Notes under the pieces: generated by a model
Told to the model about the DNA's origin: nothing
The model's input: only the letters and a program-made list of their open reading frames with translations
Database searches by the model: none
Position numbers and translations under genes: made by a program
Shown here: positions 1 to 64,000 of the stretch, piece after piece
Position numbering within the stretch: the first letter of the stretch is position 1
How the letters are laid out: each line of letters starts with the position of its first letter
Assembly (NCBI RefSeq): GCF_000316685.1
Contig: NC_019680.1
Span: 2,923,407 to 2,987,406 of the forward strand
Length of the DNA stretch: 64,000 nt
Direction of reading: 5' to 3'
Source: Synechococcus sp. PCC 6312
Lineage (GTDB): Bacteria; Cyanobacteriota; Cyanobacteriia; Thermosynechococcales; Thermosynechococcaceae

Positions 1-1
1 C

Positions 2-901
2 CTCCGGCCTGGAACAACGGCCCTCGCTGCCGGATTTCCCTGTGTCTGTATTTTTGTGAATGATTATCTGAATCGCCAGGCCCTCGAACGATTAAAACAG
101 GGGGGAACCACTCTGATTGCCTTACGCAGTGCTGGATTTAATCATGTGGATTTAGCGGCGGCGGCCGAATTGGGCATGACGGTGGTGCGAGTCCCAGCTT
201 ATTCCCCCTATGCGGTGGCTGAGCATACTGTGGGCTTAATTCTTGCCTTGAATCGTCACATCCATCGGGCCTTTAACCGAGTCCGAGAGGGAAATTTTGC
301 CCTCAATGGCCTAATGGGATTTGATCTACATGGCACAACCGTTGGGATTGTTGGGACGGGAAAAATTGGCTTAATCGTAGCCCAAATTTTAGGACAGGGT
401 TTTGGGTGTAATATTCTGGCCTATGACCTCTATCCCAACCCGGAACTCGAAACCATCGGCGGGCGCTATGTGGATATTCTCTCGCTTGCAGCCCAGGCCG
501 ATATTATTGCTCTCCACTGTCCCTTAACCCCAGAAACCCATCATCTGATTGATGCAAAAGCCATTGAATATATGAAACCGGGAGTGATGATTGTCAATAC
601 CAGCCGGGGAGCTTTGATTGATGCCGCAGCCATGATTGGGGGCTTAAAATCTGGCAAAATTGGCTACCTGGGCCTGGATGTCTATGAGGGCGAGGAAGAA
701 CTCTTTTTTGAGGATTTTTCCAACGAGGTGATTCATGATGATGTCTTCCAACGGTTATTGACCTTTCCCAATGTGTTGATCACGGGGCACCAGGCCTTTT
801 TCACCCGTAATGCGATGGTCAGTATTGCCGAAACTACACTCCAGAATATTAGTGATATTGAACAGGGGCGGGCCTGTGCCAACCTGGTGACAATCTCATA
901 A
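2..901 (+). CDS. 2-hydroxyacid dehydrogenase (D-lactate dehydrogenase type), 5' end outside window
   Basis: NAD-dependent D-2-hydroxyacid dehydrogenase, most like D-lactate dehydrogenase, which interconverts pyruvate and D-lactate in the cytoplasm. The frame is open to the left edge, and the residues before the first GTG (position 56) read like the family ([12 protein letters not shown]), so the gene starts upstream of the window. Visible signatures are [12 protein letters not shown], the nucleotide-binding stretch [13 protein letters not shown], the [12 protein letters not shown] segment and the catalytic histidine in TGHQAFFT. About 300 residues are present of the usual 330 or so. It ends at TAA 899-901, and about 160 bp of apparently non-coding sequence follow. 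Substrate choice between lactate and other 2-hydroxyacids cannot be settled from sequence alone. Confidence 0.9.
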
Positions 902-1061
902 TCGAAAGCGTTCATTCCCTTGGCCTGCGGACAAACCCTATCCGGGTGGGGGGGATTACTGCAATTCCTTAACATTGAGTGGTTACTTGATCTAAATTGA
1001 TAGGATAGTTAATTAATCCTTATTGTTTTGGCTAGATGAAGTCATCCTGGATATTAGTTAA

Positions 1062-1355
1062 ATGTCTATGAATCCTGGGTTTGCGGTGATCATGTCTGAG
1101 GTATGGTTTTGGTTAGCCTGGGTGCAGCCGCTCTTGACTCCCCTATGTTTTCTAGTTGCTTGGTCATTTTTAGGACTCCTGGCCTGGAATGCTTGGCAAT
1201 TTTGGCAAGAGGGGATGCTTGTCGCTAAGCGAATGCACCAAATTCCCTGTAGTCAATGCCGGTTTTTCTGCGCTGACTACCGTTTGAAGTGTGCGCTTCA
1301 TCCCCACCAGGCCGCGACAGAATCGGCTATTTATTGTGTTGACTTTCAAAAATAA
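1062..1355 (+). CDS. Conserved hypothetical small membrane protein with Cys cluster
   Basis: A 97-residue protein of unknown function. A hydrophobic segment at about residues 15-45 (WFWLAWVQPLLTPLCFLV and following) predicts one or two membrane helices. The C-terminal part is soluble and cysteine rich, with CSQCRFFC, then KCALHP and IYCVDF, five cysteines and histidines spaced as in small metal-binding or redox proteins. ATG codons lie at 1062, 1068 and 1092; the first is used here, and no strong ribosome site decides between them. It lies between a dehydrogenase and an FHA gene on the same strand, with gaps of 160 and 79 bp, so a shared operon is uncertain. No function is assigned. Confidence 0.6.
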   Translation: MSMNPGFAVIMSEVWFWLAWVQPLLTPLCFLVAWSFLGLLAWNAWQFWQEGMLVAKRMHQIPCSQCRFFCADYRLKCALHPHQAATESAIYCVDFQK

Positions 1356-1434
1356 GGGGTGGCGGATCTGCTGCTCCGGTTCCTGATTGATGTTGATGAC
1401 TTGCCCCCCTTGAATAGTTGGTTGTTGACCCATT

Positions 1435-2349
1435 GTGCCTAGAAACTTTCCCCAATTAGTCGTTTATACCAATGGCGGTCATTATGTTGCTCCCCTTGAT
1501 CAAGGCACGGCCTGGACTTTGGGGCGGGGTAAAGACTGTCAAGTCGTTTTGTCTGATCGGTGGGTCTCTCGCCGCCATGCTTTAGTCCAAAGACTCGAAA
1601 ATGGTGATTATTATCTCATCGATCTCGGTAGTCGTAATGGCTGCACTCTCAATAACAGCAAAATCACAGTCCCAACACTCCTGAAAACAGGTGACCGCAT
1701 TGCCTTGGGTAAAACCTTTGTCGAATTTCGGGCAGCTCAGGCCCAAACCACCATTCCGCCCCAAGCCGATAGCCCAATTGATACCTTACCGGATGCCGCC
1801 AAAATTCGGCCCGTGGTTTTGATTATTCAGGAGTACACTAACCAAAGTCATCTCTGGCGCGATTTACTGGTATCTCAGGATATTAATGTCATTGTTGAGT
1901 CCGGTAAAATCAATGTCCGCCAAGTCCTTCAGGATTTTATGGTGATGGTGCAGTCCCATCCGGGCATTGTCATGTTGGATACGCGGGCTGAACTTCCCGA
2001 TGTCAGCCATCTTTTACGCTGGTGCTATCAACAATCCCCCCAACTCAGAATTATTTTGATTGATAGCCATGACCGTATTGTTTCCGCAGAGAAAAGGAAC
2101 TGGGCCCGTCAACAACGAGTCTTAGGGTGTTTACCAGCCTTACCTGAGGATAATTTCACGGTCTATAGTGCCGAGATTGAGCAAATGATGAAGCAAATTT
2201 TACGAGTCTTGGCCTGGGGGCCGGTGCGGCGGGAAAAATTAGCCACAACCCTTTTAGATTTACAAATGGCGGTCATTGCTGACGATACCCCTTCGCAGTG
2301 GTTAGGGGAATTTGTAGTCAGCCCCGGCAATGTGCAACACCCCTCCTAG
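1435..2349 (+). CDS. FHA-domain protein with receiver-like C-terminal domain
   Basis: A 304-residue cytoplasmic signalling protein. Residues about 8-100 form a forkhead-associated domain, a phosphothreonine-binding fold; its hallmarks are LGRGKDCQVVLSD, SRRHA and GSRNGCTLNN. After a proline-rich linker, residues about 125-270 look like a receiver-type alpha/beta domain (VVLIIQEYTNQ, then GIVMLDTRAELPD, then LRIILIDSHD). I do not see the full set of receiver phosphorylation residues, so it may be a pseudo-receiver. The start is GTG at 1435. The gene ends 32 bp before the methyltransferase start, so the two may be co-transcribed. The FHA partner protein is unknown. Confidence 0.75.
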   Translation: MPRNFPQLVVYTNGGHYVAPLDQGTAWTLGRGKDCQVVLSDRWVSRRHALVQRLENGDYYLIDLGSRNGCTLNNSKITVPTLLKTGDRIALGKTFVEFRAAQAQTTIPPQADSPIDTLPDAAKIRPVVLIIQEYTNQSHLWRDLLVSQDINVIVESGKINVRQVLQDFMVMVQSHPGIVMLDTRAELPDVSHLLRWCYQQSPQLRIILIDSHDRIVSAEKRNWARQQRVLGCLPALPEDNFTVYSAEIEQMMKQILRVLAWGPVRREKLATTLLDLQMAVIADDTPSQWLGEFVVSPGNVQHPS

Positions 2350-2381
2350 CCCACTTGGTTCAATGTCACCCCTGTAGGTTA

Positions 2382-3599
2382 ATGTTTCCCATCATGGCTG
2401 ATCCAGTTACTGCTGCGGTTCAAAAGCTCTACGATACCTATCCCTTTCCGCCGGAGCCACTTTCGGATCAACCGCCTCCCGGTTATAACTGGCGCTGGAG
2501 TTGGCCCGCTGCCTATAGTTTTTGCACCGGACGCGCCCCTACAACTCAGGCTGTAAAAATTCTTGATGCGGGCTGTGGCACGGGGGTTGGCACTGAATAT
2601 CTGGCCTATCTCAACCCCAAAGCCCAGATTACGGCCGTTGACTTAAGCCAAGGCGCGCTCACCATTGCCCAGGAACGGATTTATCGCCTGGGAGCTAAGA
2701 ACGTTACCTTTCACCAGGCCAGCTTGCTAGATAATGCCCTCGATCTGCCTGGCCCGTTTGATTTAATTAATTGCGTGGGGGTTTTACATCATTTACGGGA
2801 TCCGGATCGGGGCCTGGCTAACTTGGCGAAACAATTGGGGCCGGGGGGTATTTTTCATATCTTTGTCTATGGCGAATTGGGCCGCTGGGAAATTAAGCTC
2901 ATGCAGGAAGCGATTCAGATTCTCCAAGGGGATCAACGGGGTGACTATACCGATGGGGTGCAACTGGGCCGCCAAATTTTTGCTGCACTGCCCGATCAAA
3001 ACCGCCTCAAACAACGGGAAACGGAACGCTGGGCGATGGAAAATGTCCGCGATGAATGCTTTGCCGATATGTATGTCCATCCCCAGGAAATTGACTATAC
3101 CATTCCCTCTTTGTTTGCCTGGCTGGAGACTACGGATCTGGAGTTTCTGGGTTTTTCTAATCCGGCGATTTGGCGACTGGAGCGGGTCTTGGGTGACAAT
3201 CCGGAATTACTTGCACGGGCCGCCCATCTCTCTCCAAAAGAAAAATATCGCCTGATTGAATTATTAGACCCCAGCAGCATGACCCATTATGAATTTTTCC
3301 TCGGCCGCCCCCCGTTGCCCAACTATACCTGGACAGACCCCCGTGAGCTTTTAGGGGCGACTCCTAGCCTACATCCCTGTTTAGATGGTTGGCCTGGTAA
3401 TTGTTTATTTAATGGTTTTTATGAACTGATTCACCTGACAGATCCAGAAATGACATTTCTCCAGGCCTGTCAAGAAAACCAAACCCAATCTGTTCAAGCA
3501 CTCCTTCCCGCCAGCAGCCTGACTCTGGCCGAAGTCTATTCCCTCTGGCAACGACAACTGATTCTTCTCACACCCCATGCTGGATCAACTAAGGAATAA
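2382..3599 (+). CDS. Class I SAM-dependent methyltransferase
   Basis: A roughly 405-residue methyltransferase with a Rossmann-type SAM-binding domain in its N-terminal half. Motif I is ILDAGCGTGVGTEYLA, followed by the acidic AVDLSQ and the post-motif LINCVGVLHHL. The opening TAAVQKLYDTYPFPPEPL resembles a cyanobacterial and proteobacterial methyltransferase group with a YPFPPEP signature. The long C-terminal region (FLGRPPLPNYTW and beyond) is helical and of unknown role. ATG 2382 is chosen because GTAGG lies just upstream; ATG 2394 is an alternative, and the frame stays open to 2298 inside the FHA gene. The substrate is unknown. Confidence 0.8.
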   Translation: MFPIMADPVTAAVQKLYDTYPFPPEPLSDQPPPGYNWRWSWPAAYSFCTGRAPTTQAVKILDAGCGTGVGTEYLAYLNPKAQITAVDLSQGALTIAQERIYRLGAKNVTFHQASLLDNALDLPGPFDLINCVGVLHHLRDPDRGLANLAKQLGPGGIFHIFVYGELGRWEIKLMQEAIQILQGDQRGDYTDGVQLGRQIFAALPDQNRLKQRETERWAMENVRDECFADMYVHPQEIDYTIPSLFAWLETTDLEFLGFSNPAIWRLERVLGDNPELLARAAHLSPKEKYRLIELLDPSSMTHYEFFLGRPPLPNYTWTDPRELLGATPSLHPCLDGWPGNCLFNGFYELIHLTDPEMTFLQACQENQTQSVQALLPASSLTLAEVYSLWQRQLILLTPHAGSTKE

Positions 3600-3671
3600 T
3601 GCAACCTGCTATCTTAGTTTGGGGTTGTTGGGGCTAACCTAAATTCACCTCAATCATCCTCACGGTTGTAA

Positions 3672-4959
<1,288 letters not shown>

Positions 4960-5087
4960 AATCCCAATTACTGCACTGCAAAATCCCTATATTGCCACAG
5001 GTTAGGCGGATCAATTCTCTGACTCGGTATTTCTGGGTGATAGCAAACCGAAACAGAATAGACAACGCTCTGAGGAAAAATAAGTTT

Positions 5088-6137
5088 CTATGAGAGCCGA
5101 GTCACATTTTTAAAGGCCATGACAATTAGGGAATCTTGGGCTTCTAAATGCTGAAAGGAACTATGTCGGGGATTAAGTAAGATTTCCCCATTACCCCGCT
5201 TAACGCCTAACAGCAAGACTGGGTTTTCAGGATGTTTGCGGCTGTATTGATTAATCCATTGACTGAGTTCTTCAAAGGTTTTGCCGATCAGTTGGGATGG
5301 ATAGCGATCCGGATCAATAAAATAAAACTCGTTTGTGTCCTCGGAATAGGTTAATAACTGTTGATAAACCACAGACATATTCTTAAATAAGGCACTTTGG
5401 GCAATAATTCCCGAACTGTATTCCCGAGCCGAGATAATTTCATCAACCCCTGCTTCTTTGAGATGTCGCTGTCGATCTAAATTGACTAACTCGGCAACTA
5501 CATGGATATGTTGCTCCAGGCCTGGGGCTTCTTCTAAATGTTTAATCGCCAGGGCAATCAAGGCATTTTTTGCATCGGGGCTTTCACTGTCTTCATCCGC
5601 TAAGAGAATCACCGACTTGGCCTGGGTAGCCCCATATTTAGCTAAGGTGGCGTGATGAGTCGGGTCGGCCTGGATTAGGTAAATATCTGAGCGAGTTTGT
5701 AGATCTTCGGGGAGTTTCACATCTGCCGTGGAAATAATCACAATCTCCCGCTGATGTTGTTTATTAGCTTCAATCAGTTGCTGCAGAATGGCCACCGCCT
5801 TGAGATTCCAATTACAGATAATAATATGATCCTGAAATTGCTTCATTATTGTTTTCCTCTGCAACGAGCGCATCACAAAAAACGATGAAACCCGACCAAT
5901 CACTGCCCCAAAAACAAACGTCCCAAAGATAAATAAGAGCAACTGCAAAACTTGCCCAGTTAGGGTCTTCGGTCGGTCTGGATATTCTCCTAGAAGCGTG
6001 ATAATGACATTTTCTAGGAGTTCCCAGGCCTGGTCTTGTGAAGTTGCCCCCTCTGTCCACAGCAATAATCCCACCAGGCCAACCAGGCCCAAGCCCACGA
6101 TTGCGACTAACAGAAATTGCCAGCGAGGACGAAACAT
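5088..6137 (-). CDS. Potassium-channel-like protein with RCK (TrkA-N) domain
   Basis: A 349-residue membrane protein. Two hydrophobic segments (about residues 9-28 and 62-92) flank a short pore-loop-like stretch containing LLGEYPDRPKTL. The cytoplasmic part begins HIIICNWNLKAVAIL, a TrkA-N/RCK nucleotide-binding Rossmann domain like those that gate MthK-type channels, with IQADPTHHATLAKYGA and LADEDSESPDAKNA. A second RCK half follows to the C-terminus. The usual potassium filter GYGD is replaced by GEYPD, so ion selectivity is uncertain. It may be a single gene or share a transcript with mtnP, whose stop lies 33 bp upstream of this start. Confidence 0.75.
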   Translation of the reverse strand: MFRPRWQFLLVAIVGLGLVGLVGLLLWTEGATSQDQAWELLENVIITLLGEYPDRPKTLTGQVLQLLLFIFGTFVFGAVIGRVSSFFVMRSLQRKTIMKQFQDHIIICNWNLKAVAILQQLIEANKQHQREIVIISTADVKLPEDLQTRSDIYLIQADPTHHATLAKYGATQAKSVILLADEDSESPDAKNALIALAIKHLEEAPGLEQHIHVVAELVNLDRQRHLKEAGVDEIISAREYSSGIIAQSALFKNMSVVYQQLLTYSEDTNEFYFIDPDRYPSQLIGKTFEELSQWINQYSRKHPENPVLLLGVKRGNGEILLNPRHSSFQHLEAQDSLIVMAFKNVTRLS

Positions 6138-6170
6138 CAGGGTAGATGAATTTTAGAGAATTAAACTGAC

Positions 6171-7043
6171 TTAAAGATAGGGCTTGAGAAGAATACCCAA
6201 TTTCTCCTTGGTGGCCGCCGGAACTTTATCCAACGGGGTGAGAATGGCATGGCGCAGGGCTTTGTGAGCTTTAGACTCTGGGGGATGAGCGGTTAATTTA
6301 GCCACCGTGGCCTGGATCACGCTTTGGGCATTCGCGGCATTCCGATGCAGATTGCCAATAATCATTTCTACGGTGACACTGTCATGTTCCGGATGCCAAC
6401 AGTCATAATCCGTGGCTAGAGCTAAGGTTGCGTAGGCAATTTCTGCTTCTCGAGCTAGTTTTGCTTCGGGTAAGTTGGTCATTCCAATGACAGTTCCGCC
6501 CCAACTCCGATAGAGTTTTGATTCCGCCAGAGTTGAGAATGCTGGCCCTTCCATACAGACATAGGTACCGCCTCGATGCAACGTCACTTCAGGCAAATTC
6601 AACTCGGCAATGGCATCTCCTAACACCTGGGCTAAGGCTGGACAAATAGGATCTGCAAAGCCAATATGGGCCACAATTCCATCGCCGAAAAAGGTAGAAA
6701 CTCGGCTGCGGGTGCGGTCAATAAACTGCTCTGGTAAGACCATATCCAGAGGTTTAACTTCTTCTTGGAGAGAACCCACCGCCGAAGCCGAGATGATGTA
6801 CTTCACCCCCAGGGTTTTCAGGGCATAGATATTGGCCCGATAGGGAACTTCTGTAGGGAGTAAATGGTGATTGCGGCCATGACGAGCTAAAAAGGCAACT
6901 TTGGCATCATTGAGAGTCCCGACAATCAAGGCATCAGAGGTGGGGCCAAAGGGAGTATCAATCGTCACTTCTTCCACATTTTGGAGGGCTGCCATTTTGT
7001 ATAAGCCACTGCCACCAATAATCCCAATGGATACATGTGCCAT
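6171..7043 (-). CDS. mtnP: S-methyl-5'-thioadenosine phosphorylase
   Basis: Phosphorolytically cleaves 5'-methylthioadenosine to adenine and methylthioribose-1-phosphate, the first step of methionine salvage. The 290-residue protein has the purine phosphorylase family-2 fold: [11 protein letters not shown] at the N-terminus with the phosphate-binding loop, [32 protein letters not shown] in the substrate pocket, and [16 protein letters not shown]. Length and spacing are typical. ATG 7043 is preceded at a short distance by AAGGAA on the minus strand. It is divergent from acnB with a 190-bp shared upstream region. Confidence 0.93.
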
Positions 7044-7233
7044 GATGAGTTTCCTTGATAATGTCTGACGCTGAACTACCGCAAATTATACGGCTTTCCT
7101 TTCCCGCTTCTTTGACCAGGCCGATTGCAACCTAGGCTACAGTTTGCCCCTCAGAGAGATGTCGTACTCTGGAAAGTAGGGCCTGGTTTGACTAGGTGGT
7201 TGAAGATTATCGCGTCCTTGAGAGAGGTTGGTT

Positions 7234-9837
7234 GTGGAAAATTTCGATGTTTTGGCAGTTTATCGGCAACATACAGCAGAACGGGCTGAGTTAGGTATTC
7301 CCCCGTTGCCCCTGACCGCTGAACAAACCTCCCAGGCCTGTGAACTCCTCAAATCTCCCCCAGCCGATGACGCTGATTACCTGTTGCATTTAATTCGGGA
7401 TCGAGTTCCTCCCGGTGTGGATCAGGCCGCCTATGTCAAAGCCGGATTTTTAACCGGGATTGCTAAAGGTGAATTTTCTAGCCCGTTGATTAGTCCCAAA
7501 TATGCCGTTGAACTCCTGGGAACCATGCTGGGCGGCTATAACGTTCATTCGTTGGTGGAATTACTTAAGTCCGAAGATGTTGAATTGGCCACCACCGCCA
7601 TGACGGCTCTGAGTAAAACCTTGCTAGTCTATGATGCCCTCCATGATGTCCAAGAATTAGCCGCCAGTGGGAATCATTTTGCTCAAGAACTACTCCAGGC
7701 CTGGGCAGATGCCACATGGTTTACCAGTCGGCCCCAACTCCCGGAAGCCATAACCGTCACCGTCTTCAAAGTCCCCGGCGAAACCAATACGGATGATCTC
7801 TCTCCCGCCCCTCTAGCCACAACTCGCCCGGATATTCCCCTCCACGCCACAGTGATGTTGGAAAGCCGCCAATCGGGAAGTTTAGACACCATTGCGGAAC
7901 TGAAAAAATTGGGGCATCCGGTGGCCTATGTGGGTGATGTGGTCGGAACTGGCTCTTCCCGCAAATCAGCGACTAACTCTGTTCTCTGGCATACGGGGGA
8001 TGATATTCCCTTTGTCCCCAATAAACGCACCGGCGGCTACTGCTTAGGCGGAAAAATTGCCCCGATTTTCTTTAACACCATGGAAGATTCCGGGGCCTTG
8101 CCGATTGAGTGCGATGTCACCCAGATGAACACCGGCGATGCAATCACGATTTATCCGTACCAAGGTGAGATCAAAAATGCGGCGGGCGAGGTGATTTCCA
8201 CGTTCCAACTCAAACCTGACACCATTCTCGATGAAGTCCGGGCCGGGGGGCGGATTCCGTTGTTGATTGGGCGCACTCTCACCGATAAAGTCCGGGCTGC
8301 CATGGGGTTAGAGCCAAGTCCTGTCTTTACCCGGCCTGGGATTCCGGCAACCGTGACTCACGGGTTTACCTTGGCGCAAAAAATGGTCGGACAGGCCTGT
8401 GGATTGCCAGGAGTATTACCCGGAACCTATTGCGAACCCGTGATGACGACTGTTGGCTCTCAAGATACAACCGGGCCGATGACGCGGGATGAACTGAAAG
8501 AGTTGGCCTGTTTGGGGTTTGGGGCTGATTTGGTGATGCAGAGTTTTTGCCATACTGCCGCCTATCCGAAGCCTGTGGATATTACCACCCATAAAGATTT
8601 ACCGGATTTTATTAATTCCCGTGGGGGTGTCTCGCTCCGGCCTGGGGATGGGATTATTCACTCCTGGCTGAATCGGATGTTGTTGCCGGATACGGTCGGG
8701 ACGGGTGGCGATTCTCATACGCGGTTTCCTTTGGGGATTTCCTTTCCAGCGGGTTCGGGGTTGGTGGCTTTTGCAGCAGCCTTGGGAGTCATGCCCTTGG
8801 ATATGCCGGAGTCGGTCTTGGTGCGGTTTAAGGGACAGTTACAACCAGGCGTGACATTGCGGGATATTGTCAATGCGATTCCCTATGTGGCGATGCAGCA
8901 GGGCAAGTTAACAGTGGCCAAGGAAAACAAAATCAATGTCTATTCCGGCAAAATCATTGAAATGGAAGGCCTCCCCGATTTGCAGTTGGAACAGGCCTTT
9001 GAGTTGACGGATGCCACAGCGGAACGGTCAGCCGCCGGATGCACCATCAAACTCAGTGAAGAAACCGTTGCCACCTATTTACGCTCCAATGTGGCCCTGT
9101 TGAAAAACATGGTGGCCCGAGGTTATGGCGATGCCCGAACGATTCTGCGACGGGTGAAGAAAATGGAAGAGTGGCTGGCGAATCCAGTTTTACTTTCTGC
9201 GGATCCCGATGCCGTTTATGCCGATGTGATTGAGGTGGATTTAGACCAAATTAAAGAACCCATCGTGGCGGCTCCCAACGACCCCGACAATATCAAGTTG
9301 ATGTCGGAATGTGCGGGTGATCCAATCCATGAGGTGTTTATTGGCTCCTGCATGACAAATATTGGTCACTATCGGGCAGCGGCGAAAGTGTTGGAAGGCG
9401 AGGGTGCGTGTAAGGTGCGGCTGTGGATTGCTCCCCCGACTCGGATGGATGAACAACAACTGAAGGAAGAAGGCTACTATGCCACGTTTGCAGCAGCGGG
9501 GGCGCGGTTAGAAATGCCGGGATGTTCGCTCTGTATGGGAAATCAGGCCAGGGTGGCAGATGGAGTCACAGTCTTTTCCACGTCAACCCGGAACTTTAAC
9601 AATCGCATGGGCAAAGGCGCACAGGTTTATCTCGGTTCGGCAGAGTTGGCGGCGGTTTGTGCGTTGTTGGGGCGGATTCCAACGGTGGAGGAGTATCTAA
9701 ACATCGTCACCAAGAAAATTGATCCCTTAGCCGCTGACCTCTATCGCTATTTATACTTTGATCAGGTGGCTGGTTTTGAGGATGAAGGGCGATTGATTTC
9801 GGCTGAGGAGGAGTCTAAGTTATTGGCTTCAGTTTAG
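7234..9837 (+). CDS. acnB: Aconitate hydratase B
   Basis: Bifunctional aconitase B isomerises citrate to isocitrate through cis-aconitate with a [4Fe-4S] cluster. The product is 867 residues, the normal AcnB size. The N-terminal HEAT-like domain (about 1-160) is followed by the swivel domain and the core domain. Cluster ligands are visible as CHTAA, then CMTNIGHYRAA and CSLCMGNQARV. GTG 7234 is chosen because AGAGAGG (7221-7227) gives a 6-nt spacer; a TTG at 7228 would touch that site. It is a probable single-gene unit, divergent from mtnP. Confidence 0.95.
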   Translation: MENFDVLAVYRQHTAERAELGIPPLPLTAEQTSQACELLKSPPADDADYLLHLIRDRVPPGVDQAAYVKAGFLTGIAKGEFSSPLISPKYAVELLGTMLGGYNVHSLVELLKSEDVELATTAMTALSKTLLVYDALHDVQELAASGNHFAQELLQAWADATWFTSRPQLPEAITVTVFKVPGETNTDDLSPAPLATTRPDIPLHATVMLESRQSGSLDTIAELKKLGHPVAYVGDVVGTGSSRKSATNSVLWHTGDDIPFVPNKRTGGYCLGGKIAPIFFNTMEDSGALPIECDVTQMNTGDAITIYPYQGEIKNAAGEVISTFQLKPDTILDEVRAGGRIPLLIGRTLTDKVRAAMGLEPSPVFTRPGIPATVTHGFTLAQKMVGQACGLPGVLPGTYCEPVMTTVGSQDTTGPMTRDELKELACLGFGADLVMQSFCHTAAYPKPVDITTHKDLPDFINSRGGVSLRPGDGIIHSWLNRMLLPDTVGTGGDSHTRFPLGISFPAGSGLVAFAAALGVMPLDMPESVLVRFKGQLQPGVTLRDIVNAIPYVAMQQGKLTVAKENKINVYSGKIIEMEGLPDLQLEQAFELTDATAERSAAGCTIKLSEETVATYLRSNVALLKNMVARGYGDARTILRRVKKMEEWLANPVLLSADPDAVYADVIEVDLDQIKEPIVAAPNDPDNIKLMSECAGDPIHEVFIGSCMTNIGHYRAAAKVLEGEGACKVRLWIAPPTRMDEQQLKEEGYYATFAAAGARLEMPGCSLCMGNQARVADGVTVFSTSTRNFNNRMGKGAQVYLGSAELAAVCALLGRIPTVEEYLNIVTKKIDPLAADLYRYLYFDQVAGFEDEGRLISAEEESKLLASV

Positions 9838-9948
9838 TGACTTTGAATTGTAGTAAAAAGCAATGGGTTCCCTGTTATTCTCTAGACTTTGATTGCGAAA
9901 TACAAATTTCAGTTAGTAATTTTTGTGTAGCTATTTTATTGGCAAATT

Positions 9949-10800
9949 ATGCTTTTCTCACATCGCAATGGATTAAAAGAATACAAAAAAACGATTCAAA
10001 TAAAAAGCGTAGACAAAGAACTTCGTAATTCTCTTTGGACTTTGTTAATAACTCACTATTATTTAGATTTGGTGAATTACAGACAACTCTTATCTAACCA
10101 ACAAAAAAATCATTTGACTATTCTTTTTCTTCAACTATGGACATCTCATTTCAAAGAGCCTCTTGACGAGATGCCTGCACTTGATAAGCACAGTAATAAT
10201 TCTTTTTATCATTACTTGAGAAGCTATTTTTTTAATTGTAATTATGGTGATCTATATGATCTTCTAGAATTTATTGTTAAGAATTCACATCCTGATTTTA
10301 ATGAAGATTTTATTAAAGAAACAAATAAGGCACTAGAAAGAGAAAACTCGGCTTATCGATTTATTGGGAATGAAGTAGTCGAGATAACTTGCAATGAGGA
10401 AATTAATGAAATAGATGATGCCTTGTCCACTCCTTTTTCATCAGTTAAAACCCATCTTCAAACTGCATTACAACTTCTGTCAGACAAAAAGAGACCTGAC
10501 TATAGAAACTCTATAAAGGAATCAATTTCAGCAGTAGAGTCCCTAGTCAGAATTGTTTGCAAAGACGACAATATGATTTTGAGCGATGGCTTAAAACCAA
10601 TTCAAGCGAAGTTAGAAATACATCCGGCGTTAATTAAAGGTCTGGGAGCTATCTATGCATATACTAGTGACGAGAGTGGAGTTCGCCATTCCATTAAAGA
10701 TAGAGATGTCCCAGAGTATGCAGAAGCCAAACTGATGTTGGTAATTTGCTCATCATTTGTAAACTATTTAACTCAAAAAAATGAATTCATGAATGAGTAA
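9949..10800 (+). CDS. AbiJ-like abortive-infection protein with C-terminal HEPN-like domain
   Basis: A 283-residue protein of the AbiJ N-terminal-domain-4 type. It begins MLFSHRNGLKEYKKTIQ and continues DKELRNSLWTLL, which is the characteristic start of that family; AbiJ proteins are phage-abortive-infection factors. The C-terminal part, about residues 165-280, has the SIKESISAVESLVRIV, HPALIKGLGAIYAYTSDE and GVRHS pattern seen in AbiJ-type C-termini, probably a HEPN-like helical RNase domain with R and H in GVRHS. The tract is AT-rich and nearly lacks the CAGGCC motif of the surrounding genes, suggesting recent acquisition. It overlaps the next gene by 8 bp. Phage defence is inference from family and context. 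Confidence 0.7.
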   Translation: MLFSHRNGLKEYKKTIQIKSVDKELRNSLWTLLITHYYLDLVNYRQLLSNQQKNHLTILFLQLWTSHFKEPLDEMPALDKHSNNSFYHYLRSYFFNCNYGDLYDLLEFIVKNSHPDFNEDFIKETNKALERENSAYRFIGNEVVEITCNEEINEIDDALSTPFSSVKTHLQTALQLLSDKKRPDYRNSIKESISAVESLVRIVCKDDNMILSDGLKPIQAKLEIHPALIKGLGAIYAYTSDESGVRHSIKDRDVPEYAEAKLMLVICSSFVNYLTQKNEFMNE

Positions 10801-11077
10801 GTCGATTTTCAATACGTTGCTTAGAGGTTTTATGAGCAGTTCAAATGATACAAATCTAAAGTCCGAGCAATCTGATTCATTGCCAACATCTGTCTTTCCT
10901 GATAAGTTGAGTCTCGTCTTTGAAAGATGTGATCGAATCATCGCATTTGCTGCTGGAGGTGGTTTTGCTGGTGGGCTTATTGCTCAAGTTCCTGGGGCTA
11001 TAGTTGGAGCGTTGTCTGGCGTAGTATTTGGAATTTTTTATAAAAATCATAAACCTGATATATCTAAGGAAACATAA
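10793..11077 (+). CDS. Small glycine-rich membrane protein, partner of AbiJ-like gene
   Basis: A 94-residue unrecognised protein. Its C-terminal third is a glycine-zipper-like hydrophobic segment (FAAGGGFAGGLIAQVPG, then AIVGALSGVVFGIF), predicting one long or two short membrane helices; the first 55 residues are polar. ATG 10793 overlaps the AbiJ-like gene by 8 bp; an in-frame ATG at 10832 is an alternative with a shorter N-terminus. The following gene starts on its stop codon (TAATG), so the three are almost certainly one translated unit. A membrane-acting role alongside the HEPN-like protein is inference. Confidence 0.6.
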   Translation: MSKSIFNTLLRGFMSSSNDTNLKSEQSDSLPTSVFPDKLSLVFERCDRIIAFAAGGGFAGGLIAQVPGAIVGALSGVVFGIFYKNHKPDISKET

Positions 11078-11367
11078 TGTCCCAAGGCCTACTGATTTTA
11101 TGGACTGTGTTTACCATAGTAGTTATTCTTACGGTTTTGATTCTTAGGAAAAGACAGCAGAAATCAGTAAATTTAGAATTAGCCCAATTAATTTCACTTG
11201 CACTTTCAACCTTAGGCATTGTTTCAAGCACCCATCTCCTTTATAAAGCCTTTACTCTCAGAGATTTCCAGGAAATTCTTGGAGCGGATATTGTAACTCT
11301 TGTGATTGGAGCGGTGGCTGTTATCTGGGTTTCAGCTAAAGAGGTGGTCAAAATTGTTCTTGAATAG
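11077..11367 (+). CDS. Small three-helix membrane protein, third gene of AbiJ-like operon
   Basis: A 96-residue unrecognised protein with three hydrophobic segments: LLILWTVFTIVVILTVLIL (about 4-22), a weaker stretch in LISLALSTLGIVSS (about 38-55), and IVTLVIGAVAVIWVS (about 73-88). A basic patch RKRQQK follows the first helix. The start codon shares its A with the TAA of the preceding gene (TAATG at 11075-11079), a strong sign of coupling. The next gene begins 49 bp later behind its own leader. No known family was recognised; its place after an abortive-infection-type gene suggests membrane anchoring, immunity or effector activity, which is inference. Confidence 0.6.
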   Translation: MSQGLLILWTVFTIVVILTVLILRKRQQKSVNLELAQLISLALSTLGIVSSTHLLYKAFTLRDFQEILGADIVTLVIGAVAVIWVSAKEVVKIVLE

Positions 11368-11416
11368 ATTAAGTTAGATAATCCTAAAATCATAGATATA
11401 ATTTGAGGCAATCGTT

Positions 11417-11935
11417 ATGGCAACCACATCAGATCAAGTTTGGGAACTTTTGGGTCAACTGATCGAAGCTCAGAAAGTAACAGAACGGCAAATCCAGGAA
11501 GTCAACCGCCAAATTGGAAAGTTGGGTAATCGGCTTGGTGAGTTTGTCGAATGTCAAGTCCGGCCTGTGGCAATAAAACTGTTTCAAGAGCGTGGGATTG
11601 AGGTTCATGAACTGGCAACTAATCTTTCGATTAAGAAACCAGAAGGTAGCATTGAGATTGACATCTTAGCCGTTAACACAACTGAAGCCGTACTGATTGA
11701 AGTTAAGAGTAAGCTATCTCAAGTCGATGTTGATGAGCACTTAGAACGCTTGGCTAAATTTAAGCAGTTAATGCCTCGTTATGCAGATGTTCGGGCGTTG
11801 GGTGCTGTCGCAGCAATGGTTGTTCCTGATGATGTTGCTCGTTATGCCTATCGTAAAGGATTGTTTGTTTTAGCTCAGTCTGGGCAAAGCATGGTTATTT
11901 TGAATGATGCTAAGTTTCAACCTAAAGCCTTCTAA
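11417..11935 (+). CDS. DUF3782-like protein with PD-(D/E)XK nuclease-like core
   Basis: A 172-residue protein. The N-terminal 50 residues are charged and coiled-coil-like (QLIEAQKVTERQIQEVNRQ). The rest resembles the cyanobacterial DUF3782 group: EIDILAVNTTEAVLIEVKS has the D...E-x-K pattern of PD-(D/E)XK enzymes, followed by a helix (VDEHLERLAKFKQLMP) and a closing strand with VAAMVVPDDVARYAYRKG. Such proteins are very numerous in cyanobacteria and often sit next to mobile or toxin-antitoxin genes; their substrate is not known. It has its own start 49 bp after the AbiJ-like operon. Nuclease activity is predicted, not shown. Confidence 0.65.
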   Translation: MATTSDQVWELLGQLIEAQKVTERQIQEVNRQIGKLGNRLGEFVECQVRPVAIKLFQERGIEVHELATNLSIKKPEGSIEIDILAVNTTEAVLIEVKSKLSQVDVDEHLERLAKFKQLMPRYADVRALGAVAAMVVPDDVARYAYRKGLFVLAQSGQSMVILNDAKFQPKAF

Positions 11936-11980
11936 ATTAATAGTGAAATATTTTTGTAGATACTCCTGGGAGCGTAGTTT

Positions 11981-12181
11981 ATGAAATTAGATCGAATCAC
12001 CAGTAATCCCAACCGTATGAATGGCCAGGCCTGTATCCGTAATATGCGTTTAACCGTGCGTAGAGTTTTGGAACTATTAGCCCTTTATCCAAATCGACAA
12101 GAGCTTTATCAGGAATTTCCCGAACTAGAATATGAAGATATTCACCAGGCCTTAGTCTATGTATTGAGAGGTAAAAATTGA
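11981..12181 (+). CDS. DUF433 family protein (antitoxin-like)
   Basis: A 66-residue DUF433 protein, a small winged-helix family often annotated as an antitoxin. Hallmarks are RITSNPNRMNGQACIRNMRL, then VRRVLELLALYP and the acidic C-terminal helix ELEYEDIHQALVY. It starts at ATG 11981. The next small gene begins 5 bp after its stop, as in a toxin-antitoxin pair, but the downstream protein is not a recognised toxin. A degenerate copy of this gene lies at 13250-13404. Confidence 0.75.
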   Translation: MKLDRITSNPNRMNGQACIRNMRLTVRRVLELLALYPNRQELYQEFPELEYEDIHQALVYVLRGKN

Positions 12182-12186
12182 TACAA

Positions 12187-12447
12187 ATGACAACTATCAC
12201 CTCATCCCCGGGTCTCGACCCAGCCAATAATGAATGGGCTTTTGCTGAGGTTTGGATGGATGCCATGCTGACACCGCCCTACTTATTGCTGTTGTTAAGT
12301 TCCCCATCAGGGTCATATCACATTTATGATCCGGCAGAACATTATAAATTAGTTTTTAGTTGTGCCAGCTATGAAGAAGCCCAGGCCTGGCTATTGGAAG
12401 ATGAATATGAACCTGTTGAAGGCAAAGTTTTAGTATCTGATTTGTAA
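12187..12447 (+). CDS. Hypothetical protein paired with DUF433 gene
   Basis: An 86-residue acidic protein without a recognised domain. It has a hydrophobic centre (PPYLLLLLSSPSG) and a region that reads like a short cytoplasmic fold (YHIYDPAEHYKLVFSCASYEEAQAWL). ATG 12187 is preferred; the frame also opens at TTG 12178, overlapping the DUF433 stop. Its position directly after DUF433 makes it the candidate partner of that pair. Degenerate pieces of both genes occur again at 13161-13500, showing that the two were once duplicated together. Function unknown. Confidence 0.55.
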   Translation: MTTITSSPGLDPANNEWAFAEVWMDAMLTPPYLLLLLSSPSGSYHIYDPAEHYKLVFSCASYEEAQAWLLEDEYEPVEGKVLVSDL

Positions 12448-12468
12448 TGGGTAATTTCCAAAGGATAT

Positions 12469-12810
12469 ATGGTTATGTTCACAACTAAAAGTCAGAGAAT
12501 ACAAACTTTAGTTGATCTCAATCAAATTCCCGGATTATGCCAGCGTTGGAAAATCAAAGAACTTGCAATTTTCGGCTCTGCTTTAAGAGATGACTTTAAT
12601 CCAGATCAGAGTGATGTTGATCTCCTTATTTCTTTCACTGAAGATGCTCATTGGACTCTGTTTGATTGGGTTGATATGCAAGATGATTTTGAGCAAATCT
12701 TTCACCGTAAAGTTGATCTAGTGAGTCGTAGAGGTATTGAAGACAGTCAAAACGTAAATCGTCGCGAGTCCATCCTCAACTCATCTCAAGTCATCTATGT
12801 TGCCCCGTGA
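12469..12810 (+). CDS. mntA: MntA-type minimal nucleotidyltransferase antitoxin
   Basis: A 113-residue nucleotidyltransferase of the polymerase-beta superfamily. The active-site motif is FGSALRDDF followed by QSDVDLL, a G-S ... D-x-D arrangement with 11 residues between GS and DVD, one more than the usual ten. In the characterised Shewanella MntA-HepT system this enzyme adds AMP to a HepT tyrosine and so neutralises it. ATG 12469 and ATG 12475 are both possible starts; AAGGA at 12461-12465 favours the second by spacing. The 3' end overlaps hepT by 14 bp. Confidence 0.85.
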   Translation: MVMFTTKSQRIQTLVDLNQIPGLCQRWKIKELAIFGSALRDDFNPDQSDVDLLISFTEDAHWTLFDWVDMQDDFEQIFHRKVDLVSRRGIEDSQNVNRRESILNSSQVIYVAP

Positions 12811-13147
12811 ACCTGATTACCTAGAAGATATGTTAGAAGCTGCAAAGTTAGCCCAATACTTTGTTAACGGTATCGACTGGGAAACATTTGCCCAAGACTT
12901 AATGCGTCAAGCTGCGGTTATGCGCCAATTTACCATCATCGGAGAAGCAGCCCGCCGGATTTCCCCTGAAACTCAAGGCCTATTAACCAACATTCCATGG
13001 CGAAAAATTATTGGAATGCGAAATCGTCTAACCCATGAATATGATGACTTGGATATTCAAGTGGTTTGGGATACTGTTCAGATTGCGTTACCAGGCCTGG
13101 TTAATACCCTAGAAACTATTCTTGCTGAGGTTAACGGTGAGTTTTAA
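12797..13147 (+). CDS. hepT: HepT-type HEPN toxin (DUF86)
   Basis: A 116-residue all-helical HEPN/DUF86 protein, the RNase-type toxin of MntA-HepT modules. The motif R-x4-H-x-Y is intact in MRNRLTHEYDD: the R and H are the predicted catalytic pair and the Y is the site modified by MntA in the studied system. The N-terminus EPDYLEDMLEAAKLAQYFV and the segment FTIIGEAARRISPE are typical. It overlaps mntA by 14 bp, so the pair is co-translated. Both partners look intact, so the module is probably active. Confidence 0.87.
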   Translation: MLPREPDYLEDMLEAAKLAQYFVNGIDWETFAQDLMRQAAVMRQFTIIGEAARRISPETQGLLTNIPWRKIIGMRNRLTHEYDDLDIQVVWDTVQIALPGLVNTLETILAEVNGEF

Positions 13148-13160
13148 AACCTGTGTAAAA

Positions 13161-13500
13161 TTCCCCATAAGGCACTTACCAGATTTATAATCCAACAGAG
13201 CATTACAAATCAACTCTTAGTTGTGCCAGCTATGTAGAAGCCCAGGCCTGTATTTGTAATATGCGTTTAACAGTCCGGCGGATTTTAGAACCGTTAGCCC
13301 TTTATCCAGGCCGGAATGAACTCTATCAGGAATTTCCCGAACTAGAAGCTGAAGATATTTACCAGGCCCTAACCTATGCCTCGACCTATTTTATGAAGAG
13401 GTAAAAAATTGATGCAAAAGACCGCTCGCTATCACGTCATCCCCAGAACTCGACCCAGCCAATAGTGATTAGAGCTTTGCAGAAGTCTGGATTAATTCAA
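13161..13500 (+). pseudogene. Scrambled duplicate of the DUF433 gene pair
   Basis: This stretch has no long frame but repeats 11981-12447 in a rearranged order. Bases 13161-13240 match the 3' half of the hypothetical partner gene (as at 12299-12381, up to GCCAGCTATG and GAAGC). At 13241-13250 the sequence is CCCAGGCCTG, and from there to about 13404 it matches the DUF433 gene from 12024 on. Bases 13405-13491 then match the start of the hypothetical gene (as at 12170-12260), with in-frame stops. The join therefore falls exactly on a CAGGCCTG motif present at the corresponding place in both genes. Confidence 0.75.
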
Positions 13501-13549
13501 TGGGCCCATCAACACAGGCGGTAAGATCAAGGTTGCACCCGCTGATCCC

Positions 13550-14476
13550 GTGACTGAAGCCCCAACGAATTCCATGTCCATCACTCCCCCATCTCGACTA
13601 CAGCAAGCCATTCAACGGGGAGAATTTTTAATTACTGCCGAAGTTTGCCCCCCCAAAGGCAGCGACCCCCAGCACATGATGGACAATGCCCACCGCCTCA
13701 AACACCGAGTTCATGGCATCAATATCACCGATGGTAGCCGGGCCGTCATGCGAATGAGTTCCCTAGTGGCCGCCATATTGTTAAAGCAAGCAGGCCTGGA
13801 ACCGATCTATCAAGTGGCCTGTCGTGACCGGAATCGAATTGCGCTCCAGGCCGATCTCTTGGGGGCGGCGGCTTGTGGGGTGCAAAATATTCTGGCCTTA
13901 ACTGGAGACCCCATTCAAGCAGGCGATCATCCCCAGGCCCGGCCTGTATTTGATCTTGAGTCAGTACGCTTACTACAACTGATTGGCAAACTCAATCAAG
14001 GTTTAGATAGCAACGATAAACCCCTACCCGATCAGCCCACCCAACTCTTTCCCGGAGCCGCCATTGATCCTCAGTCTCCTAGTTGGTCTGGCCTGCAACA
14101 ACGCTTTGAACGCAAACTAACTGCCGGGGCCCAATTTTTTCAGAGCCAGTTAATCACCGACTTTGATCGCCTCGATAAATTTATGAATCAAATTGCCCTC
14201 GGTTGCGGGAAACCCATCCTAGCAGGTATTTTTCTACTCAAGTCAGCTAAAAACGCCCAATTTATTAACCGAGCCGTTCCAGGGGTACAAATTCCCGATC
14301 ACGTAATTGAGCGATTAGCCCAGGCCCCGGAGCCATTGCAAGAAGGAATCAAAATTGCCGCCGAACAAGTCCAACAGGCCCAACACCTATGCCAAGGGGT
14401 GCATTTAATGGCTGTGCGCCGGGAAGACCTGATTCCGCAAATTCTTGACCTGGCCAATATTCCCCCCGTAGCCTAA
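13550..14476 (+). CDS. metF: Methylenetetrahydrofolate reductase family protein
   Basis: A 308-residue member of the MetF family, FAD-linked TIM-barrel enzymes that reduce 5,10-methylene-THF to 5-methyl-THF for methionine synthesis. Visible family features are FLITAEVCPPKGSDP near the N-terminus with the conserved glutamate, GINITDGSRAVMRMS, QVACRDRNRIALQADLLGA, and NILALTGDP. The C-terminal half contains AQFFQSQLITDFDRL. GTG 13550 opens the frame; ATG 13574 is an equally plausible start and no ribosome site decides. It may function in one-carbon metabolism or as a related paralogue of unknown substrate. Confidence 0.8.
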   Translation: MTEAPTNSMSITPPSRLQQAIQRGEFLITAEVCPPKGSDPQHMMDNAHRLKHRVHGINITDGSRAVMRMSSLVAAILLKQAGLEPIYQVACRDRNRIALQADLLGAAACGVQNILALTGDPIQAGDHPQARPVFDLESVRLLQLIGKLNQGLDSNDKPLPDQPTQLFPGAAIDPQSPSWSGLQQRFERKLTAGAQFFQSQLITDFDRLDKFMNQIALGCGKPILAGIFLLKSAKNAQFINRAVPGVQIPDHVIERLAQAPEPLQEGIKIAAEQVQQAQHLCQGVHLMAVRREDLIPQILDLANIPPVA

Positions 14477-14491
14477 GTCGAGATTTTGGGG

Positions 14492-15904
14492 TTAGCCCTC
14501 TTCTGAGTTGGCCTGGTGCCGTTCTTGGAGTTTAAGGAGAATTTGGGTGTGGTATTCCTGAGTAATGGGATAGAGATAAGCCAAGACAATCCCCAAGGCT
14601 AAAAACACAGTCGGAACTGGCCCAATGGCTAACCGAATGGCTAACAAGGCAGAATCCGGTTGAATTGGTGGAGTTTCTCCAGGCCCCGAGGAAATAAACC
14701 CAGCAAAATTTAACCCTTGTCCAACAATAAACAACCCAAAGGCCAGCCCCATTTTTTGCAACAGCACCATAAAGCCATAAAAAATCCCTTCCCGCCGTTG
14801 CCCCGTATTGAGTTCATCTAAATCCACCACATCGGGAATCATGGACCAAGGAATCAAATAGGCCGTGGACACGCCAATCCCAGCCAAAATTGCCATCCCA
14901 TACATTAATCCCACCTGATGGGGCTGCAAGAAAAATAACCCGGCCTGGGCAATCATCCAAATCACCATGCCAAAGAAATAGACCGCCTTTTTGCCGTAGC
15001 GTTTACTAAACCAACTCCAGGCAAATAACATCACCAACGCCGTTCCCTGAACCGCCAAAGCCACCTGAGTTGCCGCCGCCGCCGGGAGTTTCATCCAATC
15101 AATCACAAAAAACGCAATCATCGAAGCCGTAATTTGCACGGCCAACCAAGAACACAAATAAATCCCCATCACATAGACAAAAGGCCGATTGCTAAACACC
15201 AGCTTGAGTTGTTGCTTATAGGGAATTTGCTCTTGGACAGGCGCGGCTAAATGAATGGCTTCAGCAGCTTTAATCCGGTTGCGGGTGCCGAAAATACACC
15301 AATACAAAGGCAACACCGAAATAATCGCCGTGACCAGGCCAATGATCAGATATTGGTTGACGGGGTCTTTCACCTGCTGAAAAATGACCTGGGCTAAAAG
15401 CAGTGAGCCAATACTGCCACCAATGGAAAACGTAAACCGAAAACTATTGAGGCTGGTGCGCTCGTTGTAGTCTTGGGTCATCTCTGGGGTCATCGCCGTG
15501 TAGGGCAAGTTCACTGCGGTGTAACAGGTGTTAAACAAAATCCCAACCAGGACATAGTAGGCAAATAGAACCCATTGGTTATCGGTGGGAATAATCCACT
15601 GCAAAAAGAAGGTTAAGCCAAAGGGAATTGCTCCCCAAAACATCCAGGAATGACGGCGGCCCCAACGGGCATTTTTCGTCCGGTCACTCAAGACCCCAAT
15701 CACTGGATCATTAATCGCATCCCAAATTTTGCCAATCATCAGGACACTACCCGCCAGGCCTGCATTCATCCCCGCCACATTGGTAAAAAAGATCAACAGA
15801 AAAAAAACGAGAATATTGGCCGTAATTGCCGTGCCTAAATCCCCCGCCCCAAAGGCCAGCTTTTCTCCAAGTGTTAAGGGCTTTGTCATTGGACGACTGA
15901 CCAT
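14492..15904 (-). CDS. GPH-family sugar:cation symporter (MFS_2)
   Basis: A 470-residue membrane transporter of the glycoside-pentoside-hexuronide:cation symporter group. About 12 hydrophobic helices are evident. Family marks are KLAFGAGDLGTAITANI at the N-terminus, WDAINDPVIGVLSDRT, and RWGRRHSWMFWGAIP. The substrate, probably a sugar or glycoside co-transported with sodium or protons, is not predictable. ATG 15904 is supported by an AGGAGGAGG ribosome site a few bases upstream on the minus strand; ATG 15889 is an inner alternative. It is convergent with the metF-like gene, with a 15-bp gap. Confidence 0.85.
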   Translation of the reverse strand: MVSRPMTKPLTLGEKLAFGAGDLGTAITANILVFFLLIFFTNVAGMNAGLAGSVLMIGKIWDAINDPVIGVLSDRTKNARWGRRHSWMFWGAIPFGLTFFLQWIIPTDNQWVLFAYYVLVGILFNTCYTAVNLPYTAMTPEMTQDYNERTSLNSFRFTFSIGGSIGSLLLAQVIFQQVKDPVNQYLIIGLVTAIISVLPLYWCIFGTRNRIKAAEAIHLAAPVQEQIPYKQQLKLVFSNRPFVYVMGIYLCSWLAVQITASMIAFFVIDWMKLPAAAATQVALAVQGTALVMLFAWSWFSKRYGKKAVYFFGMVIWMIAQAGLFFLQPHQVGLMYGMAILAGIGVSTAYLIPWSMIPDVVDLDELNTGQRREGIFYGFMVLLQKMGLAFGLFIVGQGLNFAGFISSGPGETPPIQPDSALLAIRLAIGPVPTVFLALGIVLAYLYPITQEYHTQILLKLQERHQANSEEG

Positions 15905-16041
15905 TGGGACACCTCCTCCTCACGAGTCATGATTTACAACCAGGGCTAAAAATATTGCCTTTAAGTATCATCCCCTGGCCGGGTTAATCTGGCAGTTATG
16001 GGGCCGATACCTATAATTATTCCTATGGCTTGGCCAGTCTA

Positions 16042-16215
16042 ATGAAGCTACCTCATGGGGAGTTTGCCATCACTCCAATCGAAAAATTAGCAGGGTATTG
16101 CTGGAACCCTGATCATGTGTCGGGCAAGGCATCAAGCCAGAGTTTTGCTTCAGCCTTAGGAATTACTCAGGAGCATGGGGATAATTATGTCTATCGTTGG
16201 CGAATTAAAAATTGA
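16042..16215 (+). pseudogene. DUF6883-like fragment
   Basis: A short frame encoding about 57 residues that resembles DUF6883 proteins: LPHGEFAITPIEKLAGYC, then NPDHVSGKASSQSFASALGI. DUF6883 proteins are normally longer, about 110 residues, and continue with a further strand-helix unit; here the frame runs into the start region of the Uma2 gene and stops at 16215, so the 3' part is missing. It overlaps the Uma2 start by about 29 bp. Either a deletion fused the remnant to the next gene's leader, or it survives as a short protein. Confidence 0.45.
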
Positions 16216-16771
16216 GAACCCGGCCTGGACAGATGAAGCCTTCATGGCCCTGGCCCAAGACGGGCATCGCTACGAAATCGTCAATGGAGAACTAGTGGAT
16301 ATGGGGAATTCAGGCGCCATACATGGTCAAATTGCCATAATTCTCAGTTCTGCCCTATTTGGTGCAGTCAATGAGCAACAACTCGGGATAGTATTTGACT
16401 CCAGCACAGCCTTCAAGATGAAAAGCGGGAATAAACGCTCTCCCGATATTTCCTTCTTTGCAAAAGAGCGGTTGCGGGGAATGAGTCATTTGCCTTCTGG
16501 TTTTCTTGAGGGTGCACCTGATTTGGCGGTTGAAATATTATCTCCGGGCAACACCGTAGAAGAGATTCATCAAAAGCTGGTTGAGTATTTCGATAATGGC
16601 TCCCGGTTGGTATGGGTGATTAATCCCAACGAACACTTTGTTTTGACCTATTACTCTGCCCAAGAACCAGATCGGCTATTGAAGTCTGGGGATTCTCTTG
16701 ATGGCGAGGATGTAATTCCAGAATTTTCCCTACCAATTGCGAACCTGTTTGCGCCCCTTTCCTTTGAATAG
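16187..16771 (+). CDS. Uma2 family (DUF820) endonuclease-like protein
   Basis: A roughly 194-residue Uma2 protein, a restriction-endonuclease-fold family greatly expanded in cyanobacteria. Marks are YEIVNGELVDMGNSG, RSPDISFFAKERL, and the core VEILSPGNTVEEIHQKLVEY, followed by VWVINP. The D...E-x-x arrangement of the PD-(D/E)XK fold is present. ATG 16187 is used; ATG 16175 is an alternative. No genuine substrate has been established for the family. A second member is present at 59246-60031. Confidence 0.8.
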   Translation: MSIVGELKIENPAWTDEAFMALAQDGHRYEIVNGELVDMGNSGAIHGQIAIILSSALFGAVNEQQLGIVFDSSTAFKMKSGNKRSPDISFFAKERLRGMSHLPSGFLEGAPDLAVEILSPGNTVEEIHQKLVEYFDNGSRLVWVINPNEHFVLTYYSAQEPDRLLKSGDSLDGEDVIPEFSLPIANLFAPLSFE

Positions 16772-16970
16772 GCAATCTACTTAATCTGCCCCATATTTTT
16801 CCAGAGTTGAGGGAGAGACAGACCATGATACCCTTGGGATATATTGATCAGCCCTGCATTGTTAAGTATTATTACCTACTGAAAGTCATCCTAAGTTTTC
16901 CCTCGGAATGGCCTGGGATTGATCCGTAATTTTCCCTCTCGTTGTCCACATACCCCACTCCAGAAGCATC

Positions 16971-18986
16971 ATGCCAGTCGCAACTACTCAGTCCCTCGAA
17001 GAACTTTGTATTAACTCCATTCGCTTTCTTGCCGTTGATGCCGTGGAAAAGGCCAAATCTGGTCATCCCGGTTTACCGATGGGAGCCGCTCCGATGGGGT
17101 TTGTCCTCTATGACCAATTTATGCGGTTCAATCCCAAAAATCCCAAATGGTTTAATCGGGATCGGTTTGTCTTATCCGCGGGTCATGGCAGTATGTTGCA
17201 GTATGCCTTGCTCTATTTGACAGGCTATGACAGTGTCACGATTGACGACATTAAAAGCTTTCGACAGTGGAAATCCAAAACTCCCGGTCACCCGGAAAAC
17301 TTTGAAACCGCGGGCGTAGAAGTCACCACCGGCCCCCTCGGTCAAGGGATTGCCAATGCGGTTGGGTTAGCCGTTGCTGAAGCCCATTTAGCCGCCACCT
17401 ATAACAAGCCCGATTGCACATTAGTTGACCATTACACCTATGTGATTTTGGGTGATGGCTGCAACATGGAAGGAATTTCTGGGGAAGCGGCCTCGATTGC
17501 TGGTCACTGGGGCCTGGGTAAACTCATTGCTCTCTACGACGACAACCACATTTCAATTGATGGCTCGACGGATGTGGCCTTCACCGAAGATGTCTCGAAA
17601 CGGTTTGAAGCCTACGGTTGGCACATCCTCCATGTGGAAAACGGCAACACGGATATTGCGGCCATTGCCAAAGCCATCGAAACCGCTAAATCTGTCACCG
17701 ACAAACCGACGATGATTAAAGTCACGACCACGATTGGTTATGGCTCACCTAATAAAGCGAATACAGCGGGGGTGCACGGTGCGGCCTTGGGTGGTGATGA
17801 AGTCAAGTTAATGCGGGAAAACTTGGGGTGGGAATTTGCCCCCTTTGACGTTCCAGCAGATGCCCTAGCCCACATGCGTAAAGCGATTGAACGGGGAGCC
17901 AGCTACGAGGCGGAGTGGCAATCCACCTATGCCCAATACAAAACCAAATATCCAACAGAAGCAGCGGCCTTTGAGCGGCAAATTTCGGGACAGTTACCCG
18001 CTAACTGGGATAGTGTGCTGCCCACCTACACCGCCGCCGATAAAGCTCTCCCTACCCGGAAAAACTCCGAAACCTGCTTAAACAAACTTGCCCCGGTGCT
18101 ACCGGAATTGATTGGCGGTTCGGCAGACTTGACCCACTCCAACTTGACCGAACTGAAGGGCTATGGCGACTTCCAAAAAGGGCAATACCAAAACCGTAAC
18201 ATCCACTTTGGGGTGCGAGAACACGCCATGGGAGCCATCTGTAACGGGATTGCCTTGCATGGTTCGGGCTTGATTCCCTACGGTGCCACCTTCTTAATTT
18301 TCACAGACTATATGCGGGCGGCGATTCGGTTGTCTGCACTGTCTGAGGCTGGGGTAATTTGGGTGATGACCCACGATTCCATTGGGCAAGGGGAAGACGG
18401 CCCCACTCACCAACCGATTGAAACCTTGGCTTCTCTGCGAGCGATTCCCAACTTGACGGTGATCCGGCCCGCCGATGGTACCGAAGCCTCTGGGGCCTAC
18501 TATGTGGCCATTACCCAGGCCAAGGAACACAAACCCACCCTACTGGCCTTCTCGCGGCAAAACCTGCCCAACTTGGATACGACCTCGATTGAGGGGGTTA
18601 CAAAAGGGGCCTATGTGGTAGCTGACTGTGAGGGCACACCGGAGTTGATTTTGATTGGCACGGGTTCTGAGTTGAATCTTTGCATCACAGCGGCGGAGAA
18701 GTTAACGGCGGCGGGTAAAAAGGTCCGGGTGGTTTCAATGCCCTCCTTTGACTTGTTCGAAGCCCAAGATGCAGCTTATAAAGAGTCTGTCTTGCCGAAA
18801 GCCGTGACCAAGCGGTTATCCGTGGAAGCAGCCTCTAGTTTTGGTTGGCATAAATATATTGGGACTGAAGGCGATACGGTCAGCATTGATCGCTTTGGGG
18901 CTTCGGCTCCCGGTGGTGTGGTCATGGAAAAATTTGGCTTCTCCGTGGACAATGTTTTGGCTAAGGCTGAAGCTCTCTTAGGTTAG
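16971..18986 (+). CDS. tktA: Transketolase
   Basis: A thiamine-diphosphate enzyme of the Calvin cycle and pentose phosphate pathway that moves two-carbon ketol units between sugar phosphates. The 671-residue length is standard. The TPP-binding motif is [16 protein letters not shown]; other marks are [27 protein letters not shown], the [10 protein letters not shown] segment and [19 protein letters not shown] 16971 is the family start. An upstream region of about 200 bp separates it from Uma2 and should hold its promoter. A main Calvin-cycle enzyme of the photosynthetic cell, apparently transcribed alone. Confidence 0.97.
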
Positions 18987-19061
18987 ATTTTCCTAAACGT
19001 TCACTGTTAGGCGTTGTATAGTGGCGGGATGAATGGCATCTCAGAATTATGCAACGCCACG

Positions 19062-19340
19062 TTAATTTATTGTTGTTTCCATCAAGGCCGTTTGTAGCAC
19101 CTCATCACTTACCCTATGACGTTTTAAGCTAGCCACTAGCGCAGAAACTTTATCGTCTTCAAGTTGTTCTAAGTCAGTGCGCAAGCCTTGACCAATATCA
19201 GCACCAATTAGAGGCTGATAACCCCAAAAAACTAGTAAAGACGCGATTTGTTTTAACTCTTGAATCACATCTTCAGGCATCCGAGTCGTTGTCATTGGAC
19301 ATTCTTTATTGAGTCGTTTTTTGAGAATTTCAACTTTCAT
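19062..19340 (-). CDS. Hypothetical protein, second gene of an interrupted pair
   Basis: A 92-residue helical, acidic protein of unknown function (PEDVIQELKQIASLLVFWGY, then LRTDLEQLEDDKVSALVASL). Its start ATG 19340 overlaps the stop of an upstream frame by ATGA, showing that it was the second gene of a coupled pair; ATG 19295 (MTTTRMPEDV) is a possible alternative. The upstream gene is truncated about 100 bp away at the IS630-type element, so this gene may now lack its native promoter. Function cannot be inferred. Confidence 0.5.
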   Translation of the reverse strand: MKVEILKKRLNKECPMTTTRMPEDVIQELKQIASLLVFWGYQPLIGADIGQGLRTDLEQLEDDKVSALVASLKRHRVSDEVLQTALMETTIN

Positions 19341-19440
19341 TTTTCATTGATTTCACGCTCCTGACGAGTTGTTTTGCCAGCCAAAATAATCCGAATCATG
19401 TCATTTTGATTGGCTGCCAGTATATCCAGGTCTGAAAGAT
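19341..19440 (-). pseudogene. 3' remnant of a gene cut off at the insertion sequence
   Basis: On the minus strand this stretch encodes a frame ending LDILAANQNDMIRIILAGK and then TTRQEREINEK before TGA, which overlaps the next start by ATGA. The frame begins only at the insertion-sequence edge, and beyond the element it meets stops immediately (TAATGA before the TA), so the 5' part of this gene was lost or had already decayed. I do not recognise the family. Confidence 0.45.
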
Positions 19441-19441
19441 A

Positions 19442-20343
19442 TAGTAATTACAAATAAGTCTTAGAGATTGCGGTTGGCATAGTCTCGAATAATGTCATCA
19501 ATGGCGGTGTCTGGCGTTGCATACTGTCTTCGTTTCTTCAAGGCAGCAAAATCGTGCTCAATCTTGTTAAAGTCTGGCGAGTATTTGGGTAGGAAGAGCA
19601 CCTGATGCGCGCATTGGTGGGCAATGTCTCGAATCACATTTTTCCGGTGAATCGGGGCATTGTCTAAAATCAACACGGACGGGACTTGGAGGGTCGGTAA
19701 TACCCACTCAGACAGCCATTTCTCAAAACATCCGGCATCAACGCTTCCCTCAACTACCATGGGGGCTAATAGAGCATCTTTGCATCTGGCCATGAGTAGA
19801 TTTTCCCGTTTTTCTCGTTTTCCGGTTCTGTCTGCAAAAAGCTTGGTGCCTCGTTGGGCCCACCCCCAGGGTTGAGAGACTCGGTTGTCAAAGCCACTTT
19901 CATCGATGTAAACGAGATGTCTCGACCCCTGTCGCTTCACAATCTCCTGTAATTGCTTGAGATAGACTTGACGTTCCTGAGGATTGCGTTCTCGATACTT
20001 TTGCTGTTTTTTTTCGGGTAATTTTCATCTGCTTCAGGGCATACCAAATGGCGTGAATGTTCACCCCGAAATGGGCTGCTCGGTCACAGAGGCGGGCATT
20101 GGGGTGGTCTTTAACGTGCTGTTCTAGAACCGCCCAATCGAGCTTGCGCTGACGACGTTTGACAACGGTGGGACGTAAATCCTCTCGGTTCAACCAGTTA
20201 TAGACCGTTGCCGGACACACCTGAAACCGACGAGATGCCTCTGCTTTGCTGCCACCCTCTTTTACAAAGGTCACGACTCGGGTGCGCAAATCCATGCTGT
20301 ACGGCATTGACTTTTCATCTTTACTTCTTAATTGAAAGTACTA
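19442..20343 (-). mobile_element. IS630-type insertion sequence
   Basis: About 902 bp. Imperfect terminal inverted repeats are TAGTAATTACAAATAAG at the left edge and TAGTACTTTCAATTAAG on the opposite strand at the right edge. Both ends abut a TA dinucleotide (19440-19441 and 20344-20345), the target duplicated by IS630/Tc1-mariner elements. The interior codes for a DDE transposase in two frames on the minus strand. The exact ends are read by eye and may shift by 2 bp because each edge reads GATATAGTA. Confidence 0.75.
19461..20307 (-). CDS. IS630 family transposase, two frames joined at an A8 slippery run
   Basis: The first frame (20307 to 19900) gives the helix-turn-helix part: MPYSMDLRTRVVTFVKEGG, SKAEASRRFQVCPATVYNWL. 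The second frame (to 19461) gives the DDE domain: HLVYIDESGFD, VLILDNAPIHRK and FLPKYSPDFNKIEHDF, the three catalytic acids in IDES, LDN and IEH. They overlap around a run of eight A on the minus strand (20007-20014), a usual site of programmed frameshifting in IS630; joining there reads ITRKKQQKYRERNP and continues into the DDE frame. It could equally be a true frameshift mutation, but the A run favours programmed slippage and an intact element. Confidence 0.8.
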
Positions 20344-20345
20344 TA

Positions 20346-20758
20346 TCATTACTGTCATCGCTTCAGAATTTAGGAATGTCAGGCCATGATGTTTTAGCTT
20401 AATATTAGTTGATATTTGATCTCCATTTTTGGATAGTTAAATGCAGGTAGGGCATCTGCTTTAGACACACAACTCGTTGCAATCGTGCTTTAAATCAATT
20501 AAATATAAATACCTCTCCAGGTTGAAGAGTGAGATTTTCACTTACAGGAGTTACGGACTAATTATCGTTATTATCGGGATAGAAATTGATCAGGCCCTCT
20601 AGGGTGTGGAGATAACTAACCGAGCTACCCCAGTCCCTAAATATGAAAAGGCTGAGTCAAGCCCTAGCAGCGACCGATATTTCAGCCAATTTGATTACAG
20701 AGTAGAACTGGCCTGGCAGTGTAGGATTAAACAGAATCTCATTTGGCCGCTGTGATCT
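20346..20758. other. Non-coding stretch between the IS element and carB
   Basis: About 410 bp with no convincing frame. It must carry the carB promoter. CCAGG and CTGGCCTGG lie close to the carB start, and no PyrR-type or other known regulatory structure was recognised. Confidence 0.4.
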
Positions 20759-23700
20759 ATGCCCCGTCGTACTGACCTGAAAAAAATTCTCCTGATTGGC
20801 TCAGGGCCCATTGTGATTGGCCAGGCCTGTGAATTTGACTACTCTGGCACCCAGGCCTGTAAGGCATTACGGGAAGAAGGCTACGAGGTAATCCTGATCA
20901 ACTCCAACCCAGCCACGATCATGACGGATCCGGAAACAGCGGATCGCACCTACATTGAACCTCTCACGCCTGAAATTGTCGAAAAGGTGATTGCCAAAGA
21001 ACAACCGGATGCCATGCTCCCAACCATGGGTGGGCAAACGGCCTTGAATTTAGCCGTGAGTTTGGCCAAATCTGGAGTACTGGAAAAATACGGCGTTGAG
21101 TTAATTGGGGCCAAGTTACCCGCGATTGAAATGGCTGAAGACCGGAAACTGTTCAAAGAAGCCATGGCTCGAATTGGTGTCCCGGTTTGTCCCTCGGGCC
21201 TGGCGGAAACCATGGCAGAGTCGAAGGCTATTGCCCACCAAATCGGGAGCTATCCCCTCATCATTCGGCCAGCGTTTACGCTTGGAGGAACCGGGGGCGG
21301 GATTGCCTACAACCAAGAAGAATTTGAAGAAATTGCCGCGTCCGGGTTAGATGCCAGTCCGGTCTCTCAGATTTTGATTGAGCAGTCCCTAATTGGCTGG
21401 AAAGAATACGAGTTGGAGGTGATGCGGGACTTAGCCGATAATGTGGTGATCATTTGCTCCATTGAAAATATTGACCCGATGGGGATTCATACTGGCGACT
21501 CGATTACCGTGGCTCCAGCCCAAACCCTGACCGATAAGGAATATCAACGCCTCCGGGATGCCTCGATTAAGATCATTCGGGAAATTGGTGTCGAAACCGG
21601 CGGCTCCAATATTCAATTTGCGGTGAATCCGGACAACGGCGACTTCATTGTGATTGAGATGAATCCCCGCGTTTCCCGTTCGTCGGCCCTGGCTTCTAAG
21701 GCGACTGGGTTTCCGATTGCCAAGATGGCGGCGAAACTGGCAGTGGGTTATACCCTCGATGAAATTCCCAACGACATCACCCGGAAAACCCCGGCCAGCT
21801 TTGAACCGACAATTGACTATGTTGTCACCAAAATTCCCCGGTTTGCCTTTGAAAAATTCCCTGGTTCCCAGGCCGTATTGACCACCCAAATGAAATCTGT
21901 TGGTGAAGCCATGGCCATGGGGCGAACCTTCCAAGAGTCGTTTCAAAAAGCATTACGGTCTCTGGAAACAGGCCGGGCGGGTTGGGGCTGTGATCAAGCG
22001 GAGAAACTCCCTAGTCTCGAGCATATTCGGGCTAACCTCCGGACTCCCAACCCCGACCGGATTCTCACGGTGCGCCAGGCCATGTTGATGGGAATGACCG
22101 TTGAGGATATTTATGAACTCACTGCCATTGATCCCTGGTTCTTACACGAATTCCAAGAATTATTAGAAACCGAGAAATTCCTCAAGCGCAAAGCCCTAAC
22201 CCAAATCACTGCTGATGAAATGTGGACGGTGAAGCAACAGGGATTCAGTGATCGCCAAATTGCCTACGCAACCAAATCCACGGAAGATCAAGTGCGGGCC
22301 TATCGTAAATCCTTGGCTGTGATTCCGGTCTATAAAACCGTGGATACCTGCGCCGCTGAATTTGAAGCCACCACGCCCTACTACTACTCGGCTTATGAAC
22401 GCCCCACCCAACGGGTAAATTTGGAATCCGGTCAAGTGGAAACCATCGCCCCCGACTCGGAAGTGTTACCAGCCACGAAACCACGAGTGATGATTCTCGG
22501 CTCTGGCCCGAACCGCATCGGCCAAGGGATTGAGTTTGACTATTGCTGTTGTCATGCCGCCTATGCTTTGTCTGCGGATGGCTATGAAACGATCATGGTC
22601 AACTCCAACCCGGAAACCGTCTCCACCGACTACGACACCAGTGACCGCCTTTATTTTGAACCCCTGACCAAAGAAGATGTTTTGAATATCATCGAAGTCG
22701 AAAAACCCGTGGGCGTGATCATTCAATTTGGCGGTCAAACGCCCTTAAAACTGGCGGTTCCGCTCCAGGCCTACCTAAATCAACAAGGGCCAGAAGGCAC
22801 CACCAAAATTTGGGGTACATCACCAGATTCCATTGATATTGCTGAAGATCGGGAGCGGTTTGAACGGATTTTACGGGAGCTAGACATTCCTCAACCCGCC
22901 AATGGCCTGGCCCGGAGTTTTAATGAAGCCCTGGCCGTGGCCCAACGAATTAGTTACCCCGTGGTGGTTCGCCCCAGTTATGTTTTAGGCGGTCGGGCCA
23001 TGGAAATTGTCTATTCCGACAGTGAACTGGAACGCTACATGACCTATGCCGTTTTGGTCGAACCGGATCACCCGATTTTGATTGATAAGTTTCTCGAAAA
23101 TGCCATTGAAGTGGATGTGGATGCTATTGCTGATGCCCAAGGAAATGTGGTTATTGGTGGGGTGATGGAGCACATTGAACAGGCCGGGATTCACTCTGGA
23201 GATTCTGCTTGTAGTTTGCCGCCCCAAACCCTGTCGCCCCAGGTCTTAGAAACGATCCGGGCCTGGAGTGTCTCCTTAGCCAAAGCCTTGAATGTGATTG
23301 GCCTGATGAATTTGCAGTTGGCGGTGCAGGGGGATCAAATCTTTATGATTGAAGCCAACCCCCGCGCCTCTCGGACGGTTCCCTTTGTCTCAAAAGCCAT
23401 TGGGATTCCCCTTGCCAAAATTGCCGCCCGCTTGATGTCAGGAAAAACCTTGGCAGAACTGGGTCTGACGGCAGAAAAAATTCCCAACCATGTGGCGGTC
23501 AAAGAAGCGGTGTTGCCCTTTGAGAAATTTGCTGGCACCGATACCCTCCTCGGCCCGGAAATGCGCTCCACGGGTGAAGCCATGGGGATTGACGTGGATT
23601 TTGGCCAGGCCTTTGCCAAGTCCCAACTCTCTGCTAATCAAAAACTGCCATTATCGGGAACGGTCTTTGTCTCCATGAGTAATCGGGATAAAAAAGCGAT

Positions 23701-24055
23701 TGCCCCGGTGATTAAAGATTTACAGGCCCTGGGGTTTCAGGTTTTAGCGACAGAAGGGACACGGGCGGCCTTACTGGACTCTGGCCTGGAAAATATTGAA
23801 CTGGTGCTCAAACTCCATGAAGGGCGGCCCAATGTTTTGGATGCCATCAAAAACCAACAAATCCATCTGATCTTGAACACCCCCTCCGGGGAAGAAGCCC
23901 AGGCCGATGGTCGGTTAATTCGCCGGTCTGCCTTGACCTATAAAATCCCGATGGTAACGACAATTGCCGGAGCCAAAGCCACCGCCGCTGCCATCAAAGC
24001 CCTGCAAACAAATCCCTTACAAGTGAAAGCGATTCAGGACTATCACAGTAGTTAG
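20759..24055 (+). CDS. carB: Carbamoyl-phosphate synthase large subunit
   Basis: Makes carbamoyl phosphate from bicarbonate, ATP and ammonia delivered by the CarA glutaminase, for pyrimidines and arginine. The 1098-residue product has the family's two ATP-grasp halves: the first begins [20 protein letters not shown], the second [17 protein letters not shown]. Each half has its own GGQT and NPR motifs ([17 protein letters not shown] and [16 protein letters not shown]). The C-terminal 130 residues are the MGS-like allosteric domain ([20 protein letters not shown]). carA is not in the window. The gene starts with ATG 20759. Confidence 0.97.
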
Positions 24056-24083
24056 TCAAGCAGTTTTGTGTGTTTCCAGGCCC

Positions 24084-24767
24084 CTACAACAGGCCCCGAT
24101 AGCGAATAAAAATTAAAATTGCCGCCCACGACCCTAAGGCCACTTTAAACGCGACCAACATATTCAGGATCGGAATGATGCCACCACTGACCAGGCCCCC
24201 CAGTTCTCCTGGCGGTAATTCCCAGCCCATTAAGGTCACGGCAGCCAAAACAATGAACACCAAAACAGAGAGCTTTTCCCAAATGCCTATGTGCCAGCGT
24301 TGATAGAAACTTTGCAGCCGCTCCGGTGAGGAAATCAACGCCACCAGGCCAATGGCTGTCCCCCCGGCCACCCCCGCTGCAAATCCACCTCCCGGACTGA
24401 GATGCCCCCGAATGGCTAGTTCAATGCTGACCAAGGCGGAAATAGTCGCGCCTAACCGTGCTAAGACAATCGAGGGCTGATCCCGAAATTGATAAATTTG
24501 GCTGAGGGGGGTTTCATTGGCGAGGAGGAATCCCGCGCCCATAATGGCAATGGTGAAGACCAAGACCTCAAACATGGTGTCATGGAGACGATTGCGAAAA
24601 ATAAGCCCAGTCACCGCATTGGGTACGCCACTCTCTTCAGCAATGGCTTTGACAATCGCCAGACCGGTGATGTCTAAAACAGGATTGCCTATCCACAATA
24701 CCTTCAAGCTCAAACCAAGACCAGCCAGGCAGTACAACAGTTTTAGGGGTGTGATGGTTAGTCGCAT
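24084..24767 (-). CDS. mrpB: Mrp antiporter subunit B' (MnhB domain)
   Basis: Last gene of the mrp operon. A 227-residue membrane protein with an MnhB/MrpB domain: RNRLHDTMFEVLVFTIAIMG, then RGHLSPGGGFAAGVAGGTAI, the conserved glycine-rich loop of the family. An N-terminal helix precedes the domain and about seven membrane segments are visible. MrpB belongs to the heteromeric sodium/proton antiporter in the cytoplasmic membrane. Its start overlaps the preceding DUF4040 gene by 10 bp. Confidence 0.88.
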   Translation of the reverse strand: MRLTITPLKLLYCLAGLGLSLKVLWIGNPVLDITGLAIVKAIAEESGVPNAVTGLIFRNRLHDTMFEVLVFTIAIMGAGFLLANETPLSQIYQFRDQPSIVLARLGATISALVSIELAIRGHLSPGGGFAAGVAGGTAIGLVALISSPERLQSFYQRWHIGIWEKLSVLVFIVLAAVTLMGWELPPGELGGLVSGGIIPILNMLVAFKVALGSWAAILIFIRYRGLL

Positions 24768-25402
24768 GGGTCTGATTCCGGGGGAAAAATGACAGATTCA
24801 GAGTCTAGTGAGGTGGCGGTGCTGGGGTGGGTCAGGGTTAAACGGCTATGGTGGATCAGATTCGGGGTGAGGCCGGCCTGGAGAATGTCAAATAAACGAG
24901 GAATCCGCACCAGGATGTCAAAGGATTGGGGGGCGCGCAGCGGGCTGAGGTGGCAGATTCCGTGAACAACTCGTGACTTGAGGGCTTGGGTAAGCTGTTC
25001 TGTATCCGGGTAAGGGACAAGTTCCAAGCGCAAATGATAGGGAGCAATAATCTGACGATAGGCCGCAATCATCTCCGCAAACGGGGCCTCGTTGACCGGA
25101 TCGCAGGTGTTGTCATCACGGTTTTGGCAGAGTTCTGCTAAGACACCCAAACGCATCACCAAAGAAGAGCGCACCGCCACAGCATAGAGCGTAATCGCCA
25201 ACATGGTTCCAACTAGGGCTTCGGTCAAAGCCACATCCGCGGCTCCCAAGAGGGCATAGATTAAGGCGGCAATGGCTCCCAAAATGCCTCGGATCACTAG
25301 GGCATAGTAGGGATTGGCCTGGAACACCACCATACCGGCCGCCAGGGGCAACAAAATCATGATGCCTGTCATCAGTGGCTCAGAGTGGGCGGCCATGGTC
25401 AT
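24758..25402 (-). CDS. Mrp antiporter subunit A' (DUF4040/MbhD domain) with C-terminal extension
   Basis: A 214-residue protein. Residues about 8-85 are the DUF4040 domain (MrpA C-terminal part, MbhD-like) with three helices: YYALVIRGILGAIAALIYAL, then LGAADVALTEALVGTMLAI, which contains the conserved acidic AADVALTEA. In cyanobacteria this part is a separate subunit rather than the end of a giant MrpA. Residues about 110-214 are a soluble extension (AEMIAAYRQIIAPYHLRLEL) that looks like a periplasmic-binding-protein-like half domain, of unknown role. It overlaps its neighbours on both sides. Confidence 0.8.
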   Translation of the reverse strand: MTMAAHSEPLMTGIMILLPLAAGMVVFQANPYYALVIRGILGAIAALIYALLGAADVALTEALVGTMLAITLYAVAVRSSLVMRLGVLAELCQNRDDNTCDPVNEAPFAEMIAAYRQIIAPYHLRLELVPYPDTEQLTQALKSRVVHGICHLSPLRAPQSFDILVRIPRLFDILQAGLTPNLIHHSRLTLTHPSTATSLDSESVIFPPESDPCD

Positions 25403-25688
25403 CCTTCGGGATCAGGGTGGAGTTAGCTGGAGTTGAGCAGTAAGCTAAGACATAGCCCAAGACCGTATTCCAGATGGCGAGAGAAATAATTGCCAGGACT
25501 AATAGGGGCCATTCCCGCGGGATTTTGATTAACAGACCAATAATAATCGTCAGGGAACCCAAGGTATCAGAGACTGAAAGGCCATGAAGTTTATACAGTA
25601 CGCTGCGTTGACTTAACAGCGGAATTGTCCCCAAAAACCAAAACACCAGGCCCAGGCCAAAGCAACCATAACTTAAGAGTGTCAACAT
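25380..25688 (-). CDS. mrpG: Mrp antiporter subunit G
   Basis: A 102-residue, three-helix MnhG/MrpG protein. The hallmark is LYKLHGLSVSDTLGSLTIII, close to the family's R-x-H ... sDtlG pattern, followed by another helix (PLLVLAIISLAIWNTVLGYV). Together with MrpF it is thought to assemble with the larger proton-conducting subunits. Its start lies 6 bp after the end of mrpF, and its 3' end overlaps the DUF4040 gene by 23 bp, so the genes are translated from one messenger. Confidence 0.87.
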   Translation of the reverse strand: MLTLLSYGCFGLGLVFWFLGTIPLLSQRSVLYKLHGLSVSDTLGSLTIIIGLLIKIPREWPLLVLAIISLAIWNTVLGYVLAYCSTPANSTLIPKDDHGRPL

Positions 25689-25694
25689 CAGACT

Positions 25695-25973
25695 CTAACT
25701 CCCAGATAGTGATTGAGATTCAGATACATCATTGACGCGTTTAATGACTTGGGCGAGGAGCATTAAAGCCGCATTGCCCACACTGAGAATAATCACGCCG
25801 ACAACCCCAATCATCCAATCATCTCGGGCCACGGAAACGACTAGGATGAGGATTGATGTTTTGGTGGCCACACTGGCAAAAGCTAGCATTTTCTGCCAAA
25901 TATTATCCTGCTGGGCCGCAACCCACAATGGAATTAATAACGCAACCAACATGCCCCAGGCTATCCAATTCAT
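25695..25973 (-). CDS. mrpF: Mrp antiporter subunit F
   Basis: A 92-residue MnhF/MrpF protein with three membrane helices: IAWGMLVALLIPLWVAAQ, then MLAFASVATKTSILILVVS, and WMIGVVGVIILSVGNAALM. It overlaps mrpE by 4 bp (ATGA). The conserved basic and acidic residues between helices are present, as K in ATKTS and D in ARDDWM. It is a minor subunit of the sodium/proton antiporter complex. Confidence 0.87.
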   Translation of the reverse strand: MNWIAWGMLVALLIPLWVAAQQDNIWQKMLAFASVATKTSILILVVSVARDDWMIGVVGVIILSVGNAALMLLAQVIKRVNDVSESQSLSGS

Positions 25974-26389
25974 GGTTGTATCTCTTTGGGTTGAATTTTA
26001 TGGATTGCATACCAGTCGTCATGATGCTCGTCATGTTCATAATTAAAGACAATGGTTTTTGGGGTGAATGTAATCAGAAAAATGTCTAAAAAAACCAGGC
26101 CTGGAGTCCGCTGAGGTGGGGCTTTTTGCCGCATAATGACGACTTTTGTATGGGGTTTAATCATCATTTGGAATGCTTCCAGATAGGCCTGGGGGACTGC
26201 TTTCATCACTTTCCATAGGGCCTGGAGCCAATCCTCTAATCGACCGGGGGAGCGATGAGTGCGCGGTAACAATAAGCAGACTGTTACGCCAATGATGATA
26301 TTGGTCAACCCAAAATCGGCGGTCAACAAAAACCAAATCGCGAGTCTGAGAATTAAGTTTAAGTATCCCGTCATTGTGACACCAGCCAA
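25970..26389 (-). CDS. mrpE: Mrp antiporter subunit E
   Basis: A 139-residue MnhE/MrpE protein. An N-terminal hydrophobic stretch (LILRLAIWFLLTADFGLTNI) is followed by the family sequences VTVCLLLPRTHRS and VPQAYLEAFQMMIKP; the C-terminal part is a soluble domain of about 70 residues with FLDIFLITFTPKTIVF. The gene overlaps mrpD by 19 bp and mrpF by 4 bp. MrpE supports assembly and function of the antiporter in the species where it was tested. Confidence 0.85.
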   Translation of the reverse strand: MAGVTMTGYLNLILRLAIWFLLTADFGLTNIIIGVTVCLLLPRTHRSPGRLEDWLQALWKVMKAVPQAYLEAFQMMIKPHTKVVIMRQKAPPQRTPGLVFLDIFLITFTPKTIVFNYEHDEHHDDWYAIHKIQPKEIQP

Positions 26390-27858
26390 AACAAGCCAAT
26401 TAAAATCAAACTCATCATCCCAATTAAATGCTCTAATCCTTCCCAGGCCTGGGGATTTTCCACCCTAATCTTCCCCCCAATTAAATAATAAATAACCAAC
26501 CCAACCGCAATCGTACCTAATCCCTTCAGAATTCCAGAAAAAGTGTAAGCAGAAAGATCCACGCCATTGGCCACCACCAGGCCTAGGATTAACCAAACAC
26601 TGGCCAACAAATACCCTGGGGAAACGCCCGCCACTGGATCCGGAGCAGTTGAGTTGGCCGCGGTGATGGCTAAATTTGTCTGACCTAGAAATACGGGTTG
26701 ATGGGGGATAAACAGAAGTTTACTGTAAGCGATAACTGTACTCACCGCCGCCACCGTCATCAGGATCATCGGCCCACCACTCAAGTTTTCTAACGCTAAT
26801 GATTTCGCCCCAAAGCCGGCCAAAAGCGGTAAGCCACAGATGGACAAACTGGGAATGACTAACCCGAGCCACAGTATTCCATTTAAGGGCTGAGTTCCAT
26901 AATCATCAAAATTGCGGTGGGGAAGTTGGCCGGTGGTTAGAAATAAGCCAGACTTTGCCAGGCCATGGGCTAACCCATAAAATCCACTCACCTCTGGGGC
27001 CACTAATAACCAGCCTAATTGGGAAATCGTACTAAAGGCCAACAACCGTTTCAGATCCCGCTGTACCAAGGCGAAGCCAACCCCAAAGATCGCCGCGAGG
27101 ATGCCCAGCAGTTGTAAGGGCCAGGCCAAATCCGGGAGCAAGAGGGCAAATCTGACCAGGGGAAAGATAGCGGCTTTTTCAATAATGCCTGAGAGCAAGG
27201 CGGAAACATTGGCGGCTGATTCAGCGTTGGTTAAGGGCGACCAGAGACCGGAAATAAATAATCCTCCTTTCGTCATTAATCCTAAGAAAATGGTGACAAT
27301 GGCTTCCGGTGGGGCCTGGCTCAAACCGCTAAACATAAAGGAATGATTGGCCTGATAGACTAAAACCGCTCCCATTAAATAAAACAACAGGGCGGTATTG
27401 CTGATCATTAAATAGCGCAAGGCTAACCAAATCGCTTTTTCGGCACGGGGATAGGCGATCAATAGAAAGACGACCAAACTCACAACTTCTAGGGCGACAT
27501 AGAGACTGATTAAATCATTGGCAATAAAGCAGGAATTTAAGCCCCCGTGGAGAAACATCAACAAGGCCAAGAAAAAATAGTTCTGCCGGTTTTGCCAACT
27601 CTCCATCACCACCGCCACCATGACCAGGCCATTGGTCAGGATAAAATAACCCGCCAGAGAATCCAGATATAAATGCACCCCAAACTGATCCAAGAGCTGC
27701 ACTGGGAATCCTGGCGATAGCCCCAAGATTTGCAGAGAAAACAAGAGCGAGATCAACAGCGTGCCAATGGCAAAATAGCGATCCCAGCGGGGGAGTAAAT
27801 AAATCACCAGGCCCATGAAAAACGGCAAACACAGCCAAGCAATCGTGAGATTATTCAT
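26371..27858 (-). CDS. mrpD: Mrp antiporter subunit D (proton-conducting membrane transporter)
   Basis: A 495-residue membrane protein of the NuoL/M/N-MrpA/D superfamily with about 14 helices. Key features are FIANDLISLYVALEVVSLVV with the conserved glutamate of helix 5, AIWLALRYLMISNTALLFYL, LMTKGGLFISGLWSPLTNAE with the channel lysine, and RDLKRLLAFSTISQLGW, the broken-helix motif shared with complex I. Only one D-type subunit is present here, whereas some cyanobacterial mrp clusters have two. It probably forms the proton path of the sodium/proton antiporter. Confidence 0.92.
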   Translation of the reverse strand: MNNLTIAWLCLPFFMGLVIYLLPRWDRYFAIGTLLISLLFSLQILGLSPGFPVQLLDQFGVHLYLDSLAGYFILTNGLVMVAVVMESWQNRQNYFFLALLMFLHGGLNSCFIANDLISLYVALEVVSLVVFLLIAYPRAEKAIWLALRYLMISNTALLFYLMGAVLVYQANHSFMFSGLSQAPPEAIVTIFLGLMTKGGLFISGLWSPLTNAESAANVSALLSGIIEKAAIFPLVRFALLLPDLAWPLQLLGILAAIFGVGFALVQRDLKRLLAFSTISQLGWLLVAPEVSGFYGLAHGLAKSGLFLTTGQLPHRNFDDYGTQPLNGILWLGLVIPSLSICGLPLLAGFGAKSLALENLSGGPMILMTVAAVSTVIAYSKLLFIPHQPVFLGQTNLAITAANSTAPDPVAGVSPGYLLASVWLILGLVVANGVDLSAYTFSGILKGLGTIAVGLVIYYLIGGKIRVENPQAWEGLEHLIGMMSLILIGLFWLVSQ

Positions 27859-28229
27859 GGTTTGGGCCGAGGTAAGGCTAAATACCGTTCCTCAAGGACA
27901 TCTGTTTCTAGGGTAGGATTATCGCGGGCCAACTTCATCGCCGCAACTAATAACACGGCCTGGCTGGAAAATCCAATTACAATCGCGGTCAAAATCACGG
28001 CCTGGGGCACTGGATCCGCGTAGTTAACATTTTTAAGATGGGAGAAAATTGGTGTAAACAGGCCGGTGCGGGCGGCAATTAGAACAAAATAAGCAATCAC
28101 CCCGGTACTCATCACATCGAGAGCAATGATTTTTAACAGCACATTTCGTTTGAGAATCATGCCGCCAAAGCCAATTAAAATCGCCGCTAACACAGAGGCC
28201 TCTAAAAGCATTGGAACAACCTTAAACAA
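27855..28229 (-). CDS. mrpC: Mrp antiporter subunit C (NuoK-like)
   Basis: A 124-residue MrpC, homologous to complex I subunit NuoK, with three membrane helices. Signatures are GFGGMILKRNVLLKIIALDV in helix 1-2 and DPVPQAVILTAIVIGFSSQA with the family's DPxPQALvLTAIVIG block. It is the first mrp gene, starting 35 bp after bicA, and overlaps mrpD by 4 bp. The tight spacing shows that bicA and mrp are one transcript. The C-terminal tail (VLEERYLALPRPKP) is soluble. Confidence 0.92.
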   Translation of the reverse strand: MFKVVPMLLEASVLAAILIGFGGMILKRNVLLKIIALDVMSTGVIAYFVLIAARTGLFTPIFSHLKNVNYADPVPQAVILTAIVIGFSSQAVLLVAAMKLARDNPTLETDVLEERYLALPRPKP

Positions 28230-28264
28230 ACTAATAGACGAGATTTAAAGCTAAAAAAGGCAAC

Positions 28265-29959
28265 CTAGGTCGGACTAATCACCGGGGCCTCCAAATCGGA
28301 GTGCTTTTCTCTAACATACTCCACCGCTAACTCTAGGGCATCAGCTCGATCCGTCAGGATATGATCTGGGGTAATGCAGCTAAACAGGCCCAATTTTTCC
28401 AACCGTTGCAATACCTTCCCACTTGCCCCAACTAAATAGACCACTACTCCTTTGTCTGAGGCATCGCGAATCGCATTTTCAATGGCAAGGGACGCAGTTA
28501 CGCCCAACAGCGGCACATCACTCAAGTCCATCACCAAAACATCGGCCTCTTTCATGGCATTGTGTTCGCGGGCAATTGCTTTGGAAAGGCCAAAAATCAT
28601 CGGGCCACTGAGGTAAAACAGCAAAATCCGCCCCTGGCCGGCATCTAAAAGGGCCTGTTCTTCCGGGGTTAAGCGAGCATCATCATCCGTATCAGAAATT
28701 AATTTCACCTCAGAGGACTGCAAGCTACTCAGTCGCTCAATCGTGAGGATATTGGCAATAAAGACCCCCACACCCACCGCCACAATCAAGTCCACAAACA
28801 CCGTCAGCAGCAGCACCCCATACATGATCAGGGAGCCTTTAACTGAAACTTTGTGAGACCGCTTCAGGAAACTCCAATCAAGAATATCAATCCCCACCTT
28901 GAGGGCAATCCCCGCCAAGACCGCCATCGGAATCGGTTGAGTATAACGGGCCGCCCCTAGCACCACCACCAGCAGAATCAAGGCTCGGGTAATCCCAGAA
29001 ACGGCTGTTTTGGCCCCGGTTTGAATATTAACCACAGTCCCCATTGTTGCCCCGGCTCCCGGTAAGCCCCCACACAGGCCCGAGACAATGTTGCCAATCC
29101 CTTGCCCAATCAGTTCTTTGTCGGAATTATGCTCCGTGCGGGTGAGACTGTCGGCAATTACAGCAGTTAACAAGGTATCAATACAGCCCAACATCCCTAA
29201 CATCACGCCATTGATCAGCATGGTTGTAATCTGGCCTGGGCTAAAGGTGGGTAGGACAAAATCCGGTAATCCCATCGGAATATCTCCCAAGTCCCCAATC
29301 CGGCGCAGATCAGCACTTTGGAAGAGAGTCAGCGAAAGAATTGTCCCAACGACAAGCGCAATTAATTGGGGCGGCACAAGCCGCTTCACTTTTTTGGGGG
29401 TAAAGAAGATAATGGCCACCGTTAAAATGCCGAGAATAGCCGCCGCCGGATGAATATTACTCAATAATTCTGGTAATGCCCGGACGGTGCCAATAACGCC
29501 TCCTTTGGGGGCAGACTGACCTAGGAACGGCCCAATTTGCAGAATAATCAGAATCACGCCAATCCCGGACATAAAGCCAGAAATGACACTGTAGGGCATT
29601 AAAGTAATGTATTTCCCTAGCTTGAACACGCCAAAAATAATCTGAAATACCCCAGCCAGCATCACCACCGTAAACGCCATCGCCAGGCCATAGTCAGGAT
29701 TAGCAGCGGTCAAACTGGCCACAATCGCTGTCATCACTACTGTCATCGGGCCTGTGGGTTCAGAAATTAAAGTCGGAGTCCCACCAAATAAGGCCGCAAA
29801 AAAGCCGACACAAACCGCTCCATACAACCCAGCAATTGGCCCGGCTCCTGATGCCACTCCAAAAGCCAGAGATAAGGGCAGAGAGACAATCGCGGCAGTG
29901 ACACCCCCAAATAAATCGCCTCGGAGGTTAAGAAAGTTAATCTTATTAGTTATTGGCAT
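28265..29959 (-). CDS. bicA: BicA-type bicarbonate/sodium symporter (SulP/SLC26)
   Basis: A 564-residue SulP transporter. The N-terminus (NFLNLRGDLFGGVTAAIVSL and PLSLAFGVASGAGPIAGLYG) and overall sequence match the cyanobacterial BicA group, a low-affinity, high-flux sodium-dependent bicarbonate uptake system of the CO2-concentrating mechanism. About 12-14 helices fill residues 1-400; the C-terminal 140 residues are a STAS domain (GRILLFYLSGPMIFGLSKAI, VLVMDLSDVPLLGV). It leads the bicA-mrp operon, so sodium brought in with bicarbonate can be extruded by the Mrp antiporter. Sulfate transport is the main alternative. Confidence 0.85.
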   Translation of the reverse strand: MPITNKINFLNLRGDLFGGVTAAIVSLPLSLAFGVASGAGPIAGLYGAVCVGFFAALFGGTPTLISEPTGPMTVVMTAIVASLTAANPDYGLAMAFTVVMLAGVFQIIFGVFKLGKYITLMPYSVISGFMSGIGVILIILQIGPFLGQSAPKGGVIGTVRALPELLSNIHPAAAILGILTVAIIFFTPKKVKRLVPPQLIALVVGTILSLTLFQSADLRRIGDLGDIPMGLPDFVLPTFSPGQITTMLINGVMLGMLGCIDTLLTAVIADSLTRTEHNSDKELIGQGIGNIVSGLCGGLPGAGATMGTVVNIQTGAKTAVSGITRALILLVVVLGAARYTQPIPMAVLAGIALKVGIDILDWSFLKRSHKVSVKGSLIMYGVLLLTVFVDLIVAVGVGVFIANILTIERLSSLQSSEVKLISDTDDDARLTPEEQALLDAGQGRILLFYLSGPMIFGLSKAIAREHNAMKEADVLVMDLSDVPLLGVTASLAIENAIRDASDKGVVVYLVGASGKVLQRLEKLGLFSCITPDHILTDRADALELAVEYVREKHSDLEAPVISPT

Positions 29960-30068
29960 AGACTTGGCTCTATTATTAAAGTCAGTATTAAATTATGTTC
30001 AATTACTTAATGAGTCGTCATTACTTTATCTCTATTGATGACCTTTCTTTTATTGATTTTAAACAATG

Positions 30069-30833
30069 CTAGTAATGAGTTTTCTCTATGGTTTTTTTCG
30101 ATGAAACAGGGATAGGCCAGCCGAGACGGGTGGGTTGTTGATAGATACGAATCAAGGTTTGAATGTCACGGGCAGAAATAGGCGGTGGGTCGGCAACTTG
30201 GGCAAAGTAGAGGGCATCTGAGTTTAAGGGACTATGACCCCAAATTCCGAGGGCATGGCCGAGTTCATGACGGAGAGCGGCTAAGACATATTTCGGGGCC
30301 TGGGTGGGGCGGACGATGACTTGACAACGATGGGCTAGATGATGGTGTGGATCAACATAGAGTTCATAGAAGGTTTCGGCGGATCTGACCCGCTCCCCAC
30401 TCCGATGACTGGGCCGATTGGCTTGAATGGTGATGTCGGCCGTAGTCGGATTAGCCGATAGATTTAAGGGTAGATAGGCTTGCCATTCTTGAACGGCTTG
30501 TTGGGCGGCGGCGATCCAGGCCTGGGCGGTGGGACTATCGGGGGGCTGAATATAAACCTGAATTGGAAACTGACTCCAAATGAGATACCCGACTTCGGTT
30601 TGTTTAACTTGATCAAAATAGTCAGCAGTGGGGGTTCCAGGACCGGGGGATGTAGGAAGGGGTTTAGACCAGGCCTGGAGGGTGGGCGGAAATGGATGGG
30701 TTTGCAGGGGAGGGAGAGTAATTTGCTGGTCTTGATGGCTATTGGCCAGGCCCCGTGAGTGGGAGAGACCCAAAGCTAGACCTAACCCTAATAGGAGAGA
30801 GAACAGCCACCAAGGACGCAAGAACCAACCCAT
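30069..30833 (-). CDS. Secreted matrixin-like zinc metalloprotease
   Basis: A 254-residue protein with a signal peptide or membrane anchor (WWLFSLLLGLGLALGLSHS). The zinc-binding motif HELGHALGIWGHS is a complete H-E-x-x-H-x-x-G-x-x-H of metzincins; a matrixin-like fold is supported by the preceding strands (VYIQPPD, ADITIQANRP). Substrate unknown; such proteins are common in cyanobacteria. No propeptide cysteine switch was seen. ATG 30833 is used; a longer frame on the same strand does not add conserved sequence. It ends about 110 bp from bicA, which is transcribed on the same strand. Confidence 0.8.
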   Translation of the reverse strand: MGWFLRPWWLFSLLLGLGLALGLSHSRGLANSHQDQQITLPPLQTHPFPPTLQAWSKPLPTSPGPGTPTADYFDQVKQTEVGYLIWSQFPIQVYIQPPDSPTAQAWIAAAQQAVQEWQAYLPLNLSANPTTADITIQANRPSHRSGERVRSAETFYELYVDPHHHLAHRCQVIVRPTQAPKYVLAALRHELGHALGIWGHSPLNSDALYFAQVADPPPISARDIQTLIRIYQQPTRLGWPIPVSSKKTIEKTHY

Positions 30834-30868
30834 AAACCAAAAGAAGAGTGAGTGAAAAGGAAAATCGC

Positions 30869-31930
30869 TTAGGAAGAGGTCGCTTCTGGATAAATGAGAA
30901 TCTTATAGGTTTCTGGGGTAGGCGCAACAGCTTGATTCACGGCCTGGTCAAGTTGCGCAAGGGGGTAGCGATCACTAATCAGGGCATCCACATCAATGCG
31001 GCGGTTAAACACAATATCCGTAGCCAAGGCCTGGACGCGATAGGAGGAACTATAACTGCCCATTAAGTCAATTTCCCGTTGATAGAGAACATTGGGGTTG
31101 AGGGGAATTTCCACTTGATCGGGGAACTCAGCAAAAAAGAGAATCTTACCGCCTTTGCGGGTACAGTCGAGGGCCTGGAAAAATGCCTTTTCACTGGGAA
31201 CGGCTAATAAACTAACATCAACCCCTAAGCCCTTGGTTAAAGCCTGGATCTGACTGACTAAGTCAGGATCCCGAGCATCAAAGGCCGCTTCGGCTCCCAC
31301 CTGTTGGGCTTTCTTAATCCGGGCGGGGATTAAATCTGTGGCGATGGCCTTAGCTCCAAAATATTTGACCAACATAATAAACATCAACCCAATCGGCCCG
31401 GCTCCGGTGATGAGGACGGTTTGGCCTGGGGCAATTTGGGCCTTTTTAACGGCTTTTAAACAGCAATTGGTTGGTTCGACAAAACTGGCCTGGTCAAAGC
31501 TAATGTTATCTGGAATGGGAATTAGTCCGCCGTTTTCGACAATGTGGCCGGGAACTTTGACATATTCAGCAAAACCACCCCCACTGGGGATAAATCCAGC
31601 CGTAGTCGTCACAGTTTTATACACATGACACATGGAATAGTTTTCATTCAGGCAGTAATCACAACGCATACAGGGGATATGATGCATCACCACAACCCGT
31701 TGCCCAATCTGCCATTTTTTAACGTTTTCGCCAACCGCAGCAATGACTCCGGCCGTTTCATGACCAAAAATCCGCGGGGGTTCGTAAAGGGGGTAGCGAA
31801 TTTTCTTAATATCCGATTGACACAAGCCCACCACCTTGACTTGTACCAAAACCTCATCAACGCCTAAGTCGGGAAGAGGAAGTTCTTCGTAGCTTAAATG
31901 ATTAACCCCCCGAAACACCTGCGCCTTCAT
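30869..31930 (-). CDS. Zinc-dependent medium-chain alcohol/polyol dehydrogenase
   Basis: A 353-residue medium-chain dehydrogenase related to sorbitol and threonine dehydrogenases. The catalytic zinc site is seen as C in GLCQSDIK and GHETAGVI; the structural zinc site has four cysteines in PCMRCDYCLNENYSMC. The cofactor motif is VLITGAGPIGLMFIMLVKYF, followed by an acidic ATDLIP, which favours NAD(H). The N-terminus is FRGVNHLSYEELPLPDLGVD. The substrate is not predictable. It is transcribed on the minus strand just upstream of the metalloprotease gene. Confidence 0.88.
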   Translation of the reverse strand: MKAQVFRGVNHLSYEELPLPDLGVDEVLVQVKVVGLCQSDIKKIRYPLYEPPRIFGHETAGVIAAVGENVKKWQIGQRVVVMHHIPCMRCDYCLNENYSMCHVYKTVTTTAGFIPSGGGFAEYVKVPGHIVENGGLIPIPDNISFDQASFVEPTNCCLKAVKKAQIAPGQTVLITGAGPIGLMFIMLVKYFGAKAIATDLIPARIKKAQQVGAEAAFDARDPDLVSQIQALTKGLGVDVSLLAVPSEKAFFQALDCTRKGGKILFFAEFPDQVEIPLNPNVLYQREIDLMGSYSSSYRVQALATDIVFNRRIDVDALISDRYPLAQLDQAVNQAVAPTPETYKILIYPEATSS

Positions 31931-32069
31931 CTTTACCCTTCTTTGTTTAGAGTCACACTGCTACACGGTAACATGAGAGGTTCCGAGTTTTGGCAGATGG
32001 GATCAGGGAAGAGAGGCAGACAGGGGCCTGGGGGGATAAACCCTTCATTGATTGAATGTCTAACTGTTC

Positions 32070-32198
32070 TTAACGTTTGGAAACAGAACCACTATAGGGT
32101 TGAGTTCCAGTGGCGGGGTAATCATCCTTGGCAGGAGTAAAGATGCGTCCACAGGCCTCGAACAACTTTTGCATGGCTTGTCGGAATTCGATCCACAT
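32070..32198 (-). CDS. Small conserved-looking 42-aa cyanobacterial protein
   Basis: A short frame of 42 residues, too short for the usual size cut-off. ATG 32198 is preceded 7 bases upstream by AAGGAG, an excellent ribosome site. The protein begins MWIEFRQAMQKLFEACG and ends with PAKDDYPATGTQPYSG and a basic tail. The stretch DDYPATGxQPYSG recalls a family of short cyanobacterial proteins with a PxDDxYPATGVQP pattern (from memory, not checked). It is on the same strand as the alcohol dehydrogenase, 139 bp upstream of it, but probably has its own promoter. Function unknown. Confidence 0.75.
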   Translation of the reverse strand: MWIEFRQAMQKLFEACGRIFTPAKDDYPATGTQPYSGSVSKR

Positions 32199-32583
32199 AA
32201 CCTTGCTCCTTAAATACTGTATAAACCGCTACCTTGATCTTAGGGCCTGGTTCTGTTTTCTGAGAATATTGTGATATTTCTTGATGTGATAAGTTATTGT
32301 TAAGTTTTATAGCGTTACCCAGATTATTTTGACTGATCAACACTTTAGGGAATATTGCTAGTCAGACCTCCAAACACATTTTAAATACGCAATCTCAATC
32401 ATCAGAATCTGAACTTCAATTTCACTTCAACTCTTGCCGATCAATCTGTCTGGCTTTTAGTGCTTTTTTAAGGATTTTTATAAAGTCTCAATTCGCCTCC
32501 GTTGACAATACATCTCTCCAATCTCCTCACTAGTTCATCCCTCTCCTGAACTGTTGGCTACTATCCAATACTCTAGTTTTAAT
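32199..32583. other. Non-coding stretch upstream of the small protein
   Basis: About 385 bp, AT-rich, without a supported gene. Next to 32198 it holds the AAGGAG ribosome site of the small protein and, presumably, its promoter on the minus strand. No tRNA or riboswitch was recognised. Confidence 0.35.
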
Positions 32584-32780
32584 TTATAAGTTATAAAAGT
32601 GGACAACCCGATAAGCTACTAATTTCTCGCTCCCGACTTTTGTCCGATTCTCACAATCTGGTTTATAGTTATTTTTAATCTTGACAATAACTTGCTGTCC
32701 TCTATCAATCATCTGCTGTAGATTCTCAACCCCTGAAAACTCTCGATCTTCCACGACTAAATCATATCCCTCGGACTATA
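32584..32780 (-). pseudogene. Fossil of a DDE transposase (IS4-like)
   Basis: On the minus strand this stretch reads GYDLVVEDREFSGVENLQQM, followed by IDRGQQVIVKIKNNY and KPDCENRTKVGSEKLVAY, before a stop at 32584-32586. D-R-E-F with a following strand-helix is how the second catalytic aspartate region of IS4-type transposases looks. Upstream the frame breaks at a TAG and no intact transposase remains, so this is a degraded leftover. The IS family assignment is tentative. Confidence 0.5.
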
Positions 32781-32938
32781 TGTTATTTTTTAATTAATCC
32801 CGGTAGGTTATCACACTTTGGCTATATTTTTTAGCCTTTTCGACTGACTTTCAACACTTCTGAGTTAAGCTATTCTGAAATGGGTACTTTCCCAAAAATT
32901 TCATCGCGTTCCAATCTTGTACTGAGGTAGTTGCACCA

Positions 32939-33826
32939 GTGCCCAGACCTTGTATCTCTGTTAGTGTTGCTCGCTTAGGTAGCCTATTTTTTGTGGCAGG
33001 GATCAGTATCTGGCCCCTGAGTATTGCCCAGGCCCAGGTCTTAATCCCCCATACTCCACAACTCAGTGCGACTGATATGGAGCGCGATGGCTTAACAGTG
33101 GCCCAAGAAGCCTTGCAGTTGGCCCAATTTCAGCAGTTTAACGAAGCCCTCATTCGCGCCAAATTAGCGGCCCAACTGGCCCCCCAGGCCTATGAAGTGT
33201 GGGCTCTACTGGGTGGTCTCTATCTAACGGTTTCTCAACCCGCCGAAGCCATTCCGGCCTTGAATACCTCGATTGCCCTGAATCAAAAAAATGCTGGAGT
33301 TTATTTTAGCCTTGGTTCAGCCTATTTTCGGACAGGAGCCTACCAAGATGCAGCCCGGGCCTTAGAGCAAGGATTAGCCCTTCGCAGTGATGTTGCCGAG
33401 GAGTGGTTTAACCTAGGGAACGCCTATCTCAAGCTGAATCAAAATCCCAAGGCCATAGCTCAATATCGCCAGGCCCTGAAGTCCGACAAAAAATTCTGGC
33501 CAGCTTTAAATAACATTGGTTTACTCCAATATGAACAGGGGGACATCCCACAGGCAATTCGCAGTTTCCAGGCCGCCGTTGCCCTCGATAACAAAGCTGG
33601 AGAACCTAAACTAGCCTTAGCAGTGGGTTTATTTCGACAAGGGCAAGTACAGCAGGGCATTAACACGGCCCTTGTGGCACTACGTCTCGATAGCCGATAT
33701 ATTGAACCCGACTTTCAACGGGAGAACCTTTGGGGTGAGCGGCTGATGGCAGATACAAAAGCCCTATTTGCCAATCCTCAAGTCCAAGAACTAATCCAAA
33801 CTCTGCAAGCGGACGTTGGCCAGTAA
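32939..33826 (+). CDS. TPR-repeat protein with signal peptide
   Basis: A 295-residue exported protein. The N-terminus is a signal peptide (LGSLFFVAGISIWPLSIAQA), followed by at least four tetratricopeptide repeats between residues 55 and 250 (EVWALLGGLYLTVSQPAEAI, GVYFSLGSAYFRTGAYQDAA, EEWFNLGNAYLKLNQNPKAI, PALNNIGLLQYEQGDIPQAI). Such proteins scaffold protein complexes; many cyanobacterial ones act in photosystem assembly, but no specific partner is predictable here. GTG 32939 is the start, and the N-terminus fits a secretion signal. It lies 38 bp upstream of the GNAT gene. Confidence 0.8.
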   Translation: MPRPCISVSVARLGSLFFVAGISIWPLSIAQAQVLIPHTPQLSATDMERDGLTVAQEALQLAQFQQFNEALIRAKLAAQLAPQAYEVWALLGGLYLTVSQPAEAIPALNTSIALNQKNAGVYFSLGSAYFRTGAYQDAARALEQGLALRSDVAEEWFNLGNAYLKLNQNPKAIAQYRQALKSDKKFWPALNNIGLLQYEQGDIPQAIRSFQAAVALDNKAGEPKLALAVGLFRQGQVQQGINTALVALRLDSRYIEPDFQRENLWGERLMADTKALFANPQVQELIQTLQADVGQ

Positions 33827-33864
33827 TTCATCCATCATCTCTTTATCCTGATCCAGATTTTGCT

Positions 33865-34413
33865 TTGTCTGCTTCCCTTTTACCCCGCTCCCTAGAATTT
33901 CGCCAGGCCCAGACCAATGAGTTAGAGGCCGCCGCTGCCCTGATTTGCCAGTCTTTCTATGCCCTCGACACCCTCTTGTTCTTGGTCGCACCCTTAATTC
34001 AATGGGGTATTTGGCAAGACCTAAACCAGCGGCAACGCCAAGGCAAGCAGGGGTATGGCTGTTTTATTGCCACTCATCCCCAGACAGCTCATTTACTTGG
34101 AGTTGTCGAGGTTGAACTACGCCTCCTAGAGTCAAATTTTCCCTACAAAAAAGGGATTCCCCGCCCATATTTATCGAATCTGGCTGTTCACCCCGATTAT
34201 CGGCGGCAAGGGATCGGCCAGCAGTTGATCCAAACGGTCGAGGCCTGGCTGATTCAACACCAACATCCAGAGGTTTATTTACACGTTTTAGCCAGCAATA
34301 CAATTGCCCAAGGACTCTATCAACAATTGGGATATCAACTGCGGGCCACCGATGCCCATTGGCTATTACCGACTCGTTTACTGTTAAGCAAAACCCTCTC
34401 ATCCTTAGCCTAA
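33865..34413 (+). CDS. GNAT family N-acetyltransferase (RimI-like)
   Basis: A 182-residue acetyltransferase. The acetyl-CoA-binding motif is NLAVHPDYRRQGIGQQLIQ, with the R/Q-x-x-G-x-G/A loop in RRQGIG. The end (VYLHVLASNTIAQGLYQQLG, then YQLRATD) is the usual motif B. The N-terminal region (ELEAAAALICQSFY) resembles proteins that acetylate small molecules or N-termini. TTG 33865 opens the frame; no ATG lies close to the conserved start, so TTG is accepted. Substrate unknown. It may share a transcript with the TPR gene. Confidence 0.8.
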   Translation: MSASLLPRSLEFRQAQTNELEAAAALICQSFYALDTLLFLVAPLIQWGIWQDLNQRQRQGKQGYGCFIATHPQTAHLLGVVEVELRLLESNFPYKKGIPRPYLSNLAVHPDYRRQGIGQQLIQTVEAWLIQHQHPEVYLHVLASNTIAQGLYQQLGYQLRATDAHWLLPTRLLLSKTLSSLA

Positions 34414-34779
34414 AAATTAATGTTGGAATATTAGTCAATCCTGTTATCTCCATCCAGGCCTGGGGAGGAACTAGGAGGAAACTCTGTGGCCTGAGGCAGC
34501 CGATTGTGACTCCTAAAAATCTCAGCAGTCCTAGCTAGAGAACACTTTTAACATATTTCCATCGAGTCCTAACTGAAGAACACTATCCTTAAGGTGGAAT
34601 GCCCACAGTCAAATAACAGACAGAAAATATTGGCGAATAAGCTTTTTGATTTTTCTCAAAATATTAAGCTATTCTAAAAATGGTTCAGCCTCAATGTTTG
34701 CCGAGTATCTGCAAATTGTCACGTCATCAAGGTTATGGAAACTTAAACCCATAAATTCTTTGTACTTAAGCGTGAGTAA
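34414..34779. other. Non-coding stretch upstream of the Pho box
   Basis: About 365 bp, AT-rich, without a convincing gene; short frames here have no ribosome site or recognised content. GGAGGAACTAGGAGGAAAC at 34463-34481 looks like ribosome sites but precedes no frame. Confidence 0.3.
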
Positions 34780-34809
34780 ATTAACCAAACCTTTCCCTAA
34801 CGTTAACCA
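34780..34809 (+). promoter_or_regulatory. Pho box upstream of pstS (PhoB-type operator)
   Basis: Three 8-bp direct repeats with an 11-bp period: ATTAACCA, CTTTCCCT and GTTAACCA at 34780, 34791 and 34802, separated by AAC twice. This is the spacing of the cyanobacterial Pho box (PyTTAAPyPy(T/A) repeats with 3-bp gaps) bound by SphR/PhoB under phosphate limitation. The middle repeat is degenerate. A possible -10 TATTGT lies at 34830-34835. Predicted to activate the pst operon. Confidence 0.8.
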
Positions 34810-34944
34810 AAAAAATGCTGGTTGCTGCGTATTGTATTCGTTGGGCCTAAGAATTCTTGCCTATCGGGAGCATTTTTACTGAATGTTACCCAAACTACTC
34901 TAACCTCCCTCAATTGCTGAATTTCAACCATTCCGAGGAATATC

Positions 34945-35958
34945 ATGTTTCAGACGATCAAGCAAAAGTCCCTACCCATCTTGGGGGCCCTTGCGGGTAC
35001 TGTTGCCATCTCTGCCCTCTCAATGCCCCTGGCTCAATCTCAAGGCGTACCCACCGTCAAAATTGATGGCTCTAGCACCGTTTTCCCCATCACCGAAGCC
35101 ATTGCCGAAAGCTTCCAAAAATCCACCAGCGGTAAAGTCCGGGTGACCGTTGGGGTTTCTGGAACCGGTGGTGGTTTCAAAAAATTCTGCCGGGGTGAAA
35201 CCGATATTTCCAATGCCTCTCGCCCCATCTTGGCCAAGGAAATTGCTGACTGTAAAGCAGCCGGGATCAACTTTATTGAATTACCCGTTGTTTACGATGC
35301 CCTAACCGTCGTCATTAATCCAAAAAATACCTGGGCCACCAACTTAACCACCGCTGAACTAAAAAAAATCTGGGAGCCAGGCTCTAAGGTCAATAACTGG
35401 AGTCAAGTCCGGACTGGCTTCCCCAACGTGCCGCTCAAGCTCTTTAGTCCTGGAGCAGATTCTGGCACCTTCGACTACTTCACCGAAGCAATTAATGGTA
35501 AATCTAAACAGATTCGCAAAGACTTTACCGGCAGTGAAGATGATAACGTGCTGGTTCAAGGTGTGTCCCGCGATCGTGGTGGTTTAGGCTACTTTGGCCT
35601 GTCTTATTATTTAGAGAACAAGAGCAAGGTTAAGGCCGTTGGGGTTAACAGCGGTAAAGGCCCCGTCATGCCCTCTGCCAAAGCTGTTTTGGATGGGACT
35701 TACACCCCATTGTCTCGTCCCTTGTTCATCTATGTGAGTTCAAAGGCTGCCTCCCGCCCAGAAGTCAAGCAGTTTGTCACCTACTATATGAACAATGCAG
35801 CACCAGCTGCCAAGAAGGTTGGGATGGTAGCCTTACCTGCTTCTGCCTACAAAACTATTCTCGCTAACTTTAACAAAGGTCGGGTCGGCACGGTCTTTGG
35901 CGGTGAAGAAGCAGTGGGATTAACGATTACTCAACTTCTGAAATTGGAAGCCAAGTAA
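34945..35958 (+). CDS. pstS: Phosphate-binding periplasmic protein
   Basis: Captures phosphate for the PstCAB ABC transporter. A 337-residue protein with a signal peptide (ILGALAGTVAISALSMPLAQ). Phosphate-ligand motifs are KIDGSSTVFPITEAIAES and PGADSGTFDYFTEAI, with RDRGGLGYFGLSYY near the end. The start ATG 34945 has GAGGAA upstream (34935-34940). It is the first gene of pstSCAB and the most strongly expressed, as indicated by the terminator after it. It follows a Pho box and is expected to be induced by phosphate starvation. Confidence 0.95.
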   Translation: MFQTIKQKSLPILGALAGTVAISALSMPLAQSQGVPTVKIDGSSTVFPITEAIAESFQKSTSGKVRVTVGVSGTGGGFKKFCRGETDISNASRPILAKEIADCKAAGINFIELPVVYDALTVVINPKNTWATNLTTAELKKIWEPGSKVNNWSQVRTGFPNVPLKLFSPGADSGTFDYFTEAINGKSKQIRKDFTGSEDDNVLVQGVSRDRGGLGYFGLSYYLENKSKVKAVGVNSGKGPVMPSAKAVLDGTYTPLSRPLFIYVSSKAASRPEVKQFVTYYMNNAAPAAKKVGMVALPASAYKTILANFNKGRVGTVFGGEEAVGLTITQLLKLEAK

Positions 35959-35993
35959 TTTTTGGCCGAGTCCCGCTCATTCAATTACAAATG

Positions 35994-36027
35994 CGGCTGG
36001 TGGCTGCTTTCGCTGCTGGCCGTTTTT
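35994..36027 (+). terminator. Probable intrinsic (attenuating) terminator after pstS
   Basis: GGCTGGTGGC at 35995-36004 can pair with GCTGCTGGCC at 36012-36021 over ten positions including wobbles, with a 7-base loop, extended by C35994-G36022. Five T follow (36023-36027). Such a hairpin between pstS and pstC would raise binding-protein levels over the membrane components. Confidence 0.6.
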
Positions 36028-36075
36028 AGTTAAGCTCTTCTTCAACATCCTTCCGTTCTTTCCTCAGCCCAAACC

Positions 36076-37089
36076 ATGTCAGATTCTGCCCCCAATTACG
36101 CAACACAACTACCCCTAAACCTGCCATCACGCACAGTGAGAATATGGCGAGAGCGAATCATTGCCACGATCTTGTTTTTAGCAGCTTTCTCTTCTGTCGC
36201 CACAACCCTTGCTATTGTCTATATTTTATTTAGCGAGTCAGTAATTTTCTTTGAACTGGTGGCCGAGGATCATGCTGGGACGGTTTGGGCTGCTTTGGTG
36301 GAATTTTTGACTACCACTGAATGGTCGCCCCTGATTGAGCCGAAGACTTTTGGGGTTTTACCATTACTGACTGGAACCTTAGTGACCTGCTTGGTGGGTT
36401 TGACGGTTGCTATTCCCTTGGGAACTTTGATGGCTATTTATCTAAGTGATTTTGCCTCCCCCCGTCTTCGGGAATCGCTCAAACCCATTTTGGAGCTTCT
36501 GGCCGGCATCCCCACCGTTGTGTATGGCTACTTTGCGCTGCTTTTGGTTAGCCCAACTTTGCAAAAGCTAATCTTGGCTGTGCAGATGTTTTTCTGGCCG
36601 GGACGAGAGGAATTTGAATATTTCCAATTACCTGGGTTTAATATGCTTTCGGCCGGGATTGCCATTGGCATTATGATCATTCCTTACATCAGTTCTTTGG
36701 CAGAAGACTCCATGCGGGCTGTACCAGTCTATTTGCGGGAAGGTTCCTATGCGATGGGGGCAACCCGTTTACAAACTGCTATTGGTGTCGTTTTGCCGGC
36801 GGCATTTTCCGGAATTGTGGCTGCCTATATCTTGGCCATCTCGCGAGCAGTTGGGGAAACAATGATTGTGGCTGTAGCAGCCGGTTTACAACCCATTTTT
36901 ACCCTTAATCCCCTTGAAGGTGCTGCCACCACCACTGCCTTTATCGTCTCGGTAAGCTTAGGGGATCTACCCCACGGCTCTTTAGAATATCAATCTATCT
37001 TTGCGGCTGGAATTATGTTATTTTTGTTGACCCTAATCTTCAACATTTTGGGATATTTTCTGAGTCGTCGCTTCCGCGAGATTTACTGA
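36076..37089 (+). CDS. pstC: Phosphate ABC transporter permease PstC
   Basis: A 337-residue inner-membrane permease. Six helices are visible, the first at about 33-55 (IIATILFLAAFSSVATTLAI). The BPD-type permease loop is RAVPVYLREGSYAMGATRLQ followed by AISRAVGETMIVA, the EAA-like sequence that contacts PstB. Conserved PTVVYGYFALLLV is in the central part. It starts at ATG 36076, 49 bp after the attenuating hairpin, and is followed 17 bp later by pstA. Confidence 0.94.
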   Translation: MSDSAPNYATQLPLNLPSRTVRIWRERIIATILFLAAFSSVATTLAIVYILFSESVIFFELVAEDHAGTVWAALVEFLTTTEWSPLIEPKTFGVLPLLTGTLVTCLVGLTVAIPLGTLMAIYLSDFASPRLRESLKPILELLAGIPTVVYGYFALLLVSPTLQKLILAVQMFFWPGREEFEYFQLPGFNMLSAGIAIGIMIIPYISSLAEDSMRAVPVYLREGSYAMGATRLQTAIGVVLPAAFSGIVAAYILAISRAVGETMIVAVAAGLQPIFTLNPLEGAATTTAFIVSVSLGDLPHGSLEYQSIFAAGIMLFLLTLIFNILGYFLSRRFREIY

Positions 37090-37106
37090 GCTGCTGTTTA
37101 GAACTC

Positions 37107-38063
37107 ATGAGACTTGAGACTATGACTATTGCGCCGGTCGAAATTACCCAGGACTTAACTGCCATTCATCGGTCAATTGACCAGAGACGCCTTCAAGAGA
37201 AGATTTTTATTCTCCTTGGTCTTCTTTCAATTCTGTTTGCCTTGCTTGCGCTGACTGCCCTAGTCTTAGATTTATTCTTTCGGGGACTGCCGATCTTAAA
37301 CTGGCGCTTTATTACCTCCCCACCTAGTAGTACTCCTGAAGAAGCTGGAGTCTTAATTGCCTGGGTTGGCACATTATTGGTGATGGTGGTCACGGCCTTG
37401 TTTGCCATTCCGATGGGTGTTGCGGCAGGCATTTACCTAGAAGAATATGCGCCTAAGAACTGGTTTAGTAATTTTATTGAAATTAACATCAGTAACTTGG
37501 CGGGAGTGCCTTCGATCATTTATGGTCTGCTAGCTTTAGGCTTTTTTGTTTATACCCTTAACTTGGGCCAGAGTGTGGCTACGGCAGGGCTGACCTTGGG
37601 CCTACTCATTTTGCCGATTGTGATTGTGACAACACGGGAGTCTTTACGGGCGATTTCCAGCACTATCCGAGAGGCGGCCTATGCAGTGGGAGCTAGCAAA
37701 TGGCAGATGATTGCTGATCATGTTTTACCTTACTCTATGGGCGGGATATTAACAGGGATCATTGTCGGTATTTCCCGCGCCATTGGTGAGACGGCTCCCC
37801 TAATTACAATTGGAGCCTTAACGTTTATTACCTTTTTGCCAGATTCTCCACTCAAGCCAGAATTTCCATTTATTTCTTTCGCTTGGTTGCAATCTCCGTT
37901 TACAGTTTTGCCAATCCAAATGTTTAACTGGGTGTCCCGTCCCCAAGAGGCGTTTCAAGTCAATGCAGCGGCAGCGGGGATTATTTTGTTGGTGTTAACG
38001 CTGGGTGTCAATGGCCTGGCAATCTATTTACGTTATCGGTTTCGGAAAGGTATCAAATGGTAA
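37107..38063 (+). CDS. pstA: Phosphate ABC transporter permease PstA
   Basis: A 318-residue permease, partner of PstC. Its membrane segments include [20 protein letters not shown] and [20 protein letters not shown]. The cytoplasmic loop for PstB contact is [20 protein letters not shown], then [18 protein letters not shown] 37107 is used; ATG 37122 (MTIAPVEIT) is an alternative. The stop codon overlaps the pstB start (ATGGTAA at 38057-38063). Confidence 0.94.
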
Positions 38064-38860
38064 ACAATTCCTCTGCTCAATCTGCTGGCTCCCAGGCCCC
38101 GTCCCTGCCGTTAAAAGCGGAAGTCCAAGGCTTGAATTTTTACTATGGTGCTAAACAGGCCCTCAAAAACATTAATTTGCTGGTTTATGAAAAGAAAGTG
38201 ACCGCTTTGATTGGCCCTTCCGGCTGTGGCAAGACAACCCTCTTGCGGTGCTTTAACCGGATGCATGATCTCTATCCAGGCAATCGTTATGAAGGCTGTA
38301 TTACTCTGACCAGTGATCAATCTAATTTGTTGAAAGCAGATCCGATTGAAGTACGGATGCGGATCGGGATGGTCTTTCAGAAACCTAATCCATTTCCGAA
38401 ATCGATCTATGAAAATATTGCCTATGGCCTGCGGGTACGGGGAATCAATAAGCGGTCTGTTTTGGATGAAGTGGTGGAGCGCTCTTTAAGGGGGGCAGCA
38501 ATTTGGGATGAGGTTAAGGATCGACTCAATGAAGCAGGCACAGCTCTCTCTGGTGGTCAACAACAACGTCTCTGTATTGCCCGGGCTTTAGCCACAAATC
38601 CAGAAATGATTCTCTTTGATGAACCAACTTCTGCTTTAGACCCAATTGCCACTCTTAGTATTGAAGATCTAATTGGGGAGCTCAAGGATCAAGTGACGAT
38701 TTTGATTGTCACCCACAATATGCAACAGGCTAGTCGGGTATCGGATTATACGGCGTTTATGTATTTGGGTGAGATGGTTGAATATGGACGGACTGAGAAG
38801 ATATTTAATAATCCAGTCCAGCAGCAAACTGCCGATTATGTCAGTGGTCGCTTTGGTTAA
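38057..38860 (+). CDS. pstB: Phosphate ABC transporter ATPase PstB
   Basis: The ATPase subunit that drives phosphate import. The 267-residue protein has Walker [10 protein letters not shown], the Q loop [11 protein letters not shown], the signature [15 protein letters not shown], Walker [14 protein letters not shown] and the switch histidine in VTHNMQQA. The start ATG 38057 overlaps pstA by 7 bp, a tight operon link. No phoU gene follows; about 340 bp without a gene lie downstream, so the operon ends here. Confidence 0.96.
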
Positions 38861-39202
38861 GGTTAAACTCTCTTTTGCTTAAGCTTGAGCGGAGGGGGTT
38901 GAACTCCTGTGAGAGTGATTTGCTAGACATTTAATATGTTTTTATGCACATTGCAATATTTAAATTTTTCCTTAAAAGTGTTACTTACTTGGGGCTGGTT
39001 AAGGAGAAGATGGTTCTAGAACAGTCCAGATAACGCAATGACTGATAGCTTACATTGCTTGAGTAAACAATAGAATTATTGCGAATTATAAACAGAGATA
39101 TTTTTCTTTAATGACAATGCGTAATAAACCGCTGGAAATGAGTAAATTGAGGTAGTCTAAAAGCATTTCAAAGCCAGTCTTCGGACAATAGGGGGTAATG
39201 AG
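38861..39202. other. Non-coding stretch between pstB and the hydrolase gene
   Basis: About 340 bp, AT-rich, without a supported frame. It must contain the end of the pst transcript and the promoter of the hydrolase. No RNA gene or recognised regulatory box was seen. Confidence 0.35.
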
Positions 39203-40027
39203 ATGGGAACCATAACTACGCAAGATGGTACCGAGATTTATTACAAGGACTGGGGTTCTGGACAACCGATTACCTTCAGTCATGGCTGGCCTTTGAATTC
39301 TGATGCGTGGGAGTCGCAGATGTTTTTTCTGGCTTCTCATGGCTATCGCTGTATTGCCCATGATCGGCGCGGGCATGGTCGTTCTAGTCAACCTTGGCAA
39401 GGCAATGATATGGACACCTATGCTGATGACTTGGCGGAACTGTTCCAGGCTCTTGATCTTCAGGATGCAGTGATGATTGGTCACTCAACGGGTGGGGGAG
39501 AAGTGGCGCGTTTCATTGGCCGGCATGGGACAAGTCGCGTGGCAAAGGCGGTCTTGATGGGTTCTGTAACGCCAATTATGGTCAGGACAGAAGCAAATCC
39601 CGGTGGGCTACCCTTAGAGGTTTTTGATGGGTTTCGTGCTGCTTATTTGGCAAATCGGGCCCAGTTTTTTCTCGATATTGCCAGTGGCCCATTTTTTGGC
39701 TTTAACCGGCCTGGAGCTACGGTTTCCCAGGGGACGATTCAATCGTGGTGGCAACAGGGAATGATGTCAGGCCATAAGAATGCTTACGATTGTATTCAGG
39801 CCTTTTCTGAGACCGATTTTACTGAAGACTTGAAAAAGTTTGATATTCCAACATTGATTATTCACGGTGACGATGATCAGATTGTTCCCCTTGAGGCTTC
39901 TGCCCTATTAGCCGCTAAACTAATTCCCAATGCAATTTTAAAGCTTTACTCTGGAGGTTCCCATAGTTTAGGGGATACGAGTAAAGATCAACTGAATGCC
40001 GACTTATTGGCGTTTGTACAATCGTAA
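39203..40027 (+). CDS. Alpha/beta hydrolase, non-heme chloroperoxidase group
   Basis: A 274-residue alpha/beta hydrolase close to cofactor-free haloperoxidases and esterases. The oxyanion-hole segment is [10 protein letters not shown], the nucleophile elbow is [10 protein letters not shown] with serine, an acid lies near [12 protein letters not shown], and the catalytic histidine is in [10 protein letters not shown]. The N-terminus reads [23 protein letters not shown] 39203 is the family start. Actual activity is likely ester hydrolysis or perhydrolysis; the natural substrate is unknown. It stands alone. Confidence 0.88.
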
Positions 40028-40501
40028 TCTAGACCATATTAGAGGACAAATTTTGGCTAGGGCCGCTCATTTTGAGAGTCAGCAGAACGGGGTATGGCAT
40101 TGGCGCGACTGATTAGATAAACCATTGGTATGGTTAGTTATTAGTATGAATTTCATGTGCGGGATTTTAATTCCGATGTTAGGAAAAGATAGATTCAACG
40201 ATCAGGAAAAACCCGCCTCCTTCAACTAGTCCAATTTTTCATGTTCGCCCCAGGCCTGGTGGTGGTTGGCAAGTAAAACAAGAGGGAATCCGAAAAACTA
40301 AAAGCCTTTTTAACTCAGAAAGAGGCGACTCAGTTTCAAGCACAAGGATAAGAGCATAAACATAGAAACTCGACAGCGGCAACTCCTGGGGGATAATCCT
40401 CACCTAAGCTGGAGCGGCTCAAATTGTTACGATAAATCCCCAGTCTTTTAGATTTGTGATCTAAATCACTGTCAACAGTTGGTAGTTTGTCAACTTAAGT
40501 C
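40028..40501. other. Non-coding stretch with a DUF2188-like gene remnant
   Basis: About 470 bp without an intact gene between the hydrolase gene and the mobile region. At 40227-40345 the plus strand reads FHVRPRPGGGWQVKQEG and then IRKTKSLFNSE, which resembles DUF2188 proteins; a one-base shift is needed to continue KEATQFQAQG before a stop. It is therefore probably a frameshifted pseudogene, and its start codon is not clear. Confidence 0.4.
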
Positions 40502-41068
40502 TTAAGCGGGCCTAATCCGGTGAACCCAGGCCCCAGGCCGGGCGGGGTCAAACTTCCCAGCCTTGTAGAGATTAAAGCTGTGGCCTGGAGACTGACCCGC
40601 CACGCAGGCCGCATAAATTCCAAGACTAGAGTAGAAACCATCGTAAAAATTGGCCCCCGGCAAGTAACGCCAGGCCGGGAAATCAAACTCGGCCCAAGGG
40701 TCTTTAACTGAAAACCTTACTCCTAGGGTCTTTTGGTCAATTTCCACCGCGTCTAAGCAAATCACGTGACCACTACGGGTAAACCAGCCATGAGTGATTA
40801 GGAACTCCCCGGCCTGGAGCCAAGCTGCCATCTGGTTAATTGAGGCGGCCAGTTCAAAAGAGTAGCGGTTGCCAATGCGGGCCTGGATAAAGTTGCCCAT
40901 ATTGCCAGGACTCCCAGCCAGTCCGCGGGCCACCAACTCAGCCCTAACCGTCCTAATTTTTTCCTTGGGATAGCCTAAAGTCATGGCCACACAGGCAGAT
41001 TGGCAAGTTACGCTGTCCGGCTGCGGGAGATTGGTCGCCTTAACTTTAGTTTCAAAGAGCTTCCGCAT
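40502..41068 (-). CDS. C39-like cysteine peptidase
   Basis: A 188-residue protein that resembles the C39-like peptidase fold. The nucleophile cysteine lies in SVTCQSACVAMTLGYP, the histidine in GWFTRSGHVICLDAV, and an aspartate in VRFSVKDPWAEFD. The arrangement C ... H ... D matches papain-like C39 enzymes, which in bacteria process leader peptides or, in phages, can act on peptidoglycan. No signal peptide is visible. It is the last gene of the minus-strand cluster, where phages often keep endolysins; that role is inference. It follows a one-TM protein by 4 bp. Confidence 0.6.
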   Translation of the reverse strand: MRKLFETKVKATNLPQPDSVTCQSACVAMTLGYPKEKIRTVRAELVARGLAGSPGNMGNFIQARIGNRYSFELAASINQMAAWLQAGEFLITHGWFTRSGHVICLDAVEIDQKTLGVRFSVKDPWAEFDFPAWRYLPGANFYDGFYSSLGIYAACVAGQSPGHSFNLYKAGKFDPARPGAWVHRIRPA

Positions 41069-41072
41069 AGGT

Positions 41073-41318
41073 TCACCGTTTTAACTCTGCAATTAGTTTA
41101 TTTGTGGCCTCAGTGTTGAGCCGAATCGCATCTCCCAGGCTACCCAAACTTTTAGCCAGTTCCGACTTATCGGCCTGGAGATAGGAAACCTGTGGAACAC
41201 AGATCGTGTTGTAAAAAGCCAAAAATCCACCGCCCACACCCGCTAGTCCGGCACAAATAGCCGCAACCGTGGCCGTAGAAAGTCGGACAACAGTAAAGCC
41301 CTCGCGGTCAGTAGTCAT
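41073..41318 (-). CDS. Small one-TM protein, possible holin- or anchor-like
   Basis: An 81-residue protein with one membrane helix (TVAAICAGLAGVGGGFLAFY, about 18-37) and a C-terminal helix (ADKSELAKSLGSLGDAIRLN). The start ATG 41318 is followed by a short polar N-terminus. It lies 4 bp upstream of the C39-like gene and is probably co-translated with it. A holin- or spanin-like part is suggested by order only; the single helix and extended C-terminal helix do not define a known family. Confidence 0.5.
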   Translation of the reverse strand: MTTDREGFTVVRLSTATVAAICAGLAGVGGGFLAFYNTICVPQVSYLQADKSELAKSLGSLGDAIRLNTEATNKLIAELKR

Positions 41319-41380
41319 GGTTTTGGCCCCCAGGCCTGGAAGAACGCAAACAAGTTAAAACAGGGTCAGCCTACCCAAAA

Positions 41381-41803
41381 TTAGATTTTGTAAAGCTTAC
41401 CGTTGGGCCAGCGAAATTCTTTAACCTTTTTGGAATCGTTGAACTTGTTGAAACAGTCCGCCGCCGAGATGCCATAAGGTACTTTTAATTGTCTCCAGAC
41501 CTTAATGTCCTGGTTCTTCTTATTTTTCTTCGTCACCCCAGTCCAGCACCGAATCACCTTATGCCCAACTGTGACCGGCTTAGAATTGCCAGCGAGATAC
41601 TGACGACCCTTGCTATCAGTCGCCACCTTGAGGCCTCCCGCAACAGCTTCATCTGCGGTAGCTTCAGCTAAACCGCAGGCCGTTGCCGCTAACCGGTCAA
41701 CATAGGAGAACGCCTTAACATCCTTCTTCGCCCCATCCACTTTTTTCTTAACCGTGCCCCAAAGGATGAGCATCTTGGAGCCGCGGTCTTTAGTTGCAGC
41801 CAT
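41381..41803 (-). CDS. Hypothetical basic protein of the element
   Basis: A 140-residue lysine-rich protein (KKKVDGAKKDVKAFSYVDRL, then GHKVIRCWTGVTKKNKKNQD). No membrane helix or known domain was recognised. The tail WPNGKLYKI may be conserved. The minus-strand neighbours are separated by short gaps (about 50-60 bp), so it belongs to the element's late-gene-like cluster. It may bind nucleic acid or be structural, but this cannot be decided. Confidence 0.5.
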   Translation of the reverse strand: MAATKDRGSKMLILWGTVKKKVDGAKKDVKAFSYVDRLAATACGLAEATADEAVAGGLKVATDSKGRQYLAGNSKPVTVGHKVIRCWTGVTKKNKKNQDIKVWRQLKVPYGISAADCFNKFNDSKKVKEFRWPNGKLYKI

Positions 41804-41850
41804 AGCCGTTAAATCTCCCTAAAAAAATTGATTTTAGTCAAGTTGCCAGA

Positions 41851-42081
41851 TTAAGGAAGATACTCATCGGCTTCAATCGTCAACTCTCCCCCAGCCCCGG
41901 AAATCATAATCGGTAGAGTCACCCGCAAGCTAACCGTTTGTTCCTCGAAGTCGGGCTGAATGGTGATGTTGTCGGGCCGGTCTTCTTCCGGCACAGCTAA
42001 CTCTGCCAGTTGAGCCACCCGGGCCAGTTCCAGGATTTGACCTTCTAGAGTGGTGGAGGTGGTGATGTGTGCAGCAGCCAT
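41851..42081 (-). CDS. Hypothetical small acidic protein of the element
   Basis: A 76-residue protein without a recognised domain. It has an N-terminal helix (LEGQILELARVAQLAELAVP) and a beta-rich end (EEQTVSLRVTLPIMISGAGG, then ELTIEADEYLP). It resembles, from memory, small proteins found next to similar clusters in filamentous cyanobacteria, which would make this a recurring element gene; not verified. It starts at ATG 42081. Confidence 0.5.
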   Translation of the reverse strand: MAAAHITTSTTLEGQILELARVAQLAELAVPEEDRPDNITIQPDFEEQTVSLRVTLPIMISGAGGELTIEADEYLP

Positions 42082-42205
42082 AAAAGTCTCTCAAATAGAA
42101 CTGCCCCCAGAGTACAAAGTACCGTAACAGGTAACAGACTCTGGCTAGAGTTCAACCGAGAGGGTTAAGGCTCTCAATCAGACGCAGACGTGAAGTCTCG
42201 GTGAC

Positions 42206-42430
42206 TCAATCCTGCAAATTTCCACTGAATTTCTTAATGTGAGGGTGGTCAAAATCACCGAGTCGCCAGAGCAGAAACGTTCGGAGTTCTGAGGGTTTGA
42301 CCGCTTTTTCTCTTAACGCTGTGTCTAGTAATTTGTGTAACAAATAAAAATCAGGGTCAGCGAGGACTCTGATGACTTTGGTTGGTAAAGAACACTTCCC
42401 AGTTTGCCTTCGTGTTGTTGCCCGTGCCAT
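42206..42430 (-). CDS. Hypothetical protein overlapping its upstream neighbour
   Basis: A roughly 74-residue frame that overlaps the 3' end of the 235-aa gene by 74 bp in a different frame. The part beyond the overlap reads as a real protein: VLADPDFYLLHKLLDTALRE, then KAVKPSELRTFLLWRLG. The start is uncertain; ATG 42430 is used, and a start inside or after the overlap is possible. The helix-rich content and its place in the cluster support a gene; function unknown. Confidence 0.4.
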   Translation of the reverse strand: MARATTRRQTGKCSLPTKVIRVLADPDFYLLHKLLDTALREKAVKPSELRTFLLWRLGDFDHPHIKKFSGNLQD

Positions 42431-43064
42431 CGTAAAACACCACCTTATAGGGGTAAACCACAGAAGTATCTCGCCGTTCATCAACCTGGGTAAACGAGAC
42501 TTTGGCCTCTCTCACCCTCGGAACACTGATTCCTTTGACCAAGGCCTTAAAGACGCGTTCCCCCATCTTGGCCGAACCCGCATTGATGAAAATCTTGCTA
42601 TTGTCGGCAAGCCTAACGACCGTGGCCACGTTCCCTTTCTGATAAACCGGGAAATCGTAACCCTTTGTCCCTGATGCCTTGAGTTTCCAATGGGGAATAG
42701 TTAGGGGGTAACTTGGGCCCCAAAACTTGCCGTTTTTGAATTTGCGGTAGATAACGACTAGCTGGGGGACGCTGCCCCATTTGGTTTCATACCATTCAGG
42801 AATCGCCGCAATCCCATCTTTGGCCAGTTGCCCCCTAGACTTGACTAGGACGTAGAATAGCCAAAATCGGAATAGGGCCTTGATTGCGTTGTCGTTGTCC
42901 GTGACGGTACAGGCTGTTTTAAGAGTGCGCTGCCCTTTACTAAGAGCCTTGCCTTCCTCAGTCTTAAAGTGTTGGTTAACCCATTGGTTGTGGAGTTTAA
43001 CTGAGGTTTTTCTGAGATACTCCCAGCTTGCTGGATCAGGTTTAGTGCGATTGAAGTTTGTCAC
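42357..43064 (-). CDS. Hypothetical protein of the element (235 aa)
   Basis: A 235-residue soluble protein without a recognised domain. It starts MTNFNRTKPDPASWEYLRKT and contains a tryptophan- and aromatic-rich middle (FWLFYVLVKSRGQL, YPLTIPHWKLKASG). The start overlaps the 670-aa gene by 4 bp (ATGA), so both are translated together. Lysine and tyrosine rich; perhaps a structural component of the element. It contains no nuclease motif that I could identify. Confidence 0.5.
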   Translation of the reverse strand: MTNFNRTKPDPASWEYLRKTSVKLHNQWVNQHFKTEEGKALSKGQRTLKTACTVTDNDNAIKALFRFWLFYVLVKSRGQLAKDGIAAIPEWYETKWGSVPQLVVIYRKFKNGKFWGPSYPLTIPHWKLKASGTKGYDFPVYQKGNVATVVRLADNSKIFINAGSAKMGERVFKALVKGISVPRVREAKVSFTQVDERRDTSVVYPYKVVFYDGTGNNTKANWEVFFTNQSHQSPR

Positions 43065-45073
43065 AAATCAGTATCCTCTGACTCAGGAATATCTTTAGGA
43101 GTATCCAATCTGGCCAAGTTCTCAGCTTTTTTGTTTAGGAGTTTCTGCGCTTCATCGATAGCTTTATCGAACTCAGTTTTAGCGTTTTCCAAGTCTTTAA
43201 TGGTGTCTTGAGCCGTTTTTACTCCAGTCAAAACCATTTGCATTCCCGACAAAACATCTTCAGCTTGATTTAAGCGTGTGAAGAATTTAGTTGAAAAGTC
43301 TGGATTTGGAAGCTGCCAATTTAGCAAGTCATTATCAACTAAACCAGAGGCTTTTAAGGCGTTACTTAGTTCAGCATTATATTGTGCTGTCATCTCCAGT
43401 CCTTCTGAAATGTCGAGGAGCGCGGATTGAAGATTGGATAGCACGTTAGCAGCAGCTTGATAGGCTCGGTTAGATTGCTGCCAGGCCTGGTTTATAGACT
43501 CTAGAGTCTCTGTGCCGATCAAGCTTTCTAAAAGGTCTTGAGTTCCCTCACCAATAACTGTTGAAATTGACAAAGGTTGTCCATCGTCATCTTTGGGAGT
43601 AAGCCCGACTACACTTAATCCCAAATCAACTACGGCCATCAGCGTACTAACCACGTTAGAAGATAGTTGAGCCGCGTTGTGAAGCGTTACTAGCAACGTT
43701 AAAAGGTTGATTAGTTCCTGGGTTTTTTTGTTCCGCTTCAGGTTCTCTAAAGTCTCTTGAAAATTGCGCCTGACCTCTTGACCGTTTTCGCCAATCTCTC
43801 TGACTTTTTCGCCAATCGTATCTTTGAGGTCGTTTAACCTAGATACCGTATCAGTTACCTTCGTATCTAAGCCAGTGACTTTAAGGTCAAGGTTATTAAG
43901 CCTAGAAATAACTGGAGACAAATCAACCACTTCATCTAACCTAATCACAGTAATTTTAATCTCTCTAATTGCATCGTATAGATATTCTGAGTTACCTGGT
44001 AAAGGTCTAGGGATAGGTCTAAAATCTATTCCAGTTTGAACTAAATCTATAATAGGCTGTAAGGGATTATCAGTTTTAATTACTAATTGCAATAGAGGAG
44101 GTAAATAAGTTCCCCCTTCAGAAAATAGCCATCCTTCAGGAAACGACCATAAAATATCTCTACCGCTAAAATTAGCATCTCTAAAAGGATAGGATATTAA
44201 ATCCTGTTCTATTGTCTGAAAATAGATACTATCTAAGTTAGACTCATAAAATGGATTTATATTAAATTGATAAACAACATCATCTATATAATTTCCTGAA
44301 TAATGTTGTGATTCTATTCTTAAGGTCAAGTCATAACCTGTATTTACTTTTAAGCCTATTATCCTAGCTGTAGTTTCATCTAAATAAATGCCGTCATCTA
44401 TAGGCGGTTCGTTATCATCTTCTCTATTAACTTTTTTTAATAAAAGTTTGCCATTAGTTCTAGATGCTTGTTTGTCTCTATTCTCTGCCTTAATTACTAA
44501 TCTATAAATATCTCTATCTGTTATAAAGGTAACGCTACCTGATAACAATACTTCTGTAAAATCTTCTGAATCTAAACCCTTAAAGAATACCTTGATTAAA
44601 TCTTGTTGCCCCAATAAGGGTGGTTGTACTGACCAATTAAAGGTTATAGAATCGCCTAGATCAAATCTATTCTTATTAACTGTGACGTTTACAATAGGTT
44701 GAAACTGTCTAACTCCGCTATCGTTTCCTAAACCCTGAAAAGGAAAGTTTAAGTTTTTAAGATATTCTGCTAATAGGTCAGGTATTAAGTTACCCACTTT
44801 ATTAATTCTAAGTACTCTAGGACTAAAAGACGGCTTAGGCGTGGGAATATGCCTAGGAGTTATCCCTACAGTATTTAATGGCGGCCTATAAGTCGAATTA
44901 ATGGGTAAAGTTCTATAACCTTGCGGGGTTAAGATTGTTTGATAGCTAGGATTACCTGGAACTGTATTAACACGATTGTAAACGTTAGTAGTTAATACAG
45001 GCTTATTGTAAGAACTATTGCCTATACCTTGCCTTACTACTTGTCTTTGTAACTGTTGCTGTAAAGTTATCAA
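43061..45073 (-). CDS. Large coiled-coil protein of the element (670 aa)
   Basis: A 670-residue protein. An N-terminal stretch of about 110 residues is rich in proline, threonine and tyrosine, followed by beta-rich segments (VNVTVNKNRFDLGDSITFNW, VTFITDRDIYRLVIKAENRD) that look Ig-like, and a long alpha-helical C-terminal half with heptads (LDLKVTGLDTKVTDTVSRLN, then KVREIGENGQEVRRNFQETL). The arrangement, extended N-terminus, beta domain and coiled coil, resembles fibre or baseplate-type proteins, but no phage family was recognised. The gene is AT-rich and its 5' part lacks the CAGGCC motif, unlike its neighbours. It overlaps the 235-aa gene by 4 bp. Confidence 0.55.
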   Translation of the reverse strand: MITLQQQLQRQVVRQGIGNSSYNKPVLTTNVYNRVNTVPGNPSYQTILTPQGYRTLPINSTYRPPLNTVGITPRHIPTPKPSFSPRVLRINKVGNLIPDLLAEYLKNLNFPFQGLGNDSGVRQFQPIVNVTVNKNRFDLGDSITFNWSVQPPLLGQQDLIKVFFKGLDSEDFTEVLLSGSVTFITDRDIYRLVIKAENRDKQASRTNGKLLLKKVNREDDNEPPIDDGIYLDETTARIIGLKVNTGYDLTLRIESQHYSGNYIDDVVYQFNINPFYESNLDSIYFQTIEQDLISYPFRDANFSGRDILWSFPEGWLFSEGGTYLPPLLQLVIKTDNPLQPIIDLVQTGIDFRPIPRPLPGNSEYLYDAIREIKITVIRLDEVVDLSPVISRLNNLDLKVTGLDTKVTDTVSRLNDLKDTIGEKVREIGENGQEVRRNFQETLENLKRNKKTQELINLLTLLVTLHNAAQLSSNVVSTLMAVVDLGLSVVGLTPKDDDGQPLSISTVIGEGTQDLLESLIGTETLESINQAWQQSNRAYQAAANVLSNLQSALLDISEGLEMTAQYNAELSNALKASGLVDNDLLNWQLPNPDFSTKFFTRLNQAEDVLSGMQMVLTGVKTAQDTIKDLENAKTEFDKAIDEAQKLLNKKAENLARLDTPKDIPESEDTDL

Positions 45074-45079
45074 GGCAAT

Positions 45080-45424
45080 TTACCAGTAATTGGGCATGAC
45101 ATATGGTGCATCATTATCTGAAAAAGTATCTAAATTAGATGGACTAAAAATAAAGCTCCCATCTCCATTTGTAGGGATAAACAAAGTGATATACAGGAAA
45201 TTGTTAAAGCCTTGGTTATCTGGCAAAGTAGTAGTTTGCAATTTAGCTGGATAATCTAATACTCCCCCTCCTAAGTCCAGTTTTATATCTTGCTCTCTTA
45301 AGGCACTGATATAGGTGGCAATCATGAGATAGAGAATTATTTCAAATCCATTAGTTAAATTACTTTGCTGATTGCCTTCTATATTGCCCACTAAATAGCT
45401 AGACAAATCTTCGGAAATTTTCAC
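45080..45424 (-). CDS. Hypothetical protein of the element (114 aa)
   Basis: A 114-residue protein, first gene of the minus-strand cluster, ending 6 bp before the 670-aa gene. It contains NGFEIILYLMIATYISALRE and FNNFLYITLFIPTNGDGSFI, beta strands and one hydrophobic helix-like stretch, without a recognised domain. ATG 45424 is preceded by AAAGGAAAT on the minus strand, a good ribosome site. The promoter should lie in the dyad-rich region 45425-45613. Confidence 0.5.
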   Translation of the reverse strand: MKISEDLSSYLVGNIEGNQQSNLTNGFEIILYLMIATYISALREQDIKLDLGGGVLDYPAKLQTTTLPDNQGFNNFLYITLFIPTNGDGSFIFSPSNLDTFSDNDAPYVMPNYW

Positions 45425-45483
45425 GGTTATTTCCTTTGTAATTAGGATTGCTCTTATTTTGGGATAAGTTTTTAAGATTGGGA

Positions 45484-45513
45484 AGTGTCAACTTTTACAT
45501 AAAACTTGACACT
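45484..45513. repeat. Large dyad, AGTGTCAA arms, upstream of the recombinase gene
   Basis: AGTGTCAA-C-TTTT, then ACAT, then AAAA-C-TTGACACT: a 30-bp interrupted palindrome that is perfect except for the central ACAT and one C/C pair. With a second dyad at 45580 sharing the TGTCAA core, it is a candidate binding or crossover site of the adjacent recombinase, or an operator of the divergent genes. Confidence 0.6.
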
Positions 45514-45519
45514 ATTAAA

Positions 45520-45550
45520 AATCCCCTAAGCCTTGACTGGTAAGGGGATT
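45520..45550 (-). terminator. Hairpin AATCCCCT...AGGGGATT, terminator-like on the minus strand
   Basis: Eight-base arms at 45520-45527 and 45543-45550. On the minus strand the stem is followed by a run of T (TTTTTAAT), which fits an intrinsic terminator for minus-strand transcription coming from the right; it may instead be part of the attachment region. Confidence 0.45.
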
Positions 45551-45579
45551 GCTGTGTTAGCTTTAGTTTGAATAAAAAA

Positions 45580-45622
45580 CACTGTCAATATTTTACAATT
45601 TCTAGAAGGTTTCTTGACAGTG
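45580..45622. repeat. Second large dyad, CACTGTCAA/TTGACAGTG arms
   Basis: Perfect 9-bp arms (45580-45588 and 45614-45622) flank 25 bp. The right arm includes the GTG start codon of the recombinase, so binding here could both mark a recombination site and repress the gene. The TGTCAA core is shared with the dyad at 45484-45513. Confidence 0.6.
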
Positions 45623-46177
45623 AAAGTTAATCGCTCAGGCCAAGCTGAACCACTTACAAAAGAACAGTTCCTAACTGTTTTCCGCAGTTTGTCACCACCC
45701 CATCGGTTTATTCTTGCCCTTACTTGGCACTGTGCTGAGAGAGTCGGGGCAGTTTGCAATTTGGAAGTGGCTCACGTTTTCCAGGCCAACGGTAAACCCA
45801 GGCCGACCCTTTTAATTCCAGGCCGGATTAGGAAAGATAAAGTTACCCGTGAAATTCCGGTGACGCGGGGCCTGGGGCAGATTTTAAGGGAGATTACGAT
45901 TCCTGACAGCCCCTGGCTCTTTCCCAGTCAGCTTAATCTAGGCCGACCCATGAACCCCCAGGTTTACTCACGCGCTCTTAAAACTGAGTTCCTTCGTTTA
46001 GGCCTCTCTGGGTATTCGACCCACTCGGCCCGGCGGGGAGCGATCACTCTTCTGTCCCAGGCCGGACTGAACGCTAGGCAAATTCAGAAAATCTCCGGCC
46101 ATGCCTCTCTCAATTCTGTCCAGCTTTACTGTGAGGTTTCCCCGGCTGAGGTTGAGGCTGGGTTGGCTCTACTCTGA
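45620..46177 (+). CDS. Tyrosine recombinase (short phage-type integrase)
   Basis: A 186-residue integrase without the N-terminal arm-binding and core-binding domains of larger integrases. The catalytic set is visible: arginine in WHCAERVGAV, the H-x-x-R of STHSARRGAITLL, and H then Y in GHASLNSVQLYCEV. The catalytic domain alone, about 180 residues, is typical of small tyrosine recombinases. The start GTG 45620 lies within the second dyad; TTG 45614 is an alternative. It overlaps the convergent DUF6788-like gene by 52 bp at the 3' end. It probably integrates or excises the element. Confidence 0.85.
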   Translation: MKVNRSGQAEPLTKEQFLTVFRSLSPPHRFILALTWHCAERVGAVCNLEVAHVFQANGKPRPTLLIPGRIRKDKVTREIPVTRGLGQILREITIPDSPWLFPSQLNLGRPMNPQVYSRALKTEFLRLGLSGYSTHSARRGAITLLSQAGLNARQIQKISGHASLNSVQLYCEVSPAEVEAGLALL

Positions 46178-46503
46178 TCTGGTAGGTCTTTGCCGATATA
46201 CCGAGTACGGGTCTTGCCCCCTTCTTTCCAGAACGCGTACCAATAAGGCCCATGGGGGCAACTCTGGCACTCTGACTTCCCGCAGTTTACGGGCTTTAAC
46301 TGGTAACTGACTCCAGGCCCCCCTAACTCCCCTTGAACCCTATCACTCTTATCTAACTTTGGTGAACCTATCACGCTTTTGGTTAGATAAGACTTTTCTA
46401 ACGGGTTAGACTGTGCTGGCCTCTCTCCCGCGCCTATTCCTTCTAGTGGCAGAGGTAACTGATCTCCCTCCAGGAGCCTGGACGGATCAACTTTTGAACT
46501 CAT
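46126..46503 (-). CDS. DUF6788-like protein
   Basis: A roughly 125-residue protein. The C-terminal half reads VSYQLKPVNCGKSECQSCPH and GPYWYAFWKEGGKTRTRYIG, which matches the DUF6788 pattern (KCGK..C, C..GHGPYYY, EGGKTRTRYI). The two C pairs may bind zinc. Similar sequences occur beside mobile elements; the function is unknown. ATG 46503 (MSSKVDPSRLLEG) overlaps the repressor gene by 4 bp (ATGA), so the pair is one unit. The 3' end overlaps the recombinase gene in the opposite direction. Confidence 0.65.
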   Translation of the reverse strand: MSSKVDPSRLLEGDQLPLPLEGIGAGERPAQSNPLEKSYLTKSVIGSPKLDKSDRVQGELGGPGVSYQLKPVNCGKSECQSCPHGPYWYAFWKEGGKTRTRYIGKDLPDQSRANPASTSAGETSQ

Positions 46504-46736
46504 TGCCGATGGATGCGCTTGATGTTTTCTAGGGCCTCTACCAGTTCTGGTAATGTGCAGTTCAATATTTGGCAAAGTCTTTGCATTTCTACTGGGTTAA
46601 GTGTGGGCATAGATTTACCGTTTTCCCATTCGGAGACAGTTTGACGCGTTACTCCCAATAGCTCGCCTAAACGTTCCTGGCTAATCCCTACTTTTTGTCT
46701 AAGCATTTTGAACGTCACCAAATCATCTAGTTTCAT
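46500..46736 (-). CDS. XRE-family (Cro/CI-like) transcriptional repressor
   Basis: A 78-residue helix-turn-helix protein: LRQKVGISQERLGELLGVTR followed by QTVSEWENGKSMPTL, a standard HTH_3 domain with the recognition helix around TRQTVSEW. It begins MKLDDLVTFKML. It faces a strong promoter/operator on the other strand, 7 bp from its start (46744-46799), and is expected to control that divergent promoter and itself. The small size and genomic context match phage or element master repressors. Confidence 0.85.
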   Translation of the reverse strand: MKLDDLVTFKMLRQKVGISQERLGELLGVTRQTVSEWENGKSMPTLNPVEMQRLCQILNCTLPELVEALENIKRIHRQ

Positions 46737-46743
46737 TGTAAGG

Positions 46744-46799
46744 TTGACCCGACATTATGGGATGTGTATGATGGCAATGTCGGGTTAAGCCGACAATTA
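46744..46799 (+). promoter_or_regulatory. Divergent promoter/operator of the element
   Basis: TTGACC at 46744-46749 and TATGAT at 46767-46772 are exactly 17 bp apart, a strong sigma-70 promoter on the plus strand. Inverted repeats TTGACCCGACATT (46744-46756) and AATGTCGGGTTAA (46776-46788) match at 12 of 13 positions; a third partial copy CCGACAATTA follows at 46790-46799. The left arm covers the -35 and the right arm lies just after the -10, as a repressor operator would. Confidence 0.8.
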
Positions 46800-46888
46800 G
46801 GAGAAAGCAACAAAGCGGGAACCCGTCACCAGGCCCCGCCAACTTGTTTTGCTCAATTAACTTGATTATCTCAATTGGAGTAGAGACA

Positions 46889-47101
46889 GTGGAAAACGAT
46901 TTTAGAAAAGCGCCAGAGTTCGGGGAAGTGTTTCTAGACTTTATCCGGGCCTATGGCTTTGCCCAGATTGTGCTGACACGCGATCAGGTTTTAGGGCCTC
47001 AAGACTTCTGTGCTTTGCAAATTGCAATCACCGATTTACTTGAATCAATGACCGCTATTTATGACATGGCCTGGCCTGAGGGGAAGAAAGATGGAGAGTA
47101 G
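46889..47101 (+). CDS. Hypothetical small protein of the element
   Basis: A 70-residue protein, VENDFRKAPEFGEVFLDFIR followed by AYGFAQIVLTRDQVLG, helical and acidic with no recognised domain. GTG 46889 is favoured by GGAG at 46877-46880; the frame extends to ATG 46844 with a hydrophobic N-terminus (MFCSINLIISIGV), an alternative. First gene of the plus-strand transcript from the operator-controlled promoter. Function unknown; it may be an element regulator. Confidence 0.5.
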   Translation: MENDFRKAPEFGEVFLDFIRAYGFAQIVLTRDQVLGPQDFCALQIAITDLLESMTAIYDMAWPEGKKDGE

Positions 47102-47330
47102 CCCCTACTTCGTTCAGTTTCCAGGCCTGGGCCTGGCCATCAATTTAGCTCAAGTCCAAAAAATTGAATACGACTCAGCCAAGCGGGAAGCCGCAATCTA
47201 TCAGGCCTTCGGACTCAAGACTTACCTAACTGGGGAGAACTGCGACTTTTTCCTTGATTCTCTGAGGCAAGTACCCGGAGTCCAAAAGTTTGATTTTGGG
47301 GGAACTGAGGAACCTGATCACCCCTATTAA
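47091..47330 (+). CDS. Hypothetical small protein of the element, followed by a ribozyme
   Basis: A 79-residue protein: MESSPYFVQFPGLGLAINLA, then VQKIEYDSAKREAAIYQAFG. It overlaps the previous gene by 11 bp and its TAA (47328-47330) is immediately followed by the hammerhead ribozyme. No domain recognised. The CCAGGCCTGG palindrome is inside the coding region (47121-47130), which suggests it has been resident in this lineage for some time or came from a related strain. Confidence 0.5.
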   Translation: MESSPYFVQFPGLGLAINLAQVQKIEYDSAKREAAIYQAFGLKTYLTGENCDFFLDSLRQVPGVQKFDFGGTEEPDHPY

Positions 47331-47394
47331 TTCCGCCTGATGAGGCCGGATGATCCACCGGCCGAAACTGCTCAGTTGTTGGGCAGTCGCGGGA
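47331..47394 (+). ncRNA. Type I hammerhead ribozyme
   Basis: All invariant hammerhead positions are present in order: stem I 5' strand TTCCGC (47331-47336), core CTGATGA (47337-47343), stem II GGCCGG/CCGGCC with an 8-base loop (47344-47363), core GAAA (47364-47367), stem III CTGCTC/GGGCAG with a 7-base loop (47368-47386), and TC (47387-47388) before the cleavage site. The stem I 3' strand GCGGGA (47389-47394) pairs with TTCCGC (one G-T wobble). The open ends lie in stem I, so it is type I. Cleavage is predicted between C47388 and G47389. Confidence 0.93.
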
Positions 47395-47419
47395 AGGATC
47401 GCAACCTGACCGTAGGGAT

Positions 47420-47528
47420 GCCTTGAAGATAAAGTAGGCTTTGGCCTTTCCGGATTTGTAGGCTCATATCCCTTTACCCTTAAGTCTTGAAAGTAAAGCA
47501 GGCTTCGGCCTCTGGGTGATTTGCAGAC
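47420..47528 (+). ncRNA. Pair of paralogous RNA hairpins between ribozyme and IS110-like transposase
   Basis: Two similar 44-45 nt units, 47420-47463 and 47484-47528. Each has an inner hairpin AGGC-loop-GCCT, with loop TTTG in the first and TTCG, a stable tetraloop, in the second. The outer arms are GCCT/AGGC in the first and GTCT/AGAC in the second: a C-G pair in one is a T-A pair in the other, a compensatory change that supports RNA pairing. IS110 elements encode a guide (bridge) RNA next to the transposase, so this is a candidate, but not a proven, guide RNA. Confidence 0.6.
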
Positions 47529-47573
47529 TTTCTATAGGGTTTTAGCGACTATTCACCTGTGCTAGGAAAATTT

Positions 47574-48800
47574 ATGCTGATTGCTGGCCTTGATGTCTCG
47601 AAGGCTGATGTTGTCGTGTGTCTGATTGACACCGATCAACCACTCCCAGACCCCAGAGAACTGTATCTTACTGGCAACTTTCCCCGGCTCACCACCACGG
47701 CGGGGGGATTGAAAGCCTTGCTTGAATTGAAGCCTGATGTTTGTGTTTTAGAACCCACAGGCACGAATTACTCTAAGTTTTGGTGTTACAAACTGAACCA
47801 GGCCGGGGTAAAACTACTGCTAGTGTCTCACTCTAAGGTCAGACGCTACAGAGAGTGTATCCTGTCTGAAGATAAGGATGATGAGGGGGATTCTCTCGCC
47901 TTGGCCTATTACGGGGTTCAGAATTTTAAGAATGATGGGGCCTTTCTCAGAAGACGGGATGATGTTGCCCAACAAATGCGGGAGAGATGCCACCAACTAG
48001 ACCACTTGAGCCGGATTCAATCGCCGATCATCAATCGCCTTAAACAAGACCTGGCCTGGCAATTTCCAGAGGAAGCCAGCAAGAGGGTTGAGGCGGTTCT
48101 GTTTTGGCGATGGCTGGCCGGGGAAGCCAAGTCAAAACGCTATGACAATGCTTTAGCAAATACCTGCGGCCTGGGGCTGACTGAATCAACCCGTTACCAT
48201 GCAAGGCTGTTAATTCAGTTATTCCCCCGGCAACTCCAACTCACTAGGGAACTGGCAACCTTGCTCAAAGACCCAAGGTTTAGACCCTATCGCAAAGTCT
48301 TTGCTAAGTATGGCTTCGGAGAGAAACTAGAGGCGATTCTAATCAGCCACATCTACCCACTGTCTAACTTTCTGGGGGAAGATGGCTTACCCATTGCCCC
48401 ATGCACCAGGTCTAAGAAAGACCCGAAAAAACAGACGGTTAAACACCTTTCCCTGAGACGGTTTCAGAAAACCCTGGGCTGTTCTCCTACCCGTGAATGG
48501 TCAGGCAAAAAGAACAAAGGTTCTAAACAGGCCAAGCTGGCCGGGTCTGCTCAGTGCCGAGTCGGGCTATGGCAGTGGCTATTTACCCGGATTGAGAAGA
48601 AAGGGGCCAGGCCCAAGAACTTGCCTCAGACCGCCTGGTTAGTCTCCGAAACTCTAGTGCAAGGATCAATTCTGGAATACTTTGAGTATCAGAAAAGCAC
48701 CGCTGTGATTAAGCTGGCCCGGTCTCGCACTATTGCCAAGGTGACTAAACTTCTGTTCTACGATCTGGTTGCTGAGTTAAGTCCAGACTCTCAGAAGTAA
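47574..48800 (+). CDS. IS110-family transposase (DEDD recombinase)
   Basis: A 408-residue recombinase. The RuvC-like N-terminal domain shows IAGLDVSKADVVVCLI with D, the central VCVLEPTGTNYSKFW with E, and EDKDDEGDSLALAYYG with the last acids of the D-E-D-D set. The C-terminal domain has a helix-hairpin-helix-like FGEKLEAILISHIYPL and a serine- and lysine-rich stretch (WSGKKNKGSKQAKLAGSAQ) before a final helix, in the position of the IS110 serine domain. ATG 47574 has AGGAAAA at 47563. It cleaves and joins element DNA, guided by a structured RNA in studied members. Confidence 0.8.
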   Translation: MLIAGLDVSKADVVVCLIDTDQPLPDPRELYLTGNFPRLTTTAGGLKALLELKPDVCVLEPTGTNYSKFWCYKLNQAGVKLLLVSHSKVRRYRECILSEDKDDEGDSLALAYYGVQNFKNDGAFLRRRDDVAQQMRERCHQLDHLSRIQSPIINRLKQDLAWQFPEEASKRVEAVLFWRWLAGEAKSKRYDNALANTCGLGLTESTRYHARLLIQLFPRQLQLTRELATLLKDPRFRPYRKVFAKYGFGEKLEAILISHIYPLSNFLGEDGLPIAPCTRSKKDPKKQTVKHLSLRRFQKTLGCSPTREWSGKKNKGSKQAKLAGSAQCRVGLWQWLFTRIEKKGARPKNLPQTAWLVSETLVQGSILEYFEYQKSTAVIKLARSRTIAKVTKLLFYDLVAELSPDSQK

Positions 48801-48806
48801 GAAAAG

Positions 48807-48840
48807 GGGACTGAATATAGTTTCTATAAACTTTAGTCCC
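48807..48840. repeat. Inverted repeat after the transposase gene
   Basis: GGGACTGAA and TTTAGTCCC form a stem with an inner ATAG/CTAT pair. There is no T run, so this is not a standard terminator; it may be a transcript end or part of the IS edge. Confidence 0.4.
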
Positions 48841-48896
48841 TCCATGAAAACCGTTAACGTAAAATAAGAATTAAGCCAACTTGAGAGTTTATCCCT

Positions 48897-50204
48897 ATGG
48901 CAGAAGTCGCAACCTTAAACCCAGCGGTCATGCAGGCTGTTGAACAATTAGGCTATCGAGTCACGGTCGGCGATGTTGCGGCTAAGGCTGGTTTAGACCT
49001 CAATACTTCTCAAAAGGGCTTGTTGGCCTTGGCCAGTGCAGTGGGTGGAGATCTGCAAGTGGCCGAATCTGGGGATATTGCCTATGTCTTGCCACGGGAC
49101 TTTCGGGGAATTTTGCGGTCTAAGTATTTACGGATTCAACTCCAAGAGGCCTGGGCCAAGGTTTGGGCTGTTCTGTTTTATTTGATTCGGATGTCCTTTG
49201 GGATTTTCTTAATTCTCTCAATCGTCTTAATCTTTGTTGCCATCATTGTCATTGTGATTGCTGCCAGTAGTAGCCGAAATGATAACAATAACCGCTCCGG
49301 TGGCTTTGACTTCCCCCGTTTTATCTTCTTTCCAGACTTTTGGTGGTTTTTTGGCAGTGATCCCTATCGGCCCCGACGGCAGTCGTCCCGTAATCAGCGG
49401 CAGAATCCAGAGGAAATGAACTTCTTAGAAGGGATTTATTCGTTTCTCTTTGGTGATGGGAATCCCAATGTCAATCTGGAATCACGGCGCTGGCAAGAAG
49501 TCGGGCAGCAAATTATCAACCAAAAAGGAGCCGTCGTTGCTGAACAAATTGCCCCCTATCTGGATATTCCCCCAGGCCCGCTGCCCAGTGGCGAAAACTT
49601 TATGATTCCGGTCTTGAGTCGCTTTAATGGGGTTCCTCAAGTTACGGAGCAGGGCGAGATTATTTACCATTTCCCAGATCTTCAGGCCACGGCCAAACAA
49701 CAACGCCAAAAACCTGTTTCACCCTATCTGGAAGAAATTACTTGGAAATTTACCCGCGCCAGTAGTGGACAAGTGATGTTAGCCATTGGCCTGGGCTGTA
49801 TCAATCTAGTCGGGGCCCTAGTCCTGTGGAATTTACTGGGTGATGGGTCGGTGGCAACTCAGTTGGGCGGCATCGTGGCCTTTGTTCAGTCAATCTTTTG
49901 GGTCTTGGTGGCCTATGGCCTGGGCTTTTTGGGAATTCCCCTCGGTCGCTACTACTGGATTCTAGTGATGAATGGCCGAATCAAGGCCCGCAATCAAATC
50001 CGAGAAAACCGGGCCGAAATTCTCCGCACCGCCGCTGCCACCCTTAAGGACAAAATTACCGCCGCCCAAGCCTATGCTGCAGAAACCCTGATCACGTCCA
50101 CAAATTTGGCTTACACCACTGAAAAAGACCTGATCACCCAAGAAGCCGAGCAAACTGACAAAATTGATACTGAGTGGCAAAGGCTCCTCGAAGACCGCAG
50201 CTAA
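48897..50204 (+). CDS. Conserved membrane protein (cyanobacterial/chloroplast family)
   Basis: A 435-residue protein. Residues 1-75 form a helical, HTH-like domain: VMQAVEQLGYRVTVGDVAAK followed by AGLDLNTSQKGLLALASAVG. It is followed by a strong membrane segment (MSFGIFLILSIVLIFVAIIV) and, nearer the end, two more (QVMLAIGLGCINLVGALVLW, and IVAFVQSIFWVLVAYGLGFL). The sequence resembles an Arabidopsis chloroplast protein (At5g03900), whose annotated iron-sulfur role is tentative. Preceded by a separate upstream region after the IS. Membrane location is clear, function is not. Confidence 0.7.
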   Translation: MAEVATLNPAVMQAVEQLGYRVTVGDVAAKAGLDLNTSQKGLLALASAVGGDLQVAESGDIAYVLPRDFRGILRSKYLRIQLQEAWAKVWAVLFYLIRMSFGIFLILSIVLIFVAIIVIVIAASSSRNDNNNRSGGFDFPRFIFFPDFWWFFGSDPYRPRRQSSRNQRQNPEEMNFLEGIYSFLFGDGNPNVNLESRRWQEVGQQIINQKGAVVAEQIAPYLDIPPGPLPSGENFMIPVLSRFNGVPQVTEQGEIIYHFPDLQATAKQQRQKPVSPYLEEITWKFTRASSGQVMLAIGLGCINLVGALVLWNLLGDGSVATQLGGIVAFVQSIFWVLVAYGLGFLGIPLGRYYWILVMNGRIKARNQIRENRAEILRTAAATLKDKITAAQAYAAETLITSTNLAYTTEKDLITQEAEQTDKIDTEWQRLLEDRS

Positions 50205-50552
50205 TTTGAGCGAGATGGCGTTTTACTCCCGCCTATAGATTTCGGGCTGAGTACGATTTATTTCTTAGACGTTCAGTTTCAGAGAGATGAGCAGTTTTAC
50301 GAGCGGTTTTTTAGTGAACTGTTTACTTATCTATTCCCAGGCCGCCCATAACGTTTTATTCAAATCTCCTCAAGGTTGAGCCAGCCCCACTAAACCGATG
50401 CTCAAAGAAGCAACCATAGAAGACCCTGGCCAGGCCAGTCAGCCTTCTCTTTTCTAAGATCTAAGAATGGTCTAATGAAATAGCATGACTATGGGGATTA
50501 TGGGCTCCTTTAACTGCGAAAACCTGATTCGATCTAGTTTGGCGTGACATCT
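50205..50552. other. Non-coding stretch
   Basis: About 350 bp with no supported frame. It must carry the promoter of the following gene. CTGGCCAGGCCAG at 50426-50438 is an inverted form of the lineage's repeated palindrome. Confidence 0.35.
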
Positions 50553-51347
50553 ATGCTTTTTGTCTCAGCGATTTTACTGATTGCAGCCGTGGTTTTATTT
50601 TTTGTCCAACGCCACTATCGCCTGAGGTTACGGAGCCTAAAACTTGCCAACCGTGTGAACAGCCAGAGTATTAAGCAACTTGCCGCAGATGTAGCCACGG
50701 AAATTGGAGCCGGAAGCCTGCGCGAGTATGTCAAGCTCTACGGGCGCGTTAAATCGGACGATCCCTTAATCTCTGAACTAAAGCAAGTGCCCTGTGTATA
50801 CTACTCCATGCAAGTGATTCGGGAATATGAAGAACGGGTTCGCTCTGAAGACAGTGAAGGCCGGACAGAATGGCGCACAGAACGGCGATCCGACACCATC
50901 AGCAGCAACAGCCAATCTACTCCATTTCTCCTTCAAGATGCCCAAGGAACTGTCCGTATTGATCCAGAGGGAGCAGGGGTTGAAACCATCCAAGTCCTGA
51001 ACGAATTTCGCCCAGAAGGTAACAGTAATCGCCTCTCTTTTGGGGGCTTCTCACTCAACCTAGACATTGCTGTAGGTTCCGGGGGAGGCCGCACCCTGGG
51101 GTATCGCTATCAGGAGTCAATCTTACCTTTGGAAAGACAGGTACTCATTGTCGGAGAAGCCAGCGATCAAACTGGAGAATTAGTGATTGGCAAGCCCCAG
51201 CAAAACGGACGTAAGTTTTTTATCTCCCTTAAATCCGAAGATACATTAACAAACCACACCCAAAACATCATGACCTACACCACCCTTGGGGCTATTGCCA
51301 GCGGCGTGATTGGCGTGTTGGTTGGGATACTGGGCCTGGTATCTTAG
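50553..51347 (+). CDS. GIDE-domain membrane protein
   Basis: A roughly 264-residue protein with membrane helices at both ends (MLFVSAILLIAAVVLFFVQ and the C-terminal LGAIASGVIGVLVGILGLVS). The middle is a GIDE/MUL1-type domain: YVKLYGRVKSDDPLISELKQ, then VPCVYYSMQVIREYEERVRS, and QVLIVGEASDQTGELVIGKP. In eukaryotes this domain is fused to a RING finger; here there is none, so no ubiquitin ligase activity is implied. ATG 50553 is chosen; GTG 50544 is an alternative. Possibly a membrane stress or trafficking factor. Confidence 0.75.
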   Translation: MLFVSAILLIAAVVLFFVQRHYRLRLRSLKLANRVNSQSIKQLAADVATEIGAGSLREYVKLYGRVKSDDPLISELKQVPCVYYSMQVIREYEERVRSEDSEGRTEWRTERRSDTISSNSQSTPFLLQDAQGTVRIDPEGAGVETIQVLNEFRPEGNSNRLSFGGFSLNLDIAVGSGGGRTLGYRYQESILPLERQVLIVGEASDQTGELVIGKPQQNGRKFFISLKSEDTLTNHTQNIMTYTTLGAIASGVIGVLVGILGLVS

Positions 51348-51436
51348 GAGGCAAAATAAACCCCAGCCACACAGACTAGGGTCGCCCTCAGATGCATTAG
51401 GAAGCCACAGGGTTCAGATAATTCAGCGATTCAACG

Positions 51437-51946
51437 CTAAATACTAATTTCACTCAGTTGCCGACTCATGTGGTCAAAGGGTTGATCAATTAAACCACCA
51501 ACCGTCACACCAGCCGCTGTCAATCGTTCTTGGATAATTTCCTTCATGATCTGAATCCCTCGGACTGTGGGGCCAATAGGCACGCCCAAGGAATTGTAGG
51601 TTTCCCGCAGACCTTCCAAAACCCGCTCATTCAAGACATCCACATCCCCAGCCACTAGAGCATAGGTCGCATAGCGAAGATAATAGTCCATATCCCGCAA
51701 ACAGGTAGCATAACGGCGGGTGGTGTAAGCATTTCCACCGGGCTGAATTAATTCTGGTAACTCGTTAAAAAGTCGGGAGCCTGCTTCTTTGACAATCCCC
51801 GCCGCATCCGAGTTGATTACACCCGCCGCCTGCACTCGGGCAGAACCCGTAGCAAAATATGAACGCAAGGTATCTACCGCATCCCGATCCAAGTAGCGGC
51901 CGGTTAAATCATAGTTTTTAATCAGAGTGGTGACGGCATCCCGCAT
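51437..51946 (-). CDS. apcF: Allophycocyanin beta-18 subunit
   Basis: A minor phycobilisome-core subunit, part of the core cylinders next to the photosystem. The 169-residue protein starts MRDAVTTLIKNYDLTGRYLD and contains the conserved CLRDMDYYLRYATYALVAGD, where C binds phycocyanobilin, and YNSLGVPIGPTVRGIQIMKE. ATG 51946 gives the family N-terminus; the frame reads on upstream to 51988, but that extension is not part of the family. It is divergent from glnA, with a 430-bp region to the NtcA site. The other core genes are not in the window. Confidence 0.92.
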   Translation of the reverse strand: MRDAVTTLIKNYDLTGRYLDRDAVDTLRSYFATGSARVQAAGVINSDAAGIVKEAGSRLFNELPELIQPGGNAYTTRRYATCLRDMDYYLRYATYALVAGDVDVLNERVLEGLRETYNSLGVPIGPTVRGIQIMKEIIQERLTAAGVTVGGLIDQPFDHMSRQLSEISI

Positions 51947-52375
51947 AAATTCAGTTGCTCCCACGATGTCAAAAATAAATTTAATCAACTTAACTTTGAA
52001 TCACTACATTCAGGACAGCCCTAGCCAGAATTGGGGCAAGATTTACCTGATTCAAGAAGAATCAAATCTTTATCCTAAAGTGGCTAAAACCCAGGCCTGA
52101 CTAGACTTTGCAGCTAATCAAAATTTCCCCTAGTCTATCATGCGGGGTTGGCCGGATTGGAAACTCCCGACTTAAATTCCCCAGATTCATGACAAAACTT
52201 TACAAATAACGGACACGCTCCCCCAGAAACTTGAGTATCCATGAACAGTTTCTATACATGGAATAATTAAATTTATCTCTATATTTCTGATCAGCATCCC
52301 CAGCCCAGCGATCCCCGCCAACTCCGACTAATTCAGGAACGGCTGTAATACAAAGCGGTATAGCCACAGGGTTTA
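51947..52375. other. Non-coding region between apcF and the glnA promoter
   Basis: About 430 bp, with no supported gene, holding the apcF promoter on the minus strand. A short minus-strand frame at 52200-52391 has no ribosome site and was not accepted. Confidence 0.4.
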
Positions 52376-52417
52376 GTAACAATTTATACATTTTATCTCA
52401 GCACTTAGGCCTAGATT
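52376..52417 (+). promoter_or_regulatory. NtcA-activated promoter of glnA
   Basis: GTA at 52376-52378, 8 bases, then TAC at 52387-52389: a perfect NtcA site (GTA-N8-TAC). TAGATT at 52412-52417 fits the -10 TAN3T, 22 bp after the site, the spacing of class II NtcA promoters, where the activator replaces the -35. The transcript then has a roughly 125-nt leader to the glnA start. Confidence 0.88.
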
Positions 52418-52543
52418 CGTAGGGATGGAGGCTTTGGCAAAGGCTTTGAATAAAGAAACGGATTGCCTGTGTGGATGTTTGCATTAGTCAAGGCATGATC
52501 TTTGCTAGCCAAGTAAAAATGTCTCTGAGGTAAAAACTGGTAT

Positions 52544-53962
52544 ATGGCAGAAACTGCACAAGAAGTCCTTAAGTACATTGAGGATAACAATATTGAGTTA
52601 ATTGACTTAAAGTTTGTTGACTTGTTTGGGATTTGGCAGCACTGCACCTTCCACAAAAGCTTAATTGACGAAGATTCTTTTGTGAATACGGGTGGTGTCG
52701 CTTTTGACGGTTCAAGTATCAAGGGTTGGAAGTCTATTCAAGCTTCAGATATGGCGATGGTGCCCGACCCAACCACGGCCTGGATGGATCCTTTCATGGA
52801 AATTCCCACCCTAAGCATGGTTTGTACCATTGTTGATCCTCGTACCCAGCAACTCTATGAACGGGATCCCCGCTCCATTGCCCAAAAAGCGGTGGATTAT
52901 TTAATTGCTTCTGGAGTTGGCGACAAAGTCTATTGTGGCCCTGAGCCAGAGTTTTTCATTTTTGATGAAGTCCGCTACAAGCAATCCGGTCATGAAGCCT
53001 ACTTCTTTATTGATTCCGATGAAGGCCCTTGGAACTCCGGTAAAGAAGGTGGTGTGGGCTATACCATCGGTAAAAAACGGGGGTACTTCCCAGTCTCACC
53101 GTCTGACGGATTACAGGATATTCGGACAGAAATGCTCCTGACGATGGCTAAATGTGGTGTTCCGATTGAAAAACATCACCATGAAGTGGCAGCCGGTGGT
53201 CAGTGCGAGTTGGGGATTCGGTTCTCTGACTTGGTTCACGCAGCGGACTATGTGATGACCTATAAATATGTGGTCAAAAACGTCGCTCGCAAATATGGCA
53301 AAACCGCAACCTTCATGCCCAAGCCGATCTATGACGACAACGGCACGGGGATGCACAGCCATATGTCCATCTGGAATAACGGTCAACCCCTGTTTGCGGG
53401 CGACAAATATGCTGGCTTAAGCCAAACAGCCCTTTGGTTTATTGGTGGCTTGATTAAGCACGCTAAGTCCCTTTTAGCCTTTACCAACCCCACGGTTAAT
53501 TCCTACAAGCGTCTAGTACCTGGCTTTGAAGCTCCCGTCAACTTGGCCTACTCTGCCGGTAATCGTTCCGCTTCAATTCGGATTCCTTTATCTGGTTCTA
53601 ATCCGAAAGCCAAACGCTTAGAGTTCCGTTGTCCTGATGCCTCTAGCAATCCTTACCTCACCTTCTCGGCAATGCTTTGTGCTGGCCTGGATGGGATTAA
53701 AAATCAGATTGATCCCGGTGAGCCGTTGGATGTGGACATCTATGAGATGGACCCAGCAGAATTAGCTAAAATCCCCAAAGCCCCGGCCAACTTGGGTGAA
53801 GCCTTGCTAAATCTGGAAAAAGATCATGAGTTCCTTACCGCTGGTGGTGTTTTCCCAGAAGACTTCATTTATAACTGGGTTGCCATGAAGATGGAAGGTG
53901 AGGTCAAGCCCCTGAGCAAACTTCCCCATCCCTATGAGTTTGAACTCTACTTTGACTGCTAA
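52544..53962 (+). CDS. glnA: Glutamine synthetase type I
   Basis: Makes glutamine from glutamate, ammonia and ATP, the main nitrogen-entry step. The 472-residue length is standard for dodecameric GSI. Signatures are [17 protein letters not shown] near the N-terminus, [16 protein letters not shown] in the metal region, [20 protein letters not shown], and [12 protein letters not shown] 52544 is the family start. It is controlled by an NtcA-type promoter (52376-52417), so expression should rise under nitrogen limitation. Confidence 0.97.
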
Positions 53963-54137
53963 CGCGAGTTGATTTGAGTTAATCTTCTCAGAGCTTTACC
54001 CAGGCCCCGAAGTGAATCAGTTTCCTGCTGTGGTACTCACACAGAGACTATTGCTTCAAAGGTCTTGATTAAAACTCTGCCTCATTAACTAAAACATCGA
54101 AAAACAATTTTAGAAGGTGTCCAGGGGGATGCCTTTT

Positions 54138-55331
54138 TTATTGATGGAATGGGTTGCCCCGACTATAGGCCTGGTAGGTGAGACGGGAAATTTGCCGAAT
54201 TAGCTCTGTGCCTTGGGGGTCATTATAGGGACGTTTAACCATAATCCCTGCCACATATTGTTGACCATTGGGCATTTCAATTAGGCCAGCATCCCCGACA
54301 AACGTGCCAATATCCCCCGTTTTGTGGGCAATTTTTGCACCAGGCCCTAGGCCCTGTGGGAGGAGCGTATTCGTCACCGTTGTCCGCATAATTCCCAGGA
54401 GTTTTTCACGACTCGTTTGTGAGACTAAATCCCCTTGGGCAATCCGGGCCATGAGAATCGCTAAGTCTTTGGGACTAGTGGTGTTTGTGCCTTCCATATC
54501 GGGTAAAGGGTTACGAATTACCGTATGCTCCAGGCCCCATTGGACAAATTGATCATTCAAGATCGTGGCTCCACCGAGGCGATCGATCAACATATTGGTG
54601 GCTGTGTTATCGCTGATAGAAATCATCAATTCGGCGGTTTCGAGAGTGGAAAATTTTGTCCCCGGCTTTTGATATTGCATGGTTCCTGCTTCCCCAGCAA
54701 TTAAATCCGGCCGCATGGTTAAGGGTTCTGCGAGGGTAATTTCACCGCGATCGAGGGCCTGGAAGAGGGCGACCAAGACCGGGATTTTAATCGTACTGGC
54801 CGCCGCAACAATCTGAGTTCCATCAACATTGACACTATTCCCCGTGGTTAAGTTCAAGAAATAGGCCCCACCTTGAAGTTGTTTCTTAGCGGCAAACCAT
54901 TGCTGAATGGTTTTCTCCACCTGAGTCAGGGGTTTTTCGGGGGGCAATGGAGATAATTCAGGAGCATTTAACTGAGCCAGAGCCGCAGGAGTGGTGTCTG
55001 GTTGGGCTTTGAGTTCTGGTTTTAGGACCGAGAGTCCAGTCCCAGTCATGGCAGTCAAGGCAGTGGCCACAATCCCCAGTTTGAGGGTGAGGCTCCAGAG
55101 TGTTGGTGGTTTACGGGGCGAGCCGGTTGAGAGTGGGGCCTCGGTGAGTCCAGTCGGAAAACTAACAATGTTGCTTTTGGGCCGAGATTTTATCTTGTTT
55201 TGGGGGGGGCGGGTAGATTTGGGGCGCGCTTGGGTCGTTGCAGCAGATAGGGGGGGACGGGGAGAAGCAGGGGATTGACGGACTTTGGCCGGTTGGGAAC
55301 GACGATTTTGGCGAGGGGACGGTTTGGCCAT
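54138..55331 (-). CDS. Class A beta-lactamase-like serine hydrolase
   Basis: A 397-residue protein with a basic, low-complexity N-terminal 70 residues (MAKPSPRQNRRSQPAK), a membrane segment (LKLGIVATALTAMTGTGLSV, about 84-104), and a periplasmic penicillin-recognising domain. Active-site motifs are S-x-x-K in AASTIKIPVLVAL, SDN in SISDNTATNML, and KTG in HKTGDIGTFVGD. Beta-lactamase or DD-endopeptidase-type activity is possible; the long N-terminus is unlike secreted lactamases, so a membrane-tethered cell-wall enzyme is more likely. Confidence 0.85.
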   Translation of the reverse strand: MAKPSPRQNRRSQPAKVRQSPASPRPPLSAATTQARPKSTRPPQNKIKSRPKSNIVSFPTGLTEAPLSTGSPRKPPTLWSLTLKLGIVATALTAMTGTGLSVLKPELKAQPDTTPAALAQLNAPELSPLPPEKPLTQVEKTIQQWFAAKKQLQGGAYFLNLTTGNSVNVDGTQIVAAASTIKIPVLVALFQALDRGEITLAEPLTMRPDLIAGEAGTMQYQKPGTKFSTLETAELMISISDNTATNMLIDRLGGATILNDQFVQWGLEHTVIRNPLPDMEGTNTTSPKDLAILMARIAQGDLVSQTSREKLLGIMRTTVTNTLLPQGLGPGAKIAHKTGDIGTFVGDAGLIEMPNGQQYVAGIMVKRPYNDPQGTELIRQISRLTYQAYSRGNPFHQ

Positions 55332-55377
55332 GTAGTGTTACCTTGACTCTCCACACAAGAAATGAACTTTAAGGGTC

Positions 55378-56118
55378 TTAACGTTGGCTTGGCAGGTGCT
55401 CAATGGCCCAGAAAACTTGTCGCAACATCCCCCGCAAGAGGGCAATTTCTGCTGCCGTGGGTTGGCTCCGGTTGACCAGGCCCCGTAATTTTGCCATCCG
55501 ACTATCAGCAGTATGGGGATAAAGATAACCGATTTTCAGCAGGAGTGATTGCCAATGACCATAAAATCCCTCTAAGTCCTCAAAGGAAGCCGTTGAAGGT
55601 GATTGGCTCGACTGCTCACCTCCGAGTGCCGACTGGTCTGCCTGAGCTTGCCATAGCTCATAACAACATACGCCCACAGCCTGGGCCAGATTCAAGGATG
55701 GGTAGGTTGAATCCGTGGGAATTTGAATTAGACATTGAGCCAGCATCAATTCTTGATTGGTTAGCCCATGATCTTCGCGCCCAAAAATAATTGCAGCTGA
55801 GTGATTGAGGAGAGCGGGCAAGGTTTGGCGGGGGGGGGCTAGGGGAATGTTGGTATCCATATCTCGCCCGACCGTAGCCATAATTCGGGAACAGCCCATC
55901 AGTGCAGTGGCTAAATCCGGGACAACTTCGGCAGTCTCTAAAATTTCAACCGCATGAACCGCCATTAAGCGGGCCTGTTCTCCAAGCGGATCACATTCGG
56001 GATTGACTAAAACCAACTGCCCCAGGCCCATGTTTTTCATTACCCGAGCCACAGACCCCACATTCAAGGCCCCAGCCGGTTCGACCAAGACAATCTTAAT
56101 TTGACCTAAAGGAGACAT
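55378..56118 (-). CDS. SpoU-family tRNA/rRNA 2'-O-methyltransferase (TrmJ-like)
   Basis: A roughly 246-residue SPOUT methyltransferase: IKIVLVEPAGALNVGSVARV at the N-terminus, AIIFGREDHGLTNQELMLAQ and CLIQIPTDSTYPSLNLAQAV, the trefoil-knot SAM site. The length and the end (ALLRGMLRQVFWAIEH) match TrmJ, which methylates position 32 of tRNA; other members modify rRNA, so the substrate is probable only. ATG 56118 is chosen because the frame further upstream runs into murQ and is not part of the family. It follows murQ with an 8-bp gap. Confidence 0.82.
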   Translation of the reverse strand: MSPLGQIKIVLVEPAGALNVGSVARVMKNMGLGQLVLVNPECDPLGEQARLMAVHAVEILETAEVVPDLATALMGCSRIMATVGRDMDTNIPLAPPRQTLPALLNHSAAIIFGREDHGLTNQELMLAQCLIQIPTDSTYPSLNLAQAVGVCCYELWQAQADQSALGGEQSSQSPSTASFEDLEGFYGHWQSLLLKIGYLYPHTADSRMAKLRGLVNRSQPTAAEIALLRGMLRQVFWAIEHLPSQR

Positions 56119-56126
56119 GAAATCTC

Positions 56127-57074
56127 TTAAGAGGGGGTGACTTGAAAGGCATTCAGGGCCGTTCGGAGTTGACCATGATGGTGATCTAACAGGGCCTGGG
56201 CTGCCTCTGGAGCGAGGTTTGTCCAATGCATTAACAAGGCTAATTTAACCCGTTGCCCGCTTTTACTCAGGAGATCAGCCGCTGGTTCCCGTTCTAACCC
56301 CGTCAAGTCGGCAATAATCCGCACCGCCCGATCAAACAGTTTGCTGTTAGTTACGGAGACATCCACCATCCGATTGCCATAGACCTTCCCTAACTGCACC
56401 ATCACCCCCGTGGAGATCATATTCAGGGCTATCTTGGTGACAGTTCCAGCCTTGAGACGCGTCGACCCCGTCAGTAATTCCGGCCCAACTAACAGGCGAA
56501 TATCAATTTGGGCATTCGTGGGGACTTGTTGACTGGGAACACAAGCCAAGAAAATCGTTAAGGCCCTTTGCTCGTTAGCGGCTGTAATGGCCCCTTGGAC
56601 ATAGGGGGTTGTCCCGCCCGCTGTAATGCCAACGACCACATCTAAGGGGCCAATCTGATGCTCGATCATCGCCGCCGCGCCATCCCTAGCCCGGTCTTCC
56701 AAGGCTTCCGAACTTTTGACTAGAGCCGCCCGGCCACCCGCCAAAATTCCCTGCACCATCTCCGGTGGACTACAAAAGGTTGGGGGACATTCCGCCGCAT
56801 CTAACACGCCCAAGCGACCACTGGTACCGGCCCCAATATAAAACAGTCGCCCCCCTTGCCGTAAACGATCAGCCGTTTCAGTGATGGCCTGGGCAATGAC
56901 TTCTCTCGCATTGGCAATAGCCGCTAAAACCTTTTGATCTTCTTGATTAAAGAGGTCAACGAACTCTAGGGGAGTCAACTGATCTAAATTTTGACTAGCG
57001 GGGTTGGCCTGTTCAGTCAATAAATGTCCGCGGGTGGGAATCTGGTTAAGCTCTAGGTTGAGATTTGAAGTCAC
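56127..57074 (-). CDS. murQ: N-acetylmuramic acid 6-phosphate etherase
   Basis: Cleaves the lactyl ether of MurNAc-6-phosphate, giving GlcNAc-6-phosphate and D-lactate in cell-wall recycling. The 315-residue protein is of the SIS-domain family: GAGTSGRLGVLDAAECPPTF, then VVGITAGGTTPYVQGAITAA and LKAGTVTKIALNMISTGVMV. D-lactate formed here could feed the 2-hydroxyacid dehydrogenase family, although they are not linked in the window. ATG 57074 overlaps the VOC gene by 4 bp. Confidence 0.94.
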   Translation of the reverse strand: MTSNLNLELNQIPTRGHLLTEQANPASQNLDQLTPLEFVDLFNQEDQKVLAAIANAREVIAQAITETADRLRQGGRLFYIGAGTSGRLGVLDAAECPPTFCSPPEMVQGILAGGRAALVKSSEALEDRARDGAAAMIEHQIGPLDVVVGITAGGTTPYVQGAITAANEQRALTIFLACVPSQQVPTNAQIDIRLLVGPELLTGSTRLKAGTVTKIALNMISTGVMVQLGKVYGNRMVDVSVTNSKLFDRAVRIIADLTGLEREPAADLLSKSGQRVKLALLMHWTNLAPEAAQALLDHHHGQLRTALNAFQVTPS

Positions 57075-57643
57075 TTTGGGGCAATCTCCGCCAATTCAAT
57101 CACCTGGCCAGCATAATCTTTGACTAGAAAATTTAAGGGTTCTTCCCGCCGGAGTTTATAGCGAATGTGGTAAGTCTGTACCCGCTTGAGGAGTTGTTTG
57201 AGACATTCCCGATCAAAACAAACATGGCGCTGCCGATTTTTTTCGCCATAGTTGGCCCCACTAATGATATGAAGTTGGGTATTTTTCTTTAACTGATACC
57301 ACAGGCCATCATTGGGGCGGGCAGGTTGATTTTGGTTGTAGCTAATGGCAGAGGGGACATAGAGAGGATCGAGAGAGGCCACCCCTAGGGTTTGCTCATA
57401 GTTGTAGTAATAATGAAGGGGGACATCGGCGACGGATAGGCGTAACTCGTCCTCATAAAATTTCCGGGCCTGTTCTAAATCCGAGACCATCAGGGTATAA
57501 ACCTTGGGAGCACTGGAAAGAAAGACCCACATGGCCCCGCCATAGAGGGTCAACAGTAGAATCATCACCCCCTGAGTGGAAAAAATTCCATCCCAAGCAG
57601 CATCTAACCAGGCCAAGTGAGGAATAAAACTAGGAATCATCAT
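57071..57643 (-). CDS. Glyoxalase/VOC-fold membrane-associated protein
   Basis: A 190-residue protein. An N-terminal membrane helix (GVMILLLTLYGGAMWVFLSS, about 25-44) precedes a VOC-type domain starting VYTLMVSDLEQARKFYEDEL with RLSVADVPLHYYYNY and ending NFLVKDYAGQVIELAEIAPK. The metal residues of glyoxalase I are not all evident, so it may be non-catalytic. It overlaps murQ by 4 bp (ATGA) and is divergent from ruvC. Confidence 0.7.
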   Translation of the reverse strand: MMIPSFIPHLAWLDAAWDGIFSTQGVMILLLTLYGGAMWVFLSSAPKVYTLMVSDLEQARKFYEDELRLSVADVPLHYYYNYEQTLGVASLDPLYVPSAISYNQNQPARPNDGLWYQLKKNTQLHIISGANYGEKNRQRHVCFDRECLKQLLKRVQTYHIRYKLRREEPLNFLVKDYAGQVIELAEIAPK

Positions 57644-57710
57644 GCCCGCGGGACAGTTTTCAAACCCGTTATTCTGAATAAGTTAGCATTATTTCCCATT
57701 GTAACGACCC

Positions 57711-58187
57711 TTGCCCCTGACCCGCATTCTTGGTTTAGACCCCGGCCTGGCTACCATCGGCTATGGCTGTATTCAATGGGACGATTCGGCAGAACTCCGC
57801 ATGATTGACTTTGGGGTGATTCAAACGCCCGCCAAGACCGAGCTGGGTAGCCGTCTTGAAATTATTTACTCCGACTTAACCACCCTCATTCGCCAAACCC
57901 AGCCAACCTTAATTTCCATCGAAAAATTATTCTTCTATAAAATGGGAAACACGATCCAAGTCGCCCAGGCCCGCGGTGTGATTTTGCTCGCCATTACCCA
58001 GGCCGAAGTTCCGATTGTTGAGTTTTCACCACCCCAGGTCAAACAGGCCCTGACCGGATATGGTAGAGCCACTAAACAAGATGTTCAAGCCGCCGTCCAA
58101 CGGGAGTTAAACTTGGAAAAACTTCCCCGTCCCGATGATGCAGCCGATGCCTTGGCTTTGGCCTTGGCGGCTGGAATGCAGTTGTAA
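57711..58187 (+). CDS. ruvC: Holliday junction resolvase RuvC
   Basis: Endonuclease that resolves Holliday junctions with RuvAB. The 158-residue protein shows [20 protein letters not shown] (first Asp), [14 protein letters not shown] (Glu), and [14 protein letters not shown] with the last two acidic residues. The start is TTG 57711: an in-frame TAA lies at 57702-57704 and the next in-frame ATG is after the catalytic Asp, so no ATG is possible. It is convergent with psbY, whose stop lies 9 bp beyond. Confidence 0.92.
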
Positions 58188-58196
58188 AGGTAGAAA

Positions 58197-58316
58197 CTAT
58201 TTAATTTTATTCAGAGCAGTTTGAAGTTGCTTGAGGGCATAGGGGAGGATATTTTTCACAGCCCAACCCCCAGCAAGTAAAACCGGCAGCAAGACAATTA
58301 AGACACGCCAATCCAT
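58197..58316 (-). CDS. psbY: Photosystem II protein Y
   Basis: A 39-residue single-helix subunit at the edge of photosystem II near cytochrome b559. It reads MDWRVLIVLLPVLLAGGWAV, then KNILPYALKQLQTALNKIK, which closely matches the PsbY of Thermosynechococcus as I remember it. ATG 58316 is preceded by AGGAGA on the minus strand. It is below the size limit of the usual ORF listing. It is convergent with ruvC and 57 bp upstream of the EcsC gene end on the same strand. Confidence 0.94.
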   Translation of the reverse strand: MDWRVLIVLLPVLLAGGWAVKNILPYALKQLQTALNKIK

Positions 58317-58372
58317 GATTTTATCTCCTAATTGCGTCTATAAAAAGTTGTTTATGGTTGCGAATACTGAAC

Positions 58373-59212
58373 TTATGGTATCAAATTCGGGGCCGGCTGG
58401 GGGATCAGTTTTTGGTGATAAACCAACCAGCGGAGTTGCCAAGCCCGTTGAGCCGTTTCTCCGACCGACTGCATCAGTTCTGTGCTGGCCCTAATACCCA
58501 ACAATGTTCCAATCACTGGAATCGCTTCACCCCCTAACTCTGCCGCAAAGGCGACTAAAATTCGCTCCAGGAGGGCACTCGTGGATTCTTCAGCCGCATC
58601 TTCTACGGATTTGTCTAGCAATTGGGTGACAGCCGCTTGGTACAAATCTGACTGAGATCTGGCCATCCGCTGCAAGAGTCTTTGGCGTTCCTCTGGGGAG
58701 TCAGCTAGGCTAAGGGCTAAAATTCCCCAAATACAACCTTTCCGGGCTGGGGTATCGGGGGGGAATCCATAGGCTAGCCCCATCCGTTGAATCATCGTCA
58801 AACTGAGCAAGATCATCAACCCAACATTGGCAACTTCCCCCAGTCCCTCAAGCAAACTCGTGAATCCCGCTTCTAGAGCTGCTTTTCCTTGGGCAATCTT
58901 TTGAATATCTCTAGCAATCCGGTCGCAGGCCGTTAACTCTCCATCACGCAGATCTTCCCAAGTTTTAGCTTTGGTCAAGTATTTTTGCAGGAACGCCCAG
59001 TCGCTTTGCCAGTCATCCGTGAGTTGATCACAGGCCTGGTGTAATTGTTCAATTAATTCTCTGGGAATGCGGTGGATCAGGTTTTCCTCAAGGGGATGCA
59101 GTGCCGTAGCTAGGGCCTGAGACAGGGGAGTTTCGTGATGATGGAGCCAGACCTTGATCCCGTGCAGTTGTGTTTGCTCATAGGGAGTTAGAAGGGGTGT
59201 CATGGATTTCAC
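58373..59212 (-). CDS. EcsC family protein
   Basis: A 279-residue helical protein of the EcsC family, with EQTQLHGIKVWLHHHETPLS, then GLGEVANVGLMILLSLTMIQ and a hydrophobic region ELGGEAIPVIGTLLGIRAS. The glycine-rich helices suggest membrane association. EcsC-family function is not established, but members occur with transport and secretion genes. It lies between psbY and a Uma2 gene on the minus strand, 33 bp after that gene. Confidence 0.75.
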   Translation of the reverse strand: MKSMTPLLTPYEQTQLHGIKVWLHHHETPLSQALATALHPLEENLIHRIPRELIEQLHQACDQLTDDWQSDWAFLQKYLTKAKTWEDLRDGELTACDRIARDIQKIAQGKAALEAGFTSLLEGLGEVANVGLMILLSLTMIQRMGLAYGFPPDTPARKGCIWGILALSLADSPEERQRLLQRMARSQSDLYQAAVTQLLDKSVEDAAEESTSALLERILVAFAAELGGEAIPVIGTLLGIRASTELMQSVGETAQRAWQLRWLVYHQKLIPQPAPNLIP

Positions 59213-59245
59213 TCTGGTGAATAAGGCTGAGAAACCAGGCCTGGT

Positions 59246-60031
59246 TTAGGGTTTTCCTTCCAATTGGGCCCGGAGTTTAGCGAGTTCGGCTTCCGCAGCT
59301 TCGGCTCGGAGTTTTTCTTGTTCAGCTCTCAAATACTCTTGTTCTGCGCGAATATTTTCTTGGTCTGCCCGTTGTTTTTCTAACTCTAGTTGGGTGCGAA
59401 GAGTGGCCTGTTCTACTTTGCTTTGACGAACTAAATCCTCGACAAAAACCGGTTCCAGAATCTCGGCGGCCGTCAGAGTCAGGTTGGGAAATAAAGGTGA
59501 TTTGATCTGGGCATCAGCTAAGAATTCCTGGCGGCTATAGCCATCGGGATTATCGGGATCTGCCAAGACCCAAACCCGTTGCCGCTGCGGATCGACAATC
59601 CAGTATTCCGGGATATTGATTAAGGCATATTCCGCCCGCTTGCGAATATAGTCTTCCCGCCAATTTTCACTGACCACTTCCACCACTAAGGTCGGAGTTT
59701 CGGCAAGGTCGAAAATACCTGCGCCTTTGCGATTAGTTAGTTTTTGCCACAGGTCACGAGTACAAACCACCACATCAGGAATCCGGGATGAGGCTTCCTC
59801 TGTTCTGACTCCAGTATCGGTTCTGGCTATTAAATCCAGGCCAACCTTCGTGATAGCTTGCTGAAATTGATAGACCAAAAAATGGGCAATGTTGACGTGT
59901 TGGGTCGTTGGAGTCGGCATTTGAATCAGCACACCTCGAAATAATTCGTATTGGTAATCATCAGGAGGCTGAAATTGGCAGTATTCCGTAAAGGTTAATT
60001 TTTCAGTGGAGGTAGGGGGTAAGGCAACCAT
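59246..60031 (-). CDS. Uma2 family (DUF820) endonuclease-like protein with coiled-coil tail
   Basis: A 261-residue Uma2 protein. The core is YELFRGVLIQMPTPTTQH, SRIPDVVVCTRDLWQKL, TPTLVVEVVSENWREDYIRK and AEYALINIPEYWIVDPQR. After about 200 residues follows a charged helical tail with repeated RAEQE units (ENIRAEQEYLRAEQEKLRAE), a coiled coil. As with the other Uma2 gene here, function is not known. It is divergent from rfaE2. Confidence 0.8.
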   Translation of the reverse strand: MVALPPTSTEKLTFTEYCQFQPPDDYQYELFRGVLIQMPTPTTQHVNIAHFLVYQFQQAITKVGLDLIARTDTGVRTEEASSRIPDVVVCTRDLWQKLTNRKGAGIFDLAETPTLVVEVVSENWREDYIRKRAEYALINIPEYWIVDPQRQRVWVLADPDNPDGYSRQEFLADAQIKSPLFPNLTLTAAEILEPVFVEDLVRQSKVEQATLRTQLELEKQRADQENIRAEQEYLRAEQEKLRAEAAEAELAKLRAQLEGKP

Positions 60032-60148
60032 AGGGTATTCGCCAGCAAAGAGGGGCCAGATATTCCGCTTATAGTAGATAGGGTAACAGGTTCAGATTTC
60101 TGCTGTAGGCTCTCCAGGCCCCGTTTAGTCCCCTCCCAAAAACGCGAA

Positions 60149-60676
60149 ATGTCCTCTGAAGTGATAGCCTTAAACGCCAAAATTTATTCCCTGAGTGACC
60201 TACAAAACGCAATTAACCAAAACCCCCAGGCCTGGCGACCGCTGGTATTTACCAATGGATGTTTTGATCTCCTCCATGTCGGCCATGTGCGCTACTTAAC
60301 TACGGCCCGGAGTTTAGGCAAAACCTTAGTGGTTGGGCTTAATAGTGATCAATCTGTGGCCGGAATCAAACCAAACCGGCCTGGCCAACCCCCGCGTCCC
60401 ATCGTTCCCGAAAGCCAACGGGCCGAAGTCTTAGCTGCCTTAGAAGCCGTGAGTGGAGTGGTTATTTTTACAGAACCGACTGCCACAACCCTGATTCAGG
60501 CCCTGCAACCGGATATTTATGTCAAAGGGGGCGATTACTCGGTTGAGACTTTACCAGAAAGCCCCGCAGTCCAGGCCTATGGCGGTAGGATCCAGTTAGT
60601 CCAAGTCGAAGTTCCCAGTTCCACCTCTGGCATTATTAACCGGATTCTCCAAGCCGCCTGTCCTAACCCCACCTAA
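60149..60676 (+). CDS. rfaE2: RfaE2/HldE-type heptose-1-phosphate adenylyltransferase
   Basis: A 175-residue cytidylyltransferase-fold enzyme. The N-terminal signature is VFTNGCFDLLHVGHVRYLTT, the H-x-x-H of nucleotidyltransferases in LLHVGHVRY; LVVGLNSDQSVAGIKP and IYVKGGDYSVETLPE follow. Members activate heptose-1-phosphate for lipopolysaccharide core or related sugars. It begins the run rfaE2-gun4-cpcT-decarboxylase with short gaps of 5-11 bp, so it is likely one operon. Confidence 0.88.
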   Translation: MSSEVIALNAKIYSLSDLQNAINQNPQAWRPLVFTNGCFDLLHVGHVRYLTTARSLGKTLVVGLNSDQSVAGIKPNRPGQPPRPIVPESQRAEVLAALEAVSGVVIFTEPTATTLIQALQPDIYVKGGDYSVETLPESPAVQAYGGRIQLVQVEVPSSTSGIINRILQAACPNPT

Positions 60677-60681
60677 ACCCT

Positions 60682-61383
60682 ATGGCCTCAGATACCGATT
60701 TACTGACATCCCTCATTACACAACTGACGAGCGGTAACGAAAAACGCCAACTCCAGGCCCTAGATGATCTCAGCGCACTCATGCCGGATGCGGGGGAGAA
60801 ACTCCTCCAACTCTTAAAAACAGCAACCTGGGCCTGGGGAGTCAAGGGGCGGGCCTATGAATTGTTGGCGGAATTGGGGGATACGGACGTTAAATCTGCC
60901 CTGATTGAGCAATATCCCCAGGGAATTGTCCCCTTATTGTCTGAAAAAGGTGTGGATTATCAACCCCTCCAGCAACTTTTACAGCACCATGACTACCAGG
61001 CCGCGGACGATTTAACCCTCAAGCTCCTCTGCAAATTGGCTAGTCCGATGGCCGAAAAACGGGGCTGGTTATACTTTTCAGAAGTTGAACAGTTCCCAAT
61101 CCCGGATTTATTAACGATTGATCATCTCTGGTTAGCCCACTCCCAAGGTAAGTTTGGGTATTCGGTGCAACGGCAAATCTGGCTTGGCCTGGGGAAAAAC
61201 TGGTCACAACTCTGGGAGAAAATCAATTGGCGACAGGGTAAAAAATGGACCCGCTGGCCAGGGGAATTTACCTGGGATTTAACTGCACCCCGCGGTCATC
61301 TGCCTTTGAGTAATCAATTGCGGGGGATCCAAGTCATCAATGCCTTGCTGAATCACCCGGCCTGGTCGCAGTCTTCAACCTGA
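60682..61383 (+). CDS. gun4: GUN4-domain protein
   Basis: A 233-residue GUN4 protein: an N-terminal helical bundle, followed by the porphyrin-binding GUN4 core with LLCKLASPMAEKRGWLYFSE, then QFPIPDLLTIDHLWLAHSQ and KFGYSVQRQIWLGLGKNW. GUN4 stimulates magnesium chelatase and binds protoporphyrin IX. This is the standard GUN4 form rather than a kinase fusion. It begins 5 bp after rfaE2 and ends 6 bp before the CpcT-type gene, linking chlorophyll regulation with bilin attachment. Confidence 0.9.
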   Translation: MASDTDLLTSLITQLTSGNEKRQLQALDDLSALMPDAGEKLLQLLKTATWAWGVKGRAYELLAELGDTDVKSALIEQYPQGIVPLLSEKGVDYQPLQQLLQHHDYQAADDLTLKLLCKLASPMAEKRGWLYFSEVEQFPIPDLLTIDHLWLAHSQGKFGYSVQRQIWLGLGKNWSQLWEKINWRQGKKWTRWPGEFTWDLTAPRGHLPLSNQLRGIQVINALLNHPAWSQSST

Positions 61384-61389
61384 GGGATT

Positions 61390-61968
61390 ATGAGTGATTT
61401 ATCCAAATCAGACGCAATTGCGGCCCAGCTTTACGAATGCTTGACGGGTGAATTTCAGAATCAAGCCCAGGCCCAGGCGCAACCCACTTGGTTTGTCCAT
61501 CTCCGGCTTTGGCAACGGGCCATTCCCCAGGGGATTCAGGGACAGCGGGCGATTTTTGCCGAACAGGCCAATGCCCTCTATTTAGATAAACCCTATCGGC
61601 AACGGATTTTAGTGATTCAGCCAGAGCCTCTGCAAATTCACTATTGGGCCTGTAAGTCTCCCAGTCAGTGGGCCGGGGCAGGGATGGCTCCAAGTCGTTT
61701 GCAGGGCCTCAGGGAATCTGACCTTGATCCCTTGCCTGGGTGCGTTTTGAATGTGGAATATGCTGACCATTGTTTTCAGGCTACCCTCCCCGAAACCTCC
61801 CGCTGTTGTTTTCCCTATCAAGGGCAAGAACGGCAAGTTGTTTTAGGCTTTAGGGTGACAGCTCAAAAATTTTGGAGTTTTGACCGGGGTGTGGATCCAG
61901 TTACGGGGCAAGGGTTGTGGGGAGCATTGATCGGGCCCTATGAATTTGAACTGGTGAACATCAATTAA
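61390..61968 (+). CDS. CpcT/CpeT-type phycobilin lyase
   Basis: A 192-residue protein of the CpcT/CpeT family, which attaches phycocyanobilin or phycoerythrobilin to phycobiliprotein cysteines. Family features are LYECLTGEFQNQAQAQAQPT, then FVHLRLWQRAIPQ, and the strand set YLDKPYRQRILVIQP with YEFELVNIN at the end. Which cysteine it serves, probably Cys153 of phycocyanin beta, cannot be settled. ATG 61390 follows gun4 at 6 bp. Confidence 0.85.
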   Translation: MSDLSKSDAIAAQLYECLTGEFQNQAQAQAQPTWFVHLRLWQRAIPQGIQGQRAIFAEQANALYLDKPYRQRILVIQPEPLQIHYWACKSPSQWAGAGMAPSRLQGLRESDLDPLPGCVLNVEYADHCFQATLPETSRCCFPYQGQERQVVLGFRVTAQKFWSFDRGVDPVTGQGLWGALIGPYEFELVNIN

Positions 61969-61979
61969 AGTCTGACCCA

Positions 61980-63500
61980 ATGGCTGATTCTTTGCCCCAT
62001 TTGCCCATTCTGAATGCGCTCTTACGCCACTCCCAAGGAGATTATCGCGGCTTTCATACTCCCGGCCACCATAGCGGGCAAGGGATTCATCCTGATCTAG
62101 CCGATGCCTGGAGAACCGCTGGCCTGCAACTGGACTTATCGGAAATACCTGGCCTGGATAACCTGGCTGCTCCCACCGCGATCATTGCTCAGGCCCAAAA
62201 CCTAGCTGCCGAGACCTTTGGAGCCGAAAAGAGTTGGTTTTTAATTAACGGTTCAACAGTGGGCATCAGCGCGGCAATCATGGCCACCTGTGGGCCTGGC
62301 GATCGGATACTGGTGCCTCGAACTATCCACCAGTCGGTTTTGAGTGGGATGGTTCTTGCGGGGGCCAAGCCTGTATTTATGACCCCGGAATATGATCCGG
62401 TGTGGGGCCTGGCATTTCCCTTGAACCCAGCGCAAATTGAAGCCGCCTTAAGTCATTACCCGAATACAAAAGCAGTTCTGGTCATCTCCCCAACCTATGA
62501 AGGCCTTTGTCCTGATTTGGTTCAGATTGCCCAGATTGTTCATCAGCAAAATATTCCCCTCATTGTTGATGAAGCCCACGGCAGCCATTTTCAGTTTCAT
62601 CCCCAGTTGCCCATGAGTGCCATCCAGGCCGGGGCCGATGTGGTCATTCAGAGCACCCATAAAACCCTATCTGCCTTGACCCAAGCCGGAATGCTGCATC
62701 AACAGGGAAAACGAGTCTCAACAACCCGGATCAGTCAGTGTTTACGAGTTTTGCAGTCCTCTAGCCCCAGTTATTTACTATTAGCATCCCTAGATATAGC
62801 CCGCTATCAAATGGCCAGCGAAGGTGAATTGCTATGGGACTCTGTTTTAGGATTGGCAGATTATTTTACTCACGCCTTAACTAGGCTCCCACACTCAATT
62901 CAACTATCAGCGGATTCATTACCCTTAGGGATAACTAAAGACCTAACTAGACAAACTCTGGGAACTTGGCCACTGGCAATTACAGGTTATCGGGCCGATG
63001 ACTATTTAGATCAACACCATCACATCACGGCTGAATTACCCACCCTGAATTATTTAACGTTTTTACTGGGCCTGGGACATACCCCTACTGATGTCAATGC
63101 TTTAGTTAAAGGTTGGCAACAATTCATTGAAAATATGGAAAAGAATCACGAACAAACGTATTTATACAGTCAGGAATGGCAAACTCTAAATCAAGTTAGT
63201 CAAGCCTCTTCCTCCCTTGAGCCAATAACAACCCCAATTCTTGACCTCCGAACTGCATTTTTTTCACCCCAAATCAAAGTAACCCAGGCCCAAGCGATCC
63301 ATCAAGTCAGTGCTGAATGGATTTGCCCCTATCCGCCGGGAATTCCTTGGCTCTTTCCAGGTGAACAAATTACGGCAACCATCATTGAGCGACTTCTCGC
63401 AATTCAACAGGCCGGCGGCACGATTACAGGAGCGTCAGACCCCACCCTGCAAACATTGATGGTTACTGAACCCGATCCAGCCTTCGATATCATTCTCTGA
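61980..63500 (+). CDS. PLP-dependent Orn/Lys/Arg decarboxylase family protein
   Basis: A 506-residue fold-type I PLP enzyme. The N-terminus YRGFHTPGHHSGQGIHPDL, then GAEKSWFLINGSTVGISAAI, IVDEAHGSHFQFHPQLPMS and QSTHKTLSALTQAGMLHQQ (with the PLP lysine) are hallmarks of short Orn/Lys/Arg decarboxylases. Substrates in cyanobacteria are usually arginine or lysine; no specificity motif decides. It is 11 bp after the bilin lyase gene, with no obvious functional link. Confidence 0.88.
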   Translation: MADSLPHLPILNALLRHSQGDYRGFHTPGHHSGQGIHPDLADAWRTAGLQLDLSEIPGLDNLAAPTAIIAQAQNLAAETFGAEKSWFLINGSTVGISAAIMATCGPGDRILVPRTIHQSVLSGMVLAGAKPVFMTPEYDPVWGLAFPLNPAQIEAALSHYPNTKAVLVISPTYEGLCPDLVQIAQIVHQQNIPLIVDEAHGSHFQFHPQLPMSAIQAGADVVIQSTHKTLSALTQAGMLHQQGKRVSTTRISQCLRVLQSSSPSYLLLASLDIARYQMASEGELLWDSVLGLADYFTHALTRLPHSIQLSADSLPLGITKDLTRQTLGTWPLAITGYRADDYLDQHHHITAELPTLNYLTFLLGLGHTPTDVNALVKGWQQFIENMEKNHEQTYLYSQEWQTLNQVSQASSSLEPITTPILDLRTAFFSPQIKVTQAQAIHQVSAEWICPYPPGIPWLFPGEQITATIIERLLAIQQAGGTITGASDPTLQTLMVTEPDPAFDIIL

Positions 63501-63620
63501 TTCGTAACTATAGCGTTAGGCAGGCTGTTCTGAGGGAGTAGAAATCTTACAAAGACTGCCCATAAAGCATTTTCTGATTTGTCCCAATAAGAGCCCTAAA
63601 TGAGTAATGTTATATCTAAT

Positions 63621-64000
63621 CTAAGATGTTATTTCCAGTTGTTGAACTGCAAGAACAAGTTCCTGTAAAATAGCCTTCGTTGGTTTTATTTGATTAACTA
63701 AATCTCGTGTAGATCCATCTCCAACTTGTACCGCTTGGGCTAATTCTGGAAGACGTTGTCGCAACCGATTGGCCAGGCCAGACAATTGTTTGTTAGCGTC
63801 AAAGCATTGGTCACCCAACTTATTGATTTCAGACGTAATAAAACTAAAGGAATTAAACTGTCCCCCGGATCGGGCAATAATTAAGCTGGCCTGCAATGCT
63901 AAATGTTTAACTTGGCGACTAATATATTCAATTTCAGATGATGCTTTCTCCATAATGATTAGTTCTTGTTCCAACGTGCCATTAAAGCGGAACACCTGAT
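63621..64000 (-). CDS. Chemoreceptor-like helical protein, 5' end outside window
   Basis: The minus-strand frame is open to the right edge, so the start lies outside; GTG 63995 is within a longer coding frame (QVFRFNGTLEQEL). The sequence ISRQVKHLALQASLIIARSG, then GQFNSFSFITSEINKL resembles the signalling hairpin of methyl-accepting chemotaxis proteins, but the usual residues are altered, as in divergent cyanobacterial receptors. It ends LVNQIKPTKAILQELVLAVQ. Only its C-terminal 125 residues or so are visible. Confidence 0.55.
   Translation of the reverse strand, partial: QVFRFNGTLEQELIIMEKASSEIEYISRQVKHLALQASLIIARSGGQFNSFSFITSEINKLGDQCFDANKQLSGLANRLRQRLPELAQAVQVGDGSTRDLVNQIKPTKAILQELVLAVQQLEITS

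Follow-up and report, generated by a model that had tools for sequence, protein, structure and literature searches.

A permuted, decayed copy of a DUF433-hypothetical gene pair joined at a HIP-like palindrome in Synechococcus sp. PCC 6312

An iterated palindrome in the chromosome

HIP1 and the alternative HIPs (Elhai 2015, PMC4390886) are highly iterated, lineage-specific palindromes of cyanobacteria, and copies of HIP1 are cited as excision or recombination sites (PMC4390886). The chromosome of Synechococcus sp. PCC 6312, of which a stretch of 64,000 nucleotides (the window) was analysed, likewise carries such a palindrome, CCAGGCCTGG, present in 872 copies in the genome and in at most 27 copies in each of 57 relatives searched. 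Within the window, CCAGGCCTGG occurs 32 times on both strands, whereas a first-order model predicts 0.2, and 44 matches are obtained with up to one mismatch (e.g., at 5516, 12381 and 13091). It thus shares with the palindromes of the HIP type both the over-representation and the specificity for one cyanobacterial lineage. Compared with HIP1, CCAGGCCTGG differs in sequence and in that its half, CCAGGCC, is strongly over-represented as well (186 copies on both strands of the window vs. 12.9 expected). Moreover, HIP1 itself (GCGATCGC) is nearly absent, with 45 copies in the genome, and CCAGGCCTGG is not among the alternative HIPs in Table 2 of PMC4390886. By these counts, CCAGGCCTGG behaves as if it had taken the place of HIP1 in this lineage, in line with the alternatives that Elhai discusses (PMC4390886). 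In this capacity, the motif itself is of more interest than the rearrangement scar described below.

Four C5-methylase genes were found in the genome, and the product of one of them is closest, among solved structures, to M.HaeIII, which recognizes GGCC. This M.HaeIII-like C5-methylase (G000:C1:108783-109667; L115 1483-2490) is a candidate cognate enzyme for the core of the palindrome. Its gene (108.8-109.7 kb) lies directly upstream of an ABC-transporter-like gene.

The permuted copy and its join

The two copies and the genes between them lie on the forward strand of the window. An intact DUF433 gene (11981-12181, 66 aa; PF04255, E = 1.5e-18) is followed by an intact small hypothetical gene (12178-12447, 86-89 aa), which holds the motif at 12381-12390. 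Next comes a gene pair encoding an MNT nucleotidyltransferase and a HepT-like HEPN protein (12469-13147; PF01909, E = 9.8e-14, and PF01934, E = 1.3e-23), homologues of which are found at other loci. The next feature is the broken second version of the first pair (about 13150-13507), downstream of which lies a methylenetetrahydrofolate reductase (metF-like) gene. Conservation among HEPN relatives extends to about 13126, so that there is hardly any gap from the end of the HEPN gene to the copy's left edge. We considered whether the HEPN gene might share its 3' end with gene 2 (hypothetical; GCTGAGGTT) and dismissed this, as a related HEPN protein is conserved to that point.

We then compared the broken segment with the intact pair. 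The region from about 13150 to 13507 is a diverged copy of 11981-12447, with 75-81% nucleotide identity, in permuted order: the 3' part of the hypothetical gene (from 12293), DUF433 from the motif onward, and the 5' part of the hypothetical gene (to 12267). The first piece, 13154-13250, matches 12293-12389 ungapped at 81% and contains in-frame stops. The DUF433 piece, from the motif to the 3' end of the gene (13242-13391; PF04255 positions 17-56, E = 2.2e-9), matches 12025-12161 over 13242-13378, with 78% identity over the reported 160-nt block. The last piece (13392-13502, corresponding to about 12162-12267) aligns as 13392-13422 with 12162-12191 and as 13429-13502 with 12194-12267 (77%), and contains a TAG stop and a 4-nt insertion. 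On both sides of the join, similarity is unbroken except for small indels of 13, 4 and 1 nt. A preliminary description of this DNA had stated that the 3' part of the hypothetical gene is joined to the middle of the DUF433 gene; the alignment of 11981-12447 with 13161-13500 that it proposed bears this out, with the breakpoint on the motif and continuous similarity apart from those indels. The third piece had escaped it, as had the MNT-HEPN pair between the two copies and the relationship between the two hypothetical-gene fragments. One of these fragments stops at 12267 and the other begins at 12293; they have no overlap and all but complete one another, which makes the segment look like the 356-bp interval between the two motif copies in circularly permuted form. 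Together the fragments cover nearly all of this interval; the fit is suggestive only, since a divergence of 20% leaves the outer edges uncertain by some 10-25 nt, and by our own estimate the chance that independent truncations would produce such complementary fragments is about 10%. An assembly artefact as the source of the permuted copy is excluded in practice, the copy being 20% diverged.

At the join itself, CCAGGCCTG (13242-13250) is identical to 12025-12033 in the DUF433 gene and to 12381-12389 in the hypothetical gene, with exactly nine bases in common. Base 13241 (C) matches the hypothetical gene only and base 13251 (T) matches DUF433 only; hence, the leading extra C of CCCAGGCCTG is common to the copy and the hypothetical gene only. 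The motif had been correctly recognized at the join, previously given as 13241-13250, and the exact shared stretch is one base shorter. Likewise, the site in the hypothetical gene (12381-12390) holds with 12381-12389 as its shared part, and the one in DUF433, given as 12024-12032, is to be shifted by one base to 12025-12033.

The arrangement has the marks of a microhomology junction: the bases at the join are common to both parents, each flank belongs to one parent only, and the repeat used is among the longest available. By arithmetic from the list of shared words, such a product arises at about 10 of the 201 x 270 places where the two genes could be joined, a chance of about 2e-4, and the position of the motif at the join is consequently taken as non-accidental. 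A homology-guided join at CCAGGCCTG in the rearranged copy is, in our reading of the alignments, well supported, and this one copy of CCAGGCCTG very probably served as the short homology. To that extent, the earlier proposal that the palindrome acts as short recombination homology holds at this join, with its nine shared bases, and is not supported as a statement of a general property. A second 9-base direct word, GAATATGAA, is common to both genes, and no direct word that DUF433 and the hypothetical gene have in common is longer than these two. In addition, adjacent segments of 200 and 270 bp elsewhere in the window have a direct word of at least 9 bases in common 32% of the time. Given that GAATATGAA was also on offer, and given this background, the motif need not have any special property. 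Of the four joins at the locus, three (13127-13153, about 13379-13391 and 13503-13508) lie off the motif.

It could also be asked whether the motif was there when the join formed. The DUF433 motif at 12025-12033 codes for part of NGQAC, and the paralogues of the same genome mostly have GKPC at this place. This departure of GQAC from GKPC, together with the motif being a lineage-specific gain, indicates that motifs were created inside these genes, and would fit a join made on shorter homology and completed to the full motif later, by palindrome-spreading base substitution on a near-match. We regard this as quite unlikely: all three copies have the same nine bases, the flanks each assign cleanly to one parent, identity reaches 90-92.5% within 20-25 nt on each side of the join, and one event is enough. 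The identity within 20 nt on each side (92.5%, vs. 80% overall) has a permutation p of 0.018, which becomes 0.11 at 15 nt, and is too weak to claim gene conversion beside the join. DUF433 profile matches that start late (L034-L036) were considered as motif fusions elsewhere, and proved to be divergent family members.

The palindrome at duplication ends

To evaluate rearrangement endpoints more widely, 864 kb of the same chromosome (23%) were sampled in stretches, yielding 105 duplicated segment pairs, with one long tandem array left out, and 324 distinct endpoints. Only four of these lie within 10 bases of CAGGCCTG, three of them belonging to the present case, where 1.8-3.1 were expected, a comparison of low power at 864 kb. 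Apart from the present case, there is thus one endpoint on the motif against two to three expected in this low-power sample, and no motif excess at duplication ends. Moreover, the 7-mer half-motif is found at 12-17 of the 324 endpoints in the 864 kb, vs. 10-21 expected, likewise without excess, and permuted joins elsewhere in the sample do not fall on the motif. Two tandem arrays were observed in the chromosome, a long one that extends over about 5.6 kb in repeats of near 72 nt (G000:C1:2809537-2815132, L149) and one of 381-nt units that are 97-99% identical (G000:C1:2789448-2790964, L148).

These counts bear on the possibility that rearrangements are directed to the palindrome because it works as an active recombination site or hotspot, either as the target of a nuclease or as the substrate of a recombinase. 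Its huge over-representation (872 copies vs. at most 27 in the 57 relatives) would agree with this, as would what PMC4390886 cites for HIP1, namely site-specific recombination of a plasmid in PCC 7002 and HIP1-promoted excision. However, with the 8-mer below expectation at endpoints outside the present case, the 7-mer at expectation, the sampled permuted joins off the motif and only one of the four local joins on it, we consider such an activity very unlikely. The general recombination role that had been proposed for the palindrome is therefore not upheld, because a non-motif repeat of equal length (GAATATGAA) was on offer, the other local joins are off the motif, and the endpoints, within the limits of this low-power comparison, give no excess. 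Altogether, the sampled duplication ends give no sign of the palindrome driving rearrangement. As the genome contains one CCAGGCC or GGCCTGG per about 0.4 kb, a motif-borne join is to be expected now and then; taken alone, the copy is one old, ordinary short-homology scar, and its main value is one of caution.

Origin of the pair and routes to the permuted copy

The small hypothetical gene is widespread in cyanobacteria, and at several loci that were read it often lies downstream of a DUF6972 gene and overlaps its end; PF22319 was found in the upstream gene of one relative with E = 5.6e-50. At 41 database loci with the hypothetical gene, DUF433 is not its upstream neighbour. In both copies described here, the stretch from DUF433 to the hypothetical gene still shows the tail of a DUF6972 gene (12162-12240 and 13392-13460). 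In the intact pair, this 3'-end remnant, recognized by alignment with relatives, is out of frame with DUF433 and overlaps the start of the hypothetical gene. Because the tail is present in both copies, DUF433 took over the upstream place in this lineage, at the expense of most of the DUF6972 gene, while the copies had not yet separated, and this earlier DUF433/DUF6972 join (about 13379-13391) is off the motif. Elsewhere in the chromosome, we observed an intact DUF6972-hypothetical pair at 1128126-1128621 (L102, L117), where DUF6972 is the end of an ORF of about 380-400 aa, and a second DUF6972 copy, degraded and interrupted by two stop codons (L118, G000:C1:1299435-1299740).

Substitutions indicate that the duplication is old, as the copies diverged under purifying selection: dS is 0.5-0.9, and dN/dS is 0.19 for DUF433, 0.33 for the 3' part and 0.20 for the 5' part of the hypothetical gene. 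Nonsynonymous changes are below those of a neutral simulation for DUF433 (0/1000) and for the 5' part (P = 0.006), and borderline for the 3' part (P = 0.059). The second pair thus appears to have diverged while mostly constrained and to have decayed later, as seen in its in-frame stops and its 4-nt and 1-nt insertions. A 77-codon frame, identified by frame translation, is open and in frame across the join; having lost the DUF433 N-terminus and with no ATG upstream of the join, it is regarded as a probable relic.

The account that we favour, and hold to be fairly probable, is that the decayed second DUF433-hypothetical copy was permuted through a short-homology join between motif copies in an ancestral second pair. 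There, the motif copy lying downstream, in the hypothetical gene, would have been joined to the upstream one, in DUF433, by replication slippage, unequal sister exchange or excision of a 356-bp circle. The resulting tandem-duplication or circle junction would have left one unit in place, or reinserted, between the HEPN gene and the metF-like gene, where it would then have decayed. The motif would take part as one of the two longest direct repeats on offer, rather than as a dedicated recombination site. A tandem duplication or an excised circle between the two motif copies makes the observed join in one step. Against this origin, the divergence of about 20% blurs the outer edges, and two independent truncations could mimic the permutation (roughly 10%); moreover, no genome with an intermediate arrangement was found in the relative and database sets searched.

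The route originally put forward assumes two further tandem copies of the pair, a deletion from the motif of the first hypothetical gene to that of the next DUF433 gene, and later loss of the outer ends. Tandem copying followed by such a deletion yields exactly the observed join, and the dN/dS and dS values, which show copies long diverged as working genes, imply that at least one intact extra copy was once present. However, it needs three pair copies in all, whereas a single duplication or circle does the same with fewer, and independent outer losses must by luck leave complementary, non-overlapping hypothetical fragments. No relative with extra pair copies was found in the sets searched: an intact tandem or otherwise second pair was sought in 97 relatives, none of the same genus, and at the 41 loci holding the hypothetical gene, and none was present. 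Tandem copy plus deletion is therefore a possible but not a required route; it does not stand as the sole one, and we see it as a doubtful contender.

More specifically, a 356-bp circle could have been excised through the two motif copies, opened within the hypothetical gene and inserted anew on the downstream side of the HEPN gene. If true, this would be a case of natural excision and reintegration through a HIP-like palindrome, but we rate it unlikely. An ancestral or empty locus was also sought; since the sequence upstream of metF/MTHFR differs among the relatives checked, they provide no reference arrangement, and no plasmid match was found.

The short-homology join in an ancestral second pair, as favoured here, can be set beside described systems. 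The NTP_transf_2 and HepT-like domains of MNT-HEPN (HepT/MntA, type VII) toxin-antitoxin pairs are also those of the gene pair lying between the two copies. Nonetheless, it scores 32.1 and 41.8 against the MntA and HepT NCBIfam equivalogs, below the cut-off of 60, and it is no part of the join. A further likeness is with known short-homology (illegitimate) tandem duplications and deletions at direct repeats of about 8-12 bp. As in these, the junction has an exact overlap, here of 9 bp, the parents are otherwise unrelated at the join, and the repeats, 356 bp apart, are in direct orientation; what differs is that the segment is old, decayed and located downstream of another gene pair.

What the first reader, a model, noticed from the sequence alone, without database searches (positions are those of the whole stretch)
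47331..47394. Complete type I hammerhead ribozyme directly after a stop codon
Every invariant core base of the hammerhead is present in order (CTGATGA, GAAA, TC before the cut), with three matching helices: stem I TTCCGC/GCGGGA, stem II GGCCGG/CCGGCC, stem III CTGCTC/GGGCAG. It starts on the base after the TAA of a small element gene and ends just before a structured leader and an IS110-like transposase. Transcripts from the operator-controlled promoter at 46744 would be cut between C47388 and G47389. Hammerheads are known in bacteria and phages; their use at an IS110-type leader is, to my knowledge, not described.
Basis: partly seen in the sequence, partly recalled or inferred. Interest (0 to 1): 0.95.

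Follow-up and report, generated by a model that had tools for sequence, protein, structure and literature searches.

The report
Ribozyme-trimmed guide RNA of jumping gene
A family of cyanobacterial mobile elements carries a self-cutting RNA (a hammerhead ribozyme) fused to the front of the guide RNA that tells the element where to insert, so the guide RNA very probably cuts out its own starting end; this pairing was not found in the literature searched.

Summary
The hammerhead at 47331-47394 is real and is part of a conserved system. Relatives of the downstream IS110-type recombinase across cyanobacteria carry a type I hammerhead at the same place. A covariance model finds it in 77 of 83 sources, and its stems covary. 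No locus tested reaches an Rfam threshold.

The 'structured leader' 3' of the cut is a bridge RNA: a 5' stem-loop plus two internal-loop modules. In the family its guides match real insertion sites: right guide 135/198 positions against 56 in shuffles, 99/120 against 37 in an automated second set, left guide 66/90 against 31; no shuffle came near. One 11.5 kb element has an intact empty site in a congener.

The guide RNA's first helix starts at the first base after the cut, and ribozyme loop II forms a covarying pseudoknot with guide RNA bases 7-13. Best reading: the hammerhead makes the bridge RNA's 5' end, which in measured elements lies many kilobases from the element's left end. Cleavage is untested. 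The window's own right guide does not match its present right junction.

The parts
47331..47394 (+). type I hammerhead ribozyme (stem I 47331-47336/47389-47394, core 47337-47343, stem II 47344-47363, GAAA 47364-47367, stem III 47368-47386, TC 47387-47388; predicted cut 47388/47389)
   Evidence: sequence; model R1 76.3 bits; covariation in 72 distinct rows
47351..47356 (+). loop II strand TGATCC of the ribozyme, pseudoknot partner of 47396-47401
   Evidence: 32 of 38 loci have such a helix, total 171.5 vs 136 with partners swapped, 0 of 2000
47396..47401 (+). GGATCG, bases 8-13 of the released RNA, pairs with loop II before the cut
47389..47413 (+). 5' stem-loop (P1) of the bridge RNA, starting on the first base after the cut; its first strand is the 3' strand of ribozyme stem I
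   Evidence: bases 1-4 paired with mean probability 0.98 in this copy; 30 of 38 loci above their own shuffles
47415..47472 (+). [quoted passage not shown] right target guide plus core CCGGATTT 47450-47457)
   Evidence: (conserved module), guide tests on relatives
47482..47530 (+). [quoted passage not shown] right donor guide TGGGTGATTT 47513-47522)
   Evidence: matches element ends in relatives
47574..48800 (+). IS110-type DEDD recombinase, 408 aa
   Evidence: PF01548 2.1e-10; D7, E60, D103, D106, S310 invariant in 27 sequences; family profile hits IS621 and ISCro4 structures
40434..40442 (+). left end of the element: core AAA then TCCCCA, preceded by TACGAT (left guide reads GAAGAT)
   Evidence: all 11 elements tested have core-TCCCC next to a left-guide match
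48853..48863 (+). probable right end of the element, GTTAACGTAAA (left donor half plus core AAA); following ATAAG is not what the right guide (TCCGG) predicts
47091..47330 (+). small cargo gene whose TAA stop ends on the base before the ribozyme
   Evidence: no Pfam or PHROG family
46500..46736 (-). Xre-type repressor gene, divergent from the operon
   Evidence: HTH_3 4.5e-15
46744..46784 (+). sigma-70-like promoter TTGACC-17-TATGAT overlapping the inverted repeat CCCGACATT/AATGTCGGG
   Evidence: promoter; repeat; consensus match only

Best explanation
This is the control region of a multi-gene cyanobacterial mobile element that moves by RNA-guided IS110-type recombination. The operon is read from a repressor-controlled promoter through small cargo genes, then the hammerhead, then a bridge RNA, then the recombinase gene. 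The hammerhead cuts the nascent transcript right after its GUC. That releases a bridge RNA whose first base is the first base of its 5' stem-loop. Before the cut, the first bases of the bridge RNA serve as one strand of ribozyme stem I, and bases 7-13 hold ribozyme loop II in a pseudoknot. After the cut, the same bases fold into the bridge RNA's own 5' stem-loop. In IS621 the bridge RNA starts from a promoter made where the two ends join in the circle. Here the element's left end lies many kilobases away behind cargo genes, so the ribozyme takes over the job of setting the 5' end. Shown by sequence: the ribozyme structure and its conservation, the bridge RNA with its guides, the insertion sites, the pseudoknot. 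Inferred: actual cleavage, use of the cut RNA by the recombinase, the promoter, and the order of refolding.
For: Ribozyme: 77 of 83 sources match; stems covary; 38 loci have CUGANGA (one with a changed base), GAAA and UC at the cut. Specificity: 41 matches in 377 cyanobacterial genomes; of those not already known from the recombinase search that were inspected, L206 and L202 lie by a relative of this gene, L190 is followed by the bridge RNA up to a contig end, and only L205, L196 and L198 lie elsewhere. Other IS110 copies in the same genomes have no hammerhead. Bridge RNA: conserved stem-loop plus two internal loops with compensatory changes. Guides: right target 135/198 against 56, 0 of 20,000; second automated set 99/120 against 37, shuffle maximum 60; left target 66/90 against 31, 0 of 20,000, with a 5-6 base exact match in each of 11 elements. 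Empty site in a congener, core once. Joined flanks of another element restore one unbroken Amidase domain. Interlock: P1 starts at base 1 after the cut; covarying loop II pseudoknot; in L059 stem I and P1 are both changed to suit GUGGG.
Against: No cleavage or RNA-end data. Three loci with the bridge RNA have no recognisable hammerhead (L053, L057, L069), so the ribozyme can be replaced or lost. A few copies have weakened stem I (L054, L049) or a core change (L056). In a longer stretch the predicted minimum-energy fold is not the hammerhead. In the window itself the right target guide predicts TCCGG but the DNA after the right end is ATAAG, so this copy's guide may have drifted or its right end may be altered. 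Guide tables for one search were read by eye after I had noticed the pattern; extracts guides by rule, but some of its loci are the same genomes.
Confidence: 0.82

Rival explanations
1. The ribozyme is there to separate the recombinase message from the cargo genes upstream, to set recombinase level or message stability; the bridge RNA lies downstream of the cut only because it is the leader.
For: Cargo gene stop codons sit directly before the ribozyme in many loci, and hammerheads in prophages have been proposed to cut long messages into gene-length pieces (PMC3088659).
Against: The ribozyme's pseudoknot and stem I use bases of the bridge RNA itself, and the cut falls on the first base of P1 rather than next to the recombinase start, 185-323 bases on.
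Confidence: 0.12
2. The cut is a regulated switch: ribozyme and bridge RNA compete for the same bases, so the choice between cut and uncut RNA times recombination.
For: Stem I, the pseudoknot and P1 share bases and exclude one another; the operon has a repressor gene and an operator-like repeat.
Against: No ligand, no third state and no data on timing; simple processing explains the same facts.
Confidence: 0.1
3. The hammerhead is a relic of an ancestral element, kept by hitch-hiking and no longer cutting.
For: Some copies have eroded stem I or core changes (L054, L049, L056) and three lack it.
Against: Strong pair covariation with an almost invariant core over recombinases down to 27% identity needs continuing selection.
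Confidence: 0.03
4. Chance resemblance to a hammerhead in a GC-rich leader.
For: No Rfam gathering-level hit.
Against: Recurrence at the same place in tens of elements with covarying stems.
Confidence: 0.005

Closest known systems
IS110-family bridge RNA / seekRNA systems (IS621, ISEc21, ISEc11; PMC11208160, PMC11187229)
   Same: DEDD plus serine recombinase; 5' stem-loop, target loop and donor loop; split left and right guides that include the core; RNA encoded just upstream of the recombinase gene as in IS621; no target duplication in the two sites checked
   Different: Hammerhead fused to the 5' end; elements of 10-19 kb where measured (about 8.4 kb in the window) with cargo between left end and bridge RNA; shared core of three bases (mostly GAA; AAA in the window) rather than the CT dinucleotide of IS621; a one-base bulge in the right donor guide
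Type I hammerhead ribozymes of bacteria and prophages (PMC3088659)
   Same: Core, three helices, cut after UC, open stem I, a loop II tertiary contact
   Different: Loop II contact is a base-paired pseudoknot into the guide RNA it releases; sits in a recombinase operon instead of among phage genes; below Rfam thresholds
RAGATH-1-hammerhead (Rfam RF03152)
   Same: Best Rfam match for the window copy, 25.4 bits
   Different: Far below the 56.3-bit cutoff; no recombinase link known to me
RAGATH-18 RNA of IS607 TnpB (PMC11061315)
   Same: A transposon guide RNA first catalogued in a ribozyme-neighbourhood survey
   Different: A nuclease guide, not itself reported as a ribozyme

Membership tests
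Type I hammerhead ribozyme | Invariant core CUGANGA / GAAA / UH at the cut with three helices, stem I open | tested here: met
Type I hammerhead ribozyme | Helices supported by compensatory changes in relatives | tested here: met
   16 of 18 pairs changed on both sides; 0 of 500 shuffles reach the covariation score
Type I hammerhead ribozyme | Tertiary contact between stem I region and loop II | tested here: met
   base-paired pseudoknot in 32 of 38 loci (sequence evidence only)
RAGATH-1-hammerhead (Rfam RF03152) | Match at or above the family's gathering score | tested here: not met
   25.4 bits against 56.3; no hammerhead family reaches threshold in 14 further loci
Type I hammerhead ribozyme | Self-cleavage leaving 2',3'-cyclic phosphate and 5'-hydroxyl | not testable with these tools
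   needs in vitro transcription
IS110-type RNA-guided recombinase | DEDD catalytic residues and the serine of the Tnp domain | tested here: met
   invariant D7, E60, D103, D106, S310; PF01548; profile hit to IS621 and ISCro4
IS110-type RNA-guided recombinase | Bridge RNA with target and donor loops next to the gene | tested here: met
IS110-type RNA-guided recombinase | Guides complementary to real target and element ends, family level | tested here: met
IS110-type RNA-guided recombinase | Guides complementary to real target and element ends, window copy | tested here: inconclusive
   left guide 4 of 5 bases before the core; right guide TCCGG against ATAAG, not matched
IS110-type RNA-guided recombinase | Precise insertion without target duplication beyond the core | tested here: met
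   two sites of relatives:
IS110-type RNA-guided recombinase | Circular intermediate with promoter formed at the joined ends | not tested
   no circle or expression data

The most novel reading that the evidence does not exclude
A natural self-cleaving ribozyme is an integral, interlocked part of a DNA recombinase's guide RNA: it matures the guide, and because ribozyme and guide share bases the cut also acts as a one-way fold switch that arms the recombinase only after processing.
Probability: 0.35. Interest if true: 0.95.

Novelty: new variant of a known kind. Interest (0 to 1): 0.9.

Why it matters
Hammerheads are scattered through bacterial genomes with mostly unclear biological functions (PMC3088659). 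Here a job can be read from sequence and tested: making the 5' end of a guide RNA. It also suggests how IS110-type recombinases can carry 10-19 kb of cargo and still make a defined guide, and gives a large natural set of guide and target pairs with a three-base core for programmable DNA insertion.

Tried and rejected
The first whole-genome scan with the window protein alone found nothing; relatives came from the phylum search and a second scan. Searches of phage records, viral contigs by protein and by the cut-site pattern gave no member: the 64 pattern loci carry no recombinase and the only ribozyme match among those scanned is 20.1 bits, so they look like chance. I first took the CACCC before the recombinase start as the donor left end; one search showed the true left end is core-TCCCCA far upstream. 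Boundaries from pairwise identity of two copies were misleading because cargo is modular. Comparing genes upstream of the window's right neighbour in relatives gave no syntenic left flank. The empty-site search for L052 found no relative with the empty site. Searching the left end in flanks of the named loci gave nothing, as the flanks held are too short.

Full report
Observation. The sequence at 47331-47394 holds a complete type I hammerhead exactly as described. Rfam gives no gathering-level match in the window; the best is RAGATH-1-hammerhead at 25.4 bits, cutoff 56.3. A descriptor search finds one hammerhead in the 64 kb window and the same motif upstream of relatives of the downstream gene.

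The gene downstream. The 408-residue protein at 47574-48800 is an IS110-type recombinase (PF01548, 2.1e-10). In the phylum search 35 of 386 genomes hold a relative; a second search gave 65 loci in named cyanobacteria such as Nostoc, Calothrix, Anabaena and Tolypothrix. In 27 aligned sequences the DEDD residues and a C-terminal serine are invariant, and their profile finds the IS621 and ISCro4 structures.

The ribozyme family. Of the 43 loci examined in detail, 38 have a hammerhead directly before the leader; L053, L057, L069 and the broken copies L027 and L028 do not by the rule used, though a partial match was later found in the contig of L027. A covariance model from seven members finds 77 matches in 83 sources. 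Pairs covary: 16 of 18 have changes on both sides, covariation score 0.607 against 0.156 in shuffles, and slid structures stay below 0.1. In 377 cyanobacterial genomes the model gives 41 matches. Of those not already known from the recombinase search, the ones held as loci were inspected: L206 and L202 are next to relatives, L190 shows the bridge RNA up to a contig end, L205 and L196 have neighbours that look like phage Mu gp16, and L198 lies in another context. Other IS110 copies in a genome with a hammerhead element, five of them with the same score, gave no hammerhead. On the protein tree the three no-hammerhead members fall among the others, so losses are the simpler reading, though the number is small and several branches are long.

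The leader is a bridge RNA. Downstream of the cut the members have a short 5' stem-loop, then two internal-loop modules, the architecture published for IS110 bridge RNAs (PMC11208160). The test of function is whether its guides fit DNA. Reading the right target guide and asking which bases follow the element's right end, 135 of 198 positions agree against 56 with guides swapped between loci, 0 of 20,000 swaps as high. An automated second set of 24 loci gave 99 of 120 against 37, swap maximum 60; some of these are the same genomes as, so the sets are not fully independent. For the left end, taking every core-TCCCC site in 11 elements, the left guide agrees at 66 of 90 positions against 31, 0 of 20,000, and each element has one site with a 5-6 base exact match. 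Two copies in one genome, L033 and L045, have different right guides, each fitting its own site. Nine elements with both ends found are 10.1 to 19.0 kb. For L033 a congener has the uninterrupted site, core present once; for L052 the joined flanks read as one Amidase domain at 4.8e-47.

How ribozyme and guide RNA are joined. The first base after the cut is the first base of the bridge RNA's 5' stem-loop in most loci; mean pairing of bases 1-4 is 0.80 against 0.63 with the rest shuffled, a modest margin because the end is GC-rich. Loop II of the ribozyme pairs with about bases 7-13 of the bridge RNA in 32 of 38 loci by many different sequences (GACTCA/TGAGTC, GACGTA/TACGTC, GGAATC/GATTCC, GAAGCC/GGCTTC; window TGATCC/GGATCG); the total is 171.5 against 136 with partners swapped, 0 of 2000. 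So the ribozyme's stem I strand and its tertiary contact are made from the guide RNA's own first bases, which then can refold into its stem-loop. In L059 stem I and P1 are both altered to suit GUGGG.

The window element. Its left end is at 40434-40442 (TACGAT-AAA-TCCCCA; guide GAAGAT-AAA) and its probable right end at 48853-48863, about 8.4 kb. The right guide predicts TCCGG, the DNA reads ATAAG. I have no explanation beyond drift or a changed right end. A sigma-70-like promoter at 46744 overlaps a perfect inverted repeat beside an Xre gene. The cargo is mostly without known families.

Interpretation. In IS621 the bridge RNA is made from a promoter formed where the ends join in the circle (PMC11208160). 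Here the left end lies far away behind cargo, and a ribozyme stands where that start would be. That it makes the 5' end of the guide is the simplest reading; control of the recombinase message and a timed switch remain open. In the library, one Mycobacterium genome paper holds both 'hammerhead ribozyme' and 'IS110' (not read); the IS110 papers that were searched mention only engineered HDV ribozymes, and a further search found nothing. bioRxiv and most subscription journals were not searchable.

Noticed in passing
L054, L056, L049, L039, L045, L033, L041 and others, about 20-26 bases before the recombinase start: The complement of the right donor guide's GGGTG (CACCC; CTCCC for GGGAG in L068) lies between guide and start codon in 13 of 34 loci, 0.9 expected; it may be a control helix on the recombinase message.
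   Followed up: partly
L205 and L196, near position 1506 of the reverse strand: Two further hammerheads lie beside genes that look like phage Mu gp16, not beside IS110.
   Followed up: partly
L053, L057, L069, just 5' of the bridge RNA: Where the hammerhead is missing a plain hairpin seems to stand in its place; L053 still has TCTGACTCACCG, like ribozyme loop II.
   Followed up: no
right donor guide, window 47513-47522 and relatives: The guide TGGG(T/A)GATTC fits the left end GAATCCCCA only with one bulged base, kept across most of the family.
   Followed up: no
window 40434-46575 and L098 2317-9633: The window element and L098 seem to share unknown cargo genes (235/271 aa and 670/838 aa proteins, by eye) plus a short tyrosine recombinase, which is odd in an element that already has an RNA-guided recombinase.
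   Followed up: partly
loci L048, L035, L064, L065, L066, L068, L044: Several members have an extra base between the core A9 and stem II (CTGATGA-T-GGCT), worth testing for activity.
   Followed up: no
window 19461-20307, minus strand: Two overlapping reading frames that look like an IS630-type transposase (by eye).
   Followed up: no

What the first reader, a model, noticed from the sequence alone, without database searches (positions are those of the whole stretch)
47331..47573. Ribozyme, paired hairpins and transposase as a possible self-processing guide RNA unit
Order on one strand: small gene, hammerhead, two hairpins, transposase. Cleavage would give a transcript starting with GCGGGAAGG and then the two hairpins, leading into the transposase coding region. 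If the hairpins are a guide RNA, the ribozyme would set its 5' end and separate it from the upstream messenger. This is a hypothesis built on the layout.
Basis: inference. Interest (0 to 1): 0.8.

Follow-up and report, generated by a model that had tools for sequence, protein, structure and literature searches.

The report
Ribozyme-processed bridge RNA of mobile element
In many cyanobacteria a small self-cutting RNA (a hammerhead ribozyme) sits exactly where the guide RNA of a mobile element's recombinase begins, apparently to cut the guide free from the messenger upstream; the guide's loops match the DNA on both sides of where such elements inserted.

Summary
Window 47331-47394 is a type I hammerhead ribozyme; cleavage is predicted after GTC at 47388. 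The RNA that follows (47389-47530) is an IS110-type bridge RNA: a 5' stem-loop, a target loop and a donor loop. The protein (47559-48800) is an IS110-family recombinase. The unit that moves is not a 1.5-kb IS but a larger element, 40437-48863 in the window, with RNA and recombinase at its right end.

In 292 genomes of the phylum, 28 of 31 hammerhead hits have this recombinase just downstream, and 29 of 33 N-terminally complete recombinases have an intact hammerhead. Target-loop guides match the element's own right flank (>=8 nt in 13 of 18 loci, versus 2 of 306 mismatched pairs) and left flank (8-9 nt in 9 loci). The bridge RNA's first hairpin begins at the cleavage site and reuses strand GCGG of ribozyme stem I.

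Not shown: cleavage, RNA 5' ends, recombination. Against: the window's own target loop fits its left flank only partly (6 nt) and its right flank hardly at all; Arthrospira copies do not fit either. No such ribozyme was found in the literature searched.

The parts
40437..48863 (.). Whole mobile element in the window (8427 bp): left end AAA|TCCCCAG, right end TAACGTAAA|
   Evidence: Left end found by the rule core|TCCC, with 6 nt (GATAAA) shared with the target loop; right end assigned by eye from the donor loop (7 of 9 nt) and by likeness to relatives. The automatic right-end rule did not find it.
46735..46797 (.). Inverted repeat with a promoter-like site (46744-46772, +) between the divergent HTH gene and the operon that runs into the ribozyme
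   Evidence: consensus match only
46500..46736 (-). HTH regulator, divergent
   Evidence: Pfam HTH_3 4.5e-15
46844..47101 (+). Small ORF, first of the operon
   Evidence: no Pfam family
47061..47330 (+). Small ORF whose stop codon abuts the ribozyme
   Evidence: no family
47331..47394 (+). Type I hammerhead ribozyme; predicted cleavage between 47388 and 47389 (GTC^GCGG)
   Evidence: sequence; covariation; R1 69.4 bits
47389..47413 (+). 5' stem-loop of the bridge RNA; its 5' strand GCGG is also the 3' strand of ribozyme stem I
47415..47472 (+). Target hairpin; left guide TGAAGATAAA 47424-47433, right guide CCGGATTT 47450-47457
   Evidence: read from sequence; roles from homologues
47482..47530 (+). 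Donor hairpin; left guide GAAAGTAAA 47489-47497, right guide TGGGTGATTT 47513-47522
   Evidence: read from sequence; match to the element's own ends
47559..48800 (+). IS110-family (DEDD) recombinase; ATG start at 47574 also possible
   Evidence: PF01548 41 bits (cut-off 29); NCBIfam NF051857.1 390 bits (cut-off 180); PDB profile hits ISCro4 and IS621
45614..46177 (+). Small tyrosine recombinase shared by related elements
   Evidence: PF00589 1.7e-17; homologues in 7 of 13 context loci

Best explanation
The locus is the integration module of a larger mobile element. A promoter near 46750 (inferred) transcribes two small genes, the hammerhead, the bridge RNA and the recombinase as one RNA. The hammerhead cuts itself after GTC 47388 (inferred from structure), releasing the upstream messenger. 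The new 5' end GCGG leaves stem I of the ribozyme and folds into the bridge RNA's 5' stem-loop (inferred). The matured RNA joins the IS110 recombinase. Its donor loop pairs with the joined ends of the circular element and its target loop with a chromosomal site of about 13 bp around a 3-nt core, and the element is recombined into that site. The ribozyme is useful because this bridge RNA lies about 7 kb from the left end, behind cargo genes, and so cannot use the promoter that canonical IS110 circles form at their joined ends (inferred). Shown here by sequence: ribozyme consensus and covariation, association, guide/flank matches, element ends. Inferred: cleavage, promoter, order of events.
For: Ribozyme covariation. 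28 of 31 hammerhead hits in 292 genomes lie just upstream of the recombinase; one of the three exceptions is a contig end that still shows a donor-loop sequence. 29 of 33 N-terminally complete recombinases have an intact hammerhead: 28 by coordinates, plus L274 at 44.8 bits. Right-flank guides: >=8 nt in 13 of 18 loci versus 2 of 306 mismatched pairs, 0 of 10,000 permutations. Left-flank guides: 8-9 nt in 9 of the 12 loci that had a candidate end, 32 loci examined. Two related elements in one genome carry different right guides, each matching its own flank (9 and 8 nt) better than the other's RNA does (7 and 6). The core covaries between guides and ends: GAA, AAA, and GTA in L274. Empty sites: the joined 220-nt flanks of L268 run ungapped in G365 and G131 but lie about 14 kb apart in G266. 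The 5' stem-loop starts at the cleavage site: first two nt paired in 32 of 36, versus 1591 of 3600 shuffles. The upstream ORF ends at the ribozyme in 35 of 44. The only + strand promoter-like site found in 46650-48900 is at 46744, upstream of the operon.
Against: The window's own guides fit poorly: left flank 6 nt, right flank 4 nt. In Arthrospira, the flanks of 10 copies do not match the target loop consistently. 5 of 18 rule-found right ends match by only 4-5 nt. 28 of 46 evaluable loci gave no right end under the rule. Three recombinases have no hammerhead yet have the same RNA (G047, G076, G324), so the ribozyme is not essential to the type. The window segment has no unusual folding energy. 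No RNA data.
Confidence: 0.82

Rival explanations
1. The hammerhead serves the upstream operon or the recombinase mRNA (3'-end formation, uncoupling of translation) and its place at the bridge RNA's 5' end is a by-product.
For: It abuts the upstream stop codon in 35 of 44 loci, 10 using the TGA inside CTGATGA. In G002 the upstream ORF plus hammerhead are shared at 98% while RNA and recombinase differ, with the break just after the ribozyme.
Against: In G035 it is the RNA/recombinase side that two loci share from the ribozyme on. The bridge RNA's first hairpin begins at the cleavage nucleotide, and in L274 stem I and that hairpin change together. Upstream ORFs differ while the ribozyme stays.
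Confidence: 0.12
2. The hairpins are a guide RNA but the hammerhead is a passive relic, no longer cleaving, kept by shuffling of element modules.
For: Three loci lack it and one (L265) carries an insertion of about 37 nt.
Against: Intact catalytic core and NUH site in the parsed loci (35 GUC, 3 AUC, 1 UUC of 39), and changes on both sides in stems I, II and III across recombinases 31-67% identical to the window's.
Confidence: 0.05
3. Ordinary IS110 insertion sequence of about 1.5 kb that landed in a host element carrying a hammerhead.
For: IS110 elements are usually about 1.5 kb (recalled); the recombinase lies at one edge of the element.
Against: Left ends lie 3.2-14.5 kb from the recombinase and match the target loop there; Arthrospira copies share a left edge about 12.8 kb upstream; the L268 empty site removes 13.9 kb.
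Confidence: 0.02

Closest known systems
IS621 / IS110 bridge RNA recombinases (Durrant 2024 PMC11208160, passages read; Hiraizumi 2024 PMC11208158, passages read)
   Same: DEDD recombinase with conserved S-G; RNA of 5' stem-loop, target loop and donor loop upstream of the gene; four guides match target and donor halves around a core
   Different: RNA lies about 7 kb from the left end and not next to it; hammerhead at its 5' end instead of the circle-junction promoter; 3-nt covarying core; one extra RNA nucleotide in the right donor guide; element of 4.6-16 kb with its own genes
seekRNA of IS1111/IS110 elements (PMC11187229, passages read)
   Same: RNA-guided target choice; cargo can be moved experimentally
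   Different: the ribozyme in those passages is an HDV ribozyme added 3' in the constructs; 'hammerhead' does not occur in the text
RAGATH-1 hammerhead, Rfam RF03152
   Same: hammerhead core with open stem I
   Different: 25.8 bits against a gathering score of 56.3
VIPR systems with hammerhead-interspersed guide arrays (preprint PMC13142463, first part and three passages read)
   Same: hammerheads next to guide RNAs
   Different: RAMP protein, repeat code, phage interference; not a recombinase system
Filamentous Neisseria phages carrying an IS110/Piv-type transposase (recalled; Kawai 2005 seen only as a reference and in one sentence of PMC3454330)
   Same: IS110-type enzyme proposed as integrase of a larger virus-like element
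   Different: no ribozyme known to me; no homology tested

Membership tests
[quoted passage not shown]
   PF01548 41 bits, cut-off 29; D7, E60, D103, D106 invariant in 11 homologues, the last two spaced as IS621 D102/D105
IS110 family recombinase | C-terminal Tnp domain with conserved serine | tested here: met
   PF02371 only 18.4 bits (cut-off 21.3), but NF051857.1 390 bits over residues 3-399 and nearly invariant S310-G311, aligning with an SG of ISCro4 in a weak stretch
IS110 bridge RNA | 5' stem-loop plus two stem-loops with internal loops | tested here: met
   5' stem-loop 79.2% of cells paired, 0/500 shuffles
IS110 bridge RNA | target-loop guides match flanks, donor-loop guides match element ends | tested here: met
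   for the group; for the window itself only partly
IS110 bridge RNA | RNA encoded in the left end, next to a promoter formed by the circle junction | tested here: not met
   RNA about 7 kb from the left end in the window and 3-14 kb in nine others. It therefore works like an IS110 bridge RNA but is not of the canonical IS110 layout.
Hammerhead ribozyme (type I) | CUGANGA / GAA core, three stems, NUH cleavage site, stem I open | tested here: met
Hammerhead ribozyme (type I) | self-cleavage activity | not testable with these tools
   needs transcription in vitro
RAGATH-1 hammerhead (RF03152) | score at or above the curated cut-off | tested here: not met
   25.8 versus 56.3 bits

The most novel reading that the evidence does not exclude
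A self-maturing guide RNA: ribozyme stem I and the bridge RNA's 5' stem-loop share one strand, so cleavage hands that strand over to the guide fold. This couples cutting, release and guide folding, and lets a complete bridge-RNA/recombinase cassette work behind any operon of a family of virus-like elements that integrate by RNA guidance.
Probability: 0.6. Interest if true: 0.88.

Novelty: new variant of a known kind. Interest (0 to 1): 0.82.

Why it matters
It would give many bacterial hammerheads a concrete job, maturing the guide of an RNA-guided recombinase. It shows bridge RNAs serving larger, possibly virus-like elements and not only short insertion sequences. And it offers a natural design in which a guide RNA is cut out of any transcript by its own ribozyme. 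Laboratory bridge-RNA and seekRNA constructs add an HDV ribozyme 3' of the guide; here nature appears to have put a hammerhead 5' of it.

Tried and rejected
Folding alone: minimum-energy folds show neither the hammerhead nor an unusually stable bridge RNA, so comparison was used. Scans of viral and genome contigs with the window recombinase as a single protein found no relative; those scans reach close relatives only. The recombinase is rare in the annotated collections: 2 of 72,556 plasmids, none of 50,697 phages.

IS of 1.5 kb: rejected after left ends were found 3-14 kb away. The first right-end rule (22 loci entered, 20 used) was noisy, and one search had a coding error (wrong core letters); one search replaces both. 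VIPR was considered after the paper search and rejected: no RAMP protein, no repeat array seen.

Arthrospira: 10 copies were expected to share a target; they do not. Left unexplained.

Identity of the element: 37 proteins from six elements scanned with Pfam, PHROGs or NCBIfam gave almost no structural gene, and one of them had no phage match. No structure prediction was run.

Full report
1. What is there. On the + strand the window holds small ORFs 46844-47101 and 47061-47330, a hammerhead 47331-47394, hairpins, and an ORF 47559-48800. The ORF is an IS110-family recombinase: PF01548 above cut-off, PF02371 just below, NCBIfam NF051857.1 at 390 bits with a cut-off of 180, PDB profile hits to ISCro4 and IS621. 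The residues that correspond to the IS621 active site (D11, E60, D102, D105, S241-G242; passages of PMC11208158) are invariant or nearly so in 11 homologues (D7, E60, D103, D106, S310-G311); the correspondence is my reading of spacing and of the weak alignment.

2. The hammerhead is real. Rfam at gathering threshold gave nothing and the best weak match is RAGATH-1-hammerhead at 25.8 bits. But homologous loci with recombinases 31-67% identical to the window's carry CTGA[TC]GA ... GAAA ... NUH at the same place. In an alignment of 12 made without structure, 96.6% of pair cells are standard pairs, 12 of 17 pairs change on both sides, and 0 of 500 shuffles reach this. L274, not among the 12, replaces stem I CCGC/GCGG by CCAC/GTGG. 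The parsed cleavage sites are 35 GUC, 3 AUC and 1 UUC in 39 of 48 loci; the strict parser missed nine, of which seven score 44.5-60.4 bits with model R1, L265 scores 30.9 and L275 has no match. The model was built from some of the loci it was then run on, the window among them.

3. It goes with the recombinase. In 292 genomes of the phylum, model R1 (E <= 0.001) gives 31 hits in 20 genomes and recombinase alignment A1 (E <= 1e-20) gives 39 hits in 23 genomes. Comparing coordinates by hand, 28 of 31 hammerheads have the recombinase within about 400 nt downstream on the same strand. The three others: G121 (contig ends 288 nt on, donor-loop sequence visible), G291 and G149 (no recombinase). Six of the 39 recombinase hits are fragments without the N-terminus and were set aside; of the other 33, 28 have a hammerhead by coordinates, G146/L274 has one at 44.8 bits, G155 copy 2/L265 has one with an insertion of about 37 nt (30.9 bits), and G047, G076 and G324 have none. 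A DNA pattern scan gave 113 hammerhead hits in genome contigs, 34 with this recombinase 148-344 nt downstream, and 95 in viral contigs, 1 with it. All 24 of these 34 whose titles were listed are cyanobacteria; ten titles were not shown. The 34 are not independent: several are copies in one Arthrospira genome and some repeat loci of the other collection.

4. The hairpins are a bridge RNA. [quoted passage not shown] I defined the right end of the element from the donor loop alone: TA plus a 7-mer equal to the left donor guide, core set by the right donor guide. This rule was written after I had seen some matches by eye. It found an end in 18 of 52 loci; 6 had no sequence there and 28 gave none, the window among them. 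The flank beyond it has >=8 nt complementary to the locus's own target-loop RNA in 13 of 18, versus 2 of 306 mismatched pairs; 0 of 10,000 permutations reach the sum. Left ends were sought as core followed by TCCC (right donor guide with one RNA nucleotide left unpaired): of 32 loci examined 12 had a candidate, and in 9 the bases before it match the left target guide for 8-9 nt; the window matches 6; two match 3. Against other loci's RNAs the best candidate reaches 8 in 3 of 176. L261 and L262, in one genome, share their left guide and differ in the right guide; each right flank fits its own RNA (9 and 8 nt) better than the other's (7 and 6). Five Nostoc-type RNAs (L063, L070, L097, L108, L140) are nearly alike except mainly for the target guides. 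Core GAA, AAA and GTA changes in step in guides and ends.

5. The mobile unit. With both ends known the elements measure 15,745 (L263), 13,885 (L268), 15,373 (L270), 4,587 (L274) bp and 8,427 bp in the window, 11,491 and 10,139 bp for L261 and L262. The joined L268 flanks (220 nt) are found ungapped in relatives (82% in G365 and G131, 1-220), while in G266 the halves lie about 14 kb apart; these may be paralogues, the sequence being multi-copy. For L270 one relative spans the junction over query 81-220. Arthrospira sp. PCC 9108 has 10 full copies and 1 partial copy of the ribozyme/RNA region, each with the hammerhead in the copies read, in an element of about 14.4 kb (left edge about -12,775, right edge about +1,655 from the ribozyme; a left edge was found in 7 of the 10). 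Many related elements share a small tyrosine recombinase, an HTH gene and long minus-strand genes; single hits to phage lysozyme, an endosialidase chaperone and an F5/8 domain suggest a virus-like origin, not proven.

6. Why a ribozyme. In IS621 the promoter is formed by the joined ends of the circle, next to the RNA (PMC11208160). Here the RNA is about 7 kb from the left end, behind co-directional genes. The stop of an upstream ORF of at least 60 codons lies within -20..+15 of the ribozyme core in 35 of 44 loci, versus 0-10 at seven shifted points. The scan of 46650-48900 found its only + strand promoter-like site at 46744-46772, but three sites in all against 1.7 expected, so this is weak. 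The RNA is most simply a piece of an operon transcript that must be cut. The bridge RNA's first hairpin begins with the first nucleotide after the cut: GCGG pairs upstream as stem I and downstream as the 5' strand of that hairpin. The first two nt are paired in the predicted fold in 32 of 36 distinct loci, versus 1591 of 3600 shuffles; the 9-pair hairpin is 79.2% paired in 31 sequences (5 of the 36 left out of this alignment), 0 of 500 shuffles, while the number of pairs with both-side changes (6) is reached by 17 of 500. This is the strongest sign that cleavage is meant to set the 5' end.

7. Modules. In G002 two loci share 850 nt at 98% (upstream ORF and ribozyme) and part company just behind the ribozyme; in G035 L021 and L022 share 451 nt at 99.3% upstream up to the ribozyme, while L022 and L020 share the RNA side (read). 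The cassette seems to be exchanged at the ribozyme.

8. What does not fit. The window's target loop matches its left flank for 6 nt and its right flank for 4, and the genome holds seven perfect 11-mers GATAAATCCGG, the site the loop predicts, none of them where the element sits: the window copy may be old, or may have been inserted with a different guide. Arthrospira flanks do not fit its RNA. Three loci do without the ribozyme.

9. Literature. Full-text searches of the held library for IS110 with hammerhead ribozyme, IS110 with bridge RNA and ribozyme, hammerhead ribozymes with cyanobacteria and transposase, bridge RNA with hammerhead, IS110 family with ribozyme, and seekRNA/ribozyme/IS1111 returned no paper that the listings or the passages read show to describe this. 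Ribozyme mentions in the two IS110 papers checked, in the passages shown, are HDV ribozymes in constructs. A 2026 preprint reports hammerhead-interspersed guide arrays in VIPR systems (PMC13142463). Subscription journals are mostly not held, so this is no proof that nothing is in print.

Noticed in passing
window 45614-46177; L263:9724-10293: A small (about 185-190 aa) tyrosine recombinase accompanies the IS110-type recombinase in related elements: two recombinases of different chemistry in one element.
   Followed up: no
window 40502-45424 and elements L263, L268, L270, L274: Minus-strand gene blocks with almost no family matches; phage lysozyme, Peptidase_S74 and F5/8 hits point to an undescribed, perhaps virus-like element family.
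   Followed up: partly
G047/L024, G076/L025, G324/L275: Loci without a hammerhead have what looks like a different hairpin just 5' of the bridge RNA, possibly another way to set the 5' end.
   Followed up: no
L020:7244-7403 and 1328-1487: A 160-bp repeat (97% identical) has inserted between donor loop and recombinase gene; MITE-like.
   Followed up: no
right ends: Right ends carry TA before the guide-matched 7 nt (part of the rule) where the guides aligned often have G or A; the right donor guide has one unpaired nucleotide against the left end: possible constraints of the complex.
   Followed up: partly
window 46735-46797: Inverted repeat over a promoter-like site between the HTH gene and the operon; looks like an operator.
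   Followed up: no
Viral-contig loci; genome loci without recombinase: 94 of 95 viral and 79 of 113 genome hammerhead hits have no such recombinase downstream (some at contig ends); their roles were not studied.
   Followed up: no
L261 and L262: The element's right end overlaps the recombinase stop codon (CTAGACTGAA).
   Followed up: no

What the first reader, a model, noticed from the sequence alone, without database searches (positions are those of the whole stretch)
47420..47528. Two paralogous RNA hairpins with a compensatory pair, upstream of an IS110-like gene
Units at 47420-47463 and 47484-47528 align over their length. In the outer arms a C-G pair in one copy is a T-A pair in the other, and the inner AGGC/GCCT hairpin is kept while only its loop changes (TTTG to TTCG). 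This supports a conserved RNA rather than chance repeats. IS110 elements carry a guide RNA with two loops in the non-coding end next to the transposase; two related hairpins here, released by a ribozyme, could be such an RNA or a relative of it.
Basis: partly seen in the sequence, partly recalled or inferred. Interest (0 to 1): 0.85.

Follow-up and report, generated by a model that had tools for sequence, protein, structure and literature searches.

The report
Ribozyme-released guide RNA of cyanobacterial recombinase
The two hairpins are the two guide loops of an RNA that tells a DNA-inserting enzyme where to act; right in front of it lies a self-cleaving hammerhead ribozyme that would trim the guide's end, and this pairing recurs in many cyanobacteria, where the enzyme inserts 5-18 kb elements instead of a small insertion sequence.

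Summary
Confirmed and extended. The two units (47420-47463, 47484-47528) are the target-binding and donor-binding loops of a bridge RNA belonging to an IS110-type recombinase (47559-48800, NCBIfam NF051857). In relatives, guides read from each locus's own RNA predict its own insertion junctions: right junction 12/12 or 11/12 in 32 of 36 loci, left junction 14/14 in 17 loci; an automated repeat on 31 further loci gave 19 exact right-target matches against 1 of 930 with swapped guides. A hammerhead ribozyme (47333-47392) lies directly upstream and would cut at 47388^47389, exactly where a 5' hairpin of the guide begins. It recurs upstream of this recombinase across cyanobacteria with strong covariation, including a pseudoknot between ribozyme loop II and the guide's 5' hairpin. 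The recombinase sits at the right end of 5-18 kb elements of largely unknown gene content (window: about 40434-48801); an uninterrupted site exists for one 18.4-kb copy. In the window copy the left junction fits, but the right target half does not, so that copy may be decayed. Cleavage and RNA-guided integration are inferred from sequence, not assayed. I found no paper (openly licensed PMC papers only) linking hammerheads with IS110.

The parts
47333..47392 (+). Hammerhead ribozyme: stem I CCGC 47333-47336 with GCGG 47389-47392; CTGATGA 47337-47343; stem II GGCCGG/CCGGCC; GAAA 47364-47367; stem III 47368-47386; predicted cleavage 47388^47389
   Evidence: Consensus core; Rfam RAGATH-1-hammerhead 25.8 bits, below its cutoff 56.3; 42-sequence alignment 94.5% paired, 17/20 pairs with double changes, 0/500 shuffles
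47352..47400 (+). Pseudoknot: ribozyme loop II GATCC 47352-47356 with GGATC 47396-47400 in the guide's 5' hairpin
   Evidence: All 5 pairs have changes on both sides across 42 sequences, 90.4% of cells paired
47389..47413 (+). 5' hairpin of the bridge RNA, starting at the predicted cleavage site; its 5' strand is the 3' strand of ribozyme stem I
   Evidence: 27 of 28 unique relatives fold a hairpin starting at nt 1 of the cleavage product, shuffles 405/2800
47415..47472 (+).
   Evidence: Left guide matches left flank 7/8 (40429-40436) in the window; right guide does not match the window's right flank; in relatives both match
47484..47528 (+).
   Evidence: Right donor guide pairs with the left end AAATCCCCAG over 10 bp with one bulged base; left donor guide 6/7 with AGAAGTAA at the stop codon
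47559..48800 (+). IS110-type recombinase, 413 aa (NF051857); first ATG in frame is 47574
   Evidence: 390 bits, cutoff 180; D12, E65, D108, D111, S315-G316 conserved; fold matches ISCro4 and IS621
40434..40443 (+). Left end of the element: core AAA then TCCCCAG
   Evidence: ACGATAAATCCCCA 13/14 to prediction; same left-end motif in 18 relatives
48793..48801 (+). Probable right end, overlapping the stop codon (AGAAGTAAG)
   Evidence: Same position relative to the stop as CTAGAGTGAA in many relatives; adjoining right target half does not match the guide

Best explanation
The region encodes a bridge RNA for the adjacent IS110-type recombinase. Loop 1 specifies the genomic target and loop 2 the element's own joined ends (right end, core, left end). 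The RNA is made as part of a longer transcript coming from upstream genes of the element. A hammerhead ribozyme directly before it cuts that transcript; the cut frees the strand GCGG from ribozyme stem I so that it refolds as the first stem of the guide RNA. Recombinase plus RNA then joins the circular element's end junction to the target at a shared 3-bp core, usually GAA (AAA here). Shown by sequence: guide/junction complementarity, covariation, precise insertion, recurrence of the ribozyme. Inferred: transcription from upstream, cleavage in the cell, refolding, and RNA-guided catalysis.
For: Guides predict junctions of their own locus: right 12/12 in 21 and 11/12 in 11 of 36 loci, left 14/14 in 17 loci; swapped-guide controls centre on 9 and 10-11. 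Automated, non-hand-picked repeat on 31 further loci: 19 exact right-target matches versus 1/930 swapped. Two copies in one genome carry different guides, each matching its own site (L054/L055 and L059/L060). Uninterrupted site, 96% over 300/300 nt, in a congener of the host of an 18.4-kb copy, with GAA at both ends of the element; joined flanks keep an open frame in four cases. A tandem copy shows the end junction TTAGAGTGAATCCCCAAT. Covariation 0/500 for ribozyme with pseudoknot and for guide loops. Ribozyme found in 51 of 80 relatives, 0 of 1600 shuffles. Recombinase fold and active-site residues.
Against: In the window copy the right target half predicted (TCCGG) is not what follows the right end, and the core's third base differs. 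Some relatives have the guide RNA without a detectable hammerhead (L014, L015, L028; also L106, L108, L112, L118, L127 with the strict scan), so the ribozyme is not indispensable. No RNA or biochemical data.
Confidence: 0.88

Rival explanations
1. The RNA is a bridge RNA, but the hammerhead serves mainly to separate or destabilise the upstream mRNA and the recombinase mRNA (expression control), and the guide's 5' end is set otherwise.
For: The ribozyme follows directly on a small upstream ORF (47061-47330) and precedes the recombinase gene; relatives without a detected ribozyme keep the guide RNA.
Against: The cleavage site coincides with the first nucleotide of a conserved hairpin, and ribozyme loop II covaries with the guide's 5' hairpin, which ties the two together.
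Confidence: 0.2
2. Integration is carried out by the small tyrosine recombinase in the same elements; the IS110-type protein is a hitchhiking IS at the edge.
For: A tyrosine recombinase of about 190 aa is present in 18 of 19 delimited elements.
Against: Element ends and target sites are those specified by the bridge RNA at both outer ends, 5-18 kb apart; the IS110-type gene is in all 19 by selection, but the guide match at the far left end is independent of that.
Confidence: 0.05
3. The paired units are a chance or unrelated tandem repeat, and the ribozyme core is a chance match.
For: Neither stands out thermodynamically in the window alone and Rfam gives no match above threshold.
Against: Covariation, recurrence and junction prediction in dozens of relatives.
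Confidence: 0.01

Closest known systems
IS621 and other IS110-group bridge RNA systems (Durrant 2024, PMC11208160; PDB 8WT6)
   Same: DEDD recombinase with serine, 5' hairpin, target loop then donor loop upstream of the gene, left and right guides sharing a core, same fold
   Different: Here a hammerhead precedes the RNA; the core is 3 nt (GAA, AAA, GAT, GTA) where IS621 has the dinucleotide CT; the right donor guide pairs with a single bulged base in all 19 left ends; the element is 5-18 kb and the RNA lies near the right end, so a promoter formed at the end junction, as in IS621, is kilobases away
IS1111-group seekRNA elements (PMC11187229)
   Same: RNA-guided DEDD recombinase
   Different: From general knowledge the IS1111 RNA lies after the gene, and the element has subterminal inverted repeats; here the RNA lies before the gene
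IS110-type integrases of filamentous phages (Thermus phiOH16/Zuza, Neisseria Nf; PMC11437467)
   Same: IS110-type gene at one end of an integrated multi-gene element
   Different: Hammerhead plus guide RNA not reported there; cargo here has no Pfam or PHROG match that marks it as an inovirus
Hammerhead ribozymes (Rfam RAGATH-1-hammerhead RF03152 and others)
   Same: Conserved core and three stems
   Different: None of 20 relatives reaches any Rfam threshold; tertiary contact is a pseudoknot with the downstream guide RNA
RAGATH-18-derived guide RNAs of IS607 TnpB (PMC11061315)
   Same: Transposon guide RNA first catalogued in a ribozyme search
   Different: Different enzyme and RNA; only a parallel

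Membership tests
IS110 family recombinase | DEDD RuvC-like domain with conserved acidic residues | tested here: met
   Pfam PF01548 E 2e-10; G10 D12 E65 D108 D111 invariant in 10 relatives
IS110 family recombinase | C-terminal domain with catalytic serine | tested here: met
   S315-G316 invariant; PF02371 weak, 18.4 bits against 21.3; Foldseek aligns the whole chain to ISCro4 and IS621, TM 0.45-0.64; local confidence around S315 is low
Bridge RNA system | Non-coding RNA beside the gene with two internal loops, conserved structure | tested here: met
   96.6% of cells paired in 24 sequences, 12 of 23 pairs with changes on both sides
Bridge RNA system | Target loop complementary to both sides of the insertion site | tested here: met
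   Relatives. In the window copy itself only the left side (7/8), not the right
Bridge RNA system | Donor loop complementary to the joined element ends | tested here: met
   Right end 7/7 in many relatives, left end with one bulge; end junction seen in a tandem copy; window 6/7 and 10 bp with bulge
Bridge RNA system | RNA binds the recombinase and reprograms target choice | not testable with these tools
   Needs biochemistry
Hammerhead ribozyme | CUGANGA, GAAA, NUH cleavage triplet in a three-way junction | tested here: met
Hammerhead ribozyme | Self-cleavage | not testable with these tools
   Needs an in vitro assay
Rfam RAGATH-1-hammerhead | Score at or above gathering threshold | tested here: not met
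   25.8 against 56.3 bits
IS1111 group (seekRNA) | Guide RNA in the non-coding region after the gene | tested here: not met
   RNA lies before the gene in all relatives examined

The most novel reading that the evidence does not exclude
A family of 5-18 kb, possibly virus-like, integrative elements of cyanobacteria uses a bridge-RNA recombinase as its integrase, and a hammerhead ribozyme coupled by a pseudoknot and strand exchange to the guide RNA frees that RNA from a long element transcript: a self-processing RNA guide that no longer needs the end-junction promoter of small IS110 elements.
Probability: 0.7. Interest if true: 0.88.

Novelty: new variant of a known kind. Interest (0 to 1): 0.82.

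Why it matters
It would give a natural case of a ribozyme maturing a DNA-recombining guide RNA, explain how IS110-type recombination can serve large cargo elements whose guide RNA lies kilobases from the left end, and supply natural bridge recombinases that insert up to 18 kb with varied cores and a ready self-trimming guide. It also suggests a function for hammerheads that Rfam does not recognise in cyanobacteria.

Tried and rejected
Single-sequence folding of the units: no signal. Rfam at curated thresholds: nothing. First protein scan of genome contigs with the single sequence found no relative; the alignment did. IMG/VR contigs and phage records: no relative found, so no support for a known phage. 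Naive left-end prediction from the right donor guide without a bulge failed until the bulged register TCCCC was seen in L054/L055 and the window. Search for a better right end of the window copy downstream gave only a chance-level 9/12. Upstream regions of the neighbouring gene in relatives did not show the empty site for the window.

Full report
What is there. The finding lies in a cyanobacterial chromosome of a 3,720,499-bp genome; by size I think it is Synechococcus sp. PCC 6312 (own knowledge, not tested). The two units are 47420-47463 and 47484-47528, 33 of 45 alignment columns identical. They stand between a hammerhead-like sequence (47333-47392) and a 413-aa gene at 47559-48800 that NCBIfam assigns to NF051857, IS110 family transposase, at 390 bits.

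The ribozyme. The core CTGATGA, GAAA and GTC^G with three stems is complete in the window. Rfam gives only 25.8 bits to RAGATH-1-hammerhead and nothing above threshold in 20 relatives. Yet a hammerhead stands upstream of the same recombinase almost everywhere in cyanobacteria: by eye and regex in 26 of 29 genomes over the family cutoff, and by a strict scan in 51 of 80 loci from a second collection (which overlaps the first in part), with 0 hits in 1600 shuffled regions (two of the 51 are doubtful, four loci have too little sequence). In 42 aligned sequences 94.5% of the cells pair, 17 of 20 pairs show changes on both sides, and no shuffle of 500 reaches the covariation score (0.619 against 0.165). 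This includes a pseudoknot between ribozyme loop II and a segment 3' of the cleavage site (GATCC/GGATC in the window).

The RNA after the cut. The cleavage product would begin GCGGGAAGGATCGCAACCTGACCGT, a hairpin starting at nucleotide 1. 27 of 28 unique relatives fold such a hairpin, against 405 of 2800 shuffles. Its first strand is the same GCGG that forms ribozyme stem I, and the pseudoknot strand lies in the same hairpin, so the two folds exclude each other. Refolding after cleavage is my inference. Then follow two loops, each an outer 4-bp stem, a left single strand, an inner hairpin and a right single strand; 24 relatives support them with 96.6% paired cells and 12 of 23 pairs changed on both sides.

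The guides. In IS621 the target loop and donor loop pair with target and joined ends, with a shared core (PMC11208160). I read the guides from 36 loci by eye and predicted both junctions. Right junction: 12/12 letters in 21 loci, 11/12 in 11; with guides swapped between loci the usual best is 9. Left junction (target guide, core, fixed TCCCCA): 14/14 in 17 loci and 13/14 in two, the window included; most others lack the sequence. Because these guides were taken by hand and TCCCCA was learned from three loci, I repeated the right side with a fixed pattern on other loci: 19 of 31 exact over five letters, against 1 of 930 swapped. Copies in one genome with different guides sit at different, matching sites (L054/L055; L059/L060). 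The core is GAA in most, AAA in the window, GTA in L077 and GAT in L058, the same in all four guides (positions assigned by hand). The right donor guide pairs with the left end over 8-10 bp with one bulged base in all 19 cases.

The element. Junctions are 4.6-18.4 kb apart. For the 18.4-kb copy of G382 a congener holds the site uninterrupted, 96% identical over 300 of 300 bases, with GAA shared by both junctions. Joining flanks keeps an open frame in four elements. A tandem copy shows the end junction TTAGAGTGAATCCCCAAT. The window element would run from 40434 to about 48801. Common cargo: a tyrosine recombinase of about 190 aa in 18 of 19, a large protein (typically 780-936 aa) in 16 of 19, and small proteins that neither Pfam nor PHROGs know. 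No relative of the recombinase was found in IMG/VR contigs or phage records; one plasmid carries a copy (CP150887.1).

The enzyme. D12, E65, D108, D111 and S315-G316 are conserved. An AlphaFold2 model (mean pLDDT 85; poor at 312-325) matches ISCro4 and IS621 over the whole chain.

The window copy. Left side fits: ACGATAAA against guide AAGATAAA, and left end AAATCCCCAG against the donor guide over 10 bp. The right end AGAAGTAAG agrees 6/7 with the donor guide, but the following bases AAAAG do not match the predicted TCCGG. So this copy may have lost or changed its right target, or its guide has drifted. I have no empty site for it.

Novelty. No paper in the library joins hammerhead and IS110 or bridge RNA in this sense; the library holds only openly licensed papers, and bioRxiv preprints are absent. 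IS110-type integrases of filamentous phages are known (PMC11437467). I rate it a new variant of the bridge RNA kind: member by structure, guides and enzyme; different by the ribozyme, the core, the bulge, the size and position.

Noticed in passing
window 40434-48801; L052-L089: A recurring 5-18 kb element type with a minus-strand operon (large coiled, proline-rich or collagen-like protein), a small tyrosine recombinase, HTH regulator and IS110-type gene; nearly all cargo unknown to Pfam and PHROGs. Possibly a virus-like element.
   Followed up: partly
L022/L058 versus L040/L056 (genome G280): Two elements share 850 bp including the hammerhead at 98%, but diverge completely about 25 nt after the cleavage site: guide loops plus recombinase look exchanged as one module.
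   Followed up: partly
L014/L069, L015/L070, L028/L087: Guide RNA present but hammerhead replaced by a plain hairpin; L069 keeps the loop TGACTCACC seen in ribozyme loop II of relatives.
   Followed up: partly
L118, L120 (JAHHGX010000010.1): Two copies about 15.4 kb apart in tandem with a direct right-end/left-end junction.
   Followed up: yes
window 46735-46756 and 46776-46797: Inverted repeat GACCCGACATT/AATGTCGGGTT between the HTH gene and the + strand small ORFs, probably the repressor's operator.
   Followed up: no
L003 and L027: Insertions of about 30-40 nt (palindromic, GCGATCGC-like) inside hammerhead stem II, apparently tolerated.
   Followed up: no
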